DNA from: Gillisia limnaea DSM 15749
GTDB lineage: Bacteria; Bacteroidota; Bacteroidia; Flavobacteriales; Flavobacteriaceae
Reading direction: 5' to 3'
NCBI RefSeq assembly: GCF_000243235.1
Contig: NZ_JH594606.1
Span: 2,027,448 to 2,091,447 of the forward strand
DNA: 64,000 nt
A program made the translations under genes and the position numbers. The notes below the pieces were generated by a model. The model was not told the DNA's origin. It worked only from the letters and a program-made list of their open reading frames with translations, and made no database searches. Below are positions 1-64,000 of the stretch, piece after piece; within the stretch, counting starts at the first letter, position 1; each line of letters begins with the position of its first letter.

Positions 1-239
<239 letters not shown>

Positions 240-428
240 GTATTAAAAAGGTGATATCTTAATAATTAAATATTTCTAAAAATACCAACTTGATAAATAA
301 ATAGTTAAACTAACTTTTTGGTTTGTAGATAATGTGAAAAAAGCAGACTTTTGCACCGCATTTCGGAGTGGTTACCAAAATGTTTTAAATTTTTTTCATA
401 ATTTAAGTTTTAGTTGGTTAATAAGATA

Positions 429-462
429 AAAACCCCATCATTTATTTGATGGGGTTTTTTGT
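429..462 (+). terminator. Rho-independent terminator after hppD
   Basis: AACCCCATCA (431-440) pairs perfectly with TGATGGGGTT (447-456), followed by a T-rich run. It separates hppD from the next gene. I see nothing coding in the 305-bp gap between 240 and 545. Confidence 0.85.
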
Positions 463-545
463 TTTAATACATTTGGAATAGTAATTGTAATTCTTCGATT
501 AAATTGAATCATTCCCGTTGTTTTGCGGGTTTTAAACGTACTACT

Positions 546-1322
546 ATGAAACTTAGAATTGCAATATTTAGTCTTCTTTTAATGTTCCTGCCCTTCAGCG
601 TGGTTTCTCAAAAAGCTTTTGAATCTGGCGAATGGTTTAAATTCAGGGTCCACTATGGCTGGTTTAACGCCAGTTATGCAACTTTGCAGGTAAATGAAAC
701 AAAATTGGATGATAAAAATGTATATCATGTGGTAGGACGGGGGAAATCTACTGGCTTACTGCACGTATTTTTCAAGGTAGATGATAATTATGAAACCTAC
801 ATAGATAAAAAAACCAATCTACCATATAAATTTATTAGAAAAATCGATGAAGGCGGATATACCAAAGATCTGGAAATTGATTTTGACCAAAAAGGGAATA
901 AAGCATACGTTTTTGATAAAAAGAATAATGAAAACTCCACCTATACCACTAAGGATAACGTTCATGATTTATTGTCGGCGTTTTATTATGTTCGCAACGA
1001 CTTAAATGCAAATAAACTAAAAGAGGGGGATGAATTTAATTTTAATATGTTTTTTGATAAGGAAAACCATGATTTTAAATTAAAATTCATGGGAAGAGAG
1101 GTTATCAATACAAAATTCGGTAAAATTGCAACATTAAAATTCAGGCCTTATGTTTTAGCCGGAAGAGTTTTTAAAGAAAAGGAAAGCCTTACCATTTGGA
1201 TAAGCGATGATAAGAATAGAATGCCTGTAAAAATTTCAGCAAACCTGGCAATTGGTTCTCTGGATGCAGATATTGATGAATTTAAAGGGTTAAAACATCC
1301 CTTTAAAATAATTATGAATTAG
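546..1322 (+). CDS. DUF3108 domain-containing secreted protein
   Basis: A 258-residue protein with an N-terminal signal peptide (MKLRIAIFSLLLMFLPFSVVS, cleavage near residue 21), followed by a beta-rich region typical of Bacteroidetes DUF3108 proteins (VHYGWFNASYATLQV near the start, VGRGKSTGLLHVFFKVDDNY after it). The start at 546 is preferred over the in-frame ATG at 504 because the signal peptide begins there. It probably acts in the periplasm; its function is unknown. Its stop is one base before the tryptophan dioxygenase start, so the two are co-transcribed. The family call rests on recognition only. Confidence 0.85.
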   Translation: MKLRIAIFSLLLMFLPFSVVSQKAFESGEWFKFRVHYGWFNASYATLQVNETKLDDKNVYHVVGRGKSTGLLHVFFKVDDNYETYIDKKTNLPYKFIRKIDEGGYTKDLEIDFDQKGNKAYVFDKKNNENSTYTTKDNVHDLLSAFYYVRNDLNANKLKEGDEFNFNMFFDKENHDFKLKFMGREVINTKFGKIATLKFRPYVLAGRVFKEKESLTIWISDDKNRMPVKISANLAIGSLDADIDEFKGLKHPFKIIMN

Positions 1323-1323
1323 A

Positions 1324-2286
1324 ATGGAACAAATTAAGCCTGAAATTGCTGAGCGTATATTAAAACTTGAAGAAAAATTTAAAAATTCAGGGCAGGATAT
1401 GGGTTCCTACCTGGACGGGCTTTTGTATGACAAGTATATTACGTACTGGGATTATGTAAACCTTGATACTTTACTGAGTTTACAAGTTCCAAAAACACAT
1501 TTTCCGGACGAAGAGATCTTTATAACCTACCATCAAATCACAGAGCTATATTTTAAACTCATCATTCATGAGCAAAAACAAATTATAGAATCTCGAAACC
1601 TTACTGCAGTATTTTTTACCGAAAAGCTCATCAGGATAAACCGGTATATCCGAATTTTAATCAATTCTTTTGATGTGATGATAAAAGGAATGGAGCGGGA
1701 GCAATTTTTAAAATTCAGAATGGCACTTTTACCGGCCAGCGGTTTTCAATCGGCTCAATTTCGAATGATTGAGCTATATTCTTCCCCAATAGAACATCTT
1801 ATCCCATATAAGGAAAGGAAAAATTTTTCTTCGGAAAACAGTATTGAAGAACTTTATGAGAATCTATACTGGAAAAAAGGAGGGATTGATCTTGCTACCG
1901 GAGAAAAAACCCTCACTCTCAAACAATTTGAACTACGATATACCCCACGGTTTTTAAGAATTGCTAACGAAGTGAGAGATAAAACTTTGTATCATAAATA
2001 CCTGAAACTTCCGCCGGAAGAAAAAAATAACAAAACACTTATTGAAGCGTTACGTACCTTTGACACCAATCTAAATGTGAATTGGTTGTTGATGCATATG
2101 GGGGCGGCGCATAGATATTTAAACAAGGATAGGAAAACAATTGCCGCCACCGGCGGAACAAACTGGAAGGATTTTTTACCTCCCAGTTTTCAAAAAAATA
2201 GTTTTTTCCCAAACCTTTGGTCACAGGAGGATATTGATAATTGGGGGAAAGAATGGGTTACCCACATGTTTAATGCAGAAAAATAA
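1324..2286 (+). CDS. kynA: Tryptophan 2,3-dioxygenase
   Basis: A 320-residue cytoplasmic haem enzyme that oxidises L-tryptophan to N-formylkynurenine, the first step of the kynurenine pathway. Family signatures are YWDYVNLDTLLSLQ and YHQITELYFKLIIHE near the N-terminus, FLKFRMALLPASGFQSAQFR in the middle and MGAAHRYL/TGGTNWKDFLPPSFQ near the C-terminus, where the His of AHRYL would be the proximal haem ligand. Length is normal for the Bacteroidetes type. It is packed between the DUF3108 gene (1-bp gap) and the M23 lipoprotein (2-bp gap), so the three form one transcription unit. No kynureninase or kynurenine formamidase is visible nearby. Confidence 0.95.
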   Translation: MEQIKPEIAERILKLEEKFKNSGQDMGSYLDGLLYDKYITYWDYVNLDTLLSLQVPKTHFPDEEIFITYHQITELYFKLIIHEQKQIIESRNLTAVFFTEKLIRINRYIRILINSFDVMIKGMEREQFLKFRMALLPASGFQSAQFRMIELYSSPIEHLIPYKERKNFSSENSIEELYENLYWKKGGIDLATGEKTLTLKQFELRYTPRFLRIANEVRDKTLYHKYLKLPPEEKNNKTLIEALRTFDTNLNVNWLLMHMGAAHRYLNKDRKTIAATGGTNWKDFLPPSFQKNSFFPNLWSQEDIDNWGKEWVTHMFNAEK

Positions 2287-2288
2287 AT

Positions 2289-3530
2289 TTGAAGTTGAGA
2301 AAATTAAGTTACACGTTATTGCTGGCGCTCGCCTTTACAGCTTGTAAAAAAGAAGTTGAAAATAAGGATCTTGGAGAGGTTGAAGTAATTGAAAAGGCAC
2401 CGCCTGTTCTGGAAGAATATGGGTTCGTGCTGAATGATTTTGAGGTGATTCGTGATACAATTCGTTCCGGGGATATATTTGGGAAAATCCTGGATACTCA
2501 GGGAATATCGCCTGGAAAAGTGTATGAAATCACTGAAAAAGTGAGGGAAACCTTAGATCCTACCAGGTTAATAGTTGGAAAACCTTATACGGTTCTTAGG
2601 TCCAGAGATTCTGCACGAACAGCACAGTTTTTTATCTACGAAAATGATCGTATTGAATATACAGTGGTAAGTATTGGGGATAATATAGCAGCTTATAAAG
2701 GAAGCAAACCAATAAGTATTAAGAAAAAAATGATCTCTGGCGTTATTGTGAGCAATCTTTCTGAAGCTATGCAAAACCAGGGTTTAAGTGTGCTTTTATC
2801 CCATGAATTGAGCAGTATTTATCAATGGAGTATCGATTTTTGGAAACTTCAAAAAGGAGATCAATTCAAGATGGTATATAATGAAAAGTATATAAACGAC
2901 ACGATTTATGCCGGGATCGAGAATATTGAAGGAGCCGTTTTTGTTCATCAGAACAGGCCTTACTACGCATTTAGTTATATGGTAGATACCGAATCTGGTA
3001 AAAGTGATTATTATGATGAAGAGGCACGTCCATTACAAAGCTTTTTCTTAAAAGCTCCTTTAAATTTTAGCCGAATCTCATCAAGATATTCCGGGAACAG
3101 GTTTCACCCGGTTCAAAAACGATGGAAAGCGCACCGCGGAACAGATTATGCCGCACCGCACGGAACTCCAATATGGAGTACGGCAAACGGTACGGTGATC
3201 GCATCTGGATATACAGGTGGAAACGGGAATTACGTGAAGGTAAAGCACAATGATACCTACACGACCCAGTATTTGCACATGTCTAAACGCAATGTGAGAG
3301 CAGGACAACGAGTAAAACAGGGTGATATCATTGGTTTTGTGGGAAGCACAGGCCTTGCCACAGGCCCCCATGTTTGTTACAGGTTCTGGGTTCGGGGGAA
3401 ACAGGTGGATCCCTTCCGTCAAAATCTTCCTGCGGCTGAACCTATTGCAGAAAAATTAAAGAACGATTATTTTGTAGCAATTGAGCCTGTAAGAACAGCG
3501 CTTGATGAAATCCAGTTCAAAGAAATATAA
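2289..3530 (+). CDS. M23 family peptidoglycan endopeptidase-like lipoprotein
   Basis: 413 residues with a lipoprotein signal (LLALAFTAC, Cys19) and a C-terminal LytM/M23 domain. The start is TTG two bases after the previous stop; no in-frame ATG gives the signal peptide. H282 and D286 in HRGTDYAAPHG and H361 in GPHVCYRFW match the M23 zinc/catalytic set, but the second His of the family HxH motif is Cys363 here. Residues 60-240 hold an N-terminal region seen in Bacteroidetes M23 proteins. The likely role is cell-wall cleavage, or a scaffold if the HxH change removes activity, anchored in the inner or outer membrane. It is the last gene of the hppD-distal operon. Confidence 0.87.
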   Translation: MKLRKLSYTLLLALAFTACKKEVENKDLGEVEVIEKAPPVLEEYGFVLNDFEVIRDTIRSGDIFGKILDTQGISPGKVYEITEKVRETLDPTRLIVGKPYTVLRSRDSARTAQFFIYENDRIEYTVVSIGDNIAAYKGSKPISIKKKMISGVIVSNLSEAMQNQGLSVLLSHELSSIYQWSIDFWKLQKGDQFKMVYNEKYINDTIYAGIENIEGAVFVHQNRPYYAFSYMVDTESGKSDYYDEEARPLQSFFLKAPLNFSRISSRYSGNRFHPVQKRWKAHRGTDYAAPHGTPIWSTANGTVIASGYTGGNGNYVKVKHNDTYTTQYLHMSKRNVRAGQRVKQGDIIGFVGSTGLATGPHVCYRFWVRGKQVDPFRQNLPAAEPIAEKLKNDYFVAIEPVRTALDEIQFKEI

Positions 3531-3592
3531 CATATCCAGATACATCCATTTGAAAAATTTTCATAAACGGGGGATTGATGATATGGATGTTG

Positions 3593-3612
3593 CTCCCGGT
3601 AGCTATCGGGAG
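3593..3612. repeat. Dispersed palindrome CTCCC(G)..ATCGGGAG in pgi leader
   Basis: A 20-bp near-perfect palindrome, CTCCCGGTAGCTATCGGGAG, 24 bases upstream of the pgi start. Closely related palindromes occur in the window at 22269, 22408, 22548, 23066, 29336 and 32688. Here it is followed by TGCTAAAACAATAA, a 3' flank also present in the leaders at 29336, 32688 and 59641. Confidence 0.8.
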
Positions 3613-3636
3613 TGTGCTAAAACAATAAAATAACAG

Positions 3637-5268
3637 ATGAAAAATATTGATCCTACTAAAACAGAAGCCTGGAAAAAACTTGAAAAACACTTTTTGGAGA
3701 TCAGGGAACTGGAGATGAAAAACCTGTTTCAGGAAGACCCACAAAGATCTGAAGATCTTAAAATCGAATGGGAAGATTTTTATGTAGATTTCAGTAAAAA
3801 CAGGATCACGGTTAAAACTCAGGAGATCCTCCTTAAACTCGCTGAAGAATGTGGTTTAAAAGAGGCTATAAAATCCTATTATGATGGAGATGCTATTAAT
3901 AAAACAGAGAATCGCCCTGTGCTGCATACTGCACTAAGAGTTCCTAAGGATGAGGAGGTGTTTATAGATGGGAAGAATGTTATTCCGGAAGTGTATCAGG
4001 CTAAGGATAAGATCAGGAAATTTTCAACCGAAGTTATTAATGGTGCCCTGAAAGGTCACACGGGACTCGCTTTTACAGATATTGTGAATATTGGTATTGG
4101 AGGTTCAGATCTTGGACCGACCATGGTAACCGAATCCTTAAAATTTTATAAAAATCATTTAAACCTGCATTATATTTCCAATGTGGATGGGGATCATGTT
4201 CATGAAACCTTGCAGGAACTCAATCCGGAAACCACCTTATTTTTAATAGTTTCCAAAACATTTACCACCCAGGAAACGCTTTCTAATGCAAATACCGCAA
4301 GGGACTGGTTTAAAAAAGCTGCCCCTTCTGAAGCTGTTTCAAAACATTTTGTAGCGGTTTCCAGCAATATAGAAAAAGTGAAAGATTTTGGGATAGATCC
4401 TGAAAATATTTTCCCGATGTGGGACTGGGTAGGCGGGCGTTTTTCCCTTTGGAGTGCCGTTGGTTTATCCATTAGCCTTGCGGTGGGATTTGAGCAGTTT
4501 GATGAATTATTAATGGGTGCTCATGAAATGGACGTTCACTTTAAGGGAGCAGATTTAAAAGATAATATCCCCGTAAATCTTGCAATGTTAAGCATTTGGT
4601 ACAACAACTTCTTTAAAGCCGAAAGCGAAGCGGTAATCCCCTATACTCAATACCTGCAGAAACTTCCATCTTATTTGCAGCAGGCTATTATGGAAAGCAA
4701 CGGTAAAAGTACCGACCGAAATGGGAAGCCTGTTTCCTATGAAACCGGAAATATTATTTGGGGAGAGCCAGGTACCAATTCCCAACACGCATTTTTTCAA
4801 CTGATCCACCAGGGAACTAAGTTGATCCCGGCAGATTTCATCGGATTTAAACACTCTTTACATAACGATAAAGATCACCATCAAAAGTTAATGGCCAATT
4901 ATTTTGCTCAAACAGAAGCTTTGTTGATGGGAAAAACTGCAGAGGAAGTGATAAAGGAACTGGAAGAGAAAAACCTTAGTTCTGAAGAAATAGAAAAACT
5001 CACTCCTTTCAAAGTGTTTAAGGGCAATAAGCCAACTACTTCTATTTTGATCAATAAGTTAACACCTGCCAGTTTAGGGAAATTGATCGCGATGTATGAA
5101 CATAAAATCTTTATTCAGGGAGTTATCTGGAATATTTATAGTTATGATCAATGGGGAGTAGAATTAGGGAAGCAACTTGCGACCGAAATTCTCACCGAAA
5201 TTCAGAAATCTGACGTTCAAAACCATGACAGTTCTACTAAAAGTCTCTTAAAATTCTTTTTAAAATAG
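3637..5268 (+). CDS. pgi: Glucose-6-phosphate isomerase
   Basis: A 543-residue cytoplasmic enzyme interconverting glucose-6-phosphate and fructose-6-phosphate. Motifs in order: VNIGIGGSDLGP (about residue 150), SKTFTTQET (about 205), GGRFSLWSAVGLSI (about 265), GEPGTNSQHAFFQLIHQG (about 375) and HKIFIQGVIWNIYSYDQWG (about 488), covering both PGI signatures and the catalytic Glu/His regions. Length is normal. It stands alone behind a leader carrying a dispersed palindrome. It would process glucose released by the beta-glucan locus at 42-61 kb, though nothing here shows co-regulation. Confidence 0.97.
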   Translation: MKNIDPTKTEAWKKLEKHFLEIRELEMKNLFQEDPQRSEDLKIEWEDFYVDFSKNRITVKTQEILLKLAEECGLKEAIKSYYDGDAINKTENRPVLHTALRVPKDEEVFIDGKNVIPEVYQAKDKIRKFSTEVINGALKGHTGLAFTDIVNIGIGGSDLGPTMVTESLKFYKNHLNLHYISNVDGDHVHETLQELNPETTLFLIVSKTFTTQETLSNANTARDWFKKAAPSEAVSKHFVAVSSNIEKVKDFGIDPENIFPMWDWVGGRFSLWSAVGLSISLAVGFEQFDELLMGAHEMDVHFKGADLKDNIPVNLAMLSIWYNNFFKAESEAVIPYTQYLQKLPSYLQQAIMESNGKSTDRNGKPVSYETGNIIWGEPGTNSQHAFFQLIHQGTKLIPADFIGFKHSLHNDKDHHQKLMANYFAQTEALLMGKTAEEVIKELEEKNLSSEEIEKLTPFKVFKGNKPTTSILINKLTPASLGKLIAMYEHKIFIQGVIWNIYSYDQWGVELGKQLATEILTEIQKSDVQNHDSSTKSLLKFFLK

Positions 5269-5339
5269 CTGTTACGTTATTGTTAATAAAGTATTAATTA
5301 CTTTAAACTTCAGTGATTCAATCACTTGTGTATTTGTTT

Positions 5340-5347
5340 TATGTTTG
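5340..5347 (+). promoter_or_regulatory. Candidate -7 box (TATGTTTG) for the TonB receptor
   Basis: TATGTTTG matches the Bacteroidetes TAnnTTTG consensus, about 108 bases upstream of the ATG at 5455, implying a leader of roughly 100 nt. No clear TTG lies at the expected -33 distance, so the call is tentative. Confidence 0.4.
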
Positions 5348-5454
5348 TAACGTAAAAGATGTTAAAATAGAAATCTTAACATTAGGTTAAAGTTTCATAA
5401 GCCTTATTTTACTTCATTTGCCGTGAATTATAAACATAAAACAAAACAGTTTAA

Positions 5455-8199
5455 ATGATGAGGAAATTATTACTAATAGCATTGTTTTTAACATCTGCTA
5501 CAATTTTTGCTCAAGGAACTATTACCGGAACGGTAGTGGATTCTGACATGAATGCTCCTTTACCTGGTGCAACCGTAGTGGTAGCAGGTACCAACAACGG
5601 GACAACTACCGATTTTGACGGGAAATTCTCCCTGAATGTCGCCGCTGCGACCGGAAGAATTGAAATCAGTTTTATTGGTTTCGATAGAAAGTCTGTCAAC
5701 TTTAACGTCGCAGGTGGTCAAACCCAAAATTTAGGGAACATTGTTTTAAACACAAACGCTGATGCGCTTGCAGAAGTAGTGATCACAGGTGTTGCCGATT
5801 TAGCAAAGGATCGTCAGACTCCGGTTGCGGTTTCTACCATACGTGCGGCAGAAATTCAGGAGAAATTAGGATCTCAGGAATTTCCTGAAATTCTTAACAA
5901 CACTCCTTCCATTTATGCAACCAAGCAGGGTGGTGGTTTTGGTGATGCCCGAATAAATATTCGTGGATTTGACACCAACAACTCGGCAGTAATGATCAAC
6001 GGGGTTCCTATCAATGATATGGAAAACGGTCAGGTTTATTGGAGTAACTGGGCAGGTTTAAGCGATGTTGCTTCTGCAATCCAGGTTCAACGTGGTCTTG
6101 GTTCTTCTAAACTTGCAGTTTCATCGGTTGGTGGAACTATAAATGTTGTTACACGTTCTGCAGATCGTGCAGAAGGGGGTTTTGTGAATGTTACAGGTGG
6201 TAACGATGCTTACCTAAAAACTGTCGCTTCTTACAACACAGGTCTTATGGAAGGCGGATTTTCTACTACTTTATTGTTAAGCCAAACACGTGGTGATGGT
6301 TATGTGGATGGAACTGAATTTCAAGGGTATAACTATTACTTAGGTTTTGGATACAGACCCAATGAAACGCATGATTTCCAATTTACTGTTACCGGTGCTC
6401 CACAATGGCATAATCAGCGCAGTAGAAGTAGTTCTATTGAAGTTTATCAACAATATAGTGATAATGGAGACCCAAATATTAAATACAATGAGAACTGGGG
6501 TTTTAGAAATGGAGAAGAATTTTCCTTTACCAGGAATTTCTATCATAAACCAATTATGTCTTTAAACTGGGATTATAAAATCAATAATGTATCAACACTT
6601 TCTTCCTCATTTTACGCTTCCTTTGGTCGTGGTGGTGGAACTGGTGAAATTGGGACAATTAATGGTAGAAGGCAGTTTGCGCTTCCACGTACTCAGGACG
6701 GTTTAATAAGAGTAGATGACATTATAAGATACAATAGTGGCCAAGCTGTTCCGGATTTTGGAAATACAGCTAATCCAGAAGGTCAAAGAACCCTAACAAA
6801 TAGTTTATACCTAAATCAGGGTAATCGTGATAGATCTTCGGCTAATGGAATTACACGAAGAGCTTCTATAAACTCTCATAACTGGTTTGGGGTATTATCA
6901 AACCTTAGCAACAAGTTGACAGATAATTTAACCCTGGATGTGGGAATAGATCTAAGAACATATAAAGGAATTCATTATAGAAGAGTGAATGATCTTTTAG
7001 GTGGAGATGCTTATCTACAAACAGATAATATCAATAATGATCCAAATCCTGTTTTCAGGGAAACCTATGATGCAGATCCTAATTTCTGGGTTTTCGGAGA
7101 TATAGATGCTGAAGAGAAAATCGATTATTACAATGATGGTTTGGTACGTTGGGCAGGAACTTTTGGTCAATTGGAATACGTTGGGGATGAAATATCTGCG
7201 TTCTTTCAGGGATCTATCTCTAATCAGGGCTTCCAGAGAATTGAATATTTTGGAGAACTCGAAGGAAATCAAGAAACAGATTGGGAGAATATATTAGGTG
7301 GAAACATTAAAGGTGGTATTAACTGGAATATTGATGACATGCATAATCTATATGCAAATGCAGGATATTATTCTAAACAACCTTTATTTGATGCTGTTTT
7401 TATCAATTTCGGAAATACTTTAAATCCAGCTTTGCAGAATGAGCAAGTAGTAGGAACTGAAATTGGTTATGGATTTAGATCCAGTTTTTTAAGTGCAAAT
7501 GTTAACTTATACAGAACTTCCTGGGCCGATCGTTTCGAGAGCGTAGGTGCCGTTTTTAATGCTGAAACTCCAGAAGAAATTAGAGGAACAGCTAATCTAT
7601 ACGGTATTACTCAGGTTCATACTGGTTTTGAATTGGATTTCACAGGAAGAATTTCAGATAATTTTAACCTGAGAGGAATGATGTCTATAGGTAACTGGGA
7701 ATACAAAGATGATGTTGAAGCCAATTATTTTGACAATAATCAAACTCCTATTTTAGATGAGAACGGAAATCCTCAAACCGCTATACTTGCTCTTGACGGA
7801 GTTAAGGTAGGAGATGCAGCTCAATTTACTGCCAGTCTTGGTGGTGAATATGACTTTTTAAATGGTTTGAAATTGGACGCAAACTATAGATTTGTTGACA
7901 AGTTATATGCAGATTTTGATCCTACAGATGCTTTAGATGCTGACAATTTTGAAGCATTAGAATTGCCATCTTTCGGTCTTGCAGATGCTGGAGCTTCTTA
8001 TAGATTAAATTTAGGGAATTCTTCAGTTAACTTCAGAGTAAATGTAAACAACGTATTTGATACGATGTACATTTCTGAAGCAGATACCAACATATTGGCT
8101 TCTTCCGGGGATGCTACTTATGATGGAATCAATGTTGATAACAGGGTTTATTTCGGATTTGGAAGAACCTGGAACGCTGGGCTTACTTATAACTTCTAA
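5455..8199 (+). CDS. TonB-dependent outer-membrane receptor, substrate unknown
   Basis: 914 residues: a signal peptide ending at FAQ (residue 20), a CarboxypepD_reg-like beta-sandwich (about 22-105, GTVVDSDMNAPLPGATVVV), a TonB box/plug (about 115-245, starting EVVITG, with INIRGFD and GGTINVVTRSAD) and a 22-strand-type barrel ending in a terminal Phe (LTYNF). It imports an unknown ligand across the outer membrane using TonB energy. No SusD partner is adjacent, so it is not a standard SusC pair. It is flanked by a long leader and a strong terminator and is probably monocistronic. Confidence 0.92.
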   Translation: MMRKLLLIALFLTSATIFAQGTITGTVVDSDMNAPLPGATVVVAGTNNGTTTDFDGKFSLNVAAATGRIEISFIGFDRKSVNFNVAGGQTQNLGNIVLNTNADALAEVVITGVADLAKDRQTPVAVSTIRAAEIQEKLGSQEFPEILNNTPSIYATKQGGGFGDARINIRGFDTNNSAVMINGVPINDMENGQVYWSNWAGLSDVASAIQVQRGLGSSKLAVSSVGGTINVVTRSADRAEGGFVNVTGGNDAYLKTVASYNTGLMEGGFSTTLLLSQTRGDGYVDGTEFQGYNYYLGFGYRPNETHDFQFTVTGAPQWHNQRSRSSSIEVYQQYSDNGDPNIKYNENWGFRNGEEFSFTRNFYHKPIMSLNWDYKINNVSTLSSSFYASFGRGGGTGEIGTINGRRQFALPRTQDGLIRVDDIIRYNSGQAVPDFGNTANPEGQRTLTNSLYLNQGNRDRSSANGITRRASINSHNWFGVLSNLSNKLTDNLTLDVGIDLRTYKGIHYRRVNDLLGGDAYLQTDNINNDPNPVFRETYDADPNFWVFGDIDAEEKIDYYNDGLVRWAGTFGQLEYVGDEISAFFQGSISNQGFQRIEYFGELEGNQETDWENILGGNIKGGINWNIDDMHNLYANAGYYSKQPLFDAVFINFGNTLNPALQNEQVVGTEIGYGFRSSFLSANVNLYRTSWADRFESVGAVFNAETPEEIRGTANLYGITQVHTGFELDFTGRISDNFNLRGMMSIGNWEYKDDVEANYFDNNQTPILDENGNPQTAILALDGVKVGDAAQFTASLGGEYDFLNGLKLDANYRFVDKLYADFDPTDALDADNFEALELPSFGLADAGASYRLNLGNSSVNFRVNVNNVFDTMYISEADTNILASSGDATYDGINVDNRVYFGFGRTWNAGLTYNF

Positions 8200-8222
8200 A
8201 AAACCTTTTCAAAATTTTATTC

Positions 8223-8255
8223 AAACCGCCCCGAAATTCCGGGGCGGTTTTTTTG
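8223..8255 (+). terminator. Strong Rho-independent terminator
   Basis: AAACCGCCCCG (8223-8233) pairs perfectly with CGGGGCGGTTT (8240-8250), followed by TTTTG. It ends the TonB receptor transcript. Confidence 0.93.
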
Positions 8256-8288
8256 TTAAAAATAACTATATTTACTAAAATTAAAATT

Positions 8289-8726
8289 ATGTACGAAACT
8301 GTTCAATTTATTCATTCCTACTGGGCTTATCTGGTTTTAACAGTCTTGATAATCGCCTCTATAAATGCTATTGTGGGGTATGTTTCCAATAAAGAATATG
8401 GAGCAACCAACTTCAGGATTGCGCTTTTTACCCTTATCGCCTCTCACATACAATTATTGATTGGGATCGTGCTTTATTTTGTATCGCCTTATTTCAGAGC
8501 TTTTAGTGAAGTAGGAATGGGCGGCGTGATGAAAGATTCTGTTTTAAGATTATATAATGTAGAGCACCCTCTTATTATGATTATTGCCGTTGTTCTTATT
8601 ACGATGGGATATTCAAAGCATAAAGGAAAATTAACTTCAAAACCAAAATTTAAACTTCTGGCAATATTTTATACGATAGCACTTGTTTTAATGCTTTCAA
8701 GAATTCCATGGAACGCCTGGTTTTAG
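8289..8726 (+). CDS. Conserved four-helix integral membrane protein
   Basis: 145 residues starting MYETVQFIHSYW, with four predicted membrane helices (about 14-33, 48-69, 95-115 and 125-142). Histidines lie near the helix ends (FIHSYW, IASHIQLL, EHPLIM, YSKHKGK), reminiscent of small cytochrome-b-like or haem-handling proteins of Flavobacteriia, but no signature proves haem binding. The start at 8289 is chosen over an in-frame start at 8253, which would lie in the upstream terminator. It is convergent with the HD-domain gene; a folded palindromic element lies between them. Function unknown. Confidence 0.75.
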   Translation: MYETVQFIHSYWAYLVLTVLIIASINAIVGYVSNKEYGATNFRIALFTLIASHIQLLIGIVLYFVSPYFRAFSEVGMGGVMKDSVLRLYNVEHPLIMIIAVVLITMGYSKHKGKLTSKPKFKLLAIFYTIALVLMLSRIPWNAWF

Positions 8727-8771
8727 AAACATAAGTAACAGTATCCTACCCTCCTCCTTCCGGGTTTTTTA

Positions 8772-8826
8772 TTCACCTCTCCTTTGGAGAGGTCGGAACT
8801 GCTTTTTCAGCAGTTCCGGGTGAGGC
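8772..8826. repeat. Two-hairpin palindromic intergenic element
   Basis: CTCTCC(TTT)GGAGAG and GGAACTGC(TTTT)GCAGTTCC-type hairpins lie side by side inside a short outer stem (TCACC at 8773-8777 with GGTGA at 8819-8823), giving a three-way-junction shape. It lies between convergent genes and resembles the dispersed intergenic repeats of Flavobacteriaceae; it may also act as a terminator in either direction. Confidence 0.65.
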
Positions 8827-8831
8827 TGTTT

Positions 8832-9485
8832 TTACTTTCCCCCGTTCCATTCAGCATAGAACTGTTCCAGAAAATTTTCCATATAGCGATGTCGTTCTTC
8901 TGCTATTTTTCTTCCTGTTGCGGTATTCATCCGGTCTTTTAATAAGAGCAGTTTTTCATAGAAATGATTGATCGTAGGAGCGGTGGATGCTTTATATGCT
9001 TCTTTGCTCATCTCAAGGTCCGGCTTAATTTGGGGATCATAGAGCGATCTTCCTTTAAATCCTCCATAATTGAATGTGCGGGCAACTCCAATAGCTCCAA
9101 GGGCGTCTAAACGGTCGGCATCCTGTATAATATCCAGTTCAATGGACTGGAATTGCTGTGCCTCATTCCCTCCCTTGAAAGAAATATTCTCAATGATCTT
9201 AACAACATGCGTGATCACCTCAGAAGAAACTTCCTGGGTCATTAAAAATTCTGAAGCGATTTTAGGACCTACGGTTTCATCCCCATTATGGAATTTTGAA
9301 TCGGCAATATCGTGCAGTAAAGCTCCCAGTTTAACGACAAACATGTCTGAATTTTCGGTGCCGGCAATAAGGTTTGCGTTGTTAAAAACTCGTTGTATAT
9401 GAAACCAGTCGTGCCCGCCTTCGGCATTAAGGAGCGTTTCTTTAACGAAGCTTTTAGTGTTCTCTATAATTTGGGTTTTATTCAT
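8832..9485 (-). CDS. HD domain phosphohydrolase
   Basis: A 217-residue cytoplasmic protein. GGHDWFHIQRV (about residues 23-33) and LGALLHDIADSKFH (about 56-69) give the H...HD motif, and DADRLDALGA (about 120) gives the distal Asp of the metal-binding HD superfamily. This matches the YedJ/PF01966 type of standalone HD phosphohydrolases, which act on nucleotides or similar phosphoesters; the substrate is unknown. It is followed upstream (on the minus strand) by the acyltransferase gene 47 bp away, so the two may be co-transcribed. Confidence 0.88.
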   Translation of the reverse strand: MNKTQIIENTKSFVKETLLNAEGGHDWFHIQRVFNNANLIAGTENSDMFVVKLGALLHDIADSKFHNGDETVGPKIASEFLMTQEVSSEVITHVVKIIENISFKGGNEAQQFQSIELDIIQDADRLDALGAIGVARTFNYGGFKGRSLYDPQIKPDLEMSKEAYKASTAPTINHFYEKLLLLKDRMNTATGRKIAEERHRYMENFLEQFYAEWNGGK

Positions 9486-9532
9486 TCTGTTAAGGGTCCT
9501 TCAAGGTTTTTCAACACAAACGCGTTGTTTAT

Positions 9533-10264
9533 CTAATTTATATCTGCAGTAATAGTTCGTTCCACTTTTGCAATAAGGCTATCAACATCATCAGAATCTG
9601 CAGGAATAGGTTCGTGTACCTTCATGGTAATATGTACCCCTATTCCTAAAGGGAAATGGCCGTATTCAAACAGTTTCCAGGAGTTGTTAATGGTAAGTGG
9701 TACGATAAGGGCATCAGGCATTTTTTTGAAAAGGATCTGCATTCCGGTTTTGGCAAATTCCTTAGGCCTTCCGGTCCTGCTTCTTGTGCCTTCAGGAAAA
9801 ATAACAGCAGAGCGTTTGGTCTTTTTAAGGTACTCTGCAAACCGTACAATTTCTACCACTGCTTGCTTGGGGTTCTTTCGGTCAATCAACGCTGAACCTC
9901 CGTGCCTTAGGTTAAAGGAGATTCCAGGGATGCCTTTTCCAAGCTCCTTTTTACTTACGAATTTAGGATGATGTTTTCTTAAATACCATATAATAGGGGG
10001 AATGTCGTAGATTCCCTGGTGATTCGAGACAAATATACAAGGCCTGTCAACCGGAATATCATGAGGATTATCTATGCTGAAACGTGTTCCCAATATGTTA
10101 AGACAACGCATCAGGAAAAAATTAAAAACATCCACCGAAGTTTTATGCGCCTGATATCCACCAATTTTTAGGCTTAACCACTGGATTACGTGAAATATTC
10201 CAAGGCAAAGGAAGAAAAAAAAGTATGAAATTATTGAAAGGGGGTAGGCTAATAGTTTTTTCAT
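9533..10264 (-). CDS. plsC: 1-acyl-sn-glycerol-3-phosphate acyltransferase (PlsC family)
   Basis: 243 residues with an N-terminal membrane segment (YPLSIISYFFFFLCLGIFHVI), the acyltransferase motif NHQGIYD (NHxxxxD with His/Asp, about residue 82), FPEGTRSRTG (motif III, about 160) and IVPLTI (motif IV). It acylates lysophosphatidic acid to phosphatidic acid at the inner membrane during phospholipid synthesis. Length is typical. It precedes the HD phosphohydrolase gene on the same strand. Assignment to plsC rather than another acyltransferase of the family is from motif order only. Confidence 0.88.
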   Translation of the reverse strand: MKKLLAYPLSIISYFFFFLCLGIFHVIQWLSLKIGGYQAHKTSVDVFNFFLMRCLNILGTRFSIDNPHDIPVDRPCIFVSNHQGIYDIPPIIWYLRKHHPKFVSKKELGKGIPGISFNLRHGGSALIDRKNPKQAVVEIVRFAEYLKKTKRSAVIFPEGTRSRTGRPKEFAKTGMQILFKKMPDALIVPLTINNSWKLFEYGHFPLGIGVHITMKVHEPIPADSDDVDSLIAKVERTITADIN

Positions 10265-10270
10265 GTTTTA

Positions 10271-10340
10271 TTTAATACCATCGGTGGGTTTAATTACCAG
10301 ATGCCCGCCCGCCGCATTGGGTTGGGATTTCATCAAAATT
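10271..10340. repeat. Dispersed repeat, GGGTTTAATT family, copy 1
   Basis: TTAATACCATCGGTGGGTTTAATTACCAG is followed by a GC-rich stretch (GCCCGCCCGCCGC). It shares the core TAATACC....GGGTTTAATT with copies at 10898 and 39876. The copy lies in the 170-bp gap between the PlsC and Cys-rich lipoprotein genes, which holds nothing else I recognise. Confidence 0.55.
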
Positions 10341-10435
10341 TCTGTTTTTTCCATCAATATACATGCTGTAATTTGCCCATGGGTCTTGATTACAGCAAAA
10401 ATACATTTTTATGAAAAAATATCGGGAAAGAATCT

Positions 10436-10813
10436 TTATTGAATTTGAATACATTTTCCATCTTCACAAGCCAGTTTTTCTGGTGGAGCTGGAATACTGC
10501 AATCGCTTATAATACGGTTTTGTTTGTTGTATGTCTCTTCTGCTATGCGGTGTTTTTCAACCATTTTATGAAGGGCCTGGACATCGATTCCAGAAGAGAA
10601 TAATAGATATCCCTGGGGTCCGCCGCAGGCTTTACTTCCGTAAGGCATAAAAGAACATTCAGAGTCCTGGGAACAAGCTCCGTTGTCTATAAATGCGTAG
10701 ATCTCCTGAAGCTGCTTTTCCAGTTCCAGAATGGTTAATTCCTGATCTGATTTTACGTCATCGCATCCGGCAAAACTTGTTGTGAATATCAAAAGAATAA
10801 AATAAGCTTTCAT
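10436..10813 (-). CDS. Small cysteine-rich lipoprotein, unknown function
   Basis: 125 residues from the ATG at 10813 (the upstream in-frame ATG at 10825 would add four residues before the signal). A lipobox TSFAGC puts Cys17 as the lipidated residue. The mature part has six Cys, in GACSQDSECSFMPYGSKACGG, ISDCSIP and ACEDGKC, which suggests disulfides in the periplasm. I do not recognise a named family. Conserved CGGPQGYLLFSSG looks like a family core. It sits between two dispersed repeats and is probably a single-gene unit ended by its own flanking elements. Confidence 0.8.
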   Translation of the reverse strand: MKAYFILLIFTTSFAGCDDVKSDQELTILELEKQLQEIYAFIDNGACSQDSECSFMPYGSKACGGPQGYLLFSSGIDVQALHKMVEKHRIAEETYNKQNRIISDCSIPAPPEKLACEDGKCIQIQ

Positions 10814-10869
10814 GGTTTCTAACATTTTCAGGAAAAGAAAGATACAAAATAAGCTTCATTTCAAATCAT

Positions 10870-10900
10870 AAAAAAACCGAACTGTTTCCAGTCCGGTTTA
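10870..10900. terminator. Hairpin terminator, one mismatch, upstream of the lipoprotein gene
   Basis: AAACCGAACTG and CAGTCCGGTTT pair around a TTTC loop, with A-rich and T-rich flanks. It could terminate transcripts in either direction; the leftward bacilliredoxin transcript does not cross it, so its client gene is unclear. Confidence 0.55.
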
Positions 10901-10975
10901 ATACCTCATTGAGGGTTTAATTTCCCAAGGCCTGCCCGTACCGTTTGGGCGGGCTTGCCACGAGGTTCTTGATTA
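10898..10975. repeat. Dispersed repeat, GGGTTTAATT family, copy 2
   Basis: TTAATACCTCATTGAGGGTTTAATTTCCC contains the small palindrome CCTCATTGAGG, then GCCTGCCCG..CGGGCTTGCC forms a second GC-rich hairpin. Core and order match the copies at 10271 and 39876. Confidence 0.7.
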
Positions 10976-10994
10976 TATTTAGAACAAATCGTGC

Positions 10995-11405
10995 TTAACA
11001 GAACTCGTTATAGGCACTTGTTAGATTTTCTGCAATCATTTCTGCAGGACGCCCTTCAATGTGATGACGTTCTAGCATGTGAACCAATTCACCATCTTTA
11101 AAAAGTGCCATACACGGAGAAGAAGGTGGGAAAGGAATCATATAACCACGGGCTTTGTCTGTAGCTTCTTTATCCACCCCTGCAAAAACGGTAACTAAAT
11201 TGTCTGGGGTCTTACCGTTTTGTAAAGAAATTCGAGCTCCCGGACGGGCATTTGCTGCCGCACAACCGCACACTGAATTTACAACTACAAGCGTAGTTCC
11301 CTTTTTTTCCATGGCCGCATCAACTTCGGCAATTGTATGTAATTCATGAAAACCTACTTTTGTAAGGTCTTCTCTCATCGGTTTAACTAAATCTGCTGGA
11401 TACAT
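10995..11405 (-). CDS. Bacilliredoxin, BrxA/BrxB family
   Basis: 136 residues starting MYPADLVKPMREDLT, the family N-terminus. The CGC redox motif is Cys46-Gly47-Cys48 in NSVCGCAAANARPG, followed by FAGVDKEAT and PSSPCMALFKDGELVHMLERHHIEG. This is the YphP/YqiW thioredoxin-like fold that removes bacillithiol or other mixed disulfides in Firmicutes; Bacteroidetes also carry it, and the thiol partner here is not known. Cytoplasmic. No partner gene is adjacent. Confidence 0.93.
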   Translation of the reverse strand: MYPADLVKPMREDLTKVGFHELHTIAEVDAAMEKKGTTLVVVNSVCGCAAANARPGARISLQNGKTPDNLVTVFAGVDKEATDKARGYMIPFPPSSPCMALFKDGELVHMLERHHIEGRPAEMIAENLTSAYNEFC

Positions 11406-11569
11406 ATATTGAGTATTTTAAATAGTTTCTAAAAAGTAAAGATACGGAATTATGTTTGGTTAGAAATATCTCATCTTCTTATAAACCAATAACAATAAAC
11501 TATTGCCTGCTGCCAAATGAGGTTATTAAATAACAGGGATTCTGCTTAGAACAATTATCGATTTCTTTG

Positions 11570-11965
11570 CTAATGCTTTTCTTTATTTTTTAACTGCTCA
11601 TGCAAAAGTTTCTGTTGTATGACCAGGTATCTTTCATACTGAGGTTTTACGAGAATTTCCCTCATAGCAGCATTTTCTGCTTGTTGAAGAGCAAGCAACC
11701 GTTGCGCTTTAGCTTCTTCCTGCATTTTGGACAGCAAAAGTACTTCTTTTTTCATGGCATAAGTGATGAGCTCTTTTTCCATAAGAATTTCCTGCTTTCC
11801 TGTAAGCCCCAGTTCTTTGGTGAACATTGCTGTGGTCTCATGAGCCATTTCTCTTATTTCCATAGAAGGTTCTCCCTGAAGCATGTTTTGTGCTTGTGTT
11901 GTTGAAGTTGTAAAAGATATAACTAGCAGTATACCCATAAGAAAGATTTTATTCCAAAAATTCAT
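11570..11965 (-). CDS. Small secreted helical protein, unknown function
   Basis: 131 residues with a signal peptide ending at TQAQ (about residue 26), followed by an all-helical charged body with many Ala, Glu, Gln and Lys (MKKEVLLLSKMQEEAKAQRLLALQQAENAAMREIL). The length and pattern recall Spy/CpxP-like periplasmic proteins, but the LTxxQ signature is only approached (LGLTGKQEILMEKEL), so no family is claimed. It is single-gene and divergent from the TerB/DnaJ gene. Confidence 0.7.
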   Translation of the reverse strand: MNFWNKIFLMGILLVISFTTSTTQAQNMLQGEPSMEIREMAHETTAMFTKELGLTGKQEILMEKELITYAMKKEVLLLSKMQEEAKAQRLLALQQAENAAMREILVKPQYERYLVIQQKLLHEQLKNKEKH

Positions 11966-12183
11966 ACCGGTTTCTTTTGTTTAAAAATAATTACAATTTG
12001 AAAAAAACAGGGTTAAAAAGGAGTTAAAATATAAAATGTTGGGGGTTGACAAGCTTCAAAATTGGATCCGGGAACCTTCCTTCATCCTTGAAAAAGAGGA
12101 TTGAAAGATTTACAAGACGCAAAAAAAATAATAAAGGTCTTTACTTTGTCCCTCTTCCTTCTTTTTAACCTTTTTCAAAATAC

Positions 12184-12191
12184 TATCTTTG
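12184..12191 (+). promoter_or_regulatory. -7 box (TATCTTTG) that fixes the TerB/DnaJ start
   Basis: TATCTTTG matches TAnnTTTG exactly. Transcription would begin about 12195, downstream of the longer in-frame start at 12101, which leaves the ATG at 12215 as the usable start. AGAAGG at 12203-12208 may help ribosome binding. Confidence 0.6.
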
Positions 12192-12214
12192 TTTTTCAAA
12201 TTAGAAGGATTTTC

Positions 12215-12928
12215 ATGTTCAAATGGATTTTGGCCGTTGTAGGCTACATGTTTTTTAGATATCCGGGTGCTATTCTTGGATTTATAATTGGAACTTTAAT
12301 AGATAACTGGAGGCGCCCTTCCAGAGGTTCACAGGACCAAGAGGTTTCTCCGGGAGATTTTGAACTTAATTTGCTTTCTCTGGCTTCCCTGGTAATAAAA
12401 GCAGACGGGAAAGTATCCCAAACCGAACTGGATTATGTGAGGGCTTATTTTGTACAGGCTTATGGAAAAGAGCGTGCAAATGCTACCTTTAGGACATTTA
12501 ACGAGGTTATTAAAAACCGCGAAATTTCAGGTCAGCGCATTGGATTGTATCTTCAAAAACGCACCCGGTATGAGGTTCGCTTACAAATACTTCACTTTTT
12601 ATTCAGTATTGCAAAGGCCGATGGCCAGGTTTCTGAAGCTGAATTAAGAGAGCTATCAGAAATTTCTGCTCATTTAAACCTTATGAGAAGGGATTTTGAG
12701 AGTATTAAGGCCATGTTCTTCAAAAGCGCCGATAATGCTTATAAGATCCTGGAGATCGAAAAATCTGCAACGGATGCTGAAGTTAAAAAAGCCTTTAGGA
12801 CCATGGCTAAAAAATATCATCCTGATAAATTACAGCATATGGACGAGGCCTACAGAAAAGGAGCTCAGGAAAAATTCACCAAGGTTCAGGAAGCCTACGA
12901 GCATATTCAAAAAGAACGTGGAATTTAA
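12215..12928 (+). CDS. DjlA-like membrane protein with TerB and J domains
   Basis: 237 residues. An N-terminal membrane segment (WILAVVGYMFFRYPGAILGFIIGTLIDNW, about 4-32) is followed by a TerB-like helical domain (about 50-160; LASLVIKADGKVSQTELDYV and HFLFSIAKADGQVSEAEL are its two acidic repeats) and a C-terminal J domain (about 170-235) with KKYHPDKL containing the HPD tripeptide needed to stimulate DnaK. The order matches DjlA, a membrane-anchored co-chaperone. The promoter box at 12184 supports this start. A single-gene unit, convergent with the TonB receptor gene. Confidence 0.88.
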   Translation: MFKWILAVVGYMFFRYPGAILGFIIGTLIDNWRRPSRGSQDQEVSPGDFELNLLSLASLVIKADGKVSQTELDYVRAYFVQAYGKERANATFRTFNEVIKNREISGQRIGLYLQKRTRYEVRLQILHFLFSIAKADGQVSEAELRELSEISAHLNLMRRDFESIKAMFFKSADNAYKILEIEKSATDAEVKKAFRTMAKKYHPDKLQHMDEAYRKGAQEKFTKVQEAYEHIQKERGI

Positions 12929-12997
12929 AAAAAAATCCAAATTACTGTAATGTATTCCACTTTCAGTCAGGTATTTGGAATTAAACCCACTGCCGGG

Positions 12998-15268
12998 TTA
13001 AAAGTTATAATTAAGGTTCAACATTAAATTCCTGCCGGGACTGCTCACATTAAAGGCCCTGAGAATGGACATATGATCTACATAGGTTTTGTTTAGTGCA
13101 TTATACACGGTGATCCCAATTTCTATATTGTTTTCTTTCAGAATAATTTTTTTGCTTGCACCCAAATTTAGCAGCACATATCCCTGGGTTTTCTCCTCAT
13201 TAAAACCAACCCTGTCTTGGGTAGCTATAAGCCTTAATTTTGAAAATAGATAAAGCGATCTATCCTGAAGTGCAAAATAGCTTATTTCGGCATTATAATT
13301 ATTGGGAGGAATAAAACTTATGTTTTCATTCGACCCCCTTTCAGATGCTCTTACAATCGCTCCTGAAATAGTGGTTTCCAGTCGGTTGTTTTTTAACCAA
13401 CTGTGTTTTAAATCAAACTCCATCCCGTAAAAATCGGCATCGGTTTGTAGATAAGACCATATTTCAAGGCCATCTTCTTCCCGAATTTCATCGGTAGAAG
13501 CAAAAAAGATGTAGTTGTTGATCCGGCTACCAAAAATTGATATTTGGCCCTGAAAATCTTTATGTCTGTAGCTGTAATTCGCATCTGCCTGAAAACTTTG
13601 TTCCCTTCCAAAATTTTCATTCCCTTTTTCAAACCTGCTCGTTCCGGGATGGGGACCATTAGAAAATAACTCTGCGAGGTCCGGAGCTCTAAACCCGGTT
13701 GAAAAATTTAATTTGAGCGTGTTTTTTTTGTCAAACTTAGTGGTCATTCCAAGTGAACCTGTAAATCCGCTGAAGGTTTTTGTGAGTTTTCGGTTTTCAG
13801 GATTCCCCGGCAGGATGAAATTATAAGCTACTAAAGATGCCGAGGTCGCATCGGCCGTTACGGTTCTATAATCATATCTAAGTGCCCCCTGTAAAAAAAC
13901 AGATTCAAGATCCAGGCTGCTCAGGTAATAAATTCCGCTTTCAAAAGTTTGGGCATCCGGGATGAGAAACTTTTGAGCAGTCTCCAGATTATCATTTTGC
14001 TTAAAACTCCCCTGGGTCCCAATACTGTGTTTGATTTTCCCCTTCGGAAACCGTAATCTGAAATTATAGAATGTATGTTGTTGCATCAATCCAAGGTCTA
14101 CCAAATTGGGTTCGGTTTCAATTTCCTTCCTGTCATTAAAATGATGAGAGAGGTGAATAAAGCTCTCCAGGAACTCACTTTGAGTTCCCTGATTGTAGGA
14201 GATCAGGAAATCTTCCACTTCCTGAAAGGGCAGTTGCATATCCCTGTCATTCCTGGAAGTTGCAAGCGATTTTGATGCATCCATTTCCTCATCACTTATA
14301 ATCCCCAGATTTTGGTTGTTGTAGGTAAATGACAATTTATTCTGAAAATTCTCTTTTTCAATTCCGGTATGTAACCGAATGGTGTGAGTATTAAACCTGC
14401 TGTTTCCTATAATTCTCCCATCGCCGTTTTTATAATCGGCGTGTGTTTCATAGGCGGCATCAACAGCGAAAAACATGTCGTTTTTATAAGATTTCCCTAA
14501 AGAACCATACGTCCTTATTCCATTGGAAATACTGTTGAAGGTAGTACCAGCATTTCCGGCAAATTTTGTAGAATTTAAATAAAAATCATCATCTTTTGAA
14601 AGCAAAACCCCGCCCAAAGCGCCAGATCCATATAAAACCGAAGCCGGACCTTTTATCACATCCACACTTTTTATCCCAAGATCGTTGATTCCCAATCCGT
14701 GGTCTGCTCCCCATTGGTGATTTTCGAGTTTATTGCCCTGATAGATGGTTACAATTCGTGAAAATCCAAGTCCGCGAATAAATGGTTTTACAATTCCCTG
14801 CCCGAATTCTGCTCCGTAAATTCCCGGTACTTCCCTCAGTATGCCCATCATTCCGTTTGGGTTTCCTTTATTTTCAATTCCTGCCATACTAATAGAGGAA
14901 ACATTGTAAGGTGTGCGTCGCGCTAAGCCGGATTGCTCATCTATAATTAAAACTTCAGAAAGTTCACTGGAGGTAATTTCCATTTGGAAATCTATTTTTA
15001 ACTTTTGGTTTGGGCTTATGGATATTTCCTTTTTTATAGCCTCGTATCCCACGGCACTTATCCGCAATGTATGGGTTCCTTGTGGAATGTTTTTCAAGGA
15101 ATATCTCCCAGATTCATTTGCGGTAGTTCCTAATTTTAAATCTTCTATATAAATATTCGCATCGGGAACCGGTCCATCTTTGGATAAAACGCCCCCGGAA
15201 AGTTCTCCTGTTTGTGTAAATCCATTGGTTCCGAATAAAAATAGCGCTACATATATTAGATATCTCAT
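12998..15268 (-). CDS. TonB-dependent receptor, probable metal uptake
   Basis: 756 residues: signal peptide (about 1-18), CarboxypepD_reg-like domain (about 24-100), TonB box near SEVLIIDEQSG, plug (about 115-225, with KGPASVLYGSGALGGVL) and a barrel ending in Phe (LNLNYNF). The plug contains ENHQWGADHG, rich in His/Asp, which I regard as a possible metal-binding loop. It is transcribed divergently from a DtxR-family regulator followed by a ZIP transporter, with a palindromic operator between, so the inferred cargo is a metal or metal chelate (Zn, Mn or Fe). The metal itself cannot be read from the sequence. Confidence 0.9.
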   Translation of the reverse strand: MRYLIYVALFLFGTNGFTQTGELSGGVLSKDGPVPDANIYIEDLKLGTTANESGRYSLKNIPQGTHTLRISAVGYEAIKKEISISPNQKLKIDFQMEITSSELSEVLIIDEQSGLARRTPYNVSSISMAGIENKGNPNGMMGILREVPGIYGAEFGQGIVKPFIRGLGFSRIVTIYQGNKLENHQWGADHGLGINDLGIKSVDVIKGPASVLYGSGALGGVLLSKDDDFYLNSTKFAGNAGTTFNSISNGIRTYGSLGKSYKNDMFFAVDAAYETHADYKNGDGRIIGNSRFNTHTIRLHTGIEKENFQNKLSFTYNNQNLGIISDEEMDASKSLATSRNDRDMQLPFQEVEDFLISYNQGTQSEFLESFIHLSHHFNDRKEIETEPNLVDLGLMQQHTFYNFRLRFPKGKIKHSIGTQGSFKQNDNLETAQKFLIPDAQTFESGIYYLSSLDLESVFLQGALRYDYRTVTADATSASLVAYNFILPGNPENRKLTKTFSGFTGSLGMTTKFDKKNTLKLNFSTGFRAPDLAELFSNGPHPGTSRFEKGNENFGREQSFQADANYSYRHKDFQGQISIFGSRINNYIFFASTDEIREEDGLEIWSYLQTDADFYGMEFDLKHSWLKNNRLETTISGAIVRASERGSNENISFIPPNNYNAEISYFALQDRSLYLFSKLRLIATQDRVGFNEEKTQGYVLLNLGASKKIILKENNIEIGITVYNALNKTYVDHMSILRAFNVSSPGRNLMLNLNYNF

Positions 15269-15282
15269 AAATTTATTTTTTA

Positions 15283-15290
15283 CAAAACTA
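15283..15290 (-). promoter_or_regulatory. -7 box for the TonB receptor (minus strand)
   Basis: CAAAACTA on the plus strand reads TAGTTTTG on the minus strand, matching TAnnTTTG. A TTG (15308-15306, minus strand) lies inside the palindrome at 15300-15315, 15 bp upstream, so a bound repressor would cover this promoter. Confidence 0.55.
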
Positions 15291-15299
15291 CAAATAAAA

Positions 15300-15315
15300 T
15301 TTAGACAAGTCTAAA
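15300..15315. promoter_or_regulatory. Palindromic operator TTTAGACAAGTCTAAA between divergent metal genes
   Basis: A perfect inverted repeat TTTAGAC-AA-GTCTAAA in the 100-bp space between the TonB receptor and the DtxR/MntR-type regulator. Size and symmetry fit the binding sites of that regulator family. It overlaps the receptor's -33 region and sits just upstream of the regulator's -33 region. Confidence 0.75.
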
Positions 15316-15340
15316 AAAGGTTTTATTTAAAATAAAAATG

Positions 15341-15348
15341 TATTTTTG
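15341..15348 (+). promoter_or_regulatory. -7 box for the DtxR-family gene
   Basis: TATTTTTG is an exact TAnnTTTG match, 21 bases before the ATG at 15369, implying a short leader. Confidence 0.6.
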
Positions 15349-15368
15349 ACAACAATAAAAAGAAGATT

Positions 15369-16025
15369 ATGTTCAGTCTTTCAGAAGAAAATTATTTAAA
15401 AGCTATTTTTCATTTAGAAAATACATATCGTGAAGGTGTAAGTACCAATGCGCTTGCGGAAGAGATGGAGACCAAAGCGTCTTCAGTAACCGATATGATC
15501 AAGAAACTTTCAGAAAAAAAATTGCTGAACTACAAAAAATACCAGGGGGTGAAATTGAGTAAATCTGGAAGGGAAGCAGCGATATCTGTAATACGAAAAC
15601 ATCGTTTATGGGAGGTTTTCCTGGTTGAAAAACTCAATTTCAACTGGGATGAAGTTCACGATGTGGCAGAACAGCTCGAACATATAAGGTCTGAAAAGCT
15701 TATTAGCGAACTGGATAAATTCCTGGGATTTCCAAAACGCGATCCGCATGGAGATCCAATTCCGGATGCCGAGGGTAATTTTTCTGTCTCTAATAAAATG
15801 TTGTTGTCAGACGTGAAAAAGGGAGATTCCGGTATATGTGTTGGCGTAAGGGATTCTTCGGCTCCATTTCTTCAGTTTTTAGATAAAAATTCTATTGCCC
15901 TTGGTAAAGAGTTAAAAGTGTTGGAAAAGGAATCTTTTGACAAATCTATGTTGGTAAAAATCAACGATAAGGAACTTCGTATATCACATTTAATATCAGG
16001 GAACCTTTATGTTAAAACATCATAA
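15369..16025 (+). CDS. DtxR/MntR-family metal-dependent regulator
   Basis: 218 residues. An N-terminal winged helix (FSLSEENYLKAIFHLE, then STNALAEEMETKASSVTDMIKKLSEKKLLNYKKYQGVKLSKSG), a dimerisation/metal domain (HRLWEVFLVEKLNFNWDEVHDVAEQLEHI, with typical Glu/His ligands) and a C-terminal FeoA/SH3-like domain (about 145-215). Such proteins repress uptake genes when Fe2+ or Mn2+ is plentiful. The divergent TonB receptor, the ZIP gene two bases downstream and the palindrome at 15300 suggest control of metal import and of itself. Which metal is sensed is not resolvable here. Confidence 0.92.
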   Translation: MFSLSEENYLKAIFHLENTYREGVSTNALAEEMETKASSVTDMIKKLSEKKLLNYKKYQGVKLSKSGREAAISVIRKHRLWEVFLVEKLNFNWDEVHDVAEQLEHIRSEKLISELDKFLGFPKRDPHGDPIPDAEGNFSVSNKMLLSDVKKGDSGICVGVRDSSAPFLQFLDKNSIALGKELKVLEKESFDKSMLVKINDKELRISHLISGNLYVKTS

Positions 16026-16027
16026 CT

Positions 16028-16849
16028 ATGGATATAATAATTGATTACTTTCAAAGCATTAATCCCATTCTGGCGGCACTTCTTGCCACACTTTTTACCT
16101 GGGGGCTTACCGCATTAGGCGCCTCCCTGGTTTTTTTATTCAAAACTATGAACCGGGCGTTTTTTGATGGAATGCTTGGTTTTACAGGCGGTGTTATGGT
16201 TGCGGCAAGTTTTTGGAGCTTGCTCGCCCCAGGAATAGAAATGAGTCCCGGAGAAGGTTTTATTAAAGTTATACCTGCTGTAGTGGGTTTCACCCTGGGA
16301 GCTTTTTTTCTCTTCGGACTCGATAAGGTCCTTCCGCATTTGCATGTAAACTTTCAAATGAGTGAAAAGGAGGGTATTAAAACCCCCTGGCATAAATCTA
16401 CTTTATTGACCCTTGCCATTACATTGCATAACATTCCGGAAGGATTGGCCGTGGGAGTGTTATTTGGAGCTGCGGCAGCAGGCATTGATGGCGCTAGTAT
16501 TGGAGGTGCAGTGGCATTGGCAATTGGAATTGGGCTACAAAATTTTCCTGAAGGTTTTGCTGTGGCAATGCCCTTGCGCCGGCAGGGCCTGAGTAAATGG
16601 AGAAGTTTTAATTTCGGACAGCTTTCAGCGGCGGTAGAACCTATAGCCGCAGTTCTTGGTGCCTGGGCAGTATTAACTTTTGAACCAATTTTGCCGTATG
16701 CTTTATCATTTGCAGCCGGGGCTATGATCTTTGTAGTGGTGGAGGAAGTGATCCCGGAATCTCAGCAGGAAAGATTTACCGATATCGCTACTATGGGCTT
16801 CATAGGAGGTTTTATAGTAATGATGACCCTGGATGTTGGTTTGGGCTAA
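16028..16849 (+). CDS. ZIP family divalent metal transporter
   Basis: 273 residues with eight predicted membrane helices. HNIPEGLAVG in helix 4 and NFPEGFAVA in helix 5 carry the His/Asn/Glu residues of the ZIP binuclear metal site; the sequence order is of the ZupT/GufA type. The short loop after helix 3 has only HLHVNF as a possible His cluster. It imports Zn2+ and related ions into the cytoplasm. The two-base gap to the regulator gene makes an operon, and the operator at 15300 probably governs both. Confidence 0.93.
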   Translation: MDIIIDYFQSINPILAALLATLFTWGLTALGASLVFLFKTMNRAFFDGMLGFTGGVMVAASFWSLLAPGIEMSPGEGFIKVIPAVVGFTLGAFFLFGLDKVLPHLHVNFQMSEKEGIKTPWHKSTLLTLAITLHNIPEGLAVGVLFGAAAAGIDGASIGGAVALAIGIGLQNFPEGFAVAMPLRRQGLSKWRSFNFGQLSAAVEPIAAVLGAWAVLTFEPILPYALSFAAGAMIFVVVEEVIPESQQERFTDIATMGFIGGFIVMMTLDVGLG

Positions 16850-16898
16850 TATTTGCAACATCGGGTTTTTATGTTCGTCTTTAAGTAAACTACCTACC

Positions 16899-17306
16899 AT
16901 GAAATATTTTTTAGTATTCGCATTTCTGATTTTTTCTTATTCTTTTATGGGGCAGGAAACTTCAGAAACAAGGAGTTATAGCGCTGTTCTTCAGCAGGGT
17001 GAATTGCTTGATTTTGGAAACCGATCCATGAAGTTTAAAGAAGTGGTTTCAGATTCCCGATGTCCCGTCAATGTTACCTGTATTTGGGCCGGTGAAGCAA
17101 AAGTGCTGGTAGAAATATTCGAAAATGGAAGGTTTTTAGAAGAAAAAATACTTTTGGTCAACTCAAAAAACAGCACGTTGAGTTTTATAACTGAAGCTGT
17201 TGCGTATAGTATTTCTGGAATTGATCTAATGCCCTATCCAACAGTTCAGTCAAAAAATACTAAACCGCATTATAGCCTTCAAATGAGGGTGAGCGAAAAA
17301 TTATAA
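16899..17306 (+). CDS. Small secreted protein with CIWAGE motif, unknown function
   Basis: 135 residues starting MKYFLVFAFLIFSYSFMGQ, a signal peptide. The mature part has SRCPVNVTCIWAGEAKV (two Cys likely to form a disulfide, then WAGE) within a predicted beta-sandwich. Similar small proteins with C-x(5)-C-x-WxGxA occur in Bacteroidetes without assigned function. The start at 16899 is preferred over 16833, which overlaps the ZIP gene. It may read through from the regulator-ZIP unit, 49 bp upstream. Confidence 0.75.
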   Translation: MKYFLVFAFLIFSYSFMGQETSETRSYSAVLQQGELLDFGNRSMKFKEVVSDSRCPVNVTCIWAGEAKVLVEIFENGRFLEEKILLVNSKNSTLSFITEAVAYSISGIDLMPYPTVQSKNTKPHYSLQMRVSEKL

Positions 17307-17375
17307 TATTGGTAAAGAGGTGGTTGGAATTTTAAGAAAGACATTCCCCCTGCTTTTTATCACCTATCATTCAGA

Positions 17376-17525
17376 TCAGTGACATCCACAGCTGGAAACA
17401 CCACAGCTTTTATCCGATTTCTTTTTGCTTTTTAGAAATGCGGGTTTCCATATAAACTTCGTGATCATATATCCCAAAGCAACGGCAAAGGTGAAAAAGA
17501 CCAATATTTCCTGAAGTACTTCCAT
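17376..17525 (-). CDS. FeoB-associated Cys-rich membrane protein
   Basis: A 49-residue ORF: one membrane helix (ILVFFTFAVALGYMITKFIW, about 7-26), a basic stretch, and a Cys-rich tail with SCGVSSCGCH at the end. This is the usual form of the tiny protein encoded after feoB in many Bacteroidetes. The ATG at 17525 is 30 bp downstream of the feoB stop on the same strand, completing a feoA-feoB-small-protein operon. The likely role is assisting FeoB, as FeoC does elsewhere; the mechanism is unknown. Confidence 0.88.
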   Translation of the reverse strand: MEVLQEILVFFTFAVALGYMITKFIWKPAFLKSKKKSDKSCGVSSCGCH

Positions 17526-17554
17526 AATTTCTCAAGTTTAAATTAAGTCATACG

Positions 17555-19648
17555 TTATTTTAATAATTGAAAAGCAATTAGAGCTACAAGATAGGCAAAT
17601 AGGCTCATAATTACCAATTGTAAAATGGGCCATTTCCAGGTATTGGTTTCCTTTTTTACAATTGCCAGGGTACTCATGCATTGCATTGCAAAAGCATAGA
17701 AAAGCAGTAAACTAATGCCGCTGGCAAAGGTGAACAGTGGACCTCCAAGTATTGGGTTAGTTTCGGCTGCCATTCGGTTTTTAATGGTTTCTTCCTCATC
17801 GCTTCCCACACTGTAAATGGTTGCGAGGGTACCTACAAAAACTTCCCTGGCGGCAAAAGAGCTCAGGATAGCAATCCCTATCTTCCAGTCATATCCAAGC
17901 GGCGTGAATACAGGTTCAATCGCCCTACCTGTAATTCCAATATAGGAATATTTTAATTTGTAGGAGGCAATCTCTTCCTCCAGTTCCTGTCCTGCAATAT
18001 TTTCATTTTGATTGCTAACAATCTCTTCTGCATTGTCAAAATTATCGCCCGGCCCATAACTTGCCAAAACCCATAATATTATAGAGATTGCCAAGATTAT
18101 TTTTCCTGCTCCAAGAACGAAAGATTTTGTTTTTTCAACAACATTAATCGCCACATTTTTAAAAAGGGGTAGCTTGTAGTTGGGCATTTCTATCACAAAA
18201 TAGCTTTTGGATTTTATTTTTAAAACCTGATTTAACAGCCAGGCAGAAAAAATTGCAGTACCAAAACCTATCAAATAAAGCAGCATTAGGGTTAATCCCT
18301 GCAAATTAAGTCCGTAATAGGTTTTGTCCGGGATAACCAAAGCGATAATAATAAGGTAAACCGGCAACCTGGCGGCGCAGGTGGTAAAAGGGATTACTAA
18401 AATAGTGATAAGTCGTTCCTTCCAGTTTTCGATATTTCGGGTAGCCATTACCGCGGGAATAGCACAGGCTGTACCGGATACCAGGGGAACTACACTTTTG
18501 CCGCTAAGTCCAAACCTTCTCATTATCCGGTCCATTAAAAATACCACGCGACTCATATAACCGCTTTCTTCAAGAATTGAAATAAACAGGAACAGGAAAG
18601 CGATTTGAGGAATAAAAATTACAATTCCACCCAGCCCCGGTATAATTCCTTCGGAAATTAAACTGGTGAAGGGACCTGCAGGAAGTGCGGTTTTTACCCA
18701 TTCGCTTAGGGATGCAAATGTTATATCAATAAAATCCATCGGGTAAGTAGACCAGTCGTAAATCGCCTGAAAGATGAGGAGCATTATTCCGAAGAAAATA
18801 AGATACCCCCATACTTTATGTGTTGTAATTCGGTCTAGTTTTATACGAAGATCGGATGCAGAGCTAAGGTCTATACTCATAGCTTCTTTAAGCAATCCGT
18901 TGATGAATTGATATCGAAGAATTGTTTCTTTTTGCTGAAGCCTTTTCAGGTCGCTGAAGCTTTTGGTCTTGAAATCGGGATCTGAATTTAAGGAATGCCG
19001 ATTGACATTTCCAAAATTTACATCCTGGGTAATCACCAGCCATAATTTGTATAAAGATTGATTTGGAAAGGCTTTCCGCAATCTTCCAAAATATTCGGGA
19101 TCTATTACAGATGCATGCAAACAGGGCTCGGTGGAGATCTGCCGGTAATTGATGATAATCTCTTTTAGTTCTTCAATTCCGGTTCCTTTTCGGGAGCTTA
19201 CCAGTGCAACTTTTGTATTCAATCGCTCTTCCAGGAGGGCGATATCGAGTTCGATACCTTTGCGCTTCATCCTGTCTGCCATATTAATAACGAGTATGGT
19301 TGGGATCTCCAGGTCTTTTATTTGTGTAAAAAGTAAAAGATTGCGTTTAAGGTTTTCTACATCGCTTATAACGATGGCAACATCGGGAAAGTCCTTATCG
19401 TTTTTATTGAGTAAGAGTTCAATAACCACGTTTTCATCCAGGGAGGAAGCATTCAGGCTATAAGTCCCGGGGAGATCCAGGATATGAGCTTTCAGTCCGC
19501 GAGGTAATTTGCAGATTCCTTCTTTTTTTTCTACCGTGATCCCCGGATAGTTTCCTACCTGTTGGTTAAGTCCCGTGAGCTGGTTAAAAACCGAGGTTTT
19601 ACCGGTATTTGGGTTTCCAATTAACGCAACATTAATTTGCTTGCCCAT
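17555..19648 (-). CDS. feoB: Ferrous iron transport protein B
   Basis: 697 residues. The N-terminal GTPase domain has GNPNTGKTS (G1, about 11), DLPGTYSL (G3, about 58) and NMADR (G4, about 123). A helical GDI-like region follows, then a polytopic membrane domain with CAIPAVMATR and two Gate-like repeats. It imports Fe2+ across the inner membrane. Length is typical of the Bacteroidetes form. It is one base from feoA, and a Cys-rich accessory protein follows. Iron-dependent control is expected, and the promoter region upstream of feoA contains a weak match to the 15300 operator. Confidence 0.97.
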   Translation of the reverse strand: MGKQINVALIGNPNTGKTSVFNQLTGLNQQVGNYPGITVEKKEGICKLPRGLKAHILDLPGTYSLNASSLDENVVIELLLNKNDKDFPDVAIVISDVENLKRNLLLFTQIKDLEIPTILVINMADRMKRKGIELDIALLEERLNTKVALVSSRKGTGIEELKEIIINYRQISTEPCLHASVIDPEYFGRLRKAFPNQSLYKLWLVITQDVNFGNVNRHSLNSDPDFKTKSFSDLKRLQQKETILRYQFINGLLKEAMSIDLSSASDLRIKLDRITTHKVWGYLIFFGIMLLIFQAIYDWSTYPMDFIDITFASLSEWVKTALPAGPFTSLISEGIIPGLGGIVIFIPQIAFLFLFISILEESGYMSRVVFLMDRIMRRFGLSGKSVVPLVSGTACAIPAVMATRNIENWKERLITILVIPFTTCAARLPVYLIIIALVIPDKTYYGLNLQGLTLMLLYLIGFGTAIFSAWLLNQVLKIKSKSYFVIEMPNYKLPLFKNVAINVVEKTKSFVLGAGKIILAISIILWVLASYGPGDNFDNAEEIVSNQNENIAGQELEEEIASYKLKYSYIGITGRAIEPVFTPLGYDWKIGIAILSSFAAREVFVGTLATIYSVGSDEEETIKNRMAAETNPILGGPLFTFASGISLLLFYAFAMQCMSTLAIVKKETNTWKWPILQLVIMSLFAYLVALIAFQLLK

Positions 19649-19649
19649 A

Positions 19650-19877
19650 TTATATTAATTCTATTTCAATAAGAAGCGCGGTTTCCTTTCGAATTGCTAA
19701 ATAACTTCCATTAATATTTAAATACATAGGATCCCGAAAAGGCGCAGTTTGAACCAATTCTACTTCATTTCCCGGAAGACAACCCATTTCCAACAGCTTA
19801 AGCGGAACATTATCAACAGAAAAATCTTTGATAATTCCTTTTTGGCCACGTTTTAAATGAGCGATGGTGAGCTTCAT
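19650..19877 (-). CDS. feoA: Ferrous iron transport protein A
   Basis: 75 residues of SH3-like fold: LAHLKRGQKGIIKDFSVDNVPLKLLEMGCLPGNEVELVQ, with the MGCLPG turn of the family. It is a cytoplasmic partner of FeoB. It ends one base before feoB, so translation is coupled. The first gene of the operon, preceded by a good promoter at 19905-19933. Confidence 0.95.
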   Translation of the reverse strand: MKLTIAHLKRGQKGIIKDFSVDNVPLKLLEMGCLPGNEVELVQTAPFRDPMYLNINGSYLAIRKETALLIEIELI

Positions 19878-19904
19878 TATTATTTAGATTGATTTTAAAC
19901 AAGG

Positions 19905-19933
19905 CAAAAGTAGCCTAAAATTATCGCCTACAA
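19905..19933 (-). promoter_or_regulatory. feoAB promoter
   Basis: On the minus strand TTG (19933-19931), an 18-bp spacer and TACTTTTG (19912-19905) fit the Bacteroidetes consensus. The start site would be near 19901, and an imperfect TTTAGAT-TG-ATTTTAAA at 19883-19899 lies just downstream. Confidence 0.65.
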
Positions 19934-19954
19934 AAGTTTACAGGATAAATCTGG

Positions 19955-20629
19955 CTATTCTTTGTATTCAGCTTTTAAGATTTGAAGATCTTTCATTAAA
20001 TCATCGATTGCCTCCGGATTGGTACCGTCGTAGAAACCACGTATCTGGCTTTTTTTATCAACCAGCACAAAATTTTCGGTATGTATCATATCATAAGGAC
20101 CGCCATCCCCATCAGACTTTGAGGCAAGATAGGATTTCCGGGCAAGCTCATAGATGTGTTTTTTATCCCCGGTAACCAGGTTCCATTTGGAATCCAGTAC
20201 GCCTTTTTCCAACGCATATTCTTTGAGAACAGGAACGCTGTCTGCAACTGGAAAAACGGTATGAGATAACAACAACACTTCGGGATCTTCTTTTATTTCT
20301 TCCTGAATTTTAACCATATGGTTTGTCATAATTGGACAAATAGTTAAACAGGTAGTAAAGAAAAAATCGGCTATGTAGATTTTGTCCTTGTAAAAGGCCT
20401 GGGTGATGGTATCTCCATTTTGATTGTAGAGTTCAAAATCGGCTATTTTGTGATACTTTCTTACGAATTGTACGGTGGTATCCACCAATTCTGTATTTAC
20501 CATATCCGGCTGATAGACCGGAAGCCTTTTTTCCGGAGTTAAAAGTGTATAAATAGCATAAATAATGATCACTGAAAGTACTAAGAGTACAATTCCCAGG
20601 GTTTTGAATTTTGAAAAAAACTGAAGCAT
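19955..20629 (-). CDS. SCO1/SenC family thioredoxin-like protein
   Basis: 224 residues: one N-terminal membrane anchor (about 10-30), then a periplasmic thioredoxin fold with CLTIC (CxxxC, about residue 92) followed by Pro, and the copper-ligand His in MIHTENF (about 182). SCO proteins deliver copper or reduce thiols during cytochrome oxidase maturation. It lies 77 bp upstream of feoA on the same strand but has its own -7 box, and feoA has its own promoter in the gap, so co-transcription is partial at best. Confidence 0.92.
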   Translation of the reverse strand: MLQFFSKFKTLGIVLLVLSVIIIYAIYTLLTPEKRLPVYQPDMVNTELVDTTVQFVRKYHKIADFELYNQNGDTITQAFYKDKIYIADFFFTTCLTICPIMTNHMVKIQEEIKEDPEVLLLSHTVFPVADSVPVLKEYALEKGVLDSKWNLVTGDKKHIYELARKSYLASKSDGDGGPYDMIHTENFVLVDKKSQIRGFYDGTNPEAIDDLMKDLQILKAEYKE

Positions 20630-20645
20630 TTTTTAAAACTTTTAG

Positions 20646-20653
20646 CAAAATTA
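20646..20653 (-). promoter_or_regulatory. -7 box for the SCO gene
   Basis: CAAAATTA on the plus strand reads TAATTTTG, matching TAnnTTTG. It leaves a leader of about 13 nt before the ATG at 20629. Confidence 0.5.
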
Positions 20654-20749
20654 CGGTCTAAAAATCAATTAGTAGCAAACCGGGTATTAAAATTACATCG
20701 CCAGCCACAGCCGATATCATTTATTCTTTTTTAGGAGTTTTTAAAAGGT

Positions 20750-20757
20750 TACTTTTG
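20750..20757 (+). promoter_or_regulatory. -7 box for rseP
   Basis: TACTTTTG, an exact TAnnTTTG match, 28 bases before the ATG at 20785. Confidence 0.55.
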
Positions 20758-20784
20758 TGCGATTTAAAATTTGAAGATTAGAGA

Positions 20785-22101
20785 ATGGATCCATTTTTAA
20801 TAAAAGCCATACAATTATTGCTCAGTTTGTCCCTGCTGATTGTTTTACACGAATTAGGACATTTTATACCTGCCAAATTATTTAAAACCCGGGTTGAAAA
20901 ATTCTATTTATTTTTTGATGTAAAATTTGCCCTTTTCAAGAAGAAAATAGGTGGAACCGAATATGGAATTGGATGGTTGCCCCTTGGAGGTTATGTGAAA
21001 ATATCCGGGATGATCGATGAGAGCATGGACAGGGAACAAATGGCAAAACCACCGGAACCCTGGGAATTTCGAAGCAAACCAGCCTGGCAGCGACTAATAA
21101 TTATGCTTGGTGGAGTTACCGTGAATTTGGTGCTGGGATTTGTCATTTACATGATGGTATTGTTTGTTTGGGGGAGCTCTTTTGTGACTCCTGAAGATAT
21201 GCCGCGCGGATTTGCAGTGGCTGAAGAATTCAAGGAATTTGGATTTCAGGATGGAGACAGGATTTTAGAAGTTAATGGACAGGAATTTGAAAATAGTCTG
21301 GATATAAACCGCCACCTTTTTATGCGGGATGTTAATTCTATTACGGTTTTACATCAGGACGGAACAGAAGAAACGGTTTCTGTCCCAGCAGAAATAGGTT
21401 CCAAAATGTTTGAAGAAGGGGTAATGCAGCCGTTCATTCCTATACAAAATGCTGTGTTGGATAGTGTACTTTTGGAGAAAAGCGCCGGAATAGCCGGATT
21501 GCAGAAGGGCGATAGTATTATTTCTTTTAATGATCAGGAAATAGGATATTGGCATGAACTATCTCCCTTATCTCAGGAAGCTAAAAACAAAGAGGTAGAA
21601 TTGGTGTTTAAAAGAGGTGATAAGATTAAAAGTGTGAAAGTAACCCCGGATGAAGAAGGATTGATAGGAGTGACATCAAAAAGAGATTTCAACGTTCAAT
21701 CCCGGGAATATGGGTTTTCCGAGAGCATTACCGAAGGATTTAAATTTGGTTACTGGACCCTTCATGATTATGTAGCTCAATTCAAATATGTATTCACTGC
21801 CAAAGGAGCAACCCAGGTTGGTGGATTTGGAGCTATAGGAAGTATATTTCCCGATGCCTGGAACTGGCAGGGATTCTGGATGGCAACTGCATTTATTTCT
21901 ATCATTCTGGCCTTTATGAACATTTTGCCAATTCCTGCTTTGGATGGGGGACATGTTGTATTTTTGATGTACGAGATCATCTCCGGAAAAAAACCAAACG
22001 AGAAATTTATGGAATATGCCCAAATGGTTGGATTTTTTATCCTGATTGCGCTGGTTTTATTTGCAAACGGGAATGACATATATCGCTGGTTATTTGAGTA
22101 A
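20785..22101 (+). CDS. rseP: RIP metalloprotease RseP (site-2 protease)
   Basis: 438 residues. HELGH at 22-26 within the first membrane helix gives the zinc site, NILPIPALDGGHV near residue 385 gives the LDG motif with the third ligand, and two PDZ domains lie between (about 125-290). Four helices in total. It cuts anti-sigma factors and leftover signal peptides inside the inner membrane, typically to release an ECF sigma factor. No rseA/rpoE pair lies nearby. It is divergent from the SCO gene. Confidence 0.96.
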   Translation: MDPFLIKAIQLLLSLSLLIVLHELGHFIPAKLFKTRVEKFYLFFDVKFALFKKKIGGTEYGIGWLPLGGYVKISGMIDESMDREQMAKPPEPWEFRSKPAWQRLIIMLGGVTVNLVLGFVIYMMVLFVWGSSFVTPEDMPRGFAVAEEFKEFGFQDGDRILEVNGQEFENSLDINRHLFMRDVNSITVLHQDGTEETVSVPAEIGSKMFEEGVMQPFIPIQNAVLDSVLLEKSAGIAGLQKGDSIISFNDQEIGYWHELSPLSQEAKNKEVELVFKRGDKIKSVKVTPDEEGLIGVTSKRDFNVQSREYGFSESITEGFKFGYWTLHDYVAQFKYVFTAKGATQVGGFGAIGSIFPDAWNWQGFWMATAFISIILAFMNILPIPALDGGHVVFLMYEIISGKKPNEKFMEYAQMVGFFILIALVLFANGNDIYRWLFE

Positions 22102-22167
22102 TAGAAAAAAATAGTTTGGAGTCTGATTTTTTATATAAAATTTACTCAAAAAAATTCTGTTTTTGTT

Positions 22168-22198
22168 TTGAAGTCATTTAAAAAATGACATATATTTG
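22168..22198 (+). promoter_or_regulatory. Promoter of the tRNA-Asn array
   Basis: TTG (22168-22170), a 20-bp spacer and TATATTTG (22191-22198) fit the Bacteroidetes consensus well. It lies 26 bp upstream of the first, damaged tRNA copy, so the three damaged copies and the intact tRNA are probably on one transcript. Confidence 0.75.
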
Positions 22199-22223
22199 CA
22201 ACCGCAAAAGAGAAATGCGAAAT

Positions 22224-22310
22224 TCCTCCTTAGCTCAGCTGGTTAGAGCATCTGACTGTTAAAGAGAGTCCCGATAGCTATCGGGATTGGTTCGAGCCGG
22301 GGAGGGAAGT
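22224..22310 (+). pseudogene. Damaged tRNA-Asn copy 1 carrying a palindrome
   Basis: The first 39 bases are identical to the intact tRNA-Asn at 22643 (acceptor 5' strand, D arm, anticodon arm 5' side and GTT anticodon). After the anticodon the 3' strand of the anticodon stem is AGAGA rather than TCAGA, and TCCCGATAGCTATCGGGA (22269-22286) replaces the variable region and 5' T-stem. TTCGAGC of the T loop is kept, but its stem cannot form, and the acceptor 3' strand is altered (GGAGGGA). Confidence 0.85.
22269..22286. repeat. Palindrome TCCCGATAGCTATCGGGA inside tRNA copy 1
   Basis: A perfect 18-bp palindrome of the same family as the one in the pgi leader. Copies 2, 3 and 5 of the tRNA carry CCCCGATAGCTATCGGGG at the equivalent point. 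Confidence 0.85.
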
Positions 22311-22362
22311 AAAAAAATTAAGGGTAGTGTCCTTTTAAAAGAATCACTAATTTTATTGAGAT
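22311..22362 (+). repeat. Spacer of the tandem tRNA unit, first of three
   Basis: AAGGGTAGTGTCC..., repeated at 22450-22502 and 22590-22642, makes a 139-140-bp tandem unit together with the damaged tRNA. Each spacer contains TAGTG...CACTA flanking CTTTTAAAAG (CTTTCAAAAG in units 2 and 3), a possible hairpin. Confidence 0.8.
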
Positions 22363-22449
22363 TCCTCCTTAGCTCAGCTGGTTAGAGCATCTGACTGTTA
22401 ATGAGAGCCCCGATAGCTATCGGGGTTGGTTCGAGCCGGGGAGGGAAGT
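22363..22449 (+). pseudogene. Damaged tRNA-Asn copy 2 carrying a palindrome
   Basis: Same design as copy 1: intact 5' half through the GTT anticodon, then TGAGA instead of TCAGA, then CCCCGATAGCTATCGGGG (22408-22425) in place of the variable/T-stem region. The altered T and acceptor 3' strands would not form a normal cloverleaf. Confidence 0.85.
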
Positions 22450-22502
22450 AAAAAATTTAAGGGTAGTGTCCTTTCAAAAGAATCACTAATTTTATTGAAA
22501 AT

Positions 22503-22589
22503 TCCTCCTTAGCTCAGCTGGTTAGAGCATCTGACTGTTGATGAGAGCCCCGATAGCTATCGGGGTTGGTTCGAGCCGGGGAGGGAAGT
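22503..22589 (+). pseudogene. Damaged tRNA-Asn copy 3 carrying a palindrome
   Basis: Differs from copy 2 by one base after the anticodon (GTTGA instead of GTTAA). The palindrome is at 22548-22565. Near identity of units 2 and 3 shows a recent tandem duplication. Confidence 0.85.
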
Positions 22590-22642
22590 AAAAAATTTAA
22601 GGGTAGTGTCCTTTCAAAAGAATCACTAATTTTATTGAAAAT

Positions 22643-22716
22643 TCCTCCTTAGCTCAGCTGGTTAGAGCATCTGACTGTTAATCAGAGGGTCCTTGGTTCG
22701 AGCCCAAGAGGGGGAG
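22643..22716 (+). tRNA. tRNA-Asn (GTT), intact
   Basis: A complete cloverleaf: acceptor TCCTCCT/AGGGGGA, D stem GCTC/GAGC, anticodon stem TCTGA/TCAGA with loop CTGTTAA (anticodon GTT), variable GGGTC, T stem CTTGG/CCAAG with loop TTCGAGC, discriminator G. CCA is not encoded. It is the fourth copy of a tandem array and the only sound one. It would share the promoter at 22168 and end at the hairpin at 22721. Confidence 0.97.
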
Positions 22717-22720
22717 CAAA

Positions 22721-22754
22721 AAGCCTGACAGAGATGTCGGGCTTTCTTGTTTTA
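22721..22754 (+). terminator. Terminator after tRNA-Asn
   Basis: AGCCTGACA (22722-22730) pairs with TGTCGGGCT (22735-22743, one G-T pair) around GAGA, followed by TTCTTGTTTT. An identical copy lies at 23126-23158. Confidence 0.9.
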
Positions 22755-22764
22755 CTACGTTACT

Positions 22765-23052
22765 ATGAATAAGGATTGTGTTTATATTTTATTTTCCGAA
22801 AAACTGGACCGATTTTATATCGGTTCCACATCAGATTTTGATGTAAGGATGGATTTTCATCGTAATTCTGAGGCAAGAAAATTTACAGCAAAAGCAGATG
22901 ATTGGGTAATCTTTGATAAAATAAACTGTGAAAGTAATAAGCAGGCTCTATCGATTGAAAAACATATAAAGTCAATGAAGAGTAGAATCTATATCAAAAA
23001 TATTAAGCTATATCCTGAGATGAAAGATAAGCTAAAGGCAAAATTTAAATGA
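22765..23052 (+). CDS. Small GIY-YIG nuclease-domain protein
   Basis: 95 residues from the ATG at 22765 (MNKDCVYILFSEKL; the in-frame ATG at 22747 falls in the tRNA terminator). CVYIL and FYIGST give the GIY..YIG motif, VRMDFHRN provides the conserved Arg/His region, and the Glu in SIEKHIKSM is a candidate metal ligand. This is the single-domain type common in Bacteroidetes, function unknown. Its stop codon TGA is also the first three bases of a second tRNA-Asn fragment. The first 137 bp of the gene plus the upstream terminator are duplicated 405 bp downstream. Confidence 0.88.
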   Translation: MNKDCVYILFSEKLDRFYIGSTSDFDVRMDFHRNSEARKFTAKADDWVIFDKINCESNKQALSIEKHIKSMKSRIYIKNIKLYPEMKDKLKAKFK

Positions 23053-23121
23053 CTGTTAATCAGAGCCCCGATAGCTATCGGGGTTGGTTCGAGCCCATCC
23101 CGACATGGATCGGGAGGGGAG
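23050..23121 (+). pseudogene. tRNA-Asn 3' fragment with two palindromes
   Basis: Begins TGACTGTTAATCAGA (anticodon arm with GTT) directly at the GIY-YIG stop codon. It continues with CCCCGATAGCTATCGGGG (23066-23083) in the variable region, GGTTCGAGCCC, then a second palindromic piece ATCCCGA..TCGGGA where the intact gene has AAG, and ends AGGGGAG. No 5' half is present. Confidence 0.85.
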
Positions 23122-23125
23122 CAAA

Positions 23126-23158
23126 AAGCCTGACAGAGATGTCGGGCTTTCTTGTTTT
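23126..23158 (+). terminator. Duplicate of the tRNA-Asn terminator
   Basis: Identical to 22721-22754 in stem and loop; part of a roughly 188-bp duplication with one mismatch. Confidence 0.85.
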
Positions 23159-23169
23159 ACTACATTACT

Positions 23170-23313
23170 ATGAATAAGGATTGTGTTTATATTTTATTTT
23201 CCGAAAAACTGGACCGATTTTATATCGGTTCCACATCAGATTTTGATGTAAGGATGGATTTTCATCGTAATTCTGAGGCAAGAAAATTTACAGCAAAAGC
23301 AGATGAAGGGTAG
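23170..23313 (+). pseudogene. Truncated duplicate of the GIY-YIG gene
   Basis: The first 45 codons match the gene at 22765, then the sequence changes to GAAGGGTAG and stops after 47 residues. The YIG motif is present, but the C-terminal half with the candidate Glu is missing. Confidence 0.88.
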
Positions 23314-23355
23314 CGTTTATATTTTATTTTCCGAAAAATTGGATCCATTTTATAG
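23311..23355 (+). pseudogene. Third, short GIY-YIG fragment
   Basis: GTTTATATTTTATTTTCCG and following bases repeat the GIY segment (VYILFSEKLD) with a few changes, then diverge. It is the third nested copy of the same gene start. Confidence 0.75.
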
Positions 23356-23388
23356 GATCAAGTATGATAGAGGTCTGTTTCATTTGCG

Positions 23389-24975
23389 CTATTCATTTTT
23401 CCTGAATAGTGCCAGGTGTTGAATGATAGTCCTGCTTTCCAGTCCTCCTGCCAGAGCACCGGTAGTTACACCAACTGTGCTTATGAAAACTGCGATCCTG
23501 ATCTTATCTTCCAATAAAATTTCCGGTTTGCTTAAAGTTGGCCAGGTGCGCATAAGATCTTCCGGGAAAACATATAATTCAATAACCATCATCAATGCAC
23601 CTACCATGAGAAAAAGCCCAATGCAGGCCAGGAAAATGCTGAAATAGATAACGGTGTTGGCCACGGCTAGATGTTCAGTAATAATCCTTTTCTCCCTTTT
23701 CGGAAGAAACAGGGATTGGACCCGCACCAGGTAAAAGCTTGCTAACATGATGCTTATAACCGCAAAAAATGCAGCAGTTCCATTTGTCATTCCTAAACCC
23801 ACATCCCAGATCTCTGCATTGAAAATTAGGATTATTGCGGGCGCTACCGCGGCAGTAGCTAGCCCCGGCAAGGAAAGTGGCAGTAGTAATGCTTTGTTCC
23901 TTATCAACGGCCAAAAGAAATTCCCAGGATGGCTAAAGGTCATCAGGATATGGAAAACGAAGGTTTCAAGATCATTTCCATTTCTCAACTCTCTGTCTGG
24001 AGCCTTCTTTGCTTTTTTCCTAAGTACTTGTTTTTCTTTTGGAGAAAAAGAAGGAACTTTTGATAATGACCTGTTGAATTTTTTGGAACTCATAACTCCC
24101 GGTTTGGTTGCAGGAGTATGCTTCAATCCCAAAATATGTCCCGTTTGATGAAGAAAGAGGGAAGCCGATTGGTAACGAACATCTTCACAATCTAAATCCA
24201 GCCTTTCCTGGTTCTTCCCGGTAGAAGTTAGTTGCTTTGTGGACATTGCAATGATCCTGGTGATCAATGAACTAAGACCCGATACCTGAATATTTCCCCT
24301 TGACATAAGGCCAACATCTGTAATTACACAAACAAGATCATAAGGACCTACTGCCATACTCATACTTGCCCGGTCAAGGAAATAAGATGGGCTTCTTGAG
24401 CGGTCATTCTCCAGTTTAAAAATGTCCGAAATATCAAAATTCCAATTAATCCCTGTACTTTCTTCCAGCTCCGGTTTTACATCTTCAGCAAGTTGGCGGG
24501 CATATTTGATCATTTTATCTTTTTCTTCCAGATTCTTTACCGCAATCAAAAATCCCACATCCATCTCTGCATTGGGCTGGGGTCCCTGTGCTTTTTCTAA
24601 TGCCCCAAAGAATCTTTTTCCTGAAGTAATCGCCCGTATGATCTTTGTAGAATTTATAACCCTTACCGTACTTAATATTCTCAATGCTTTAAATATTCTA
24701 AAAACCCGAAGGGCAGGTATTATTAGCGAAATTATGGTGATCCAATTCTGTTTTATGAACTGAAGTCTTCGGGGAGCTATTATAAATTTAATTAAAAATT
24801 CGAGGATAAAGAGAATCCATATAACGTATATGAGCTTTTCTTCAAATGGGCTTAGCCCTCTAAAAATTTCTATAATAAATAGAATTAACCACCCAATCGC
24901 CAGTAGGAACATCGGGATTTCAAGATGTTCCTCAAGCTTATAGAATATTCTGTATCGTTTTCGGTTTATTCTCAA
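23389..24975 (-). CDS. Membrane protein with voltage-sensor-like N-terminus and metzincin-like domain
   Basis: 528 residues. Helices at about 21-38, 48-66 and 78-89 lead into an S4-like segment with R90, R93, K96, R99 and R105 at three-residue or longer spacing. No pore helix or TVGYG filter follows. Residues 137-310 contain YDLVCVITDVGLMSRG and HQTGHILGLKH (H276, H280, H286), a metzincin zinc motif in which the catalytic Glu is Gln277, plus a possible Met-turn PGVMS (M295). Four more helices fill 355-520. The start is TTG; the next in-frame ATG (residue 22) would cut the first helix. I know no named family with this order. It could be a metal or voltage sensor, or an inactive protease; function unknown. 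Confidence 0.72.
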   Translation of the reverse strand: MRINRKRYRIFYKLEEHLEIPMFLLAIGWLILFIIEIFRGLSPFEEKLIYVIWILFILEFLIKFIIAPRRLQFIKQNWITIISLIIPALRVFRIFKALRILSTVRVINSTKIIRAITSGKRFFGALEKAQGPQPNAEMDVGFLIAVKNLEEKDKMIKYARQLAEDVKPELEESTGINWNFDISDIFKLENDRSRSPSYFLDRASMSMAVGPYDLVCVITDVGLMSRGNIQVSGLSSLITRIIAMSTKQLTSTGKNQERLDLDCEDVRYQSASLFLHQTGHILGLKHTPATKPGVMSSKKFNRSLSKVPSFSPKEKQVLRKKAKKAPDRELRNGNDLETFVFHILMTFSHPGNFFWPLIRNKALLLPLSLPGLATAAVAPAIILIFNAEIWDVGLGMTNGTAAFFAVISIMLASFYLVRVQSLFLPKREKRIITEHLAVANTVIYFSIFLACIGLFLMVGALMMVIELYVFPEDLMRTWPTLSKPEILLEDKIRIAVFISTVGVTTGALAGGLESRTIIQHLALFRKNE

Positions 24976-25160
24976 TTTCAGGAGCTTTTTGTATTGTGTT
25001 TATTCCGGGAATGGCGAAATTTTTCTAAATTAGGAAAATAAATTAACTGCTGCTATAGAATAATCACTGTTCTAAACTAAAATCCTCCAAAGGAAAAAGG
25101 ATTGGTTAACCCTTCACGATTTTCTGCAGCAAAATCCGTAATTTTTAAATATTTTAAATT

Positions 25161-25688
25161 ATGAAGGAAATAAAAAATGTGTTATTTGAAGCGGTCCTGG
25201 GAGATATTTCCAAACAGCCGGATGTCGAGGCAATAGTAAATGCTGCTAATGCCCAACTCCAAACCGGAGGCGGAGTGGCAGGTGCGATTCATAGGGCGAC
25301 AGGGCCTTAACTTTATGAGGAATGTAAACCTTTGGCGCCCATCAATCCTGGAGAAGCGGTAATCACCAAGGCTTACAACTTACCCAATAAATATGTGATT
25401 CATTGCCTGGGACCGGTGTATGGAAGGGATAAAACTGAAAAAGCGCTGCTGGCAAATTGTTATAAAAATGTGTTGCGGCTTGCCGAAGAAAATAAAATTT
25501 CCTCCATAGCATTTCCCTCTATTTCTACAGGAGCCTTCGGATATCCTTTTCAAAAGGCGACAGATATCAGTTTTAATACAATTTTAGGGGAATTGGAGAG
25601 GATTAGACATTTGCAAAAGATTAAATTTGTTCTGTTCAGTGAGCAGGATCTTAAGTTTTACGAGGAGAAACTTGAGAAATTAAATTGA
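25161..25688 (+). pseudogene. Macro domain (ADP-ribose hydrolase-like) gene with in-frame stop
   Basis: The frame from the ATG at 25161 reads [17 protein letters not shown], then [26 protein letters not shown], a TAA at 25308-25310, and continues in the same frame with LYEECKPLAPINPGEAVITKAYNLP, IAFPSISTGAFGYPF to the stop at 25686. All macro-domain motifs ([19 protein letters not shown]) are present. Family members have Glu at the stop position, so one base (GAA to TAA) explains it. The family hydrolyses ADP-ribosyl or O-acetyl-ADP-ribose esters. It is followed by pncB and pncA, an NAD-related setting. It could be inactive, or translation could restart downstream, losing the binding loop. 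Confidence 0.9.
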
Positions 25689-25716
25689 AGGCTCTCTGCT
25701 ACCAAACTTCTATGAT

Positions 25717-27120
25717 ATGCTAAATATTACTGCTACGTATACAGATCAATACCAGCTTGCGATGGCACAGGTTTATTTTCAAAATGGACAACGGGAAACC
25801 ACGGCTGTTTTCGATTATTTTTTCAGAAAACTTCCCTTTCGTAACGGTTATGCGATTTTCGCAGGATTGGAAAATCTTTTGGAAATCCTGGAAGATCTAA
25901 GATTTAGCGATTCCGATATCGACTTTTTGAAAAAACAGGAGTTTTCCGAAGAGTTCATTGAATATTTAAGGAATTTTAAATTCAGGGGAACTATTTATTC
26001 AGCAAAAGAAGGAGATCTTGTGTTTCCAACCCGTCCTGTGCTACAAGTTGAAGCGACGATGATCGAAGCTCAGATTATCGAAACCATGCTGCTCAATATA
26101 CTCAACTTTCAAACTCTTATCGCCACCAAAGCCAGCAGGATGCGTCTTGTTGCCGGAGACCGCACATTGCTGGATTTCGGACTTAGGAGGTCACAGGGTG
26201 CCGGTGGGTATTATGCGAGTAGAGCAGCCATAATAGGTGGCTTTAATGGAACCAGTAATGTAATTGCGGGAAAAGATTTTGAAATCCCGGTATCCGGTAC
26301 TATGGCGCATTCCTTTATTCAGAGTTATGATGATGAGCTCACGGCTTTCCGGGCATTTGCAAAAGGGAGACCGCACGATTGCGTTCTGCTTGTTGATACC
26401 TACGATACCTTAAAAAGTGGACTTCCTCATGCGATCAAAGTTGGGAAGGAGATGGAACAGAAAGGAGAAAAACTTGCCGGAATTCGATTGGATAGCGGGG
26501 ATTTGGCCTATTTGGCGAAGGAAAGCCGAAAAATGCTTGACAATGCTGGTCTTGAATATGTGAAAATAGCAGCTTCTAATCAGCTGGATGAATTTGTGAT
26601 TAAAAGTTTACTGGAGCAACAGGCTCCAATAGATGTGTTTGGAGTGGGAACCAATCTGGTAACAGGAAGTCCGGATGGAGCTTTAGACGGAGTCTATAAA
26701 CTGGCGGAATCAAACGGAAAACCAAGGTTAAAAATTTCTGAAAATCTTTCAAAAGTGACTATTCCGCATAAAAAACAGGTGTATAGATTAAGCGATTCAG
26801 AAGGGCACCTGGTTGGAGCAGATGCTATGACGATGCGCAGTGAAACTAGAATAGACCGTATGCACGATCCCATGGAATCCCTTAAGTCACTTGCCGTTGA
26901 AGGGTGTAAGATGGAAGCTTTATTACATCCTGTAATGATAGATGGAAAACGAACCGAGAAACCAAGGAGTCTGGAGGAAATATCCCAATACGCTAAAGAA
27001 CGGTTGGGTACTTTGCCAGCAGAATACAAACGCTTTTTTAATCCGCATATTTACAAAGTGGGCATTAGTTCTAAGTTGAAAGAAGAACGGGAAAATTTAC
27101 TCAATAAATATAAAATTTAA
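25717..27120 (+). CDS. pncB: Nicotinate phosphoribosyltransferase
   Basis: 467 residues, cytoplasmic. TYTDQYQLAMAQVYF and AVFDYFFRKLPFRNGYAIFAG at the N-terminus, FGLRRSQGAGGYYASRAAIIGG (about 157-178), GTMAHSFIQSY with the phosphorylated-loop His, and DVFGVGTNLV mark the family. It makes nicotinate mononucleotide from nicotinate and PRPP in the Preiss-Handler NAD salvage route. pncA starts three bases after its stop, so nicotinamide to nicotinate to NaMN is encoded in one operon. Confidence 0.96.
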   Translation: MLNITATYTDQYQLAMAQVYFQNGQRETTAVFDYFFRKLPFRNGYAIFAGLENLLEILEDLRFSDSDIDFLKKQEFSEEFIEYLRNFKFRGTIYSAKEGDLVFPTRPVLQVEATMIEAQIIETMLLNILNFQTLIATKASRMRLVAGDRTLLDFGLRRSQGAGGYYASRAAIIGGFNGTSNVIAGKDFEIPVSGTMAHSFIQSYDDELTAFRAFAKGRPHDCVLLVDTYDTLKSGLPHAIKVGKEMEQKGEKLAGIRLDSGDLAYLAKESRKMLDNAGLEYVKIAASNQLDEFVIKSLLEQQAPIDVFGVGTNLVTGSPDGALDGVYKLAESNGKPRLKISENLSKVTIPHKKQVYRLSDSEGHLVGADAMTMRSETRIDRMHDPMESLKSLAVEGCKMEALLHPVMIDGKRTEKPRSLEEISQYAKERLGTLPAEYKRFFNPHIYKVGISSKLKEERENLLNKYKI

Positions 27121-27123
27121 ATT

Positions 27124-27729
27124 ATGAGAGCACTGGTTATAATAGATGTTCAAAATGATTTTATTCCCGGAGGAGCTTTAGCAGTGCCGGAAGGGTATAA
27201 AATTGTGGAATTAATAAATAAACTTCAGCATAAATTTGACCTTGTGATCGCTACTCAGGATTGGCATCCGGAGGATCATTCCAGTTTTGCGGTGAATCAT
27301 CCCGAAAAAAAGGAATTCGAAAAAATAACCTGGAAAGGTCGTGAAGAGGTATTATGGCCTGTACATTGTTTGCAAAGCAGCTGGGGTGCAAAGTTTCATC
27401 CCGATTTAAGAACTTCCAAAATCGAAGCTATTTTCAGAAAAGGAACCAATCCGGAAATGGATAGTTACAGTGCTTTCTATGATAATGGCCATCTAAAAAC
27501 AACGGGATTGGCAGGGTATCTAAAAGAAAAAGGAGTCGATGAACTTTACTTTTGCGGACTTGCAGCCGAAATCTGTGTATATTTTTCTGTGATGGATGCT
27601 TTAGAGGAAGGTTTTGATGCTACAATCATTGAAGATGCCACCCGCGCTTTAGATACGACCGATTTTGAAAATGCCAAAAAAAATATTCTTGAAAAAGGAG
27701 GTAAGATCACTACTTCTTTAACTATTTAA
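27124..27729 (+). CDS. pncA: Nicotinamidase
   Basis: A 201-residue isochorismatase-fold enzyme. Asp8 in IIDVQNDF, the Lys of FRKGTNPEMDSYSAF and Cys151 in CGLAAEICVYFS form the D-K-C triad; ATQDWHPEDHSSFA holds the metal-binding D-x-H-x..H set. It deamidates nicotinamide to nicotinate, feeding the preceding pncB. Operon partner three bases upstream. Convergent with the aminotransferase-fold gene. Confidence 0.96.
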   Translation: MRALVIIDVQNDFIPGGALAVPEGYKIVELINKLQHKFDLVIATQDWHPEDHSSFAVNHPEKKEFEKITWKGREEVLWPVHCLQSSWGAKFHPDLRTSKIEAIFRKGTNPEMDSYSAFYDNGHLKTTGLAGYLKEKGVDELYFCGLAAEICVYFSVMDALEEGFDATIIEDATRALDTTDFENAKKNILEKGGKITTSLTI

Positions 27730-27831
27730 TCCCACCATTGTTCTATATAATTTACTGTATTTGAGATGGTTGTAAGGTAAGCTTCTTCAGCTCTAAAGTA
27801 TTTGGATATCCCGCCAACGCTCCTTAAACTG

Positions 27832-29055
27832 TTAGAAAATCTCTTTAAATACCTGTATCAATTTTTCCACTTCTTCCGCTGTATTGTAATGCACCAAACT
27901 CACGCGTACCACTCCGTCCTTTTTTTCAAGATCCAGATCGTGAATGAGTTTTTTGGCATAAAAATCTCCAAACCTAATTCCAATATTGGCTTTATCCGTT
28001 TGGGATACAATTTCCGAACTTTTAAAATTTTCGTGGATAAAAGAGATTGTTGGTACTCTTTTTAGACCTGAACCAGTTGTTTGACCAATAATTTTGATCT
28101 CTTTAACTGAATTCAAATAATTCAGTAATTTTTTTGCTAATTTCTCTTCATAAGCTTCGATGCGTTTAAAGCTTTCTTTGTATTTTTCTTCTTCTGAAGT
28201 GTTTTGAAGTCCGAAATGATGATCGTAGAATTCGCCCAAATATTCGGGAATAGCCCGAAGTCCATAGGTGAGTTCAAAATTGTAATTCCCCGGCTGAAAT
28301 TTATACGGGACATCTTCCGGCTTGAAGAAGTAATGATTAAGACCTTTCATCCCGATTAATAATTCAAGTTTTCCATACATCATTGCCAGATGTGGGCCAT
28401 ATGCCTTATACCAGCTAAACGTATAAAAATCTACATCCAGTTCCTGCACGTCTATTTTCCGGTGTGGTGCATAGGCAACTCCGTCTACGCAAATAAGCGC
28501 TCCGGCATCACGGACGATCTTTGCTATCTTTTTTATAGGATTAATGCTGCCCAAAACGTTGGAGCAATGGGTTACGGCAACAAGTTTTGTTCGGTTGGAA
28601 AGCAATTTTTCAAGTTCCGAAAGTTCAAGTTCAAAATTTTCGGGATTTACTTTCCAAATCTTTATTTGGATTCCCTTTTTCTCAAGGTCTGTCCAGCAGG
28701 AGACATTTGCCTCGTGATCTGTATTTGTAACAATAACTTCATCCCTTTCCTTCCAGGCATCGCTTACGCAAAGGCTCAGGATGCGCAGCAGCATCGTTGA
28801 GGTTGGCCCTATCACGATTTCTTTTTGATCCTTTGCATTTACAAATCTTGCAACCTGCCCTGCTACCTTATTCAATCGTTCTCCTGCAAGTGCAGAAATT
28901 TTATAAGAAGCACCAAGTTGTACATTGGAATTTATCAAATAGTCACTTATATAGTTTACCGAGCGACCCAGGATTTGAGAACCTCCGGCATTATCCATAA
29001 AAACGAATCCGCTTTTAAGCGCGGGAAATTGCTCTCTTACAAATTTGATATCCAT
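27832..29055 (-). CDS. Cysteine-desulfurase-like class V aminotransferase
   Basis: 407 residues from the ATG at 29055 (MDIKFVREQFPALKSGFVFMDNAGG), which is where the family fold begins; an in-frame ATG at 29139 would add 28 unrelated residues. TSTMLLRILS, NTDHEANVSCW, VTHCSNVLGSINP, CVDGVAYAPHRKIDV and FSWYKAYGPHLAMMYG (PLP Lys) follow in order. It matches the SufS-like subfamily often labelled cysteine desulfurase-like protein; no obvious active-site Cys loop for persulfide is visible. No suf genes are adjacent, so the substrate is uncertain. Confidence 0.87.
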   Translation of the reverse strand: MDIKFVREQFPALKSGFVFMDNAGGSQILGRSVNYISDYLINSNVQLGASYKISALAGERLNKVAGQVARFVNAKDQKEIVIGPTSTMLLRILSLCVSDAWKERDEVIVTNTDHEANVSCWTDLEKKGIQIKIWKVNPENFELELSELEKLLSNRTKLVAVTHCSNVLGSINPIKKIAKIVRDAGALICVDGVAYAPHRKIDVQELDVDFYTFSWYKAYGPHLAMMYGKLELLIGMKGLNHYFFKPEDVPYKFQPGNYNFELTYGLRAIPEYLGEFYDHHFGLQNTSEEEKYKESFKRIEAYEEKLAKKLLNYLNSVKEIKIIGQTTGSGLKRVPTISFIHENFKSSEIVSQTDKANIGIRFGDFYAKKLIHDLDLEKKDGVVRVSLVHYNTAEEVEKLIQVFKEIF

Positions 29056-29335
29056 GCGTGGTAGAGTTTTTAATTTTTCTGAAAAATACAATTTCCTTTT
29101 AGAAAATTTATCAGAAATAGTCAAGATCGTTTCTAGCAATTCTGAAGTTTTAAAAGATTTTATTTATTCTATCCACTAGCTTACTTCGTCGATGCCCTTC
29201 AACTTTTTTTTATCAACCATCAAATTGTCAAATTCTATCTATTTCTGTTGATAACAGGCGATTTTTATACTTTAAGAATGGTATATTTGGAATCTTTGAA
29301 TCCTTATTCACTTTAAAACGATTAGATGGATGTTA

Positions 29336-29358
29336 CTCCCTATAGATCCTATCGGGAG
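29336..29358. repeat. Degenerate dispersed palindrome in M28 leader
   Basis: CTCCCTATAGATCCTATCGGGAG, a decayed version of the 20-bp palindrome at 3593. GGATGTT upstream and GTTAAAACAA downstream match the pgi leader. It lies in the 323-bp gap before the M28 gene, which holds no gene I recognise. Confidence 0.7.
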
Positions 29359-29378
29359 TCCGTTAAAACAAAAAAAAT

Positions 29379-30929
29379 ATGAAAAAAACGCTATTGTTGT
29401 TCACTGCATGCACATTAATGCTATTTCCTCCGTTGCATGCTCAGGAAACAGATCAGGTTATTGAAAACATTATTAAAGAAGCCAATGAGAATTCTCAGCT
29501 TGAAAATTTAGGACACCAGTTAATGGATGTCATCGGGCCGCGTTTAGTAGGAACTCCCGAAATGAAACAGGCTCATGACTGGGCGGTAAAAACATACGAA
29601 GGCTGGGGAATTTCTGCCGAAAATGAACAATGGGGTGAATGGCGCGGCTGGGAACGTGGGATCACCCATATAGATCTTATTGAACCAAGGGTGAGAAGCC
29701 TAAGCGGAATGCAGCTCGCCTGGAGTCCCGGGACAAAAAAGCCTGTAGTTGCTGAGGTTGTTTTGCTTCCCGAAGCCCAGGATTCTGCTGCATTTGCAGA
29801 TGTAATATCTAAGGTAAAAGGAAAGCTGGTGATGATCTCTATGCCTCAAATGACAGGTAGACCAGATGATAACTGGGAGGAATTTGCTACCAATAAATCT
29901 TTCGAAAAAATGAAAGCGAACCGGGAGGAACAAACCAATGCCTGGAGGAAAAAAATACGAAATACGGGATATAATGGAAGAAATCTTCCGGAAGCACTTG
30001 AAAATGCAGGAGCAGTTGGGATTATTACTTTAAACTGGTCCCGTGGATTTGGTGCAAATAAGGTATTTTCTGCCTCTACAAAAAAAATTCCAACCATAGA
30101 TCTTTCTCTTGAAGACTACGGAATGGTGTATAGGCTGGCTGAATCCGGAAATAAACCAAAACTTAGAATTGTAGCAGAATCTAAGGAGCTGGGAGCTGTT
30201 CCGGCCTTTAATACGATCGCTACTATTAAAGGGACTGAAAAGCCCGAAGAATATATTATACTTTCTGCCCATTTTGATTCCTGGGATGGAGCTACCGGCG
30301 CTACAGATAACGGTACCGGAACCCTGGTAATGATGGAAGCAATGCGCATTTTAAAGAAAATGTATCCCAATCCTAAAAGAACCATCATTGCAGGTCATTG
30401 GGGAAGTGAGGAGCAGGGATTAAATGGTTCCCGCTCTTTTGTAAAGGACAACCCTGAAATTGTTGAGAATTTACAGGCATTGTTTAATCAGGATAATGGT
30501 ACCGGTAGAGTTGTAAATCTTTCCGGTGGTGGATTTCTTCACGCCTACGATTATTTAGGACGATGGATGGAAGCTGTTCCTGAAGAGATCTCAGGTGAAA
30601 TTGAAACCAACTTCCCAGGAACCCCTGCCGGCGGCGGGTCAGACTATGCTTCTTTTGTTGCTGCAGGTGCTCCCGCTTTTAGCCTGAGTTCAATAAGCTG
30701 GTCCTATTGGAATTATACCTGGCATACCAATCTGGATACCTATGATAAGATCGTTTTTGATGATGTTAGGAATAATGCGATCCTAACGGCAATCCTGGCC
30801 TATAAGGCAAGTGAAGATCCTGAGAGAACTTCAAGGGAGAAAAGTGTGCTTCCTCTTAATAGAAGGACAGGAGAGCAAATGACCTGGCCAGAGCCAAGAG
30901 ATGCTACCAGGAACGGTGGATTAGACTAA
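29379..30929 (+). CDS. M28 family secreted metallopeptidase
   Basis: 516 residues with a signal peptide ending at LHAQ (about residue 21). A PA-like insert covers about 120-260. The M28 zinc site is SAHFDSWDGATGATDNGTG (His, Asp), HWGSEEQGLNG (catalytic/ligand Glu pair), NQDNGTGR (Asp) and WHTNLDTYD (His). It is probably a periplasmic or exported aminopeptidase with two zinc ions. Monocistronic behind a leader that carries a dispersed palindrome and the shared TTAAAACAA segment. Confidence 0.9.
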   Translation: MKKTLLLFTACTLMLFPPLHAQETDQVIENIIKEANENSQLENLGHQLMDVIGPRLVGTPEMKQAHDWAVKTYEGWGISAENEQWGEWRGWERGITHIDLIEPRVRSLSGMQLAWSPGTKKPVVAEVVLLPEAQDSAAFADVISKVKGKLVMISMPQMTGRPDDNWEEFATNKSFEKMKANREEQTNAWRKKIRNTGYNGRNLPEALENAGAVGIITLNWSRGFGANKVFSASTKKIPTIDLSLEDYGMVYRLAESGNKPKLRIVAESKELGAVPAFNTIATIKGTEKPEEYIILSAHFDSWDGATGATDNGTGTLVMMEAMRILKKMYPNPKRTIIAGHWGSEEQGLNGSRSFVKDNPEIVENLQALFNQDNGTGRVVNLSGGGFLHAYDYLGRWMEAVPEEISGEIETNFPGTPAGGGSDYASFVAAGAPAFSLSSISWSYWNYTWHTNLDTYDKIVFDDVRNNAILTAILAYKASEDPERTSREKSVLPLNRRTGEQMTWPEPRDATRNGGLD

Positions 30930-30959
30930 GTCTAAGAAGTAATTTTTTACAATAAGCGG

Positions 30960-32123
30960 CTACAGTCGGGAGAATTTTTCCTTTAGGTTGTTAGCCGCTT
31001 TTGTATATCCACCATCGGCCCCATCTACAAAATGTATATGATCATCTGTAGACATATCCTTTACATAGCAAGACATTACACTTGCATCGCTTACGTGAAG
31101 GCCGTAGCTGATTTTATTCGATTTTTCTAGTTTATCAAGAAAGGAGATCAATGCTGCCCGTTGTTTCGGAGTGCCGGAGATCACAGTGTTTATCCGGCCG
31201 TCAATTGTAAGAGTATCGGTGAGTTGCACCAGTTTTTCAAGATAATTTTTACCAATTTCAGTTTGAGATAAATAAAATCTTCCGAAGATGGTTTTAAACC
31301 AGTTTTTAATAAAATAAAGGTTTTTATAATGTCCCAATTTTGTCCGCATTTCAGAATTTATCTGTCGCCAACTGGAATTTAGCTGAAGTCTTTTTACAGA
31401 AATTGGTTTCCTGCGATTTTGGGAACCGTAGATCGTGTCAATAGTTTTTAATACTTCAGAAAAAGATTGAGCAATATCAGATTTGGCATTTCCATTAACG
31501 ATCAAACTTATAACTTCCTGATTCTTTTTGGGAGGATTTATCCTGTTCCATTTGCATTCCATTCCGTCCAGGTTCAAAGGAATTTCATCAACACTAAGCT
31601 TTTCAATTTCCGAAACATTAATTTCCTTAACGAGACTTTCTGCAAATTGAAGACCGTCACCTAAAACTACCGGAATATTAAATATCTTACTCATCCTGGC
31701 TTTTGCTATCTTCAGCTCGATATTTTGTTTGTAAATTTCTTCTACTGAAACCTGGCCTATTTTTAGTTCAAATTTGAAGTTGCGTAAGGTGTTTATTCTG
31801 TGTTTGTTCAATGCCGAAATTCCTTCCTCCAGGAGTATGGGGGGAACTAAAATTACAGCCCCATCCCCACCAAAGAAGAATGGCACATTGATCCCTGCTT
31901 CAGCCGAAATATTTAAGATTGCAATGACGCTTCCGGTGGCGATAAGGTTCACTTCCCGATGAAAACCGTCCTGAATGGCCTGGGTAGAATTTTTAATATC
32001 GGCAACCAGGATGTGCCAGTCTGCAGGTAAGTTTGAAAACATAGAACCATCGGCGATCAACTCGCTTAAACCCTGTTTTCGGAGTGGTAATTCTGAATAA
32101 AAAGTCTCTGAAGAGATGGCCAT
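30960..32123 (-). CDS. DUF3095 protein with cyclase-like N-terminus
   Basis: 387 residues. ILVADIKNSTQAI near residue 38 and FFFGGDGAVILVP near 82 give a D-x(n)-GGDGA pattern like class III nucleotidyl cyclases and GGDEF relatives; the C-terminal half has no fold I recognise. DUF3095 proteins are conserved in Bacteroidetes and Proteobacteria without known function. Whether it makes or binds a cyclic nucleotide is inference. Single gene, convergent with the M28 gene. Confidence 0.85.
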   Translation of the reverse strand: MAISSETFYSELPLRKQGLSELIADGSMFSNLPADWHILVADIKNSTQAIQDGFHREVNLIATGSVIAILNISAEAGINVPFFFGGDGAVILVPPILLEEGISALNKHRINTLRNFKFELKIGQVSVEEIYKQNIELKIAKARMSKIFNIPVVLGDGLQFAESLVKEINVSEIEKLSVDEIPLNLDGMECKWNRINPPKKNQEVISLIVNGNAKSDIAQSFSEVLKTIDTIYGSQNRRKPISVKRLQLNSSWRQINSEMRTKLGHYKNLYFIKNWFKTIFGRFYLSQTEIGKNYLEKLVQLTDTLTIDGRINTVISGTPKQRAALISFLDKLEKSNKISYGLHVSDASVMSCYVKDMSTDDHIHFVDGADGGYTKAANNLKEKFSRL

Positions 32124-32296
32124 TTTTTAGAAGTGTAGTCGGAATATTCATAGAAAATTTCTAAAAAAGGAACTCTTTTTCAGCTAAGCTTAGCCTCAAA
32201 AATCTTTGAAACCTTTGTAGAATATTCAAAATATTTTATTCAGGATAAAATTGTGTTTGCAGGATTTTTTGTTTTCCGGAACAGCGTTGCAGAAAA

Positions 32297-32659
32297 CTAT
32301 TTTTTCAGGTCTGCTCCTACAGGAACTGCACAATCGTGTCCTGGCTGGCCATGAGGTGGATTTTTTACCGGAGCCGCATCATTGGACCAAACCGGGGAAG
32401 TGGTTGTCGAGGCGGGTGTAGTATTTTGTGTATTCGAATTTCCTGCTGCCTGGTCTAGTGGTGCTCCTACCGGAATGTCACAACGGTGTCCGGGTTGTCC
32501 ATGCTGCGGATTTAAAGAGGCAGTGGTTTGAGTATTGGAATTGGTGGAGTCAACTTCGGTTTGAGCCGGAGTAGTCTCATTTTTTTCTTCATCTTTACAG
32601 GAAACCATAAGGGAAACTCCCAGTGCGATAATTGCAAGACTTATATTTTTTAGTTTCAT
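32297..32659 (-). CDS. Lipoprotein with two HGQPGH repeats
   Basis: 120 residues starting MKLKNISLAII; lipobox SLMVSC gives lipidated Cys21. A Thr/Asn/Ser-rich low-complexity middle separates two copies of a motif: HGQPGHRCDIPVG (about 65) and HGQPGHDCAVPVG (about 105). His, Cys and Pro spacing is the same in both, which suggests a metal-binding or thioether-forming unit. The longer frame from 32740 is not used because the signal peptide begins at 32659. Function unknown; the motif is common in Flavobacteriia as I recall. The leader contains a dispersed palindrome. Confidence 0.83.
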   Translation of the reverse strand: MKLKNISLAIIALGVSLMVSCKDEEKNETTPAQTEVDSTNSNTQTTASLNPQHGQPGHRCDIPVGAPLDQAAGNSNTQNTTPASTTTSPVWSNDAAPVKNPPHGQPGHDCAVPVGADLKK

Positions 32660-32687
32660 AGGTAGATATTTATTGTTTTTTAGCGGT

Positions 32688-32707
32688 CTCCAGATAGCTA
32701 TCGGGAG
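32688..32707. repeat. Dispersed palindrome in the HGQPGH lipoprotein leader
   Basis: CTCCAGATAGCTATCGGGAG on the plus strand; read on the minus strand it is followed by ACCGCTAAAAAACAATAAA and then the start codon. The region from about 32660 to 32765 aligns with the leader of tadA at 61597-61690. Confidence 0.8.
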
Positions 32708-32824
32708 CAATTCGCATATTTTCATCAATTTTTGAATCAAATTCTCGTTATGATCATGTCATAACAATGAATTTTAAAAATATAATATATAAAATAGCTT
32801 ACGAAGGTAAGCGGTTTTTAACAA

Positions 32825-33808
32825 TTATTTTACAATCCGGTTTAATTCTTCCTCAGTAACATCAAGCAATCCAGATGCGGGTAATCTAAGGGTCATTTCC
32901 CGCCAGTTTTCATCTTCTGCAAAGATAGATTTAAACACCGGAATTGCCTCATTTAACCTTTTGCTGTTGGCAAGCGCGACTGCTTTCCAGAACTTCATCT
33001 CCAGATTTTCAGGAAATAAATTTTCTGCTTTCCCATATTGTAAAAGGGCATCGTTCACATCTCCGGCTTCTATCGCCAGGTCACCTTTATTCATGAATTC
33101 GTATGCACGCGCAACTTTAAGCAAACGTTCCAGTTCTAAAAGTGGATCCGGATGATCGTCTACGCGAAGATCGATCTTTTTATCCTCCCAGGAATTTACA
33201 ACTTTATTTGCTCCCACCACGATTAATGCAGCCGATTGTTTTCCCCGAATATCGCCGCCAGCTTCTTGTGCTGCCTTCAAGGTTTTTACAACTCTTTCGG
33301 CCAGGGGAAGTTTTGAATTTTCGGTAAAAGCTTTTTTCATCGCAGGAATTACATCGTCATTTAGCATCATATTCGCCTGAACCGAAAAATTATCTCCTAC
33401 GTGATGCATAGCAGATTCCACACATTTCTCACCGGTAAAAGCCGCAGCCCTTCCGGAGGCATCCAAAAATGCCACCTGCCTGAACTCTTTACCTTCATCT
33501 TTGGAAACCAGTTCCTTTAAGGCAACTGTCGAGGATTTCCCCTTTTCCATTAATTCCAGGCCATTGGGGCCATATGCGGGATTCACAAAAGATTGGGTGG
33601 CTACCACTCCTACTCCCGATTTTCCCCAGAGCACCAATGTGCCTACAGAAAACCAATGGCTTTGCACTCCTACCGCCATTTCACCGGTTATAGAATCCCT
33701 TGCAACTATGGAAAAAGTATGAGCAAAAGGATCGGTTGGGCGGTTTTGGGACACACTTGTATTTAAGGTCATACCAGATAGAACTAAGAAGAAAAATATT
33801 TTTTTCAT
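32825..33808 (-). CDS. DUF1028 protein with C-terminal TPR-like region, secreted
   Basis: 327 residues with a signal peptide (MKKIFFFLVLSGMTLNTSVS). HTFSIVARDSITGEMAVGVQSHW and GVGVVATQSFVNPAYG are DUF1028 hallmarks, an Ntn-hydrolase-like fold; about residues 230-320 look like TPR/helical repeats (YEFMNKGDLAIEAGDVNDALLQYG). The N-terminal nucleophile typical of Ntn enzymes is not exposed because of the signal peptide, so activity is uncertain. Periplasmic, function unknown. Confidence 0.88.
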   Translation of the reverse strand: MKKIFFFLVLSGMTLNTSVSQNRPTDPFAHTFSIVARDSITGEMAVGVQSHWFSVGTLVLWGKSGVGVVATQSFVNPAYGPNGLELMEKGKSSTVALKELVSKDEGKEFRQVAFLDASGRAAAFTGEKCVESAMHHVGDNFSVQANMMLNDDVIPAMKKAFTENSKLPLAERVVKTLKAAQEAGGDIRGKQSAALIVVGANKVVNSWEDKKIDLRVDDHPDPLLELERLLKVARAYEFMNKGDLAIEAGDVNDALLQYGKAENLFPENLEMKFWKAVALANSKRLNEAIPVFKSIFAEDENWREMTLRLPASGLLDVTEEELNRIVK

Positions 33809-33932
33809 TAATGAAAATTCATTTTAAGTTTTAAAGATAAACAATGCTTTTAGAGGTTTTGCTATTCAACGAAGAATAATTTGACCTATGGGGCGAAGGT
33901 GATTTGGACAAATGGCAGGGAATTATCTATTT

Positions 33933-34238
33933 TTATTCCCTTATTTCGTGTACTTCCAGATATTCCGGTCCGCCATCAACCGGATATCCTGCAATTTTTT
34001 CAGCCTTAATTCTAACCGTTTTTCCTTCGTAGGTTTTGAGGTCGATTTTTTCACTTGTTAAGGCATAAAAGTTCTCGTCTTTACTTATGGTATGTGTGCC
34101 ATATTGCCAGGATGACATTTCTATGGCTTCAATTGTCCCGGTGATCTCCATAAGCGTATCTTTTTGTATTTTAGTCGAATTACAGGCATAAGTAAACAAC
34201 AAAATTGTGATAACGAAAAATATTTTTATCGGTTTCAT
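33933..34238 (-). CDS. Small lipoprotein, OB-fold-like, unknown function
   Basis: 101 residues; lipobox LFTYAC gives Cys19. The mature part (EITGTIEAIEMSSWQYGTHTISKDE...YALTSEKIDL) reads like a short beta-barrel of the OB type. No named family recognised. It is a separate unit between the DUF1028 gene and tRNA-Arg. Confidence 0.72.
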   Translation of the reverse strand: MKPIKIFFVITILLFTYACNSTKIQKDTLMEITGTIEAIEMSSWQYGTHTISKDENFYALTSEKIDLKTYEGKTVRIKAEKIAGYPVDGGPEYLEVHEIRE

Positions 34239-34311
34239 AACAAATAGTTTAAAGGGATTCCGAAGGTAAGTTTCTTTCTATGAATTATAAAATATAAGTT
34301 TCCCGGAGAAT

Positions 34312-34343
34312 TTGAAAATATTCTCAAAACATTCTTATTTTTG
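34312..34343 (+). promoter_or_regulatory. Promoter of tRNA-Arg
   Basis: TTG (34312-34314), a 21-bp spacer and TATTTTTG (34336-34343); the tRNA begins 14 bp downstream. Confidence 0.75.
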
Positions 34344-34356
34344 CTCCCCCATTAAA

Positions 34357-34428
34357 GGCCTCGTAGTTCAACGGATAGAATAGAAGTTTCCTAAACTTTA
34401 GATCCAAGTTCGATTCTTGGCGAGGTCA
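34357..34428 (+). tRNA. tRNA-Arg (CCT)
   Basis: Acceptor GGCCTCG/CGAGGTC, D stem GTTC/GAAT, anticodon stem GAAGT/ACTTT around TTCCTAA (anticodon CCT), T stem CCAAG/CTTGG with loop TTCGATT, discriminator A. CCA is not encoded. Terminator-like hairpins follow at 34452 and 34581. Confidence 0.96.
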
Positions 34429-34451
34429 CTTTTAGCATTTTAAAGAAAATA

Positions 34452-34494
34452 AAAACCCTGTTGGTCTTATGATTTCCAGGGTTTTACTGTTTTT
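34452..34494 (+). terminator. Terminator after tRNA-Arg
   Basis: AAAACCCTG (34452-34460) pairs with CAGGGTTTT (34477-34485), followed by T-rich sequence. Confidence 0.8.
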
Positions 34495-34580
34495 TATATT
34501 TATTTTAATTAAAAGAAAATCCTATTTGAGAGTTCACAAATCGTCAACATATTTCGAAGGGAATTTTTATCTAAATGATG

Positions 34581-34613
34581 AAACCTGGAAACATTTTCTG
34601 CTTCCAGGTTTTC
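34581..34613. terminator. Second hairpin, likely terminator of the efflux operon
   Basis: AAACCTGGAA (34581-34590) pairs with TTCCAGGTTT (34602-34611), with A-rich and T-rich sides, so it can act in both directions. It lies 45 bp beyond the TolC stop codon. Confidence 0.75.
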
Positions 34614-34655
34614 CACTTTCATACCTCTTTTTCATTTCTTATAATTGTATATTTC

Positions 34656-36065
34656 TTAATCTGCATCCGGGATTATTCCCAAATTACGAAACAGGCCTGC
34701 CTTTGCGTAAAGGAACTTATTTAGGATCTCATTTTGTTTAAGACGGGCCTCGATCAAATGGATCTCCCGGGTGTTGATCAGGAAAAGAGAACTTTCCCCA
34801 AAGCTCATCTTTCGTTCTTCTGCCCCCAGCATAAGGCTATAATTTTCAACCATTTCTTCTGCAATTTGTGTTTGGAAGCTGTAGGATTGCAGCTCCTGGA
34901 AGGCAGCAAGGATCCTGTTTTCAAGCTGTCTTTCCTTAAGCTCAAAATCCAGCTCTGCATCCTGAATCCTGAAATTTGCCAACTTAAGTTCTCCACGTTC
35001 CTTTCTTAAGAAAAGTGGAAAGCTGAAAGTCACCCCTGCCTTGTAATTTTCGCGATGGAAGCTTTGGAATTCATCCGGTTCCTGGGTAAGGAAATTATAT
35101 TCCAAATTTATTTCCGGCAACAGCCTGTTGGCGATTAGCCTGCGGTTTACCTCCAGAGCCCGCAGCCCAAGTTCCAGGGACATAAGTCGTGGATGATTTT
35201 CTGGAATAACCCCGGGTAGAATTACCGCAGGAATGTTTAGGACTTCATCTACCTTTGGAAGAATTTCCGCCTCTGGAATTATATTAGGTTGCAGCTCAAC
35301 CGGGGTATTATTCTCCAGCCAAAGGAAATTGGAAAGATCAAGTCTTTCCTTTACCAGGTTTACTCTTGCCTGCTCAAGGTCCAGCCTTCTGTTTTGTACA
35401 GATATTCTTGCCTCCACGGTATCTATGGCAGGAATCTCCCCCAGTAAGGCATTTTGCTCAATCCCTCTAAATCTTTCACCGGCATTTTCGAGGAAACCCT
35501 CATAGATAATCATTTCATTGTAGACTCGTAACCAATCAAAATAGGCGATCGCTGCTGTGTAAAGCACCTCATTGACCATTAGATCACGCTCTGCCACAGA
35601 CTGGTCCCTGTAGATTTTAGCGCTGCGTAAGGAGGCCATACGCTGGTTTATGAACATTCCCTGTCCCACATCTACAGAAACTCCCGCACTAAAAAGGCCG
35701 TTTTGTGGTACAGTTCTTTCAGGATTCAAAAAGATTCCCTGGTTTTGCTCAAAATTTGCTTTAAGCTCAATCCCATACCAGGTTGGGATCTTAAAGGTGG
35801 AATTTAAAATATCGTAATATTCGGTATTTTTAAATTCCTTCCTGTCATAGTCCACTTCAATTTTGGGATCAAACCCACCACGGGCACGTAGTAATTGAGC
35901 TTCAGCCATGCTTAATTTTAAACCTGCCTGCCTTGCAACTGGATGGAATTGCTTTACGTATGCGAGGTACTCCTTAAAGGTAAGCACCTCTGGCAATCGC
36001 TCCTGTGCAAGTAGTGCATTTCCATATAGAAGAACCAGTATAACCAGGATGTGTTTCATTCTCAT
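34656..36065 (-). CDS. TolC family outer-membrane efflux protein
   Basis: 469 residues with a signal peptide ending at LLAQ (about residue 21) and two OEP repeats of paired long helices (LTFKEYLAYVKQFHPVARQAGLKLSMAEAQLLRARGGF; VNRRLIANRLLPEINLEYNF). It forms the outer-membrane channel of a tripartite efflux or secretion machine. Its ATG overlaps the HlyD stop by one base (TAATG). The operon order TetR-ABC-HlyD-TolC makes its partners plain; the exported substrate is unknown. Confidence 0.92.
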   Translation of the reverse strand: MRMKHILVILVLLYGNALLAQERLPEVLTFKEYLAYVKQFHPVARQAGLKLSMAEAQLLRARGGFDPKIEVDYDRKEFKNTEYYDILNSTFKIPTWYGIELKANFEQNQGIFLNPERTVPQNGLFSAGVSVDVGQGMFINQRMASLRSAKIYRDQSVAERDLMVNEVLYTAAIAYFDWLRVYNEMIIYEGFLENAGERFRGIEQNALLGEIPAIDTVEARISVQNRRLDLEQARVNLVKERLDLSNFLWLENNTPVELQPNIIPEAEILPKVDEVLNIPAVILPGVIPENHPRLMSLELGLRALEVNRRLIANRLLPEINLEYNFLTQEPDEFQSFHRENYKAGVTFSFPLFLRKERGELKLANFRIQDAELDFELKERQLENRILAAFQELQSYSFQTQIAEEMVENYSLMLGAEERKMSFGESSLFLINTREIHLIEARLKQNEILNKFLYAKAGLFRNLGIIPDAD

Positions 36066-37414
36066 TATTTTTCAGAAACTGTTGTAGCTGTTTGTGGCTG
36101 ATAATAATTTGGTGGAAATCCATTTAGGTTCCTCCATATCTCATACCATATTGGCACTTCTTCCAGCAGCGCCAGGGTTCTGGCACCACTCCCAATCCCC
36201 ACATCCCGGGGCCAGGGGTAATCATCCGGATCTGGTCCAAGGAGTACCCTGTAGAGGCCATTTGGACTTATAAAATTTTCTACCGCAACCACTCTGGCCC
36301 CGTAGGTTCCATAGGAAAGGTTCTCCCACCCACTAAATACAATGGCTGGCCAGCCGTCAAACTGCACCCGTACTTTCTCCCCTTTGTGCAATAAAGGTAT
36401 ATCCAGCGGACTTACAAAGGTCTCCACTGCCATTTGGAAGTTCGAAGGCATGATCCCAACCAGGCGCTCCCCTTCCTTGAAAGTTTCTCCAATACCTGCC
36501 CGTAAAGCCCTGTTAATATATCCATTTTGAGGGGCCAGAATATAATAAAGTTTATTTCTAATACTATAATTGGAAAAGTCATTCTCCAGTTTGCTCACCT
36601 GTGCCTCTGCATCAAACTGGTTGGACTGTGCCGTGAACATATCGCTTTCAGTCTTTGATATCTTGTCATTATATTCGGCGTTGATTCGGTTAATTTCAAT
36701 TTGTGCATTCACTACTTCATTCTCACTGGACAAAAGCCTGTTCTGGGCAGAAATATGGCGTGCCTGTGTCTCCTGCATCCTTAATCTTGCCTGTTCTACA
36801 TCCGGGAGGGCTTTGAGCCCCTCCTCCTGCAGCTGTAGGGTACGCTCTAACTGCGTCCTGGCGATTTGTAAGTTAATTTCTGCAGCTTCAAGGTCTATGC
36901 TGTCGCTTTTTACCTTTAAGCGTGCCTGTTGTAGCTTATTTGTTGCTTGCTGCTTTTTAAGAACCCTCTCGCTGTTAATTGCATGAATTTGTGCTGCGAG
37001 TGCTCCAATTTTTCCACTGTAGGATGCTACAGAGCCGCTTTTAGCTGTAAGTTGCTCCCCGGTGCGCTCTACCAATAAAGGATCAAAATATTGGTTGTTT
37101 ATTTCAGATATATGGAGGATGGTATCTCCCTTATTCACAAAATCCCCTTCCTGTACAAACCATTTTTCTATCCTTCCCGGGATAGGGGACTGGATAGTTT
37201 GAGGACGATGTTCCGGGCTTAAGGTTGTTACACTCCCTTTTCCGGAAACAGTCTGGGTCCAGGGTAAAAACAAAATAACGAGCAGGAGAATACTAAAACC
37301 CAGTAAGATCCTGTTAAACCATTTGTAATGCCTGTGGTGAAAAACCCGCTGCACCGATTTGTAATGGGACAGGTCGACTCTCCTATTCAATTTATCCTGA
37401 GATATATTAAGCAT
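36065..37414 (-). CDS. HlyD-family membrane fusion protein
   Basis: 449 residues: a membrane segment at about 35-55 (WFNRILLGFSILLLVILFLPW), biotinyl-lipoyl-like pieces (GRIEKWFVQEGDFVNKGDTI), a long coiled-coil hairpin (about 130-280) and a C-terminal beta-barrel region (AVETFVSPLDIPLLHKGEKVRVQFDGWPAI). It bridges the inner-membrane ABC protein and the TolC partner. It overlaps tolC by one base and lies 12 bp after the ABC gene. Confidence 0.92.
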   Translation of the reverse strand: MLNISQDKLNRRVDLSHYKSVQRVFHHRHYKWFNRILLGFSILLLVILFLPWTQTVSGKGSVTTLSPEHRPQTIQSPIPGRIEKWFVQEGDFVNKGDTILHISEINNQYFDPLLVERTGEQLTAKSGSVASYSGKIGALAAQIHAINSERVLKKQQATNKLQQARLKVKSDSIDLEAAEINLQIARTQLERTLQLQEEGLKALPDVEQARLRMQETQARHISAQNRLLSSENEVVNAQIEINRINAEYNDKISKTESDMFTAQSNQFDAEAQVSKLENDFSNYSIRNKLYYILAPQNGYINRALRAGIGETFKEGERLVGIMPSNFQMAVETFVSPLDIPLLHKGEKVRVQFDGWPAIVFSGWENLSYGTYGARVVAVENFISPNGLYRVLLGPDPDDYPWPRDVGIGSGARTLALLEEVPIWYEIWRNLNGFPPNYYQPQTATTVSEK

Positions 37415-37426
37415 AATCTCTATTAT

Positions 37427-39082
37427 TTATTTTTTATCTTTTCTATTCTCAAGAAGAACTATTTTATCACATACTTTTTCCCAAAAAGGATTTTGACTCG
37501 CAACTAAAATTGACCACTTATGTACCGGGGCTGTAAGAAATTCAAGAATCCTGTAGGCTTCTTCGTCTTCAAAGAACTCCAGAGGTTCCTTTAGGATCAA
37601 AATATCCGGTTTGTTTACAATGGCCCTTGCCAGCAAAATTCTTTTTCCAATAAGGGAGGAAAGGTATATCCCCTCAGGCAGGATGTCTGTATGTATTCCA
37701 TTAGGCTGTTCCTTTACAAATTGTGATAGTCCGACATGTTCAATTGCCCAGTATACATCTCTTTCAGGCACGGTAGGATCACCAAAAGTGATATTTTCCA
37801 GCAAGGTGCCCTCAAAAGGGAATTCTTCAGCAAGAAATATCCCCAGTCTTTTTCTGTAATCATTTAATTTAAGTCCGTTAATGGAAACATCATTCACATA
37901 AATATTACCCTGTGAGATTTCGTTAATTCCTGCCACCAGTTTTAAAAGACTGGTTCTGCCACTTCCATTGGGGCCTTTGAGTAATATTTTCTCCCCGGCT
38001 GCCATGTTAAAGGAGATATCTGTAAGGATAATTTTATCACCTACTCTGTAGCCTACTTCTGTAAGTTCCAGGCTAAGTGGGCTACTTTCATCCACTTTAT
38101 TCCTGCCTTCTTCATTTTCCAGCTTTTTGTCAACTACTTGTCCCATTTTTTCAAGAGAGGTAAGGGTATCATAGATAACTTCCAAACCTTTAATCAGTTT
38201 TTCAACAGAGCTTAGAATTAGAAGAATGATGATCTCTGCAGCAACAAACTGCCCTATATTCATTTCCTGGTTGAGTACCAGCAAACCACCTATGGCAAGT
38301 AAACCGGCTGTCACTAAAACTTTGAAAATAACCATTTTAATATACTGTATTCTAAGGATACGGAAGTGTCCTTCCCGGGCCCGCAAATATTTATCTGTTA
38401 GCTTGTCATTTTTATCCATGGCAAGGCTGCTATTTCCCGATATTTTGAAACTGAACAAGGAACGGGCTACTTCCTGTAACCAATGCGCAACTTTATATTT
38501 ATGTTTAGACTCATCCAGGCTGGTCTCCAATCCCTTCCAGGCGGTAAATTTGAATACAAAATAAATTAGGGTGACCAGCAGGATACCGTAAATTATAAAA
38601 AATGGGTGGTAAAGGGATAGCAGTATCAAACCAAAAAATATTTGGAGCAATGCTGCCGGAAAATCCATAAGAAGCTTTGTAACTCCTTTTTGCACGTTCA
38701 TGGTATCAAAAAATCTATTGGCAAGCTCGGGCGGATATATATCGCGGAATTCAGCCATTTTTATACGTGGAAACCTATAGGTAAATTCAAAGGAAGACCT
38801 GGTAAATATCTTTTGCTGTACATTCTCTACGATACGTATTTGCATGATCTCCAGCAAGCCAACCAGGCCTACAGCAAGGGTAACAAGTACCACCAGGATA
38901 ATCCACGACGTACTTACCCTTCCTCCCTGGATAAGGTTTACAATTGCCTGAATTCCAAGGGGAACCGTCATATTGAGTAGACCTGCGAAAATTGCATAAT
39001 AAAAGATTTGTAGAATATCTTTCCTGTCCAATTTTAAAAGACCGGTGAGCCTTTTAATGGCAGAGCTAGTTTTTTTGACCAT
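37427..39082 (-). CDS. ABC transporter, fused permease/ATPase with degenerate nucleotide-binding motifs
   Basis: 551 residues. Six membrane helices fill about 25-300, of the type I exporter fold. The nucleotide-binding domain is altered at almost every key point: Walker A is GPNGSGRTS (Lys to Arg), the Q loop reads FLAEEFPFEG, the signature region reads YLSSLIGKRILLARAI instead of LSGGQ, Walker B reads ILILKEP (Asp to Lys, catalytic Glu kept) and the switch His is replaced (LVASQNPF). Homologous Bacteroidetes proteins in such operons also have an odd signature, but the Walker Lys is usually kept as I recall. It may hydrolyse ATP poorly or not at all. Next to HlyD and TolC. Confidence 0.87.
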   Translation of the reverse strand: MVKKTSSAIKRLTGLLKLDRKDILQIFYYAIFAGLLNMTVPLGIQAIVNLIQGGRVSTSWIILVVLVTLAVGLVGLLEIMQIRIVENVQQKIFTRSSFEFTYRFPRIKMAEFRDIYPPELANRFFDTMNVQKGVTKLLMDFPAALLQIFFGLILLSLYHPFFIIYGILLVTLIYFVFKFTAWKGLETSLDESKHKYKVAHWLQEVARSLFSFKISGNSSLAMDKNDKLTDKYLRAREGHFRILRIQYIKMVIFKVLVTAGLLAIGGLLVLNQEMNIGQFVAAEIIILLILSSVEKLIKGLEVIYDTLTSLEKMGQVVDKKLENEEGRNKVDESSPLSLELTEVGYRVGDKIILTDISFNMAAGEKILLKGPNGSGRTSLLKLVAGINEISQGNIYVNDVSINGLKLNDYRKRLGIFLAEEFPFEGTLLENITFGDPTVPERDVYWAIEHVGLSQFVKEQPNGIHTDILPEGIYLSSLIGKRILLARAIVNKPDILILKEPLEFFEDEEAYRILEFLTAPVHKWSILVASQNPFWEKVCDKIVLLENRKDKK

Positions 39083-39761
39083 TCTTAGTATGTTTTAAAG
39101 TTGACAGGACCAGGTTATTAAAATACTGGGCCGGGCTTAAATTCTCGTTACACTCTGTGAGGGAAGGAAAATGCTCCCGAAGAAAGTGTTGATGCAGCCC
39201 TCCTTCTAATACTGTACTGGCCAGTGCCGCAGCATAAGGATAATCGCTATTTACGGCAAGTATCATCTTTTTTAACCGTAGGATAAGTCGGTTATATATT
39301 TCAAAAAAACTTTCTTTGTATTCCTTAGCTACTTTTTTTGTAAGATATGATTTTGAAAATTCATTTACCACCACCTTATTTAAAATGATCTCATCAATAT
39401 GCGAGGTAAGGTTGTCTCTTTTAATTCGCCTGGTCAATACGTTAATCGCTGTTTCAAGGACCTTCTCTGTATCTTCAATATTACTGGTGGCAAAGACAAG
39501 TTGATATTCTTTCCAGGTCCAGTACCAGGAGGTTAGATAAAGTAAAAGCTTATGCTTGTTCTCAAAATACCGGTAAATGCTGCTTTCGTTGGATCCAATT
39601 TCAAAGCCTAACTTTTTAAAGGTAAAATTTTCAAACCCAATTTTATCGATAAGAATAATACTATTTTCAACGATTTTTTTGCCCAGGGCGGAGGATTCCG
39701 GATCCTTTACATATAAATTTTTGTTCACCTCAATTTTTAATCCTGAAAACAACTGCTTCAT
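39066..39761 (-). CDS. TetR-family regulator of the efflux operon
   Basis: 231 residues. The DNA-binding region is NSIILIDKIGFENFTFKKLGFEIG then SNESSIYRYFENKHKLLLYL (about 33-76); the rest is a ligand-binding helical domain. It overlaps the ABC gene by 17 bp, so it is the first gene of the operon. The palindrome ATAGTATTACTAT at 39789-39801, next to its -7 box, is a likely self-operator. Ligand unknown. Confidence 0.9.
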   Translation of the reverse strand: MKQLFSGLKIEVNKNLYVKDPESSALGKKIVENSIILIDKIGFENFTFKKLGFEIGSNESSIYRYFENKHKLLLYLTSWYWTWKEYQLVFATSNIEDTEKVLETAINVLTRRIKRDNLTSHIDEIILNKVVVNEFSKSYLTKKVAKEYKESFFEIYNRLILRLKKMILAVNSDYPYAAALASTVLEGGLHQHFLREHFPSLTECNENLSPAQYFNNLVLSTLKHTKNGQKN

Positions 39762-39780
39762 AGTATGAAATATATACCTG

Positions 39781-39801
39781 CAAAAATAATAGTATTACTA
39801 T
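39781..39801 (-). promoter_or_regulatory. Promoter and palindromic operator of the TetR efflux operon
   Basis: CAAAAATA (39781-39788) reads TATTTTTG on the minus strand, a perfect -7 box 20 bp from the ATG at 39761. ATAGTA-T-TACTAT (39789-39801) is a perfect 6-1-6 palindrome immediately upstream of it in transcription direction, the usual position for a repressor. Confidence 0.7.
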
Positions 39802-39875
39802 CATATTTGCAACTATTACTTGAAAAAAATGCAAAATCGTTGCAGCTATATAAACGCATAGCCTTTATTTTTAAT

Positions 39876-39990
39876 CCCTCAATGAGGGTTTAATTCTCCG
39901 TCGCGATAGCTTGGGATGCCTCCAATGAAAAAATAATAGTCCAATTCAAACCTCTCGGGCCTGCCCCTTCCGAAAACGGGGATACACAAC
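39876..39990. repeat. Dispersed repeat, GGGTTTAATT family, copy 3
   Basis: CCCTCAATGAGGGTTTAATTC matches the copy at 10903; CGCGATAGCTTGGGATG and a GCCCC..GGGG hairpin follow. It fills most of the 345-bp gap between tetR and the UspA gene; I see no gene there. Confidence 0.65.
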
Positions 39991-40106
39991 TTAACAGTCA
40001 TTCCTTAAAAAATCCTTTTTAAGTTAAAATCTGAAATAATAAAGACTTAAATTTAAGAAATGAAGACTTCCATGTGAGCTGATTTGGTATTAAGAAACGA
40101 TATTTT

Positions 40107-40538
40107 ATGAACTACAAAAGAATTTTAATCGCAATCGATGAAGAGTCTTCCGCTGAAAATGTGGCTAAAAAAGGGCTTCAGCTTGGAAAACAGTTAAAAG
40201 CGGAGATCGCAGTTGTAAGTGTGGCCGATACCACTGCCCTTCTTTCCGAGGGCGGAGTAACTCCCGATGAAATGGCCGATATTATAAGAAAAGATACAAG
40301 GGAAAGCCAGAAAAAAATCCTGGATAACGTTTTTAGGGATTATGAGGTTGCTCAATTTGTTGAGGAGGGAAAACCTCATGAATCAATACTAAAAGTTGCA
40401 AGTGAATGGAATGCAGATATCCTTGTTATGGGTACTATGGCCAGAAGGGGTTTGTCCCAGGTATTGATGGGCAGTGTATCTGAAAAAGTTATTAAAAATT
40501 CAGACATTCCTGTTTTTATAGTGACCACAGAAGAATAA
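40107..40538 (+). CDS. Universal stress protein UspA family
   Basis: 143 residues. ILIAIDEES at the N-terminus and GTMARRGLSQVLMGSVSEKV near the C-terminus form the ATP-binding G-2x-G-9x-GS pattern, followed by IPVFIV. A single USP domain, cytoplasmic dimer expected. It is 154 bp upstream of the SYLF pair but no shared promoter is evident. Confidence 0.93.
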   Translation: MNYKRILIAIDEESSAENVAKKGLQLGKQLKAEIAVVSVADTTALLSEGGVTPDEMADIIRKDTRESQKKILDNVFRDYEVAQFVEEGKPHESILKVASEWNADILVMGTMARRGLSQVLMGSVSEKVIKNSDIPVFIVTTEE

Positions 40539-40691
40539 AACCTCAAGCGCCTTTTATTTCTTGAATATACTGTTCTTATTAACAAATTTTTGGGATATAA
40601 GTTAATATAATATGAAATAACGCTTGTTTAACAATTTTAGGTTACTATTAAAACTATTTTTAAAGGTGCTAACCATTAAAAAAATATAAAT

Positions 40692-41237
40692 ATGAAAGTA
40701 ATATCAAAAAATCTTTATTTGCCTATCCTAACATTGCTCTTACTTGTAATTTCAGGTTGTGGGCCAACTAAAAACACTTCTGAAGATCTTGTTTCCGATT
40801 CTGTGGATGCCAAAGCTACTATTACCGCCAAACACCCAGAAATGGCAGAGCTTTTTGCCACATCAAAAGGGTATGCCATTTTTCCGAATGTAGGAAAAGG
40901 AGCCTATATTGTTGGAGGGGCTTCAGGGAATGGTACCGTTTATGAAAATGGAAGAATGGTGGGTTATGCCGATCTAAAACAGGTTGATATAGGATTGCAA
41001 ATTGGCGGAAAGGCCTTTATTGAAGTGTTATTTTTTCAAACACAAACCGCACTGGATGACTTTAAAGATGGGAGTTATCAATTGTCCGGAAATGTTTCTG
41101 CAGTAATTTTAGAAGAAGGGGCATCCAAAGATGTTGAATTCAATAATGGAATTGCCGTTGTTACAATGCCTAAAGCAGGAGCGATGGCTGGAGTTTCTGT
41201 GGGTGGACAAAGGTTTGAGTTTTTCCCTACAAACTAA
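40692..41237 (+). CDS. SYLF domain (Ysc84-like) lipoprotein, copy 1
   Basis: 181 residues, lipobox LLVISGC (Cys23). The mature part is the SYLF domain: MAELFATSKGYAIFPNVGKGAYIVGGASGNGTVYENG, VDIGLQIGGKAFIEVLFFQTQTALDDFKDG and MPKAGAMAGVSVGGQRFEFF. Known SYLF proteins bind phospholipids or actin in eukaryotes; the bacterial role is unknown. A close paralogue follows 107 bp downstream, with a long hairpin between. Confidence 0.9.
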   Translation: MKVISKNLYLPILTLLLLVISGCGPTKNTSEDLVSDSVDAKATITAKHPEMAELFATSKGYAIFPNVGKGAYIVGGASGNGTVYENGRMVGYADLKQVDIGLQIGGKAFIEVLFFQTQTALDDFKDGSYQLSGNVSAVILEEGASKDVEFNNGIAVVTMPKAGAMAGVSVGGQRFEFFPTN

Positions 41238-41248
41238 TACTTTAATAT

Positions 41249-41304
41249 TTTAGAAAATTCTTCATTTAAAATGAAATACCATTTTAGATGGAGAATTTTC
41301 TAAA
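41249..41304 (+). repeat. 25-bp-stem hairpin between the SYLF paralogues
   Basis: The 41249-41273 arm pairs with 41280-41304 over 25 positions, two of which are G-T, around a 6-base loop AAATAC. It is AT-rich, has no T run on its 3' side, and is too long for an ordinary terminator. Confidence 0.75.
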
Positions 41305-41344
41305 TAATTCTTTCTAAGAATGCAATTAGTTAAATAGTTATTTT

Positions 41345-41875
41345 ATGAAAACAATGAAATCAATTTTTTTTCTGATCTTTTTATTGGTCACGTTTGGAAG
41401 TACCGCACAAACCGAAGAGCAACAGAAAATTATTCGTGATGCTCAACTTGCGCAGGAAGCCTTTATAACTAATAATCCTAATTTGGAAGATCTTTTTGAC
41501 AATGCTTCAGGATATGTCATTTTTCCCAATGTAGGCAAAGGCGCCTATATAGTAGGAGGTGCTGCAGGCAATGGTGTTGTGTATCAAGACGGGAAAGTGA
41601 TAGGAATGGCCAAATTACGACAGTTGGATATTGGACTACAACTGGGAGGTCAGGCGTTCAGGCAGGCAATTATATTTCAAACCCAGGCCGAACTTGACCG
41701 TTTTAAGGAAGGAAATTTTGAGCTTTCCAGCACGGTTTCTGCCGTTGCTCTTGAAGAGGGTAAAGCGAAAAGCATCGAATTCAGGGATGGTTTAGCCGTT
41801 GTTACCATGCCAAAAGCAGGTGCAATGATTGAAGTTTCCGTTGGTGGTCAGAAGTTTGAGTATGAAAGTTTTTAA
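41345..41875 (+). CDS. SYLF domain (Ysc84-like) secreted protein, copy 2
   Basis: 176 residues with a cleaved signal peptide (ending at STAQ, about residue 21) instead of the lipobox in copy 1. It repeats the SYLF core of its neighbour almost residue for residue (GYVIFPNVGKGAYIVGGAAGNGVVYQDG, MPKAGAMIEVSVGGQKFEY). Tandem duplication with divergence of the export signal: copy 1 anchored, copy 2 soluble. Confidence 0.9.
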   Translation: MKTMKSIFFLIFLLVTFGSTAQTEEQQKIIRDAQLAQEAFITNNPNLEDLFDNASGYVIFPNVGKGAYIVGGAAGNGVVYQDGKVIGMAKLRQLDIGLQLGGQAFRQAIIFQTQAELDRFKEGNFELSSTVSAVALEEGKAKSIEFRDGLAVVTMPKAGAMIEVSVGGQKFEYESF

Positions 41876-41959
41876 GTTTATCAGGGGGATGAATAGTTAA
41901 AAATTTGGGTTTTGTCAAATCCTTCTAAATATTTTATTAAAAAAACAACCTTAAAATAT

Positions 41960-42009
41960 TTGATCTAGGGAATCTTCTTTATTTTTGTGAATTATCAAAT
42001 AATTCCCTA
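41960..42009 (+). promoter_or_regulatory. lacI-type gene promoter flanked by inverted repeat
   Basis: TTG (41960-41962), a 17-bp spacer and TATTTTTG (41980-41987) fit the consensus. TAGGGAAT (41966-41973) and ATTCCCTA (42002-42009) are inverted 8-mers on either side of the -7 box, a plausible operator for self-control. Confidence 0.6.
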
Positions 42010-42015
42010 TCCAAA

Positions 42016-43032
42016 ATGAGATCAAAAATCACCTTAAAAGAGCTGGCTAAATTATTGAATGTATCGGTTTCTACAGTGTCAAAATCCCTGAATGACAGTC
42101 CGGAGATCAGTCCAAAAACAGTACAGCGGGTGAAAGAGTTGGCAGAACTGCATAAGTACCGGCCCAATCCTACGGCTGTTAATTTAAAACGGAACCGGAC
42201 CGGAAATATCGCCGTAATCGTACCTAATATTGCCAACACGTTTTTTGCCAAGGTGCTTGGGGGTGTGGAAAATGAAGCCCGGAAACTGGGCTTTCAGGTA
42301 ATCACGTATATTACCAATGAATCCATTAAACTGGAACAACAAATAACCGAACTTGTTTCAAATGGTTTGGTAGATGGATTGTTGATTTCAGTATCTGAAG
42401 AAACCCAGAAATTGAAAGATTATGATCATTTGTTCCGACTTACCGAATATGAAATCCCGGTGGTTTTATTCGACAGGATAAATGTTGATATGGAATTGGA
42501 TAAAGTAGGGGTAGACGATAAGCAAAGTATTTATAATGCGGTTAAGTTCTTACATTCTAAAAATCTGAAAAAAATAGCACTTGTCTGTGCACTTGGTGAT
42601 ATAGGTTTGGGAAAACAGCGTATAGAAGGTTTTGAGAATGCCTGCCGGGAACTTGATATTCCCCTGAATAAAGATTTTTTAATAATCTCTCCGGATACCG
42701 CTACATTAAAAACCAAACTCGATAAATTGCTGCAGGTAGAAGAGATGCAGGCCTTGATCGGGCTTGATTATCTTAGCACATTACTCGCTTCAAGGGTAGC
42801 TCAGGAGAATAAATTGAAAATTCCGGAAGACATCAAAATAATTGGCTATGTTAATGAAGATTTTGCTCCATTTTTATTGCCGTCGATAAGTTATGTAGAT
42901 CAACATCCGGTAGCAATGGGAGAGATCGCTGCCTCTTTATTGATAGAAAGAATTCAAAAGCCAAAGGGAAAAGAAATCATCAATAAAATACTCAACACAG
43001 AGTTTGTTCATCTTGATTCAACCCGGTTTTAA
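42016..43032 (+). CDS. LacI family transcriptional regulator
   Basis: 338 residues. Helix-turn-helix at TLKELAKLLNVSVSTVSKSLNDSPEISPKTVQRV (about 5-38) with the hinge helix region YRPNPTAVNLKRNRTGNIAVIV, then a periplasmic-binding-protein fold (GYVNEDFAPFLLPSISYVDQHP near the end). It probably senses a sugar or sugar phosphate. It is at the upstream edge of the beta-glucan locus and oriented the same way, so control of this locus or of central carbon use is the natural inference. Confidence 0.93.
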   Translation: MRSKITLKELAKLLNVSVSTVSKSLNDSPEISPKTVQRVKELAELHKYRPNPTAVNLKRNRTGNIAVIVPNIANTFFAKVLGGVENEARKLGFQVITYITNESIKLEQQITELVSNGLVDGLLISVSEETQKLKDYDHLFRLTEYEIPVVLFDRINVDMELDKVGVDDKQSIYNAVKFLHSKNLKKIALVCALGDIGLGKQRIEGFENACRELDIPLNKDFLIISPDTATLKTKLDKLLQVEEMQALIGLDYLSTLLASRVAQENKLKIPEDIKIIGYVNEDFAPFLLPSISYVDQHPVAMGEIAASLLIERIQKPKGKEIINKILNTEFVHLDSTRF

Positions 43033-43188
43033 AAGTGTTTATTTAAAAATAGTTGCGCTTAATTCTGAAGTAAATCCGGGGCATTTATTTGAGGTTAAAA
43101 TCCCGGGAGCTTTTTCTTCTTTCACCTAGATAATAGCTTTTATCCATCATTGTAAGTAAAAATGATGCAACGAATTTTACTTAACTCG

Positions 43189-43196
43189 TATTTTTG
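43189..43196 (+). promoter_or_regulatory. -7 box for the propeller regulator
   Basis: TATTTTTG matches TAnnTTTG, about 90 bp before the TTG start at 43286. No good -33 element. Confidence 0.4.
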
Positions 43197-43285
43197 TTAT
43201 AACTATAAAATTAAAACTAATTTTATTCAGCCAAATTCCTGCAGGGATTTTAAAGAAAATAACTTTAAATTAGCTCAAAAATTTT

Positions 43286-46069
43286 TTGAAGCTTAAATAT
43301 CTTCTTTTATTCGTCCTGGTTTCATTTCCTGGTTTCTGTCAGGAATTACCTCCTGTAATAAATTTCAATCCCAATCAGTACAACGCCGGGAATCAAAACT
43401 GGATGGTTTCCCAGCATTCTAATAGGAATATTTATATAGCCAATAGCATGGGCCTTCTTGAATATACCGGAGCCGAATGGAGTTTATATCCAATGCCAAA
43501 TAAGACAATAGCGAGGTCTGTTCAGGTCGCCGGTGATAAAATATTTACCGGTGCCTATATGGAAATAGGTTACTGGATGAAAAACAGCAAAGGTTTGCTG
43601 GAATATACCAGTTTGATGCCAAAATTTCCTGGAGAAGTAAATGATGGAGAACAGTTTTGGCACATTGAACACATAGGCGATGTGCTTGTTTTTCAAAGTT
43701 TCGAGGGACTTTATCTATGCAATCTTAAAACCCTTGAAATATCAAGAGTGCCTACTCCACCTGTTGCAATTACCAATCTTTTTAAGGGAGAAAGCAGTGT
43801 TTATTTTCAAATGATGGCAGCCGGCCTCTTTACCATAAAGAATAACCAGCCTGAAATGGTTATTCCCCCGCTTGAATTGTTGGATATTGAAATTATGCAT
43901 GTTTCTGAAAAGGGAAGTTCTCTTCAACTTATTAGTCGAAGCGGAAATTTTTATGAATGGGATGGGCAAGCGTTAAGAAGGACCTATTTAGAACTGAGTG
44001 AAAAATTGCGGAATCAAAGTATCTACTCTGCGCATAGCCTTGCGGATAATTCACTTATTCTTGGAACGGTAGAGCAAGGGATCTATCATGTGGATGGAAA
44101 AGGAAATATCCTCCTTCATTTCAACCAGAAAAATGGATTGATCAATAATACTGTTCTGGATCTATTTGTAGATAAAGATAATAATGTTTGGGCAGGCCTG
44201 GACAATGGACTGAGCATTATTAATCTGGATTCCGCTTTTTTGCTTTACCAGGATAATTATGGCAATTTAGGATCTGTTTATACCTCTTTAGAAACAGAGG
44301 AATTTCTTTATGTGGGAACCAATCAGGGATTGTATTTCAAAAGGAAAAAGGACGATATTTATACTTTAATGGATGGTACTAATGGTCAGGTTTGGAGCTT
44401 ACAGCGTATTGGTACTAATTTATTTTGTGGCCATAATAATGGAACCTATATTATAAATGGAGAAGTTGCAACCAGGATCTACGATGCTTCTGGAACCTGG
44501 GTGGTGAAAAATTATGAAGGAAATCCAGGGTATTACCTGCAGGGGCATTATAATGGCATAAGTTTGCTAAAGGAGGAAAATGGAAATTTCAGTTTTATTG
44601 GAATGATTGAAAATTTCCCCCATTCCTCTAAATTTTTAATTTCCGAAAAGGACGGGGATATTTGGGCAGTAAATGAACATAAGGGAGTTTACAGGATCCA
44701 GATGGACTTTCCTGGGACAACAGTTAATAGCATAGAAAATTATACTTTTGGAGACAACTCAGGAATAAATTCCAGCATTTTTAAGTTTAATGATACGCTG
44801 TATTATTCTTCAAGAGAAAAATTGTTTCAGTTTCAGGAATTAGAGAATAAATTTAATGCAGAGAGCAGCCTGGCAACCTTGTTGGATGAACTTGATCTTG
44901 TTTCAGGAAGGATGGTCAATACAAGCGATAATGTACTCTGGGGTTTTCTTAATGATGCTGTAATTAATATAGAAGCAGCACAACTGAGTAATGCCTATAA
45001 AATGGGAATGGTGCATTTGCCAAACGATCTTCGGAATATTACCCTGGGCTATGAAAATATTACCTTGCTCGATAATAATTCCTATCTACTAGGAGTTTCC
45101 AACGGATATTTGAAATTCGAAAAGGATTTTAACCGAAACTTAGAGTATGAAATTAAAATAGACAAGGTTTTCAAGGCAGCCCTGGATGAATCTCCGGAAC
45201 TCATAGATCTAAATGAAGCTCCCACCTTTCATTATAAAACAAATAATATTTCATTTAATTATAGTATTCCGGAGTATAAGAAATTTATAACCCCGGTCTA
45301 TAGCTACCGGCTTTTAGGTTTAAGTACAAACTGGAGCAACTGGACAGAGACTTCTTCTATTGATTATACCAATCTTTCCTATGGCGATTATGAATTTCAG
45401 GTGAAAGCAAAAATGGGTATTCAGGAGCTTGATCCTGTAAAGTATAATTTTGAAGTTTCCAGGCCCTGGTTTCTTAGCTATTCGGCAATTGCTGTATATG
45501 CGATGCTACTTTTTATAATTGGTTATTTTATAAATAAGGGATATAAAAGAAAACACCTTAGGTTAATAAGGGAAAAGGAAAAGGAAATGAAGTTGAAAAA
45601 TCTCGAGGTAGAAAAGAGGATTATAGAACTCCAGAATGAACAACTTGAAAAGGAAATGACAGGGAAGAACAAGGAACTGGCTGTTTCTACAATGAGTCTT
45701 ATTAAAAAGAATGAATTTCTATCCAGTATAAAGGACAAATTGAAAGAATCTAAGGAAACTTCTGAAGTGCGATCGGTCATTAGAACAATTGATAAGGATA
45801 TAAGTGAAGAGGATAACTGGAACTTTTTTAAAAAAGCATTTAATAACGCCGATAAAGATTTCTTTAAAAAGATGAAAACCACCCATCCTAACCTTACTTC
45901 CAACGATCTAAAACTTTGCGCTTATTTAAGGTTAAATCTTTCTTCAAAAGAAATTGCTCCCTTGTTAAATATTTCGGTAAAAAGTGTGGAAATTAAGCGA
46001 TATCGATTGCGAAAAAAAATGGAATTGACTCATGACTCCAATTTAGTGGATTATATTTTGGAGGTATAA
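43286..46069 (+). CDS. PUL regulator: periplasmic propeller, Y_Y_Y, membrane helix, LuxR-type HTH
   Basis: 927 residues from a TTG start (the next in-frame ATG would remove the signal sequence LLLFVLVSFPGF). Two-component-regulator propeller repeats fill about 20-640, a Y_Y_Y domain about 645-715 (YSYRLLGLSTNWSNWTETSS), one membrane helix about 735-755, a coiled coil about 760-830, and a LuxR-type HTH at the C-terminus (LTSNDLKLCAYLRLNLSSKEIAPLL, about 865-925). No kinase or receiver domain, so it is a one-piece SusR-like sensor. It likely senses oligosaccharide in the periplasm and activates the adjacent susC. Confidence 0.9.
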   Translation: MKLKYLLLFVLVSFPGFCQELPPVINFNPNQYNAGNQNWMVSQHSNRNIYIANSMGLLEYTGAEWSLYPMPNKTIARSVQVAGDKIFTGAYMEIGYWMKNSKGLLEYTSLMPKFPGEVNDGEQFWHIEHIGDVLVFQSFEGLYLCNLKTLEISRVPTPPVAITNLFKGESSVYFQMMAAGLFTIKNNQPEMVIPPLELLDIEIMHVSEKGSSLQLISRSGNFYEWDGQALRRTYLELSEKLRNQSIYSAHSLADNSLILGTVEQGIYHVDGKGNILLHFNQKNGLINNTVLDLFVDKDNNVWAGLDNGLSIINLDSAFLLYQDNYGNLGSVYTSLETEEFLYVGTNQGLYFKRKKDDIYTLMDGTNGQVWSLQRIGTNLFCGHNNGTYIINGEVATRIYDASGTWVVKNYEGNPGYYLQGHYNGISLLKEENGNFSFIGMIENFPHSSKFLISEKDGDIWAVNEHKGVYRIQMDFPGTTVNSIENYTFGDNSGINSSIFKFNDTLYYSSREKLFQFQELENKFNAESSLATLLDELDLVSGRMVNTSDNVLWGFLNDAVINIEAAQLSNAYKMGMVHLPNDLRNITLGYENITLLDNNSYLLGVSNGYLKFEKDFNRNLEYEIKIDKVFKAALDESPELIDLNEAPTFHYKTNNISFNYSIPEYKKFITPVYSYRLLGLSTNWSNWTETSSIDYTNLSYGDYEFQVKAKMGIQELDPVKYNFEVSRPWFLSYSAIAVYAMLLFIIGYFINKGYKRKHLRLIREKEKEMKLKNLEVEKRIIELQNEQLEKEMTGKNKELAVSTMSLIKKNEFLSSIKDKLKESKETSEVRSVIRTIDKDISEEDNWNFFKKAFNNADKDFFKKMKTTHPNLTSNDLKLCAYLRLNLSSKEIAPLLNISVKSVEIKRYRLRKKMELTHDSNLVDYILEV

Positions 46070-46089
46070 TCTATACATTCTACTTTTTT

Positions 46090-46109
46090 ACCTCTACAAC
46101 ACCTCTACA
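46090..46109 (+). promoter_or_regulatory. Direct repeat ACCTCTACA x2, 11-bp period, upstream of susC
   Basis: ACCTCTACA at 46090-46098 and again at 46101-46109, spaced by one helical turn; a degenerate ACACCTCT occurs at 46230. A candidate binding site for the propeller regulator. The 252-bp gap 46070-46321 holds no gene; a clear -7 box could not be assigned. Confidence 0.5.
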
Positions 46110-46321
46110 TTTTGAAATTTTTATTTTTATTTTTAAAAATTATAATGGTTGTATATCAAATATTTATGATCTTCTAGAGTCCTGTTTTAAAGCTTTCCGT
46201 ATAGCTTTACCCCGCTGCTATTTGTATAAACACCTCTCTGTATGTTTTTTGTACAGGTTTCTTTTCAGCATTCTTAACATTCAATTAATATATTGCTAAG
46301 GCAAATTTAACAATTAGTCTA

Positions 46322-49297
46322 ATGAAGAAATTCAAATGTTTTATAATTGCCTTTTTAGGTGGTATTTTATTGATGCAGTCTCAAAGCGTTTCCATAAGTG
46401 GAAAAGTGACAGATGAAAACAATGTGCCATTATTAGGGGTAAACGTTCTGGTAAAAAATGAAACCAGGGGAACCACAACAGATTTTGACGGGAATTATAC
46501 AATTGATGATATCTCCCCTGGAGATGTTTTACAGTTTAGTTTTTTAGGCTTTGTTGCCCAGGAAATCACAGTTTCTAACCAACAATCAATTGACGTAGAG
46601 TTACTAACCGATTCAGAAGCACTGGATGAAGTTGTTGTGGTGGGTTACGGAACACAAAGAAAAAGTAATGTTGTAGGTTCTGTAAGTAGTGTTGAGGTAG
46701 ATGAAGCCACCGCCATACCTACCACCAATGTTGCAGAAATGCTAAGAGGAAGGGCTGCGGGTGTGCAGGTGAACTTGGGGAGTGCCAGACCGGGAGGAGG
46801 ATCGAATATTGTAATACGAGGAAATGTTTCTGTTGCACCAAATGGTAATTCACCATTAATTATAGTTGATGGATTGCCATTTGACAATTTAAATGATGTT
46901 GCACCTGATGATATTGCCAGCATTGAAATCCTGAAAGACGCTGCTTCAACCGCAATCTATGGTTCAAGAGCTTCAAACGGGGTAATATTGGTGACCACCA
47001 AAAGAGGTGTTGAGGGTATATCCAGGATAAATTATAATGCGTATACCACTATACAATCGGTTACAAGAAATTTCAACCTTTATGATGGATCACAATTTAT
47101 TGATCTGAAAAGAGAGGCAAACAGGAACAGATTTACTGGCGATTACCTGAACGATGAAAACATATTCAGTCCCTTTGAATTAGAAACCATTGAGAACAAC
47201 CAATTTGTCAACTGGGAAGATCTTGTTTTAAGAGATGCGGTAATCCAGTCTCATTCCCTGAGCTTTTCAACAGGGACGGAGAAGACCAAAATCTTTTCAA
47301 GTATAAATTATTTCACTCAGGACGGTATTATTCCCAACTCCGGTTATGATAGGGGTACCTTCAAATTAAACCTTGAACACCAACTAACCGATAAGCTGAC
47401 TTTCAATGGTATATTTAATTATCAAAATGCCACTCAGGACCAAGAAACGGGAGGTTTAAACTTTACTACTATTACACCATTAGCGAAACCATTTGATGAA
47501 AATAACGAACTAGTTAAATTTTATCTGGGTAATTCTATAACCGCGGTTAACCCATTGTGGGATCAAAGAGAGTCTACGGATGAAAGCAAAATAAACTTAA
47601 CAGATGTAAACCTTAACCTTACCTACAAAATTACGCCATCTTTAAGTTACACACTAAATACATTCCTCAGAAATAGGAACACCAATAGAGGTATTTACCG
47701 ATCATCCTTGCACTCGGCGGGAGATGAAGGAATAGGTGGTATTGGCGTTCTGGCTAATACTTTATTCAAACAGGTTTTAGTTGAGAATATAGTAAATTAT
47801 ACCCCTCAGATCAATGATGACCATAGTTTAGATATTACCGGTGTTCAGGCTTTTGATGAACAGACAAACGAATATACCCAACTTGACAAGTCAGGATTTA
47901 CTAATGATGCCCTTGGATATAATGGTGATGCCACAACTTTACTGAACAATGTGAGGAATCTTTCCGAAAGAAGACTTCTATCCTTTTTGGCACGGGTTCG
48001 TTACGGCTATTTAGATAGGTATCTGCTGGAAGCTACTGCTAGGGCAGATGGGGCTTCCGTATTTGCAGCCAATAATAAATGGGGATATTTCCCTGCTATT
48101 TCCTTTGCGTGGAAATTGCACCAAGAACCCTTTTTAGAAAACGTAGAAGGCATAAACGAAATGAAACTCCGGGTAAGTTACGGAGCCACAGGAAATCAGG
48201 GTATTAATTCCCTTGAATCTTTGGGAGTTGCCGATGACAGGCCATATGTGTTTGGTGGTCAGACTGTGGGCGGATCAACGGCCTCCTCGCGTTTGCCAAA
48301 CCCCAATCTAAAATGGGAAACTACTACAACCTTTAATGCAGGAGTCGATTTTAGATTATTCAGCAATCTTTTTGACGGTACTATAGAATATTATAAATCA
48401 AATACCACAGATCTTTTGTTAGACAGAGCCATCGCGGGAACAACCGGTTTCAACGTTATCCGCTTTAATGTGGGGGAATTGCAGAATGAGGGTCTTGAAG
48501 CGTCTCTAAATTCTAACTTTATTAGGACTGAAAACTTAAGATGGACCATGGGCCTTATTTTTTCCACAAACAGCAATGAGATCATTTCACTAACCGGTGA
48601 GACCGATGATAATGGAAACCCGATAGATATTACAGATAGTTCCGGAAGACGACTCTCTATTGGCCAATCTATTAACAACATCTGGCTGCCAAAATATGAT
48701 GGCATCTATCAGGAAGGGGATGATATCGCAGGGTCAGGTAATCCTTTGGCGCAACCTGGAGATGTCCGGGTGGTTGATCAGGATGGAAACGGACAAATAG
48801 ATGATCGTGATAATGTTTTTACCAATACAGATCCAGACTGGTACGGTTCCATTACTAATACAGTTAACTATAAGGGTTTCGAACTCTTTGCCGATGTGTA
48901 TTTCGTTCAGGGAGCAACCCGATTGAACAATGTTCTGGCGAATGGTGAACTTTGGAAAGGAGCAATCAATGGAATAAGAACGAAATATTATACTCCGGAA
49001 TTTCCTTCCACTCAATATCCCAGACCAAAACCGGATACTCACCTACATCTCTTTCCTTTTTCTGTACGTGATGCCTCTTATATTCGCTTAAGAACCCTAA
49101 CTTTTGGCTACAATATGCCTAATAGTGCCCTTTCCCAAATGGGGATTCAGAATGTGAAAATTTATGCCACCGGAAACAATTTATTGACCTTTACAGATTT
49201 CAGGTCCTATAGTCCTGAACAGGATCCAATAATTGATGGTGCTACGTCGTTTCCCGAAACCAGAAATATTACCATTGGAACCAATATTACATTTTAA
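46322..49297 (+). CDS. susC: SusC/RagA TonB-linked outer-membrane transporter
   Basis: 991 residues: signal peptide (ending near MQSQS), CarboxypepD_reg-like domain (about 25-105), TonB box EALDEVVVVGYGTQRKSNVVGSV, plug (about 115-230, with IEILKDAASTAIYGSRASNG typical of SusC) and barrel ending TNITF. With the adjacent SusD it forms the outer-membrane importer for oligosaccharides, here probably beta-glucan fragments because of the GH16/GH3 neighbours. The SusD gene starts 89 bp downstream. Confidence 0.96.
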   Translation: MKKFKCFIIAFLGGILLMQSQSVSISGKVTDENNVPLLGVNVLVKNETRGTTTDFDGNYTIDDISPGDVLQFSFLGFVAQEITVSNQQSIDVELLTDSEALDEVVVVGYGTQRKSNVVGSVSSVEVDEATAIPTTNVAEMLRGRAAGVQVNLGSARPGGGSNIVIRGNVSVAPNGNSPLIIVDGLPFDNLNDVAPDDIASIEILKDAASTAIYGSRASNGVILVTTKRGVEGISRINYNAYTTIQSVTRNFNLYDGSQFIDLKREANRNRFTGDYLNDENIFSPFELETIENNQFVNWEDLVLRDAVIQSHSLSFSTGTEKTKIFSSINYFTQDGIIPNSGYDRGTFKLNLEHQLTDKLTFNGIFNYQNATQDQETGGLNFTTITPLAKPFDENNELVKFYLGNSITAVNPLWDQRESTDESKINLTDVNLNLTYKITPSLSYTLNTFLRNRNTNRGIYRSSLHSAGDEGIGGIGVLANTLFKQVLVENIVNYTPQINDDHSLDITGVQAFDEQTNEYTQLDKSGFTNDALGYNGDATTLLNNVRNLSERRLLSFLARVRYGYLDRYLLEATARADGASVFAANNKWGYFPAISFAWKLHQEPFLENVEGINEMKLRVSYGATGNQGINSLESLGVADDRPYVFGGQTVGGSTASSRLPNPNLKWETTTTFNAGVDFRLFSNLFDGTIEYYKSNTTDLLLDRAIAGTTGFNVIRFNVGELQNEGLEASLNSNFIRTENLRWTMGLIFSTNSNEIISLTGETDDNGNPIDITDSSGRRLSIGQSINNIWLPKYDGIYQEGDDIAGSGNPLAQPGDVRVVDQDGNGQIDDRDNVFTNTDPDWYGSITNTVNYKGFELFADVYFVQGATRLNNVLANGELWKGAINGIRTKYYTPEFPSTQYPRPKPDTHLHLFPFSVRDASYIRLRTLTFGYNMPNSALSQMGIQNVKIYATGNNLLTFTDFRSYSPEQDPIIDGATSFPETRNITIGTNITF

Positions 49298-49386
49298 GTA
49301 ACTAGTTATAAACCACCCATTATCGCACCTATAATTGCGATCTTTAATCTAAATTGGGCCAGTTAAAACCAAATAAATAGCAACAG

Positions 49387-51006
49387 ATGAAAATTATAAA
49401 TGGTTATTTGTTATCGAAAAGATTTTTTGTAATATTTATTACATTAACGCTGACTACGTCTTGCCAGGATGATTTCCTGGAAGATAAATTGTTATCTGAT
49501 ACTTCTGTAGATTTTCTATATTCCTCCCCTGAGGGATTGGAGTCAGCCGTTGTAGGACTTTATACCTTGAACAGGACCATCTACGAAGACAACAGACTTA
49601 ACGGCACCATTCCGTTGATCTTGCAGGGTAAGAGTGATCTGTCTGCCGGAATAACCGGGGAAGTTTCCCTTTACAGCAGGCTCTTATGGGGTGCAAGCCT
49701 GGGTGATTATGGAACATCCGAAGGTCTCAATGCCTATTGGGTCTATTATTACAGAATAATAGACCGGTCGAACGCCATTATTCGTGGGGCTGAGAATTTA
49801 ACTGATATTGATGAGGACCGAAGAAATCAGATTTTGGCAGAAGCGAAGACCATGCGCGCCAATTCTTATTTTATCTTATACAGACTTTTCAATAATATAT
49901 TCGTTACCACAGAACCTACAACACCGGATAATGCTTTTGACCAGCCTCAGGACAAATCTTCTGAAGAAGAGATCTTTTCATTATTAAGGTCGGACCTGGA
50001 TTTTGCCATTGACAACCTTAGTTACACTCCGGAGCAATTCGGCAGATGGAGTCAGGGTGCTGCAAGGCATTTACGTGCCATGGTTGCGCTTTGGGAAGAG
50101 GATTATAGCGAAGCGGCCGCACAGGCTGATGCTGTTATAAACAGTGGTAATCACAGTTTGACCACTACTCAGCAGGTTTTTGAGGGAGACCTGAATCATT
50201 CCGAAACTTTATTTGCGGTTAATTTTGAGTTTCAAACCATTGGAGGAGGTAGTCCACATATTTTGAACTGGAACATGGTATCTTCCTATGCAGAAGCCCC
50301 TGGCCTGGTACAATCTATTGAAAACGGAGGAGCAGGAGCAGGTTTTATTTCATTAAATAAATATGTGATTGACCTTCTTAATGAAGATCCAAACGATAGT
50401 AGGAGAGACAGTAACAGTTCCTATTACATTTTTGAATACGAATATAATGATGAGACCGGGCTTCCCGCAGGCAAAGAATTAGGCGAGCCACTGGACTTAT
50501 ATGTAAATAGTGAAACGAATCAAAATGAATTTATGCTGTATTACCGAAGGCAAAATCCGGGAGTAATAAAGTTTTTTGATGCGAACGTGGAGCCTACTGA
50601 CAGAAATCATTTTAAGAACATTATGATCTACCGACTTGCTGAGACCTATCTCATAGGCGCTGAAGCCCACATGATGCTGGGAAATACGCCAAAAGCATTA
50701 GAATATCTGAATGCCGTAAGGACAAGAGCCAATACAGCCCCAGTGTCTGAGATAGATCTGCAGGCCATTCTCGATGAAGGAGCAAGAGAGTTAGCTTTTG
50801 AAGGGCAACGTTGGTATACCCTAAAACGTACAGGAAAACTATTTGAATTCCTATTGGATCACATGAATAACGATAACCTCAATGAATCCTATCCTGAGGG
50901 AAATCCTAAAAACATATTGAGGGAATACATGAAAAACTGGCCCATCCCTCAGCAGCAAATAGATCTTTTGGGACCAAACTACCCTCAAAATGAAGGTTAT
51001 AATTAA
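49387..51006 (+). CDS. susD: SusD/RagB glycan-binding lipoprotein
   Basis: 539 residues. Lipobox TLTTSC gives Cys26. SusD features: DFLEDKLLSDTSVDFLYSSPEGLESAVVGLY at the N-terminus, TPR-like helices (MRANSYFILYRLFNN), LRAMVALWEEDY and a C-terminal RELAFEGQRWYTLKRTG. It caps SusC on the cell surface and captures the glycan. Gene pair order is standard. Confidence 0.96.
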   Translation: MKIINGYLLSKRFFVIFITLTLTTSCQDDFLEDKLLSDTSVDFLYSSPEGLESAVVGLYTLNRTIYEDNRLNGTIPLILQGKSDLSAGITGEVSLYSRLLWGASLGDYGTSEGLNAYWVYYYRIIDRSNAIIRGAENLTDIDEDRRNQILAEAKTMRANSYFILYRLFNNIFVTTEPTTPDNAFDQPQDKSSEEEIFSLLRSDLDFAIDNLSYTPEQFGRWSQGAARHLRAMVALWEEDYSEAAAQADAVINSGNHSLTTTQQVFEGDLNHSETLFAVNFEFQTIGGGSPHILNWNMVSSYAEAPGLVQSIENGGAGAGFISLNKYVIDLLNEDPNDSRRDSNSSYYIFEYEYNDETGLPAGKELGEPLDLYVNSETNQNEFMLYYRRQNPGVIKFFDANVEPTDRNHFKNIMIYRLAETYLIGAEAHMMLGNTPKALEYLNAVRTRANTAPVSEIDLQAILDEGARELAFEGQRWYTLKRTGKLFEFLLDHMNNDNLNESYPEGNPKNILREYMKNWPIPQQQIDLLGPNYPQNEGYN

Positions 51007-51040
51007 GAGTTGACAAAATAGGTAACTAAAAAATTACGAA

Positions 51041-53242
51041 ATGAAACGGAATAGTCTAAAAAAGCACATACAGAGTTTTAATTTACCTTTAATACGAATC
51101 CTTTTCGTATTGGGTATACTCAGCACAATGATTTCCTGCGAGGCGGAAGATGATATTCCACCTGAATCTGCCTATGTTGAGCCTGAACCTGTAGAGGGGT
51201 GTGTCTTTCAGGTCATTGTCCCCGAACTGACCGAGGGAATAGATTTTGAATGTGGAGCGCCTGAATTCACCACTTTTGGGGAAAAAGACGGTTCTATAAC
51301 CATTGAGCCCGCTGACAATCCTGATAAGGAAGGAATTAATACTTCTGATAAGGTTATCATGGTTACCCAAACTGCGGGAGTGGAAGGATGGGCCGGTTTT
51401 GTCTTTGATCTGGCTTCTAAAGTTGATTTCTCTGAAAAACAAACCATTAAAATTAAAGTATATTCTCCGGCTGTGGGTCAAAACATTCTCTTGAAACTGG
51501 AAGACAGTGCAGATGGTTCCATCAATAAAGAGGTTACTATGCCTACAACAGTGGCCGGGGAGTGGGAAGAGCTTTCATTTGCCTTTTCTCCAAGCGACTC
51601 CGATAAATTTGACAAAATGGTGTTATTCTTCGATTTCTCTGGAGAAAAAGATGCCACAACAGTACATTATTTTGATGATATAGTTCTTACCGCCGGTGGT
51701 GGTGGAACAGTAGCAAGCACAACAAGCTTTCCTGTAAATTTTGAAACTGCTGCAAATGGCGGGGCAGCTGAAAACTGGTTGGTTTTTGAAAATGTTGATA
51801 ATCCTCCATTAGAGATTATCAACAACCCTGATATGACTGGTAATACCTCTGCAACTGTTGCACAGTTTACTGCGAGGAAAGATGGGCAATCTTTTGCTGG
51901 TACTATTACTCAACTAACCACACCTTTTACTTTGAATGCATCTAACAGCACTGTTACGATGATGGTTTGGAAGTCAGTAATTAGTGATGTAGGAATTAAA
52001 TTTGAAAATGGCGCAGGTGGTTCTACAGGAGAAATCAAAGTGGCAAATACCAAGACCAACGAGTGGGAAGAGCTTACTTTCAATTTTTCAGGAGTAGTAG
52101 GAGATCCTAATAATACAGATATAACAGGTCTTGTTGTTTTTCCAGATTTTAATGATAGCAGAACCCAAGACAATGTTGTTTATTTTGATAATATTACTTT
52201 AAGTGGTGGTGGAACAAGTGGTGGAACCAATCCAACTGCTTCAGCTCCAACACCAACTTTGGATGCTGCAAATGTGATTTCCTTGTTCAGCGATGCTTAT
52301 ACAGATGTACCTGTAGATACCTGGAGAACAGATTGGTCTGCGGCAACCCTGGAAGATATATTCATTGATGGCAATGCCGTTAAAAAATACAGCGAACTTA
52401 ATTTCGTAGGAATTGAAACCGTGGGTAACCAGATAGATGCCTCTGAAATGGAGTTTTTCCACACAGATGTATGGACGGCTGATGCTACAGAAATTAGAAT
52501 AAAACTGGTAGATTTTGGTGCCGATGGTGCCTTTGACGGAGGTGATGACGTGGAACACGAAATTACCATAGCGAACCCACAACAAAATAGTTGGGTGTCC
52601 TTGGATATTCCACTTTCAGACTTTCCTGGCTTAACTACTAAAGCAAACATTGCTCAACTAATTTTTGCAGGTCAACCGGCAGGAAGTGCAACTATCTTTA
52701 TAGATAATGTTTATTTCTACAAGGATACTGCTGCAGCAACAGAACCACAATCTGCTGCGCCCACACCAACCCCAGTAGCGACCGATGTGATTTCCTTGTT
52801 CAGCGATGCTTATACAGATGTACCTGTAGATACCTGGAGAACAGATTGGTCTGCGGCAAAATTGGAGGATATTAGCATTGTTGGAAATGCCGTTAAAAAA
52901 TACAGCGAACTTAATTTCGTAGGAATCGAAACAGTGGGCAATCAGATTGATGCTTCTGAAATGCAATTTTTTCACACCGATGTCTGGACGGCCGATGCTA
53001 CAGAGATCAGAATAAAACTGGTAGATTTTGGAGCTAATGGAGCTTTTGACGGCGGAGGGGATGATGTGGAACATGAGATTACCATAACCAATCCGGAAAA
53101 AAATACCTGGATTTCCTTGAACATCCCTCTTTCAGACTTTACCGGATTAACGACAAGAGCAAACATCTCTCAGCTGATTTATGCAGCACAACCGGCAGGA
53201 AGTGTTACTATTTTTATTGATAATGTTTATTTCAGCAAATAA
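51041..53242 (+). CDS. Multi-domain glycan-binding lipoprotein (SusE-like position)
   Basis: 733 residues; lipobox STMISC gives Cys33. Four beta-sandwich units follow: about 40-225, 230-395, 400-565 and 570-733, joined by Gly/Ser/Thr/Pro linkers. Units 3 and 4 are nearly identical (ISLFSDAYTDVPVDTWRTDWS in both; DFGADGAFDGGDD against DFGANGAFDGGGDD) and also repeat at DNA level, 52265-52715 against 52788-53238. Each ends with TIFIDNVYF-like strands typical of carbohydrate-binding modules. The position after SusD and the surface anchor suggest laminarin-binding; I know no tested homologue by name. Confidence 0.85.
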   Translation: MKRNSLKKHIQSFNLPLIRILFVLGILSTMISCEAEDDIPPESAYVEPEPVEGCVFQVIVPELTEGIDFECGAPEFTTFGEKDGSITIEPADNPDKEGINTSDKVIMVTQTAGVEGWAGFVFDLASKVDFSEKQTIKIKVYSPAVGQNILLKLEDSADGSINKEVTMPTTVAGEWEELSFAFSPSDSDKFDKMVLFFDFSGEKDATTVHYFDDIVLTAGGGGTVASTTSFPVNFETAANGGAAENWLVFENVDNPPLEIINNPDMTGNTSATVAQFTARKDGQSFAGTITQLTTPFTLNASNSTVTMMVWKSVISDVGIKFENGAGGSTGEIKVANTKTNEWEELTFNFSGVVGDPNNTDITGLVVFPDFNDSRTQDNVVYFDNITLSGGGTSGGTNPTASAPTPTLDAANVISLFSDAYTDVPVDTWRTDWSAATLEDIFIDGNAVKKYSELNFVGIETVGNQIDASEMEFFHTDVWTADATEIRIKLVDFGADGAFDGGDDVEHEITIANPQQNSWVSLDIPLSDFPGLTTKANIAQLIFAGQPAGSATIFIDNVYFYKDTAAATEPQSAAPTPTPVATDVISLFSDAYTDVPVDTWRTDWSAAKLEDISIVGNAVKKYSELNFVGIETVGNQIDASEMQFFHTDVWTADATEIRIKLVDFGANGAFDGGGDDVEHEITITNPEKNTWISLNIPLSDFTGLTTRANISQLIYAAQPAGSVTIFIDNVYFSK
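52265..53238 (+). repeat. Tandem domain duplication in the binding lipoprotein
   Basis: Two copies of roughly 450 bp, 523 bp apart, with long identical stretches (for example the run encoding FSDAYTDVPVDTWRTDWSA). The linker differs (GGTSGGTNPTAS against EPQSAAPTPTP). Confidence 0.85.
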
Positions 53243-53304
53243 TACAGTAAAGGAGGTTCCTGAGGATCGAAATATGATCAGAAAAAACATGATTAAAATG
53301 AGCT

Positions 53305-54456
53305 ATGAAAATGACAAAATATAATTCTGTTTACATTTTAAAAACTATGAGCTTCCTTTATGTTGCTTGTTTCCTGCTGTTTTTTTTCAATTCCTGTAGT
53401 TCAGGAGATTCAGAAATAAATACAGCCGTTTCAAATTTACAGGTAGAGGTATCCTTAGCCGGGGCTAATGACCAACAGCCTAATGGAGATGGATCAGGAC
53501 TAGTCCAGGTAACTGCCACGGCCGACAATGCTGTGAGATATGCATTTCGTTTTGATAACGGAGATGTTCAGGAAAGCACTTCAGGCATCATGGAATACAC
53601 TTTTACCAAAGAAGGAACATATACATCAAATGTTGTGGTCTGGGCCTATTCAGAATCCGGACAATTCGTAAATGAAACGGTGAACTTCACCGTTTATAAA
53701 TCTGATGTACAATTCACAAACCTTGTCTTTTTTGACGAATTTGAATACGAGGGAAGTCCGGATGAAGAAAAATGGCATCATCAGGTCATTCCCCCAAATA
53801 ATGGCAGCTGGTTCAACGACGAATTGCAACATTACACAGCCCGTACTGAAAACTCCTATGTGAGCGATGGCACTTTAAAAATTAAAGCTATAAAAGAGCA
53901 ATATTCTTATGGTGCTTCCACTAAATCCTACACCTCTGCCCGCTTAAATTCCAAATATGCCTTTACTTTCGGCCGGGTTGAAGTACGAGCCAAACTTCCC
54001 GCAGCAGCGGGTACCTGGCCGGCAATCTGGACGCTTGGCGCAAATTGTAACGAAACCGGTAGTTTTTTCGAAGGTCAGTATGGAAGCGGACAGTGGCCAG
54101 GTTGTGGTGAAATTGATATTATGGAACAAACCGGATGGGATAAGAATACCATTATCTCACACTTTCATTGGGGAGATAGAAATACCGGAGAATATAAGAA
54201 TATGGGAGGTACGGCGCCTGTTGCAAATACATCGGGAGAATTTCATGTCTATTCCATGGAATGGACCAGTAGCAGCATTAAAACCTTTGTAGACGGGAAA
54301 CTGATTTACGAGCTGCCTAATTCCAGAGAAAAACCATATGATCATCCCCATTATTTATTGTTGAATATCGCTATGGGCGGAAATTTGGGTGGTGCTATAA
54401 ATGATGATTTCCAGGAGTCTTCAATGGAGATTGATTACGTGAAAGTATTTCAATAG
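53305..54456 (+). CDS. GH16 endo-beta-1,3-glucanase (laminarinase) lipoprotein with PKD-like domain
   Basis: 383 residues; lipobox FFFNSC gives Cys31. A PKD-like sandwich (about 40-135) precedes the GH16 domain (about 145-383). Catalytic residues are E269, D271 and E274 in GEIDIME. WFNDELQHYTARTENS, GRVEVRAKLPAAAGTWPAIWTLG and FVDGKLIYELP are usual family landmarks. It probably hydrolyses beta-1,3-glucan at the cell surface. It follows the binding lipoprotein by 62 bp; a terminator at 54481 ends the run. Confidence 0.94.
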   Translation: MKMTKYNSVYILKTMSFLYVACFLLFFFNSCSSGDSEINTAVSNLQVEVSLAGANDQQPNGDGSGLVQVTATADNAVRYAFRFDNGDVQESTSGIMEYTFTKEGTYTSNVVVWAYSESGQFVNETVNFTVYKSDVQFTNLVFFDEFEYEGSPDEEKWHHQVIPPNNGSWFNDELQHYTARTENSYVSDGTLKIKAIKEQYSYGASTKSYTSARLNSKYAFTFGRVEVRAKLPAAAGTWPAIWTLGANCNETGSFFEGQYGSGQWPGCGEIDIMEQTGWDKNTIISHFHWGDRNTGEYKNMGGTAPVANTSGEFHVYSMEWTSSSIKTFVDGKLIYELPNSREKPYDHPHYLLLNIAMGGNLGGAINDDFQESSMEIDYVKVFQ

Positions 54457-54478
54457 ACACTATTTGTTTAGCTATAAA

Positions 54479-54506
54479 CTTCCGGAGTTTCGGCTCCGGA
54501 TTTTAT
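54479..54506 (+). terminator. Terminator after the first GH16
   Basis: TCCGGAG (54481-54487) pairs with CTCCGGA (54494-54500), then TTTTATT. Confidence 0.8.
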
Positions 54507-54604
54507 TCAATTAATCCTGAAGAAATGTTTATTAGCTTCCCTTTTATTTGGCTCCCTTGAGGCACTGGTTTTTCAGGGTAATTATTCTTTTTAAAGTAAT
54601 TTAT

Positions 54605-55471
54605 ATGAAACGCTTCTTTTTAAAAATTTTCCTGGCGCTAACGTTGATTTTCAGCGGAAATTCATACGCTCAGGACTTACCGGTAAGCACGGAAACAGAC
54701 ACCCTTTTCTATGACGATTTCTCCGGAACTTCCCTGGACAGGGAGAAATGGAACGTCATTGGGACCGACTTTTGGGTGAATAACGAGCAGCAGGTCTATG
54801 TGGATTCCACGGCAACTATTTTCACTGTGGAAGGTGCCGATGCCAAAGGAGCCGAAAATGCTCTGGTACTCAAAGCTCATTACAGCCCAAGCTTTATAAC
54901 TTTTCGCGGAAATGATTTCGATTTTATCTCGGGCAGGATTGATACCCGTGACAAAGTAATGTTCACCTATGGAACTGCTGCTGCCAGGATGAAACTTCCA
55001 AAAGGTTCCGGATTTTGGCCCGCTTTCTGGGCACTGGGCGGGGGTGATTGGCCCGAAACCGGGGAGATTGATATTATGGAATATGTGGGAGAGACAGATT
55101 GGATAGGGGTTGCCCTACACGGCCCGGGATATTCCGGAGAGACTCCGCTGGTTAATAAATACTTCTTTCCTGAAGGTGAAGATGTGACCGACTGGCATGT
55201 GTATTCTGTTGAATGGACGCCGGAGGGATTTGATTTTAAAGTTGATGGCAGGTTGATCTACCGGGTTACAAAACCTATGGTAGAGCATTACGGGAAATGG
55301 GCTTTTGATAACCCAAAATTCCTTATTCTCAATCTCGCCTTGGGCGGTGCGTATCCGTACAAAACTAATGGAGTGGAAGAACCTTATAAGGGCATTCCTG
55401 CATCGACGGTGGAACTTATAAAAGAAGGAAAAGCAGAAGTGCTTATTGACTGGGTCTTAATAAGAAAATAA
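54605..55471 (+). CDS. GH16 family glycoside hydrolase, secreted
   Basis: 288 residues. Signal peptide MKRFFLKIFLALTLIFSGNSYAQ without a lipobox, so it is probably periplasmic or released. GH16 domain with catalytic E154, D156 and E159 in GEIDIME; TYGTAAARMKLPKGSGFWPAFWALGG and VDGRLIYRVTKP follow the family pattern. The extra C-terminal part (KTNGVEEPYKGIPASTVELIK) is unlike its two paralogues here. Start chosen at 54605 because the frame from 54548 has no signal peptide. Confidence 0.9.
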   Translation: MKRFFLKIFLALTLIFSGNSYAQDLPVSTETDTLFYDDFSGTSLDREKWNVIGTDFWVNNEQQVYVDSTATIFTVEGADAKGAENALVLKAHYSPSFITFRGNDFDFISGRIDTRDKVMFTYGTAAARMKLPKGSGFWPAFWALGGGDWPETGEIDIMEYVGETDWIGVALHGPGYSGETPLVNKYFFPEGEDVTDWHVYSVEWTPEGFDFKVDGRLIYRVTKPMVEHYGKWAFDNPKFLILNLALGGAYPYKTNGVEEPYKGIPASTVELIKEGKAEVLIDWVLIRK

Positions 55472-55491
55472 AAGGAGAATTGATTAGCCAA

Positions 55492-55535
55492 AGATCCTCC
55501 CCAAAAATGACATTTTTGAGGAGGATCTATTATTG
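55492..55535 (+). terminator. Long stem-loop after the second GH16
   Basis: AGATCCTCC (55492-55500) pairs with GGAGGATCT (55520-55528), and the inner CAAAAATG pairs with CATTTTTG. The 3' side has only a weak T run, so it may terminate or attenuate transcription before the GH3 genes. Confidence 0.6.
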
Positions 55536-55750
55536 CCCAGGCTTTTAAGTTCGTCCGGCCGGGATCTGTGAGAATTGCCTCAAACACACCCGTAAATTTA
55601 CCAAATGTAGCATTCCGGACTTCAGATGCTAAGACAGCAGTAATTATTCAGGATAAAGCTGAAATGGAAAGATTGGTGAACGTTAAGTCAGGGGAAATTC
55701 AAACATTTTTTAATCTCCCTGCTGGAGCTGTTGGAACATTAATATTGTAA
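55520..55750 (+). pseudogene. C-terminal remnant of a GH30 glycosidase
   Basis: The open frame 55520-55750 reads IAQAFKFVRPGSVRIASN then LPNVAFRTSDAKTAVIIQD, ending LPAGAVGTLIL. This is the C-terminal beta-sandwich of GH30 enzymes (KFVRPGAxRI and VAFxTPDGKTVxIVxN are its hallmarks). No catalytic domain precedes it; the frame begins with a stop in the GH16 hairpin. GH30 enzymes of laminarin loci cut beta-1,6 branches. Confidence 0.82.
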
Positions 55751-55754
55751 AAAA

Positions 55755-55925
55755 ATGAGAATTAGAAAATTTTCCAACGAATTGGCAATAACGATGTATG
55801 GATTTATTCCTGTTCAGGCGCAGGATCACGGGCAACAATCCAAAACTGAAATTGCAACTAAAGTAGCGGAGATCCTTTCAAAAATAACTTTGGAGAAAAT
55901 ATTTTTCCTCCGTAATATAATTTAA
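55755..55925 (+). pseudogene. N-terminal remnant of a second GH3 glycosidase
   Basis: A 56-residue frame: MRIRKFSNELAITMYGFIPVQAQ (decayed signal peptide), then KTEIATKVAEILSKITLEKIF, which matches the start of the GH3 fold (compare SVLSLMTLEEKVGQM in the intact gene). It stops four bases before the intact GH3 start at 55930. Confidence 0.72.
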
Positions 55926-55929
55926 GATC

Positions 55930-58206
55930 ATGAAAAAATTAATCCTTACCGCCCTGCTTCTTAATGTTTGCTTTTTTACTTATTCCCAAAACTCAACTAT
56001 TAAAAGTTCTGTTGAAAATGTAGAGACCAAAGTAGATTCTGTATTGTCATTAATGACTTTGGAAGAAAAAGTGGGCCAGATGGTGCAGTACAATGGAAGC
56101 TGGGATCTTACGGGCCCTGCCTCGAATGTTGATGCCAAACAAAAGGAGGAAAACATTAAAAGCGGCAAAGTTGGTTCTATGCTAAATGTGTTGTCTGTAG
56201 ATGCTACCCGACAAGCACAGGAGCTGGTAATGAACAATTCCCGACTTAAAATTCCGCTGATGTTTGGTTATGACGTGATCCATGGATATAAAACCATATT
56301 CCCGGTGCCACTGGGTGAAACAGCAAGTTGGGACCTGGAAGCTATGGAGGAGTCGGCAAGGATTGCCGCCCTGGAATCTGCAGCACACGGGGTGAACTGG
56401 ACATTTTCACCTATGATAGATATCTCCAGAGATGCCCGCTGGGGTAGGATCATGGAAGGAAGCGGGGAAGATCCATATCTTACTTCTAAAGTTGCGGTTG
56501 CAAAAATAAAGGGCTATCAGGGGAATGATCTGGCAGATGCAAATACTATTGCCGCAACTGCCAAACATTTTGCAGGTTATGGATTTGGGGAAGCAGGACG
56601 TGATTACAATACGGTTCATATAGGCGAAAATGAACTTCACAATACAATCCTTCCACCTTTTAAAGCTGCTGCAGAAGCCGGGGTAGCCACATTTATGAAT
56701 GCTTTCAATGATATCGATGGTACTCCTGCCACAGGCCATAAGATCCTGCAAAGAGATATTCTCAAGGGCGACTGGAATTGGAATGGATTTATTGTTTCAG
56801 ATTGGGCTTCTATACCGGAAATGATCTACCACGGATTTGCAAGAGATAAGAAACATGCTGCAGAAATTGCTGTGAAGGCCGGGAGTGATATGGATATGGA
56901 AGGTGGAGCTTATGAAAACCATCTTGAGGATTTGGTAAAATCTGGTGAAATTGATGAGGAACTATTGGATGATTCGGTTAGAAGAATACTTCGGGTGAAA
57001 TTTAAATTAGGGCTTTTTGATGATCCTTATAAATATTCAAATCCGGAGATGTTAAAGAATATTTCTTTTGAGGAGCATTTAAAAACCGCAAGAGATATTG
57101 CTAGTAAATCGATTGTCTTGCTAAAGAATGAAGGTGAACTTTTACCTCTTAAACCTTCAGTAAAAAACATTGCAGTAATAGGGCCATTGGCGGACGACAA
57201 AAATTCCCCAATAGGAAACTGGCGGGCACAGGGAGAAGAAAATTCTGCTGTTTCCGTTTTAGAAGGAATTAAGAATGCAGTAGGAAATAATGTAAGAGTA
57301 ACTTACGCCAAGGGAGCTGATCATGGAACCGGCGTTAAAAATTTCCTTCTTCCACTGGAGATCAATGAAACAGATAAATCTGGTTTTGCTGAAGCAATTG
57401 AGGTTGCAAAAAATGCGGAAGTCGTGCTAATGGTTCTTGGGGAAGATGCATTCCAAACAGGTGAAGGTAGAAGCCAGGTGGAGATTGGACTTATGGGGGT
57501 GCAACAGGAATTGCTTGAAGAAGTTTATAAAGTGAATAAAAATATCGTATTGGTTTTGATAAATGGCAGACCTCTGGAAATCTCCTGGGCAGCAGAAAAT
57601 ATTCCTGCAATTGTAGAAGCCTGGCATCTGGGATCTGAAAGTGGAAATGCTATAGCCGATGTGTTGTTCGGAAAATACAATCCTTCGGGAAAACTCCCGG
57701 TTTCATTTCCAAGAAACGTTGGGCAGGAACCTTTGTATTACAATCAAAAAAACACCGGCCGCCCATACAGTGCCGAACATGTCACTTATTCCGGCTATAC
57801 CGATGTTGAAAAAGATGCACTTTACCCTTTCGGATACGGACTAAGCTATACAACCTTCAAATACGGAGTGCCACAACTTACATCGAAGAAATTGACTCAG
57901 GAAGGTTCAATAACTGTCACAGTCCCTGTAACCAATACAGGTAAGTTGAAGGGGAAAGAAGTTGTTCAGCTTTATATAAGAGATCTTGTGGCGAGTACTA
58001 CCAGGCCGGTAAAAGAACTGAAAGCCTTTGAAATGGTTGAACTTGCTCCCGGAGAAACCAGGGATGTACAGTTTGAAATTGATGAAAAAATGCTTCAGTT
58101 TTACACTGCAAATAAAAAATGGGAATCTGAAGAAGGAGAATTTGAAGTTTTAACAGGTGGCAATTCAAGAGACCTTCAGAAGCAAGAATTTAACTTAAAT
58201 AAATAA
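55930..58206 (+). CDS. GH3 beta-glucosidase
   Basis: 758 residues with a signal peptide (ending FFTYSQ, about residue 20). The (beta/alpha)8 domain starts at SVLSLMTLEEKVGQM; the nucleophile is D291 in FIVSDWAS. The alpha/beta sandwich follows (about 400-600) and a C-terminal Fn3-like domain (about 650-750, VPVTNTGKLKGKEVVQLYI). It hydrolyses beta-1,3- or beta-1,4-linked glucose oligosaccharides in the periplasm. Length is of the BglX type. It is fourth in the row of glycosidases of this locus. Confidence 0.94.
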   Translation: MKKLILTALLLNVCFFTYSQNSTIKSSVENVETKVDSVLSLMTLEEKVGQMVQYNGSWDLTGPASNVDAKQKEENIKSGKVGSMLNVLSVDATRQAQELVMNNSRLKIPLMFGYDVIHGYKTIFPVPLGETASWDLEAMEESARIAALESAAHGVNWTFSPMIDISRDARWGRIMEGSGEDPYLTSKVAVAKIKGYQGNDLADANTIAATAKHFAGYGFGEAGRDYNTVHIGENELHNTILPPFKAAAEAGVATFMNAFNDIDGTPATGHKILQRDILKGDWNWNGFIVSDWASIPEMIYHGFARDKKHAAEIAVKAGSDMDMEGGAYENHLEDLVKSGEIDEELLDDSVRRILRVKFKLGLFDDPYKYSNPEMLKNISFEEHLKTARDIASKSIVLLKNEGELLPLKPSVKNIAVIGPLADDKNSPIGNWRAQGEENSAVSVLEGIKNAVGNNVRVTYAKGADHGTGVKNFLLPLEINETDKSGFAEAIEVAKNAEVVLMVLGEDAFQTGEGRSQVEIGLMGVQQELLEEVYKVNKNIVLVLINGRPLEISWAAENIPAIVEAWHLGSESGNAIADVLFGKYNPSGKLPVSFPRNVGQEPLYYNQKNTGRPYSAEHVTYSGYTDVEKDALYPFGYGLSYTTFKYGVPQLTSKKLTQEGSITVTVPVTNTGKLKGKEVVQLYIRDLVASTTRPVKELKAFEMVELAPGETRDVQFEIDEKMLQFYTANKKWESEEGEFEVLTGGNSRDLQKQEFNLNK

Positions 58207-58761
58207 GGTCCTGGTTAAGATAGCCATTACTTTTTTAGTTTTTTATTTTCAGGTCAGGTTGAATTGTCACCCTGAGACCAGCGATAATAAAATTTATGTA
58301 GCGTAGGAGATAGACATAATCGGGGACAGAAAGTGAAAAAGTTAAAAGTTAAAGAGGAATTTAAAGGTCGGGGGGATGAAGAATCAGTTAAGGTAAAAAT
58401 AAATTCTGCGGAATTCTGCGAATTTTGCGGGAGAAAGCCAGAACTAAAGATTTTGTAAGAGGCCTTTTAACTCAACGGGAGCAATACAAAAAGAATGCAT
58501 TAGTATCGATGATTCTTATTGTACCTGAGTTATACTTGACAAGGCATTACTTTTTTTTAGAAATACGTCAATGGTAACCTGCCCGACAAAGTCATTCAGG
58601 CGGGTTTATTTCCGGGTCTAATATGATGAGGAGTTCTAAATATGATAGGACTGGAACAAGATCAGTCTGAACGTTTTCTATTCCACGGTGTTATATAATA
58701 TAATAATTTCCAAATATTGCTTATCAGCTTCAGATAAAACTAAAGCTTTAAATAAAAAATA
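58207..58761. other. 555-bp spacer with short repeats, no gene
   Basis: Contains TTGTCACCCTGAG (58264), like the start of a known flavobacterial intergenic repeat, a run of TTCTGCG-type repeats near 58408 (TTCTGCGGAATTCTGCGAA) and a hairpin ACCTGCC..GGCGGGT near 58578. I find no open frame worth calling and no clear promoter; the third GH16 may have its own, as this is the largest gap in the locus. Confidence 0.6.
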
Positions 58762-59529
58762 ATGAAAAAATTACAGCCAATTGTACCGTTGGGTCTTTTA
58801 CTGATTGTAACTTCCTGTTCTTCCCAGGCACAGGTTATCTTTGAGGATAATTTTGAAGGTGATCAACTCAACATGGAGTTTTGGAGCTATGAAGAAGGGG
58901 ATGGATGCCCAAATTTATGCGGCTGGGGAAATAATGAAAGACAAATCTATAACCGGGATTGTGTAAGCATTGAAGACGGAAAACTTGTGATTGAGGCAGT
59001 AAAAACCGGTGACAAGTATTTTTCAGGAAAGATCAATACAAAAGACAAAATAGAATTCCAATATGGAACTATTGAAGTTCGCCTAAAACTCCCTACAGGT
59101 CATGGATTGTGGCCTGCTGTGTGGATGCTTGGAGCTAATATTGATGAGGTAGGATGGCCGGGTTCCGGAGAAATTGATATTATGGAATATGTAGGAAGGG
59201 AGCCGCATACGGTATATTCTTCTTTACATACTCCTGCAAGTCATGGGGAAACAGAGAACTCTAAAAAAACAATTATAGAGGATATTGAAGAAGGCTATCA
59301 CACATTTAAAACGGTTTGGACCGAAGATGATATTCAATATTTTGTAGATGGAGATCACGTTTATACCTTTATCCCCAAGGCATATGATGATGCGAATTAT
59401 CCATTTAGGCATCCATTTTACTTTTTGATAAACCTTGCAGTTGGTGGAAATTTTGGTGGTCCGGAGGTGGATGACACCATATTTCCGGCTAAATTTTACA
59501 TCGATTGGATCAAAGTGACCAAGAATTAG
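58762..59529 (+). CDS. GH16 beta-glucanase lipoprotein, third copy
   Basis: 255 residues; lipobox IVTSC gives Cys19. Compact GH16 with catalytic E137, D139 and E142 in GEIDIME; YGTIEVRLKLPTGHGLWPAVWMLG and VDGDHVYTFIP flank it. It has no accessory domain and four Cys near the N-terminal region (DGCPNLCG, DCVSIE). It is separated from the GH3 by a long spacer and lies 137 bp before the sugar transporter. Confidence 0.93.
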   Translation: MKKLQPIVPLGLLLIVTSCSSQAQVIFEDNFEGDQLNMEFWSYEEGDGCPNLCGWGNNERQIYNRDCVSIEDGKLVIEAVKTGDKYFSGKINTKDKIEFQYGTIEVRLKLPTGHGLWPAVWMLGANIDEVGWPGSGEIDIMEYVGREPHTVYSSLHTPASHGETENSKKTIIEDIEEGYHTFKTVWTEDDIQYFVDGDHVYTFIPKAYDDANYPFRHPFYFLINLAVGGNFGGPEVDDTIFPAKFYIDWIKVTKN

Positions 59530-59631
59530 TTATTTTCAATTATTTTTAATTAGTTTTAACAGATTCTTAAAATCTTCCCATGAAACAACCATTAGAAAGA
59601 TTTTTTCACACAGTGGAATGATTATACGGAG

Positions 59632-59666
59632 GTTACATATGACCGCTAAAACAATAAGATAAACAG
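59632..59666 (+). promoter_or_regulatory. Shared leader segment before the MFS transporter
   Basis: GTTACATATGACCGCTAAA, then ACAATAAGATAAACAG, ends at the ATG. The part TATGACC-GCTAAAACAATAA also appears in the leaders of tadA (61597), pgi (3613) and the HGQPGH lipoprotein (32660). Confidence 0.6.
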
Positions 59667-61073
59667 ATGAAAAATAAAACCTACCTTATTCTTATCACTA
59701 TAGTGTCCGCTCTTGGCGGACTCCTTTTTGGATACGACACCGGCGTGATAAACGGTTCCCAGTATTATTTCAGTAAATATTTCGAACTGGATCCCGGGAT
59801 GAAAGGTTGGGTTGTTGGGAGTGCTTTAATAGGTTGTTTTGTGGGTGCCATAGTTGCCGGGCCTTTGAGCAAAGCCATTGGAAGGAAATATTCCCTTATA
59901 ATCTCTGCTATTTTATTTTCACTTTCGGCCTGGGGTTCAGGATTACCTGGATTTTTACCGGAATCTGTTTCCCTGTTAGTGGTTTTTCGATTAATTGGCG
60001 GATTGGGAATTGGGATAGCCTCGATGAATGCACCAACCTATATCGCAGAGATCGCTCCAGCAAAGATTCGTGGTACCCTGGTAAGTTATTATCAACTTGC
60101 CATTGTTGTAGGGTTTTTCGTCGTGTTTTTAGTTACTTATATGATAGGAAATTCGGCTACCGAAGCCGAGAATGTTCAGGAAGGATGGAGATGGATGTTC
60201 TGGTCTGAACTTATTCCTAGTACATTGTTTTTAATATTGTTATTTTTCGTTCCTAAAAGCCCCAGATGGCTTGCTATAAAAGGACTCAAATCTGAAGCAT
60301 ATAAAGTATTGACCCGAATTCACGGAGAAGAAGTTGCAAATACCGAAATTCGCGACATTGAAAAGTCCATTGAAAAAGATAAACATAAAGTCAAGCTGAA
60401 CATATTTGCAAAAGGGGTGTTTTCAATCATTGTGATAGGGACGGTATTATCTATTTTACAACAGTTTACCGGTATTAATGCGGTGCTTTATTACGGTGCC
60501 GATATTTTTGAAAGAGCTCTTGGTTTTGGACAGGAAGATGTATTGCAGCAACAGGTATTGCTGGCCGCTATCAACCTGGTATTTACATTTGTGGCGATGG
60601 CAACAGTGGATAGATTTGGAAGAAAACCATTGATCTATATTGGAGCAGTGGGAATGTTAACAGGATTTTTAATGCTTGGTGGAACACTAATGACCGATTC
60701 TGTAGGATTGCTTTCTTTGGTGGGTGTATTGTTGTTTATCGCTTCCTTCGCAATGTCTATGGGGCCTGTGGTATGGGTGATCTTATCTGAAATGTTCCCT
60801 AACAATATGCGAAGTACCGCAATGTCAATTGCCGTAGCAGCACAATGGGCAGCGAACTATGTGGTAACCCAGTCTTTTCCTCTGGTTGCCGAAAGCGAAG
60901 TGAATAATAGCGAATACTGGAATGGATCTTTACCTTATTTTATATTCTCCGTATTTATCCTTGCCATCATATTCTTCACATACAAATATATCCCGGAAAC
61001 CAAAGGAAAATCTCTTGAAGAACTGGAAGATATGTGGGATATTCCGGAAGAAGCAAAGCAAATACCCAAATAG
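59667..61073 (+). CDS. MFS sugar porter (glucose/H+ symporter type)
   Basis: 468 residues, twelve membrane helices. GGLLFGYDTGVINGSQ at helix 1, GRK after helix 2, RLIGGLGIG, KSPRWL at the end of helix 6, QQFTGINAVLYY in helix 7 and PETKGKSLEEL at the C-terminus are the sugar porter landmarks. It would carry the glucose made by GH3/GH16 into the cytoplasm. Last gene of the glucan locus, in the same direction. Its leader belongs to a segment family shared with tadA and pgi. Confidence 0.95.
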   Translation: MKNKTYLILITIVSALGGLLFGYDTGVINGSQYYFSKYFELDPGMKGWVVGSALIGCFVGAIVAGPLSKAIGRKYSLIISAILFSLSAWGSGLPGFLPESVSLLVVFRLIGGLGIGIASMNAPTYIAEIAPAKIRGTLVSYYQLAIVVGFFVVFLVTYMIGNSATEAENVQEGWRWMFWSELIPSTLFLILLFFVPKSPRWLAIKGLKSEAYKVLTRIHGEEVANTEIRDIEKSIEKDKHKVKLNIFAKGVFSIIVIGTVLSILQQFTGINAVLYYGADIFERALGFGQEDVLQQQVLLAAINLVFTFVAMATVDRFGRKPLIYIGAVGMLTGFLMLGGTLMTDSVGLLSLVGVLLFIASFAMSMGPVVWVILSEMFPNNMRSTAMSIAVAAQWAANYVVTQSFPLVAESEVNNSEYWNGSLPYFIFSVFILAIIFFTYKYIPETKGKSLEELEDMWDIPEEAKQIPK

Positions 61074-61116
61074 AAATGCCCTGCTTACAATTTAAGGAGT
61101 ACCATTTATAAATGAG

Positions 61117-61164
61117 AAAAGGAATTTAAACCGATACTAATAATCAGTTTAAGTTCCTTTTTTG
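61117..61164. terminator. Bidirectional terminator between MFS gene and tadA
   Basis: AAAAGGAATTTAAAC (61117-61131) pairs with GTTTAAGTTCCTTTT (61147-61161) with one mismatch. It overlaps the last codons of tadA (stop at 61144). Confidence 0.8.
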
Positions 61165-61596
61165 TATGAAGAACTTTTTTAGTAATTGGGATGCCTCTGT
61201 TTCCATGATCCCAAATTTCACCTTTGTTTTTGGATGGAGTTTTGTTCCCATTTTTCTAAAACCACGTTCAGGATCCCCGGCGGCAAAAACCAGGTTAGAA
61301 ATCTGTGCCCAATAAAGTGCTCCTGCACACATCTGGCAGGGCTCAAGGGTGACATACATCGTACAGTTTTTAAGGTATTTCCCGCCCAGGTAATTGGCTG
61401 CGGCCGTGATGGACTGCATTTCGGCGTGTGCGGTAACGTCATTCAATAATTCTGTGAGATTGTGCCCGCGTGCGATTATCTTTTCATCGATCACAACAAC
61501 AACACCCACAGGAATTTCGCCCTTCTCAAAGGCAATCTCCGCCTCCTGAAGCGCTTTCCTCATAAAATATTCATCGTCAAAAGGAGTCAGTTTCAT
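61144..61596 (-). CDS. tadA: tRNA-specific adenosine deaminase / nucleoside deaminase
   Basis: 150 residues. HAEMQSI (about 57-63) gives the zinc His and catalytic Glu; LEPCQMCAGAL (about 85-95) gives the two zinc Cys. EIPVGVVVVIDEKIIARGHN matches the TadA side of the cytidine deaminase superfamily; it would convert the wobble A of tRNA-Arg to inosine. The short C-terminus leaves a guanine deaminase or general nucleoside deaminase as alternatives. The leader belongs to the shared family (see findings). Confidence 0.88.
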   Translation of the reverse strand: MKLTPFDDEYFMRKALQEAEIAFEKGEIPVGVVVVIDEKIIARGHNLTELLNDVTAHAEMQSITAAANYLGGKYLKNCTMYVTLEPCQMCAGALYWAQISNLVFAAGDPERGFRKMGTKLHPKTKVKFGIMETEASQLLKKFFIQKRNLN

Positions 61597-61690
61597 ATGT
61601 AACTTTCTATTGTTTTTTATTGGTCATATGTAATTCGCATTTCTTCATCGGTGTTTGCATCTGGTTTCCGTTATGCTCATTTCATATTGA
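61597..61690 (-). promoter_or_regulatory. Shared 5' leader upstream of tadA
   Basis: Read on the minus strand this contains CATAACG, GATGAA, ATGCGAATT and TAAAAAACAATA in the same order and at similar spacing as the leader of the lipoprotein at 32659. The middle part differs: ACATATGACC here, the 20-bp palindrome there. Confidence 0.6.
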
Positions 61691-61743
61691 AATTTAAAGT
61701 TTATGAAAGGTATAAATATAAGTTGGAATACATAAACGCAATT

Positions 61744-61789
61744 ATTCGGGATTGGTTAATCCGTTAATTCGTTAATTCGGGATTGGTTA
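61744..61789. repeat. Short direct repeats ATTCGGGATTGGTTA, twice
   Basis: Two exact 15-mers at 61744-61758 and 61775-61789, joined by GTTAATTCGTTAATTCG-type sequence. Part of the 323-bp gap between tadA and dxs; no gene seen. Confidence 0.75.
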
Positions 61790-61888
61790 GTTCGGGTTAC
61801 TTCCTTAGGTCCTGGGGCTTTATTTCTTTTTGGAGGTGCATCTGCTGAAAACCCAAAAAAGAACAGGGAAAAATACAGATTCAAAATG

Positions 61889-61896
61889 TACCTTTG
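61889..61896 (+). promoter_or_regulatory. -7 box (TACCTTTG) that fixes the dxs start
   Basis: An exact TAnnTTTG match. Transcription would start near 61900, so the longer frame from 61830 and the ATG at 61902 cannot be used; the ATG at 61920 remains. Confidence 0.65.
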
Positions 61897-61919
61897 TTTT
61901 TATGGCTGAAAGTATTTTA

Positions 61920-63677
61920 ATGAACATCGATTCTCCTTCCGATCTGAGAAAACTTCCGCATGAAAAACTTCCGGAACTTGCGGCAGAATTGAGGAAATTT
62001 ATCATTGATATTGTTGCCTCCAAAGAAGGTCATCTTGGAGCCAGTCTTGGAGTGATAGAACTCACTATTGCCCTTCATTACATTTTTAATACTCCTGAGG
62101 ATTTGCTTGTGTGGGATGTGGGCCATCAGGCTTATGGTCATAAGATTCTCACCGGCAGACGCGATATTTTCCATACCAACCGCCAATTAAATGGCCTTAG
62201 TGGTTTTCCTAAACGCGAGGAAAGCGAGTTTGATACTTTTGGAGTAGGGCATTCCTCTACCTCCATTTCGGCAGCACTCGGTATGGCGCTGGCCTCTAAT
62301 TTAAAAGGAGAATTTCAGAAACAACATATAGCTATAATAGGAGATGCCTCTATCGCGAGCGGAATGGCCTTTGAAGGCCTCAACCACGCAGGCGTTACCA
62401 ATGCAAATCTCCTGGTTGTATTAAATGACAATGCCATTGGGATAGATCCCAGCGTGGGTGCTCTAAAACAATACCTCACCAGGGCAAAAGTGGGACAAAA
62501 ACCATCTCAGGATAATATTATTCAGGCCCTCAATTTTAAGTATTTCGGACCTGTAGATGGTCATGATATTCCCGGCTTGCTGAAAACCTTTGAGGAGCTA
62601 AAAAAGATCAAAGGACCAAAATTTCTCCACGTAATCACCCGAAAGGGAAAAGGCCTGCAGAAAGCTGAAGAGGATCAGGTGAAATACCACGCTCCGGGAA
62701 AATTTGCACCCGATACGGGGGAACTTTTACCATATAATACCGATGGATTGCCTTTAAAATATCAGGATGTTTTTGGACTAACTCTCGTGGAACTGGCCGA
62801 AAAAAATAAAAAAATTATTGGGATCACTCCGGCAATGCCAACAGGAAGTTCCCTTAAATTTATGATGGATGCTTTTCCGGACCGGGCTTTTGATGTTGGT
62901 ATTGCAGAGCAGCATGCCGTAACTTTGGCAGCGGGAATGGCTACCCGCGGATTCACGGTCTTTTGCGCCATTTATTCCACTTTTTTACAACGTGCGTATG
63001 ATCAGGTGATCCATGATGTTGCCTTGCAGAAACTGCCGGTCATTTTCTGCCTGGATCGTGCCGGATTGGTAGGTGAGGATGGAGCCACCCACCACGGGGT
63101 ATTTGATATCGCTTATTTGCGTTGCATTCCAAATCTTATTATAGCAGCTCCGTCAAATGAGGTAGAACTTCGTAATTTGATATATACTGCTCAATTGAAT
63201 TTAACCGCTCCGCTGGTAATTCGATACCCGCGGGGCAGAGGGGTAGTGCTGGACTGGAAACAGGAATTTAAGGCGGTGGAACTCGGGAAGGGAGAGAAAC
63301 TGAAGGATGGAACCAAACTGGCTGTAATAAGTATAGGTAGTATTTGTAGTAATGTGAATGTTGCTATTGAAAGTCTCGGTTTTTCTGAAGAGATTGCCCA
63401 TTATGATGCAAAATTTGTTAAACCTCTGGACGAGCGCATGCTTCACGAAATTTTTGATATTTTTGACAAAATAATCACAGTAGAAGATGGAGTGATTTCA
63501 GGTGGGTTTGGTACTGCAGTTCTGGAATTTGCCTCAATAAACCACTATCATGCTCAAATGAAGTGTTTGGGGATCCCGGACATATTTATAGAACATGGAA
63601 ATGTTTTAGAATTGCAAGAAATCGCTAAAATTGACGTTCTAAGTATATCGAATGCGATCAAAGATCTTCTAAAGTAA
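61920..63677 (+). CDS. dxs: 1-deoxy-D-xylulose-5-phosphate synthase
   Basis: 585 residues starting MNIDSPSDLRKLPHEKL. GHLGASLGVIELTIALHYIF and WDVGHQAYGHKILTGRR near the N-terminus, GDASIASGMAFEGLNHAG (TPP/metal motif, about 148-165), DVGIAEQHAVTLAAGMA with the catalytic Glu, and DGATHHGVFDIAYLR. It condenses pyruvate and glyceraldehyde-3-phosphate in the methylerythritol phosphate route, giving isoprenoid, TPP and PLP precursors. Slightly shorter than the E. coli enzyme, as normal for Bacteroidetes. Confidence 0.96.
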   Translation: MNIDSPSDLRKLPHEKLPELAAELRKFIIDIVASKEGHLGASLGVIELTIALHYIFNTPEDLLVWDVGHQAYGHKILTGRRDIFHTNRQLNGLSGFPKREESEFDTFGVGHSSTSISAALGMALASNLKGEFQKQHIAIIGDASIASGMAFEGLNHAGVTNANLLVVLNDNAIGIDPSVGALKQYLTRAKVGQKPSQDNIIQALNFKYFGPVDGHDIPGLLKTFEELKKIKGPKFLHVITRKGKGLQKAEEDQVKYHAPGKFAPDTGELLPYNTDGLPLKYQDVFGLTLVELAEKNKKIIGITPAMPTGSSLKFMMDAFPDRAFDVGIAEQHAVTLAAGMATRGFTVFCAIYSTFLQRAYDQVIHDVALQKLPVIFCLDRAGLVGEDGATHHGVFDIAYLRCIPNLIIAAPSNEVELRNLIYTAQLNLTAPLVIRYPRGRGVVLDWKQEFKAVELGKGEKLKDGTKLAVISIGSICSNVNVAIESLGFSEEIAHYDAKFVKPLDERMLHEIFDIFDKIITVEDGVISGGFGTAVLEFASINHYHAQMKCLGIPDIFIEHGNVLELQEIAKIDVLSISNAIKDLLK

Positions 63678-63710
63678 CCAAAACTAATACGATTTAAATT
63701 TTTCACCCTC

Positions 63711-64000
63711 ATGCAACCCAAATTATTCCTTATCCTGTGCCTTCTTTTTAATTTTTCATTTGGTTCTGCTAAAGAGTATTACTTGGTAAAGAAGGATACG
63801 GTCCAAAACGATACTGTTGCTATAGACAGTGTTATAACCGAAGCCCAGGAGGAAGTAATAATCCTATGGACCGAAAAAAATGCCGTGGGTGTAAATTTTA
63901 ATGAAGTTGCTTTTATAAACTGGAACGCGGGTGGGAATAATTCTATTTCTGCAAACTTTTATGGGAATTTTGAGCGGAATTATAAAAAGGATCTGCTCTC
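63711..64000 (+). CDS. DUF3078 protein, 5' part (runs off window)
   Basis: The ATG at 63711 opens a frame still open at 64000. MQPKLFLILCLLFNFSFGSA is a signal peptide. VAIDSVITEAQEEVIILWTEKNAVGVNFNEVAFINWNAGGNNSIS carries the DUF3078 pattern (W-x-x-x-x-x-x-x-x-x-F-N-W-x-A-G-G), a presumed outer-membrane beta-barrel of unknown function. It lies 33 bp after dxs. Confidence 0.87.
   Translation, partial: MQPKLFLILCLLFNFSFGSAKEYYLVKKDTVQNDTVAIDSVITEAQEEVIILWTEKNAVGVNFNEVAFINWNAGGNNSISANFYGNFERNYKKDLL

Follow-up and report, generated by a model that had tools for sequence, protein, structure and literature searches.

What has become of a tRNA gene that is present in four tandem copies, three of which carry a palindrome inside the tRNA itself? 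The question is raised by a locus in the window, by which we mean the whole stretch of 64,000 nucleotides analysed here. The palindrome, CCCGATAGCTATCGGG, is referred to below as P, and the features from the promoter-like motif to the first terminator-like hairpin are these:

22167..22198, plus strand: promoter-like motif TTTG-N20-TATATTTG, 5' of the array and of the intact tRNA
22223..22361, plus strand: unit 1, broken copy of tRNA-Asn (P at 22270-22285); unmatched by the Rfam tRNA model up to E 1
22362..22501, plus strand: unit 2, broken copy of tRNA-Asn (P at 22409-22424); Rfam 20.4 bits against a cut-off of 29
22502..22641, plus strand: unit 3, broken copy of tRNA-Asn (P at 22549-22564); Rfam 18.5 bits against a cut-off of 29
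22643..22717, plus strand: intact tRNA-Asn(GTT); Rfam 65.3 bits; the only sound tRNA-Asn found in the genome
22718..22749, plus strand: terminator-like hairpin T1 after the intact tRNA, read from the sequence; repeated after a partial tRNA copy farther on

An earlier note on this DNA had described three tandem P-bearing units followed by an intact tRNA-Asn, and this description is confirmed by the repeat finder TRF, by the exact sites of P and by Rfam. The repeat array covers 22220-22687 with a period of 140, 3.3 copies and 96% matches, and it comprises three units of 139-140 bp each, followed by the one sound gene. Exact copies of P begin at 22270, 22409 and 22549 (a spacing of 139 and 140) and again at 23067, and none is expected by chance (none in 100 shuffles). 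In each unit the 5' half of the tRNA is retained, and P replaces the variable loop together with the first bases of the T stem. The note's single promoter ahead of the array is likewise upheld: TTTG-N20-TATATTTG is the sole motif of its kind in 22000-22800, and a similar motif was seen by eye 5' of tRNA-Asn in sister genomes. Since the units sit 3' of this one promoter motif, their transcription from it is plausible.

It is important to establish whether the units are still tRNA genes. A census of the tRNA loci extracted from the genome gave 44 ARAGORN calls, three of them tRNA-Asn; two of these three are units 2 and 3, which leaves the intact gene as the one sound tRNA-Asn that the census detected. 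ARAGORN thus accepts units 2 and 3 as 86-nt tRNA-Asn genes, and the status of the units as 'broken' therefore rests on the covariance model, by which none of copies 1-3 scores as a sound tRNA (cut-off 29 bits). The units diverge from the intact gene at the anticodon stem and have lost the T stem. The suggestion that their stems pair poorly survives in part, in that the T arm is absent from the predicted fold but the ends still pair over 8 bp; the predicted fold is a weak judge, since even the intact gene is not predicted to fold into a cloverleaf. Dead copies were one of the outcomes that the earlier note considered, and this outcome agrees with two scores below the Rfam cut-off, with unit 1 going unreported, and with the absence of the units from 12 sister loci. 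The P-bearing units that separate the promoter motif from the one sound tRNA-Asn are most likely non-functional.

The opposite view, that the units work as decoy or regulatory RNAs made from the tRNA 5' half, could draw on the promoter motif that stands ahead of all of them, and on their folding, which is better than that of shuffled sequences (z of -3.2 to -3.4, compared with -0.7 for the intact gene), although P alone may cause this. Against it stand the absence of the array from 12 of 12 sister loci, the altered anticodon stem and missing T stem, and the fact that arrays at other tRNAs mostly repeat 3' ends only. We regard such a function as very unlikely, and nothing was found that speaks for the decoy RNAs or 5'-half fragments proposed in the earlier note.

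The account in that note did not include what lies immediately downstream, namely a nuclease ORF and a further partial copy of the tRNA:

22765..23052, plus strand: GIY-YIG nuclease ORF, 95 aa (Pfam PF01541, E 1.8e-11; model pLDDT 94.5)
23051..23122, plus strand: partial copy of tRNA-Asn containing P (23067-23082) and another hairpin (23098-23115); overlaps the stop codon of the ORF
23123..23154, plus strand: terminator-like hairpin T2, a second copy with the same sequence as T1 here; also read from the sequence
23170..23313, plus strand: second copy of the GIY-YIG ORF, truncated; matches the family and the A2 profile

The ORF starts 47 bp 3' of the intact tRNA-Asn. The partial copy begins at about tRNA position 31, and P is placed in it as in the units. 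The units share their 5' half with the intact gene and the stretch from P to the T loop with this downstream partial copy; their simplest origin would be a chimeric upstream copy of tRNA-Asn that was amplified later. Because T1 and T2 are identical in the window, a replacement of the tRNA 3' end cannot be shown there, and we return to this point with other loci below.

The PF01541 match places a GIY-YIG catalytic domain in the window ORF. Across 37 aligned sequences Y7, Y18, G20, H32 and E65, which by I-TevI we take to be active-site positions, are invariant, and R28 and N79 are conserved at 90% or more. The structural neighbours of the protein are UPF0213, Slx1, the UvrC N-domain and I-TevI, with weak E values (best 0.018) and a TM of about 0.5. 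In eight of the nine closest ORF pairs dN/dS lies between 0.07 and 0.31, and in the closest pair it is 0.72; the median over 1026 pairs, many of them near saturation, is 0.34. Carriage of the element by viruses was considered and rejected: the window protein had no match at E 1e-8 in 50,697 phage records, and in viral_contigs 126 stretches that fitted the search pattern yielded no confirmed relative, nor did viral_contigs contain a match to P plus T loop.

How does the same site look in other genomes of the genus? We compared twelve sister tRNA-Asn loci by eye, leaving out G008, G013 and G014, and the three-unit array, with or without P, was found in none of them. Two genomes (G004 and G006) have the ORF with a P-bearing partial copy 3' of it, a third (G001) has a P-bearing relic without the ORF, eight have neither, and one locus is cut by a contig end. 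With the window's own genome included (n=13), this one homologous site therefore holds the ORF in three genomes, a relic in one and neither in eight, with one cut. An extra upstream copy of tRNA-Asn does occur in the genus, since G012, G002 and G004 each hold two intact tRNA-Asn in tandem.

In order to ask how general this arrangement is, we scanned genome_contigs (one genome per species, 84,980 species), using five aligned ORFs that are linked to tRNAs as the query. The scan confirmed 255 relatives, and the best 80 were kept; by their titles, 79 of these best 80 come from Bacteroidota groups and one from a Rickettsiales MAG. A tRNA lies within 300 bp of the ORF in 60 of the 80, always on the same strand (60/60): Asn at 34 loci, Met at 15, Leu at 4, Phe at 3, Thr at 2, and Gly and Val at one each. 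Another 3 of the 80 have a tRNA within 500 bp. Among the remaining 17, tRNA- or P-like sequence surrounds the ORF in 13, several of these at contig ends, and L188 has the P motif only; around the ORFs of L143, L156 and L171, the last cut at its contig start, neither tRNA sequence nor the P motif was found. Some matches labelled tRNA-Asn 48-63 are P itself, since P-bearing copies stood among the queries.

Where a tRNA lies within 500 bp upstream, a partial copy of the same tRNA follows the ORF in 49 of 57 loci (E up to 0.01), and in the other eight no partial copy was found after it. The usual anatomy is thus an intact tRNA, a terminator, the ORF, a partial copy of the same tRNA that usually contains P, and a terminator. 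There is also a rarer mirror form, in which the ORF lies 5' of an intact tRNA and a 5' piece of the tRNA precedes the ORF (L165, L190, L199 and L202, four of seven loci examined). The locus in the window is one member of this family, whose small GIY-YIG nuclease elements reside in the tRNA genes of many Bacteroidota. Within the family the kind of tRNA tracks the nuclease tree (14 changes, as compared with a shuffled mean of 27.8, and none of 200 shuffles as low), in a tree of 97 columns that leaves 38 of 82 inner branches open and in which Asn is confounded with Flavobacteriales. A Leu-rich clade covers three orders. The tree excludes L180 and L190, whose ORFs are under 80 aa, and labels L178 as Gly despite a tRNA-Asn that is also upstream of it.

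Several further GIY-YIG loci came to our attention. At L108 (G009, tRNA-Pro), three 110-bp units lie ahead of an intact tRNA-Pro, each combining a TCCCGCTGCGGCGGGA hairpin with the 5' part of that tRNA, and a GIY-YIG ORF lies 5' of the units; the layout parallels the window array with a different hairpin. At L097, L111 and L114 the 3' end of a GIY-YIG frame enters the 5' end of tRNA-Arg or tRNA-Pro, and the start of the tRNA therefore encodes the last residues of the protein. GIY-YIG ORFs away from tRNAs (L069-L107) often lie, as judged by eye, amid interspersed inverted motifs such as CTCGAGCGGAGTCGAGAGG. Counted with 3 of 23 loci left unscored, the enrichment of hairpins flanking such ORFs is weak (hairpins in 6 of 39 flanks and in 8 of 203 control windows; p 0.013).

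Several arrays repeat about positions 58-76 of the tRNA, which is the usual attachment block of integrating islands. One might read the partial copies as scars left at the attachment sites of ordinary islands that a tyrosine recombinase inserts into tRNA genes. The sister genome G003 (L050, 1804 onward), one of the eight without the element, lends this some substance: an integrase-like ORF with Pfam matches to Arm-DNA-bind_5 and Phage_int_SAM_5 lies ~230 bp 3' of the same tRNA-Asn, at the site that the GIY-YIG element occupies in other sister genomes. The tRNA-Asn gene may thus be host to ordinary islands as well. However, no integrase-like ORF was seen by eye in the window between the array and the next genes, the break points lie within the variable loop, the anticodon loop or the D loop, and the mirror form repeats tRNA 5' ends. 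As an explanation of the partial copies we hold attachment scars to be highly improbable.

We now turn to the palindrome. P has the look of a stem with a 4-nt loop. Three base pairs that lie outside the search motif covary, changing on either side yet remaining complementary, and are Watson-Crick in 70, 69 and 71 of 72 hairpins (14-base core), and the two central pairs hold in 52 and 53 of the 72; these 72 are sequences and not independent events, given that several loci contribute two and that at least two of them are terminators (L170 and the second of L189). The commonest place of P in tRNA-Asn is 45|51, where 14 of 40 mapped hairpins stand exactly. Elsewhere it lies in the anticodon loop of some Met loci (L170, L184 and L185), and in Phe loci in the D loop (L180) or the T region (L196 and L203).

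The genome that holds the window has 12 exact P sites, of which eight are at tRNA loci (Asn 4, Phe 2, Thr 2; the Phe and Thr pairs lie 3' of tRNA-Phe and tRNA-Thr) and four are elsewhere. That the palindrome is a dispersed element, as claimed in the earlier note, is accordingly true but incomplete, for it is also at home in tRNA copies adjoining GIY-YIG ORFs. Versions of P with one mismatch also occur in the window, at 3595-3610 and 32690-32705.

Partial tRNA copies lie within 1.5 kb of 12 of the 44 tRNA calls in this genome. These 12 calls correspond to nine loci (Thr, Phe, Gly, Ile, Lys, Pro, Asn, Arg and Leu), counting the three Asn calls as one and the two Lys calls as one. Not all nine carry P; by eye, Gly and Ile have another hairpin. 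At the tRNA-Ile locus (L133:5827-6154) four ~63 bp units lie 3' of the tRNA, each of which contains a CCCGAGCGAAGTCGAGGG-type hairpin as well as the 3' end of the tRNA, and the units then run into a stretch of N near rRNA-like sequence.

The sites away from tRNAs raise the concern that P is dispersed independently of the nuclease, as a hairpin similar to REPs or to the Rickettsia palindromes, and has settled in dispensable tRNA copies, the ORF being a bystander. The window's own genome has the four such sites; G032 has 37 forward matches to P, counted irrespective of their surroundings, and 2 A2-type ORFs. Among 59 genomes, P and an A2-type ORF occur together in 6, P alone in 3, the ORF alone in 8 and neither in 42; that is, the searched type of P is absent from 8 of 14 genomes with the ORF, and the ORF from 3 of 9 genomes with P. 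For the co-occurrence a one-sided Fisher test gives 0.0037 (0.0105 without the window's own genome), but we do not lean on this test, because kinship confounds it and because the number of P does not follow the number of ORFs.

Another comparison that bears on the bystander reading is made at the loci themselves. A P-type motif, CCGA-N4-7-TCGG, lies within 125 bp 3' of the ORF in 54 of 78 loci, as opposed to 14 of 1778 control windows from the same loci; L169 and L201, with too little sequence 3' of the ORF, are left out of the count. The motif is present in 41 of the 56 loci with a tRNA upstream. A hairpin that had merely drifted into spare tRNA copies would fit poorly with this proximity and with its recurrent place at 45|51, and we think it unlikely that the ORF is a bystander.

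An origin of P from the RAYT/REP system was rejected, since in the window's own genome none of 11 matches to PF01797 (Y1_Tnp) lies within 5 kb of a listed P site. The same search over 18 genomes, several of them fragmented, showed no P-adjacent match in the others among the matches listed. The window's own genome has seven Y1 transposase ORFs of 172 aa and equal score, which are probably one IS200-like element present seven times.

What the identical T1 and T2 of the window conceal can be sought in loci where the two differ. We classed 22 Flavobacterium loci, restricted to those with two tRNA-Asn 30-45 bp apart; the assignment of this locus group (g2) to Flavobacterium is our inference, for example from sequence shared by L246 and L138. 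In six of the 22, it is T2 that immediately follows the last intact tRNA, and up to 1.5 kb of sequence showed no P motif; no ORF was found in these six by a pattern able to miss some. In another 12, T1 follows the last intact tRNA, and 11 of these 12 have the ORF or P-bearing remains; T2 lies farther downstream in seven of the 12. The other four have other terminators. These counts must be read with the choice of loci in mind, in that 12 of the 22, including nine of the 12 T1 loci, were chosen by the ORF and the other 10 by a query that holds T2; shared 60-mers reveal near kin among the 22, no two records being identical.

The contrast is clearest between two near kin, L164 with the element and L243 without it. 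Their T2 sequences are nearly alike, and T2 stands after the broken piece in L164 and after the intact tRNA in L243. Because T2 follows the tRNA in element-free loci and stands farther on in loci with the element, the element seems to come with a tRNA 3' end and terminator of its own, pushing the resident pair downstream. Within the limits of locus choice we conclude that a terminator swap has occurred in Flavobacterium. Identity of T1 and T2 is rejected as a general rule: the two are at least 80% alike in only 13 of 37 loci and not in the other 24, as are 12 of 1332 cross pairs. Where they are alike, as in the window, this fits a local duplication or conversion.

We consider it probable that the locus harbours a homing-type GIY-YIG element, one that rebuilds the tRNA gene in which it lands, and that the upstream units are an amplified P-bearing copy of the tRNA. 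In such a scheme the nuclease would break an element-free copy of its own tRNA gene, and repair would copy the element in, with the shared tRNA sequence serving as homology on both sides. The element would provide a fresh tRNA 3' end and terminator, which would keep the tRNA functional, and the resident 3' end would be pushed downstream with P at the break. P might either only inactivate the target in the broken copy or itself be recognised by the nuclease. Repeated breaks and repair would amplify the tRNA-P units in tandem, as phage SegB does for a phage tRNA segment. The cutting of the tRNA gene, the spread by repair, the role of P as lock or recognition site, and amplification as the origin of the units are the parts of this scheme that we infer. 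One point against it is that the intact tRNA would stay a target.

A related but doubtful possibility is that the GIY-YIG nuclease and P form a two-part mobile system. Here a single-domain, Slx1-like nuclease would recognise folded DNA, be it that of the hairpin or of the tRNA cloverleaf; P would spread in Bacteroidota as REPs are spread by RAYTs; tRNA genes would be the home sites; and P-tRNA arrays without an ORF would be non-autonomous copies. That 8 of 14 genomes with the ORF lack the searched P, and the way in which the T1/T2 loci were chosen, count slightly against both the homing element and the two-part system and in favour of a bystander ORF.

If the homing element is real, it would explain the recurring partial tRNA copies and hairpins in Bacteroidota genomes, and its targets would be tRNA genes, which can be present as a sole copy. 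It also lends itself to direct tests, namely of the target rule, of whether nuclease groups are loyal to one kind of tRNA, and of the hairpin at the break.

Two known systems resemble parts of what we describe. The tyrT repeats of E. coli, which give rise to rtT RNA, lie in tandem behind a tRNA gene, and every repeat carries the 3' end of that tRNA; in this respect they are like the tRNA arrays described here. A match to Rfam rtT was absent up to E 1 in 21000-24000, and we know of no nuclease ORF at the tyrT repeats. REP hairpins with their RAYT transposases likewise couple a short hairpin, dispersed over the host genome, to a nuclease encoded there. Their partner is a Y1 protein, whereas here it would be GIY-YIG, the 11 Y1_Tnp matches in the window's own genome all being more than 5 kb from the listed P sites. 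The Rickettsia palindromic elements are a sequence family of Rickettsia, often found in reading frames.

No earlier description of GIY-YIG elements with palindromes in bacterial tRNA genes was found among the matches listed from the open-licence literature. Two further systems offer parallels. In fungal mitochondrial mORFs, found for example in atp6, atp9, cox2 and nad3 of Glomus sp. and in atp6 of Allomyces, a LAGLIDADG endonuclease ORF (GIY-YIG in atp9) lies in a gene and supplies it with a new 3' end, the native end is displaced downstream, and the hybrid gene is expressed (PMC3630166). The likeness to mORFs lies in the Flavobacterium loci: in seven of these the intact tRNA is followed by T1, and T2 comes only later, whereas in the six element-free ones T2 follows the tRNA directly. 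The differences are that here the host is a bacterial tRNA gene, the ORF has about 95 aa, and the displaced piece bears a conserved hairpin. In T-even phages, SegB is a free-standing GIY-YIG nuclease beside tRNA genes, which amplifies a tRNA-gene segment in tandem through breaks and recombination (PMC13096335). SegB is phage-borne, and the text consulted on it mentions neither a hairpin like P nor a displaced piece of tRNA (PMC13096335). By analogy, the present elements would work like mORFs and SegB together, and, if the homing reading is true, would constitute a bacterial chromosomal counterpart of the mitochondrial endonuclease elements that swap the 3' ends of genes. What sets them apart from mORFs and SegB is residence in bacterial tRNA genes, together with the hairpin P.
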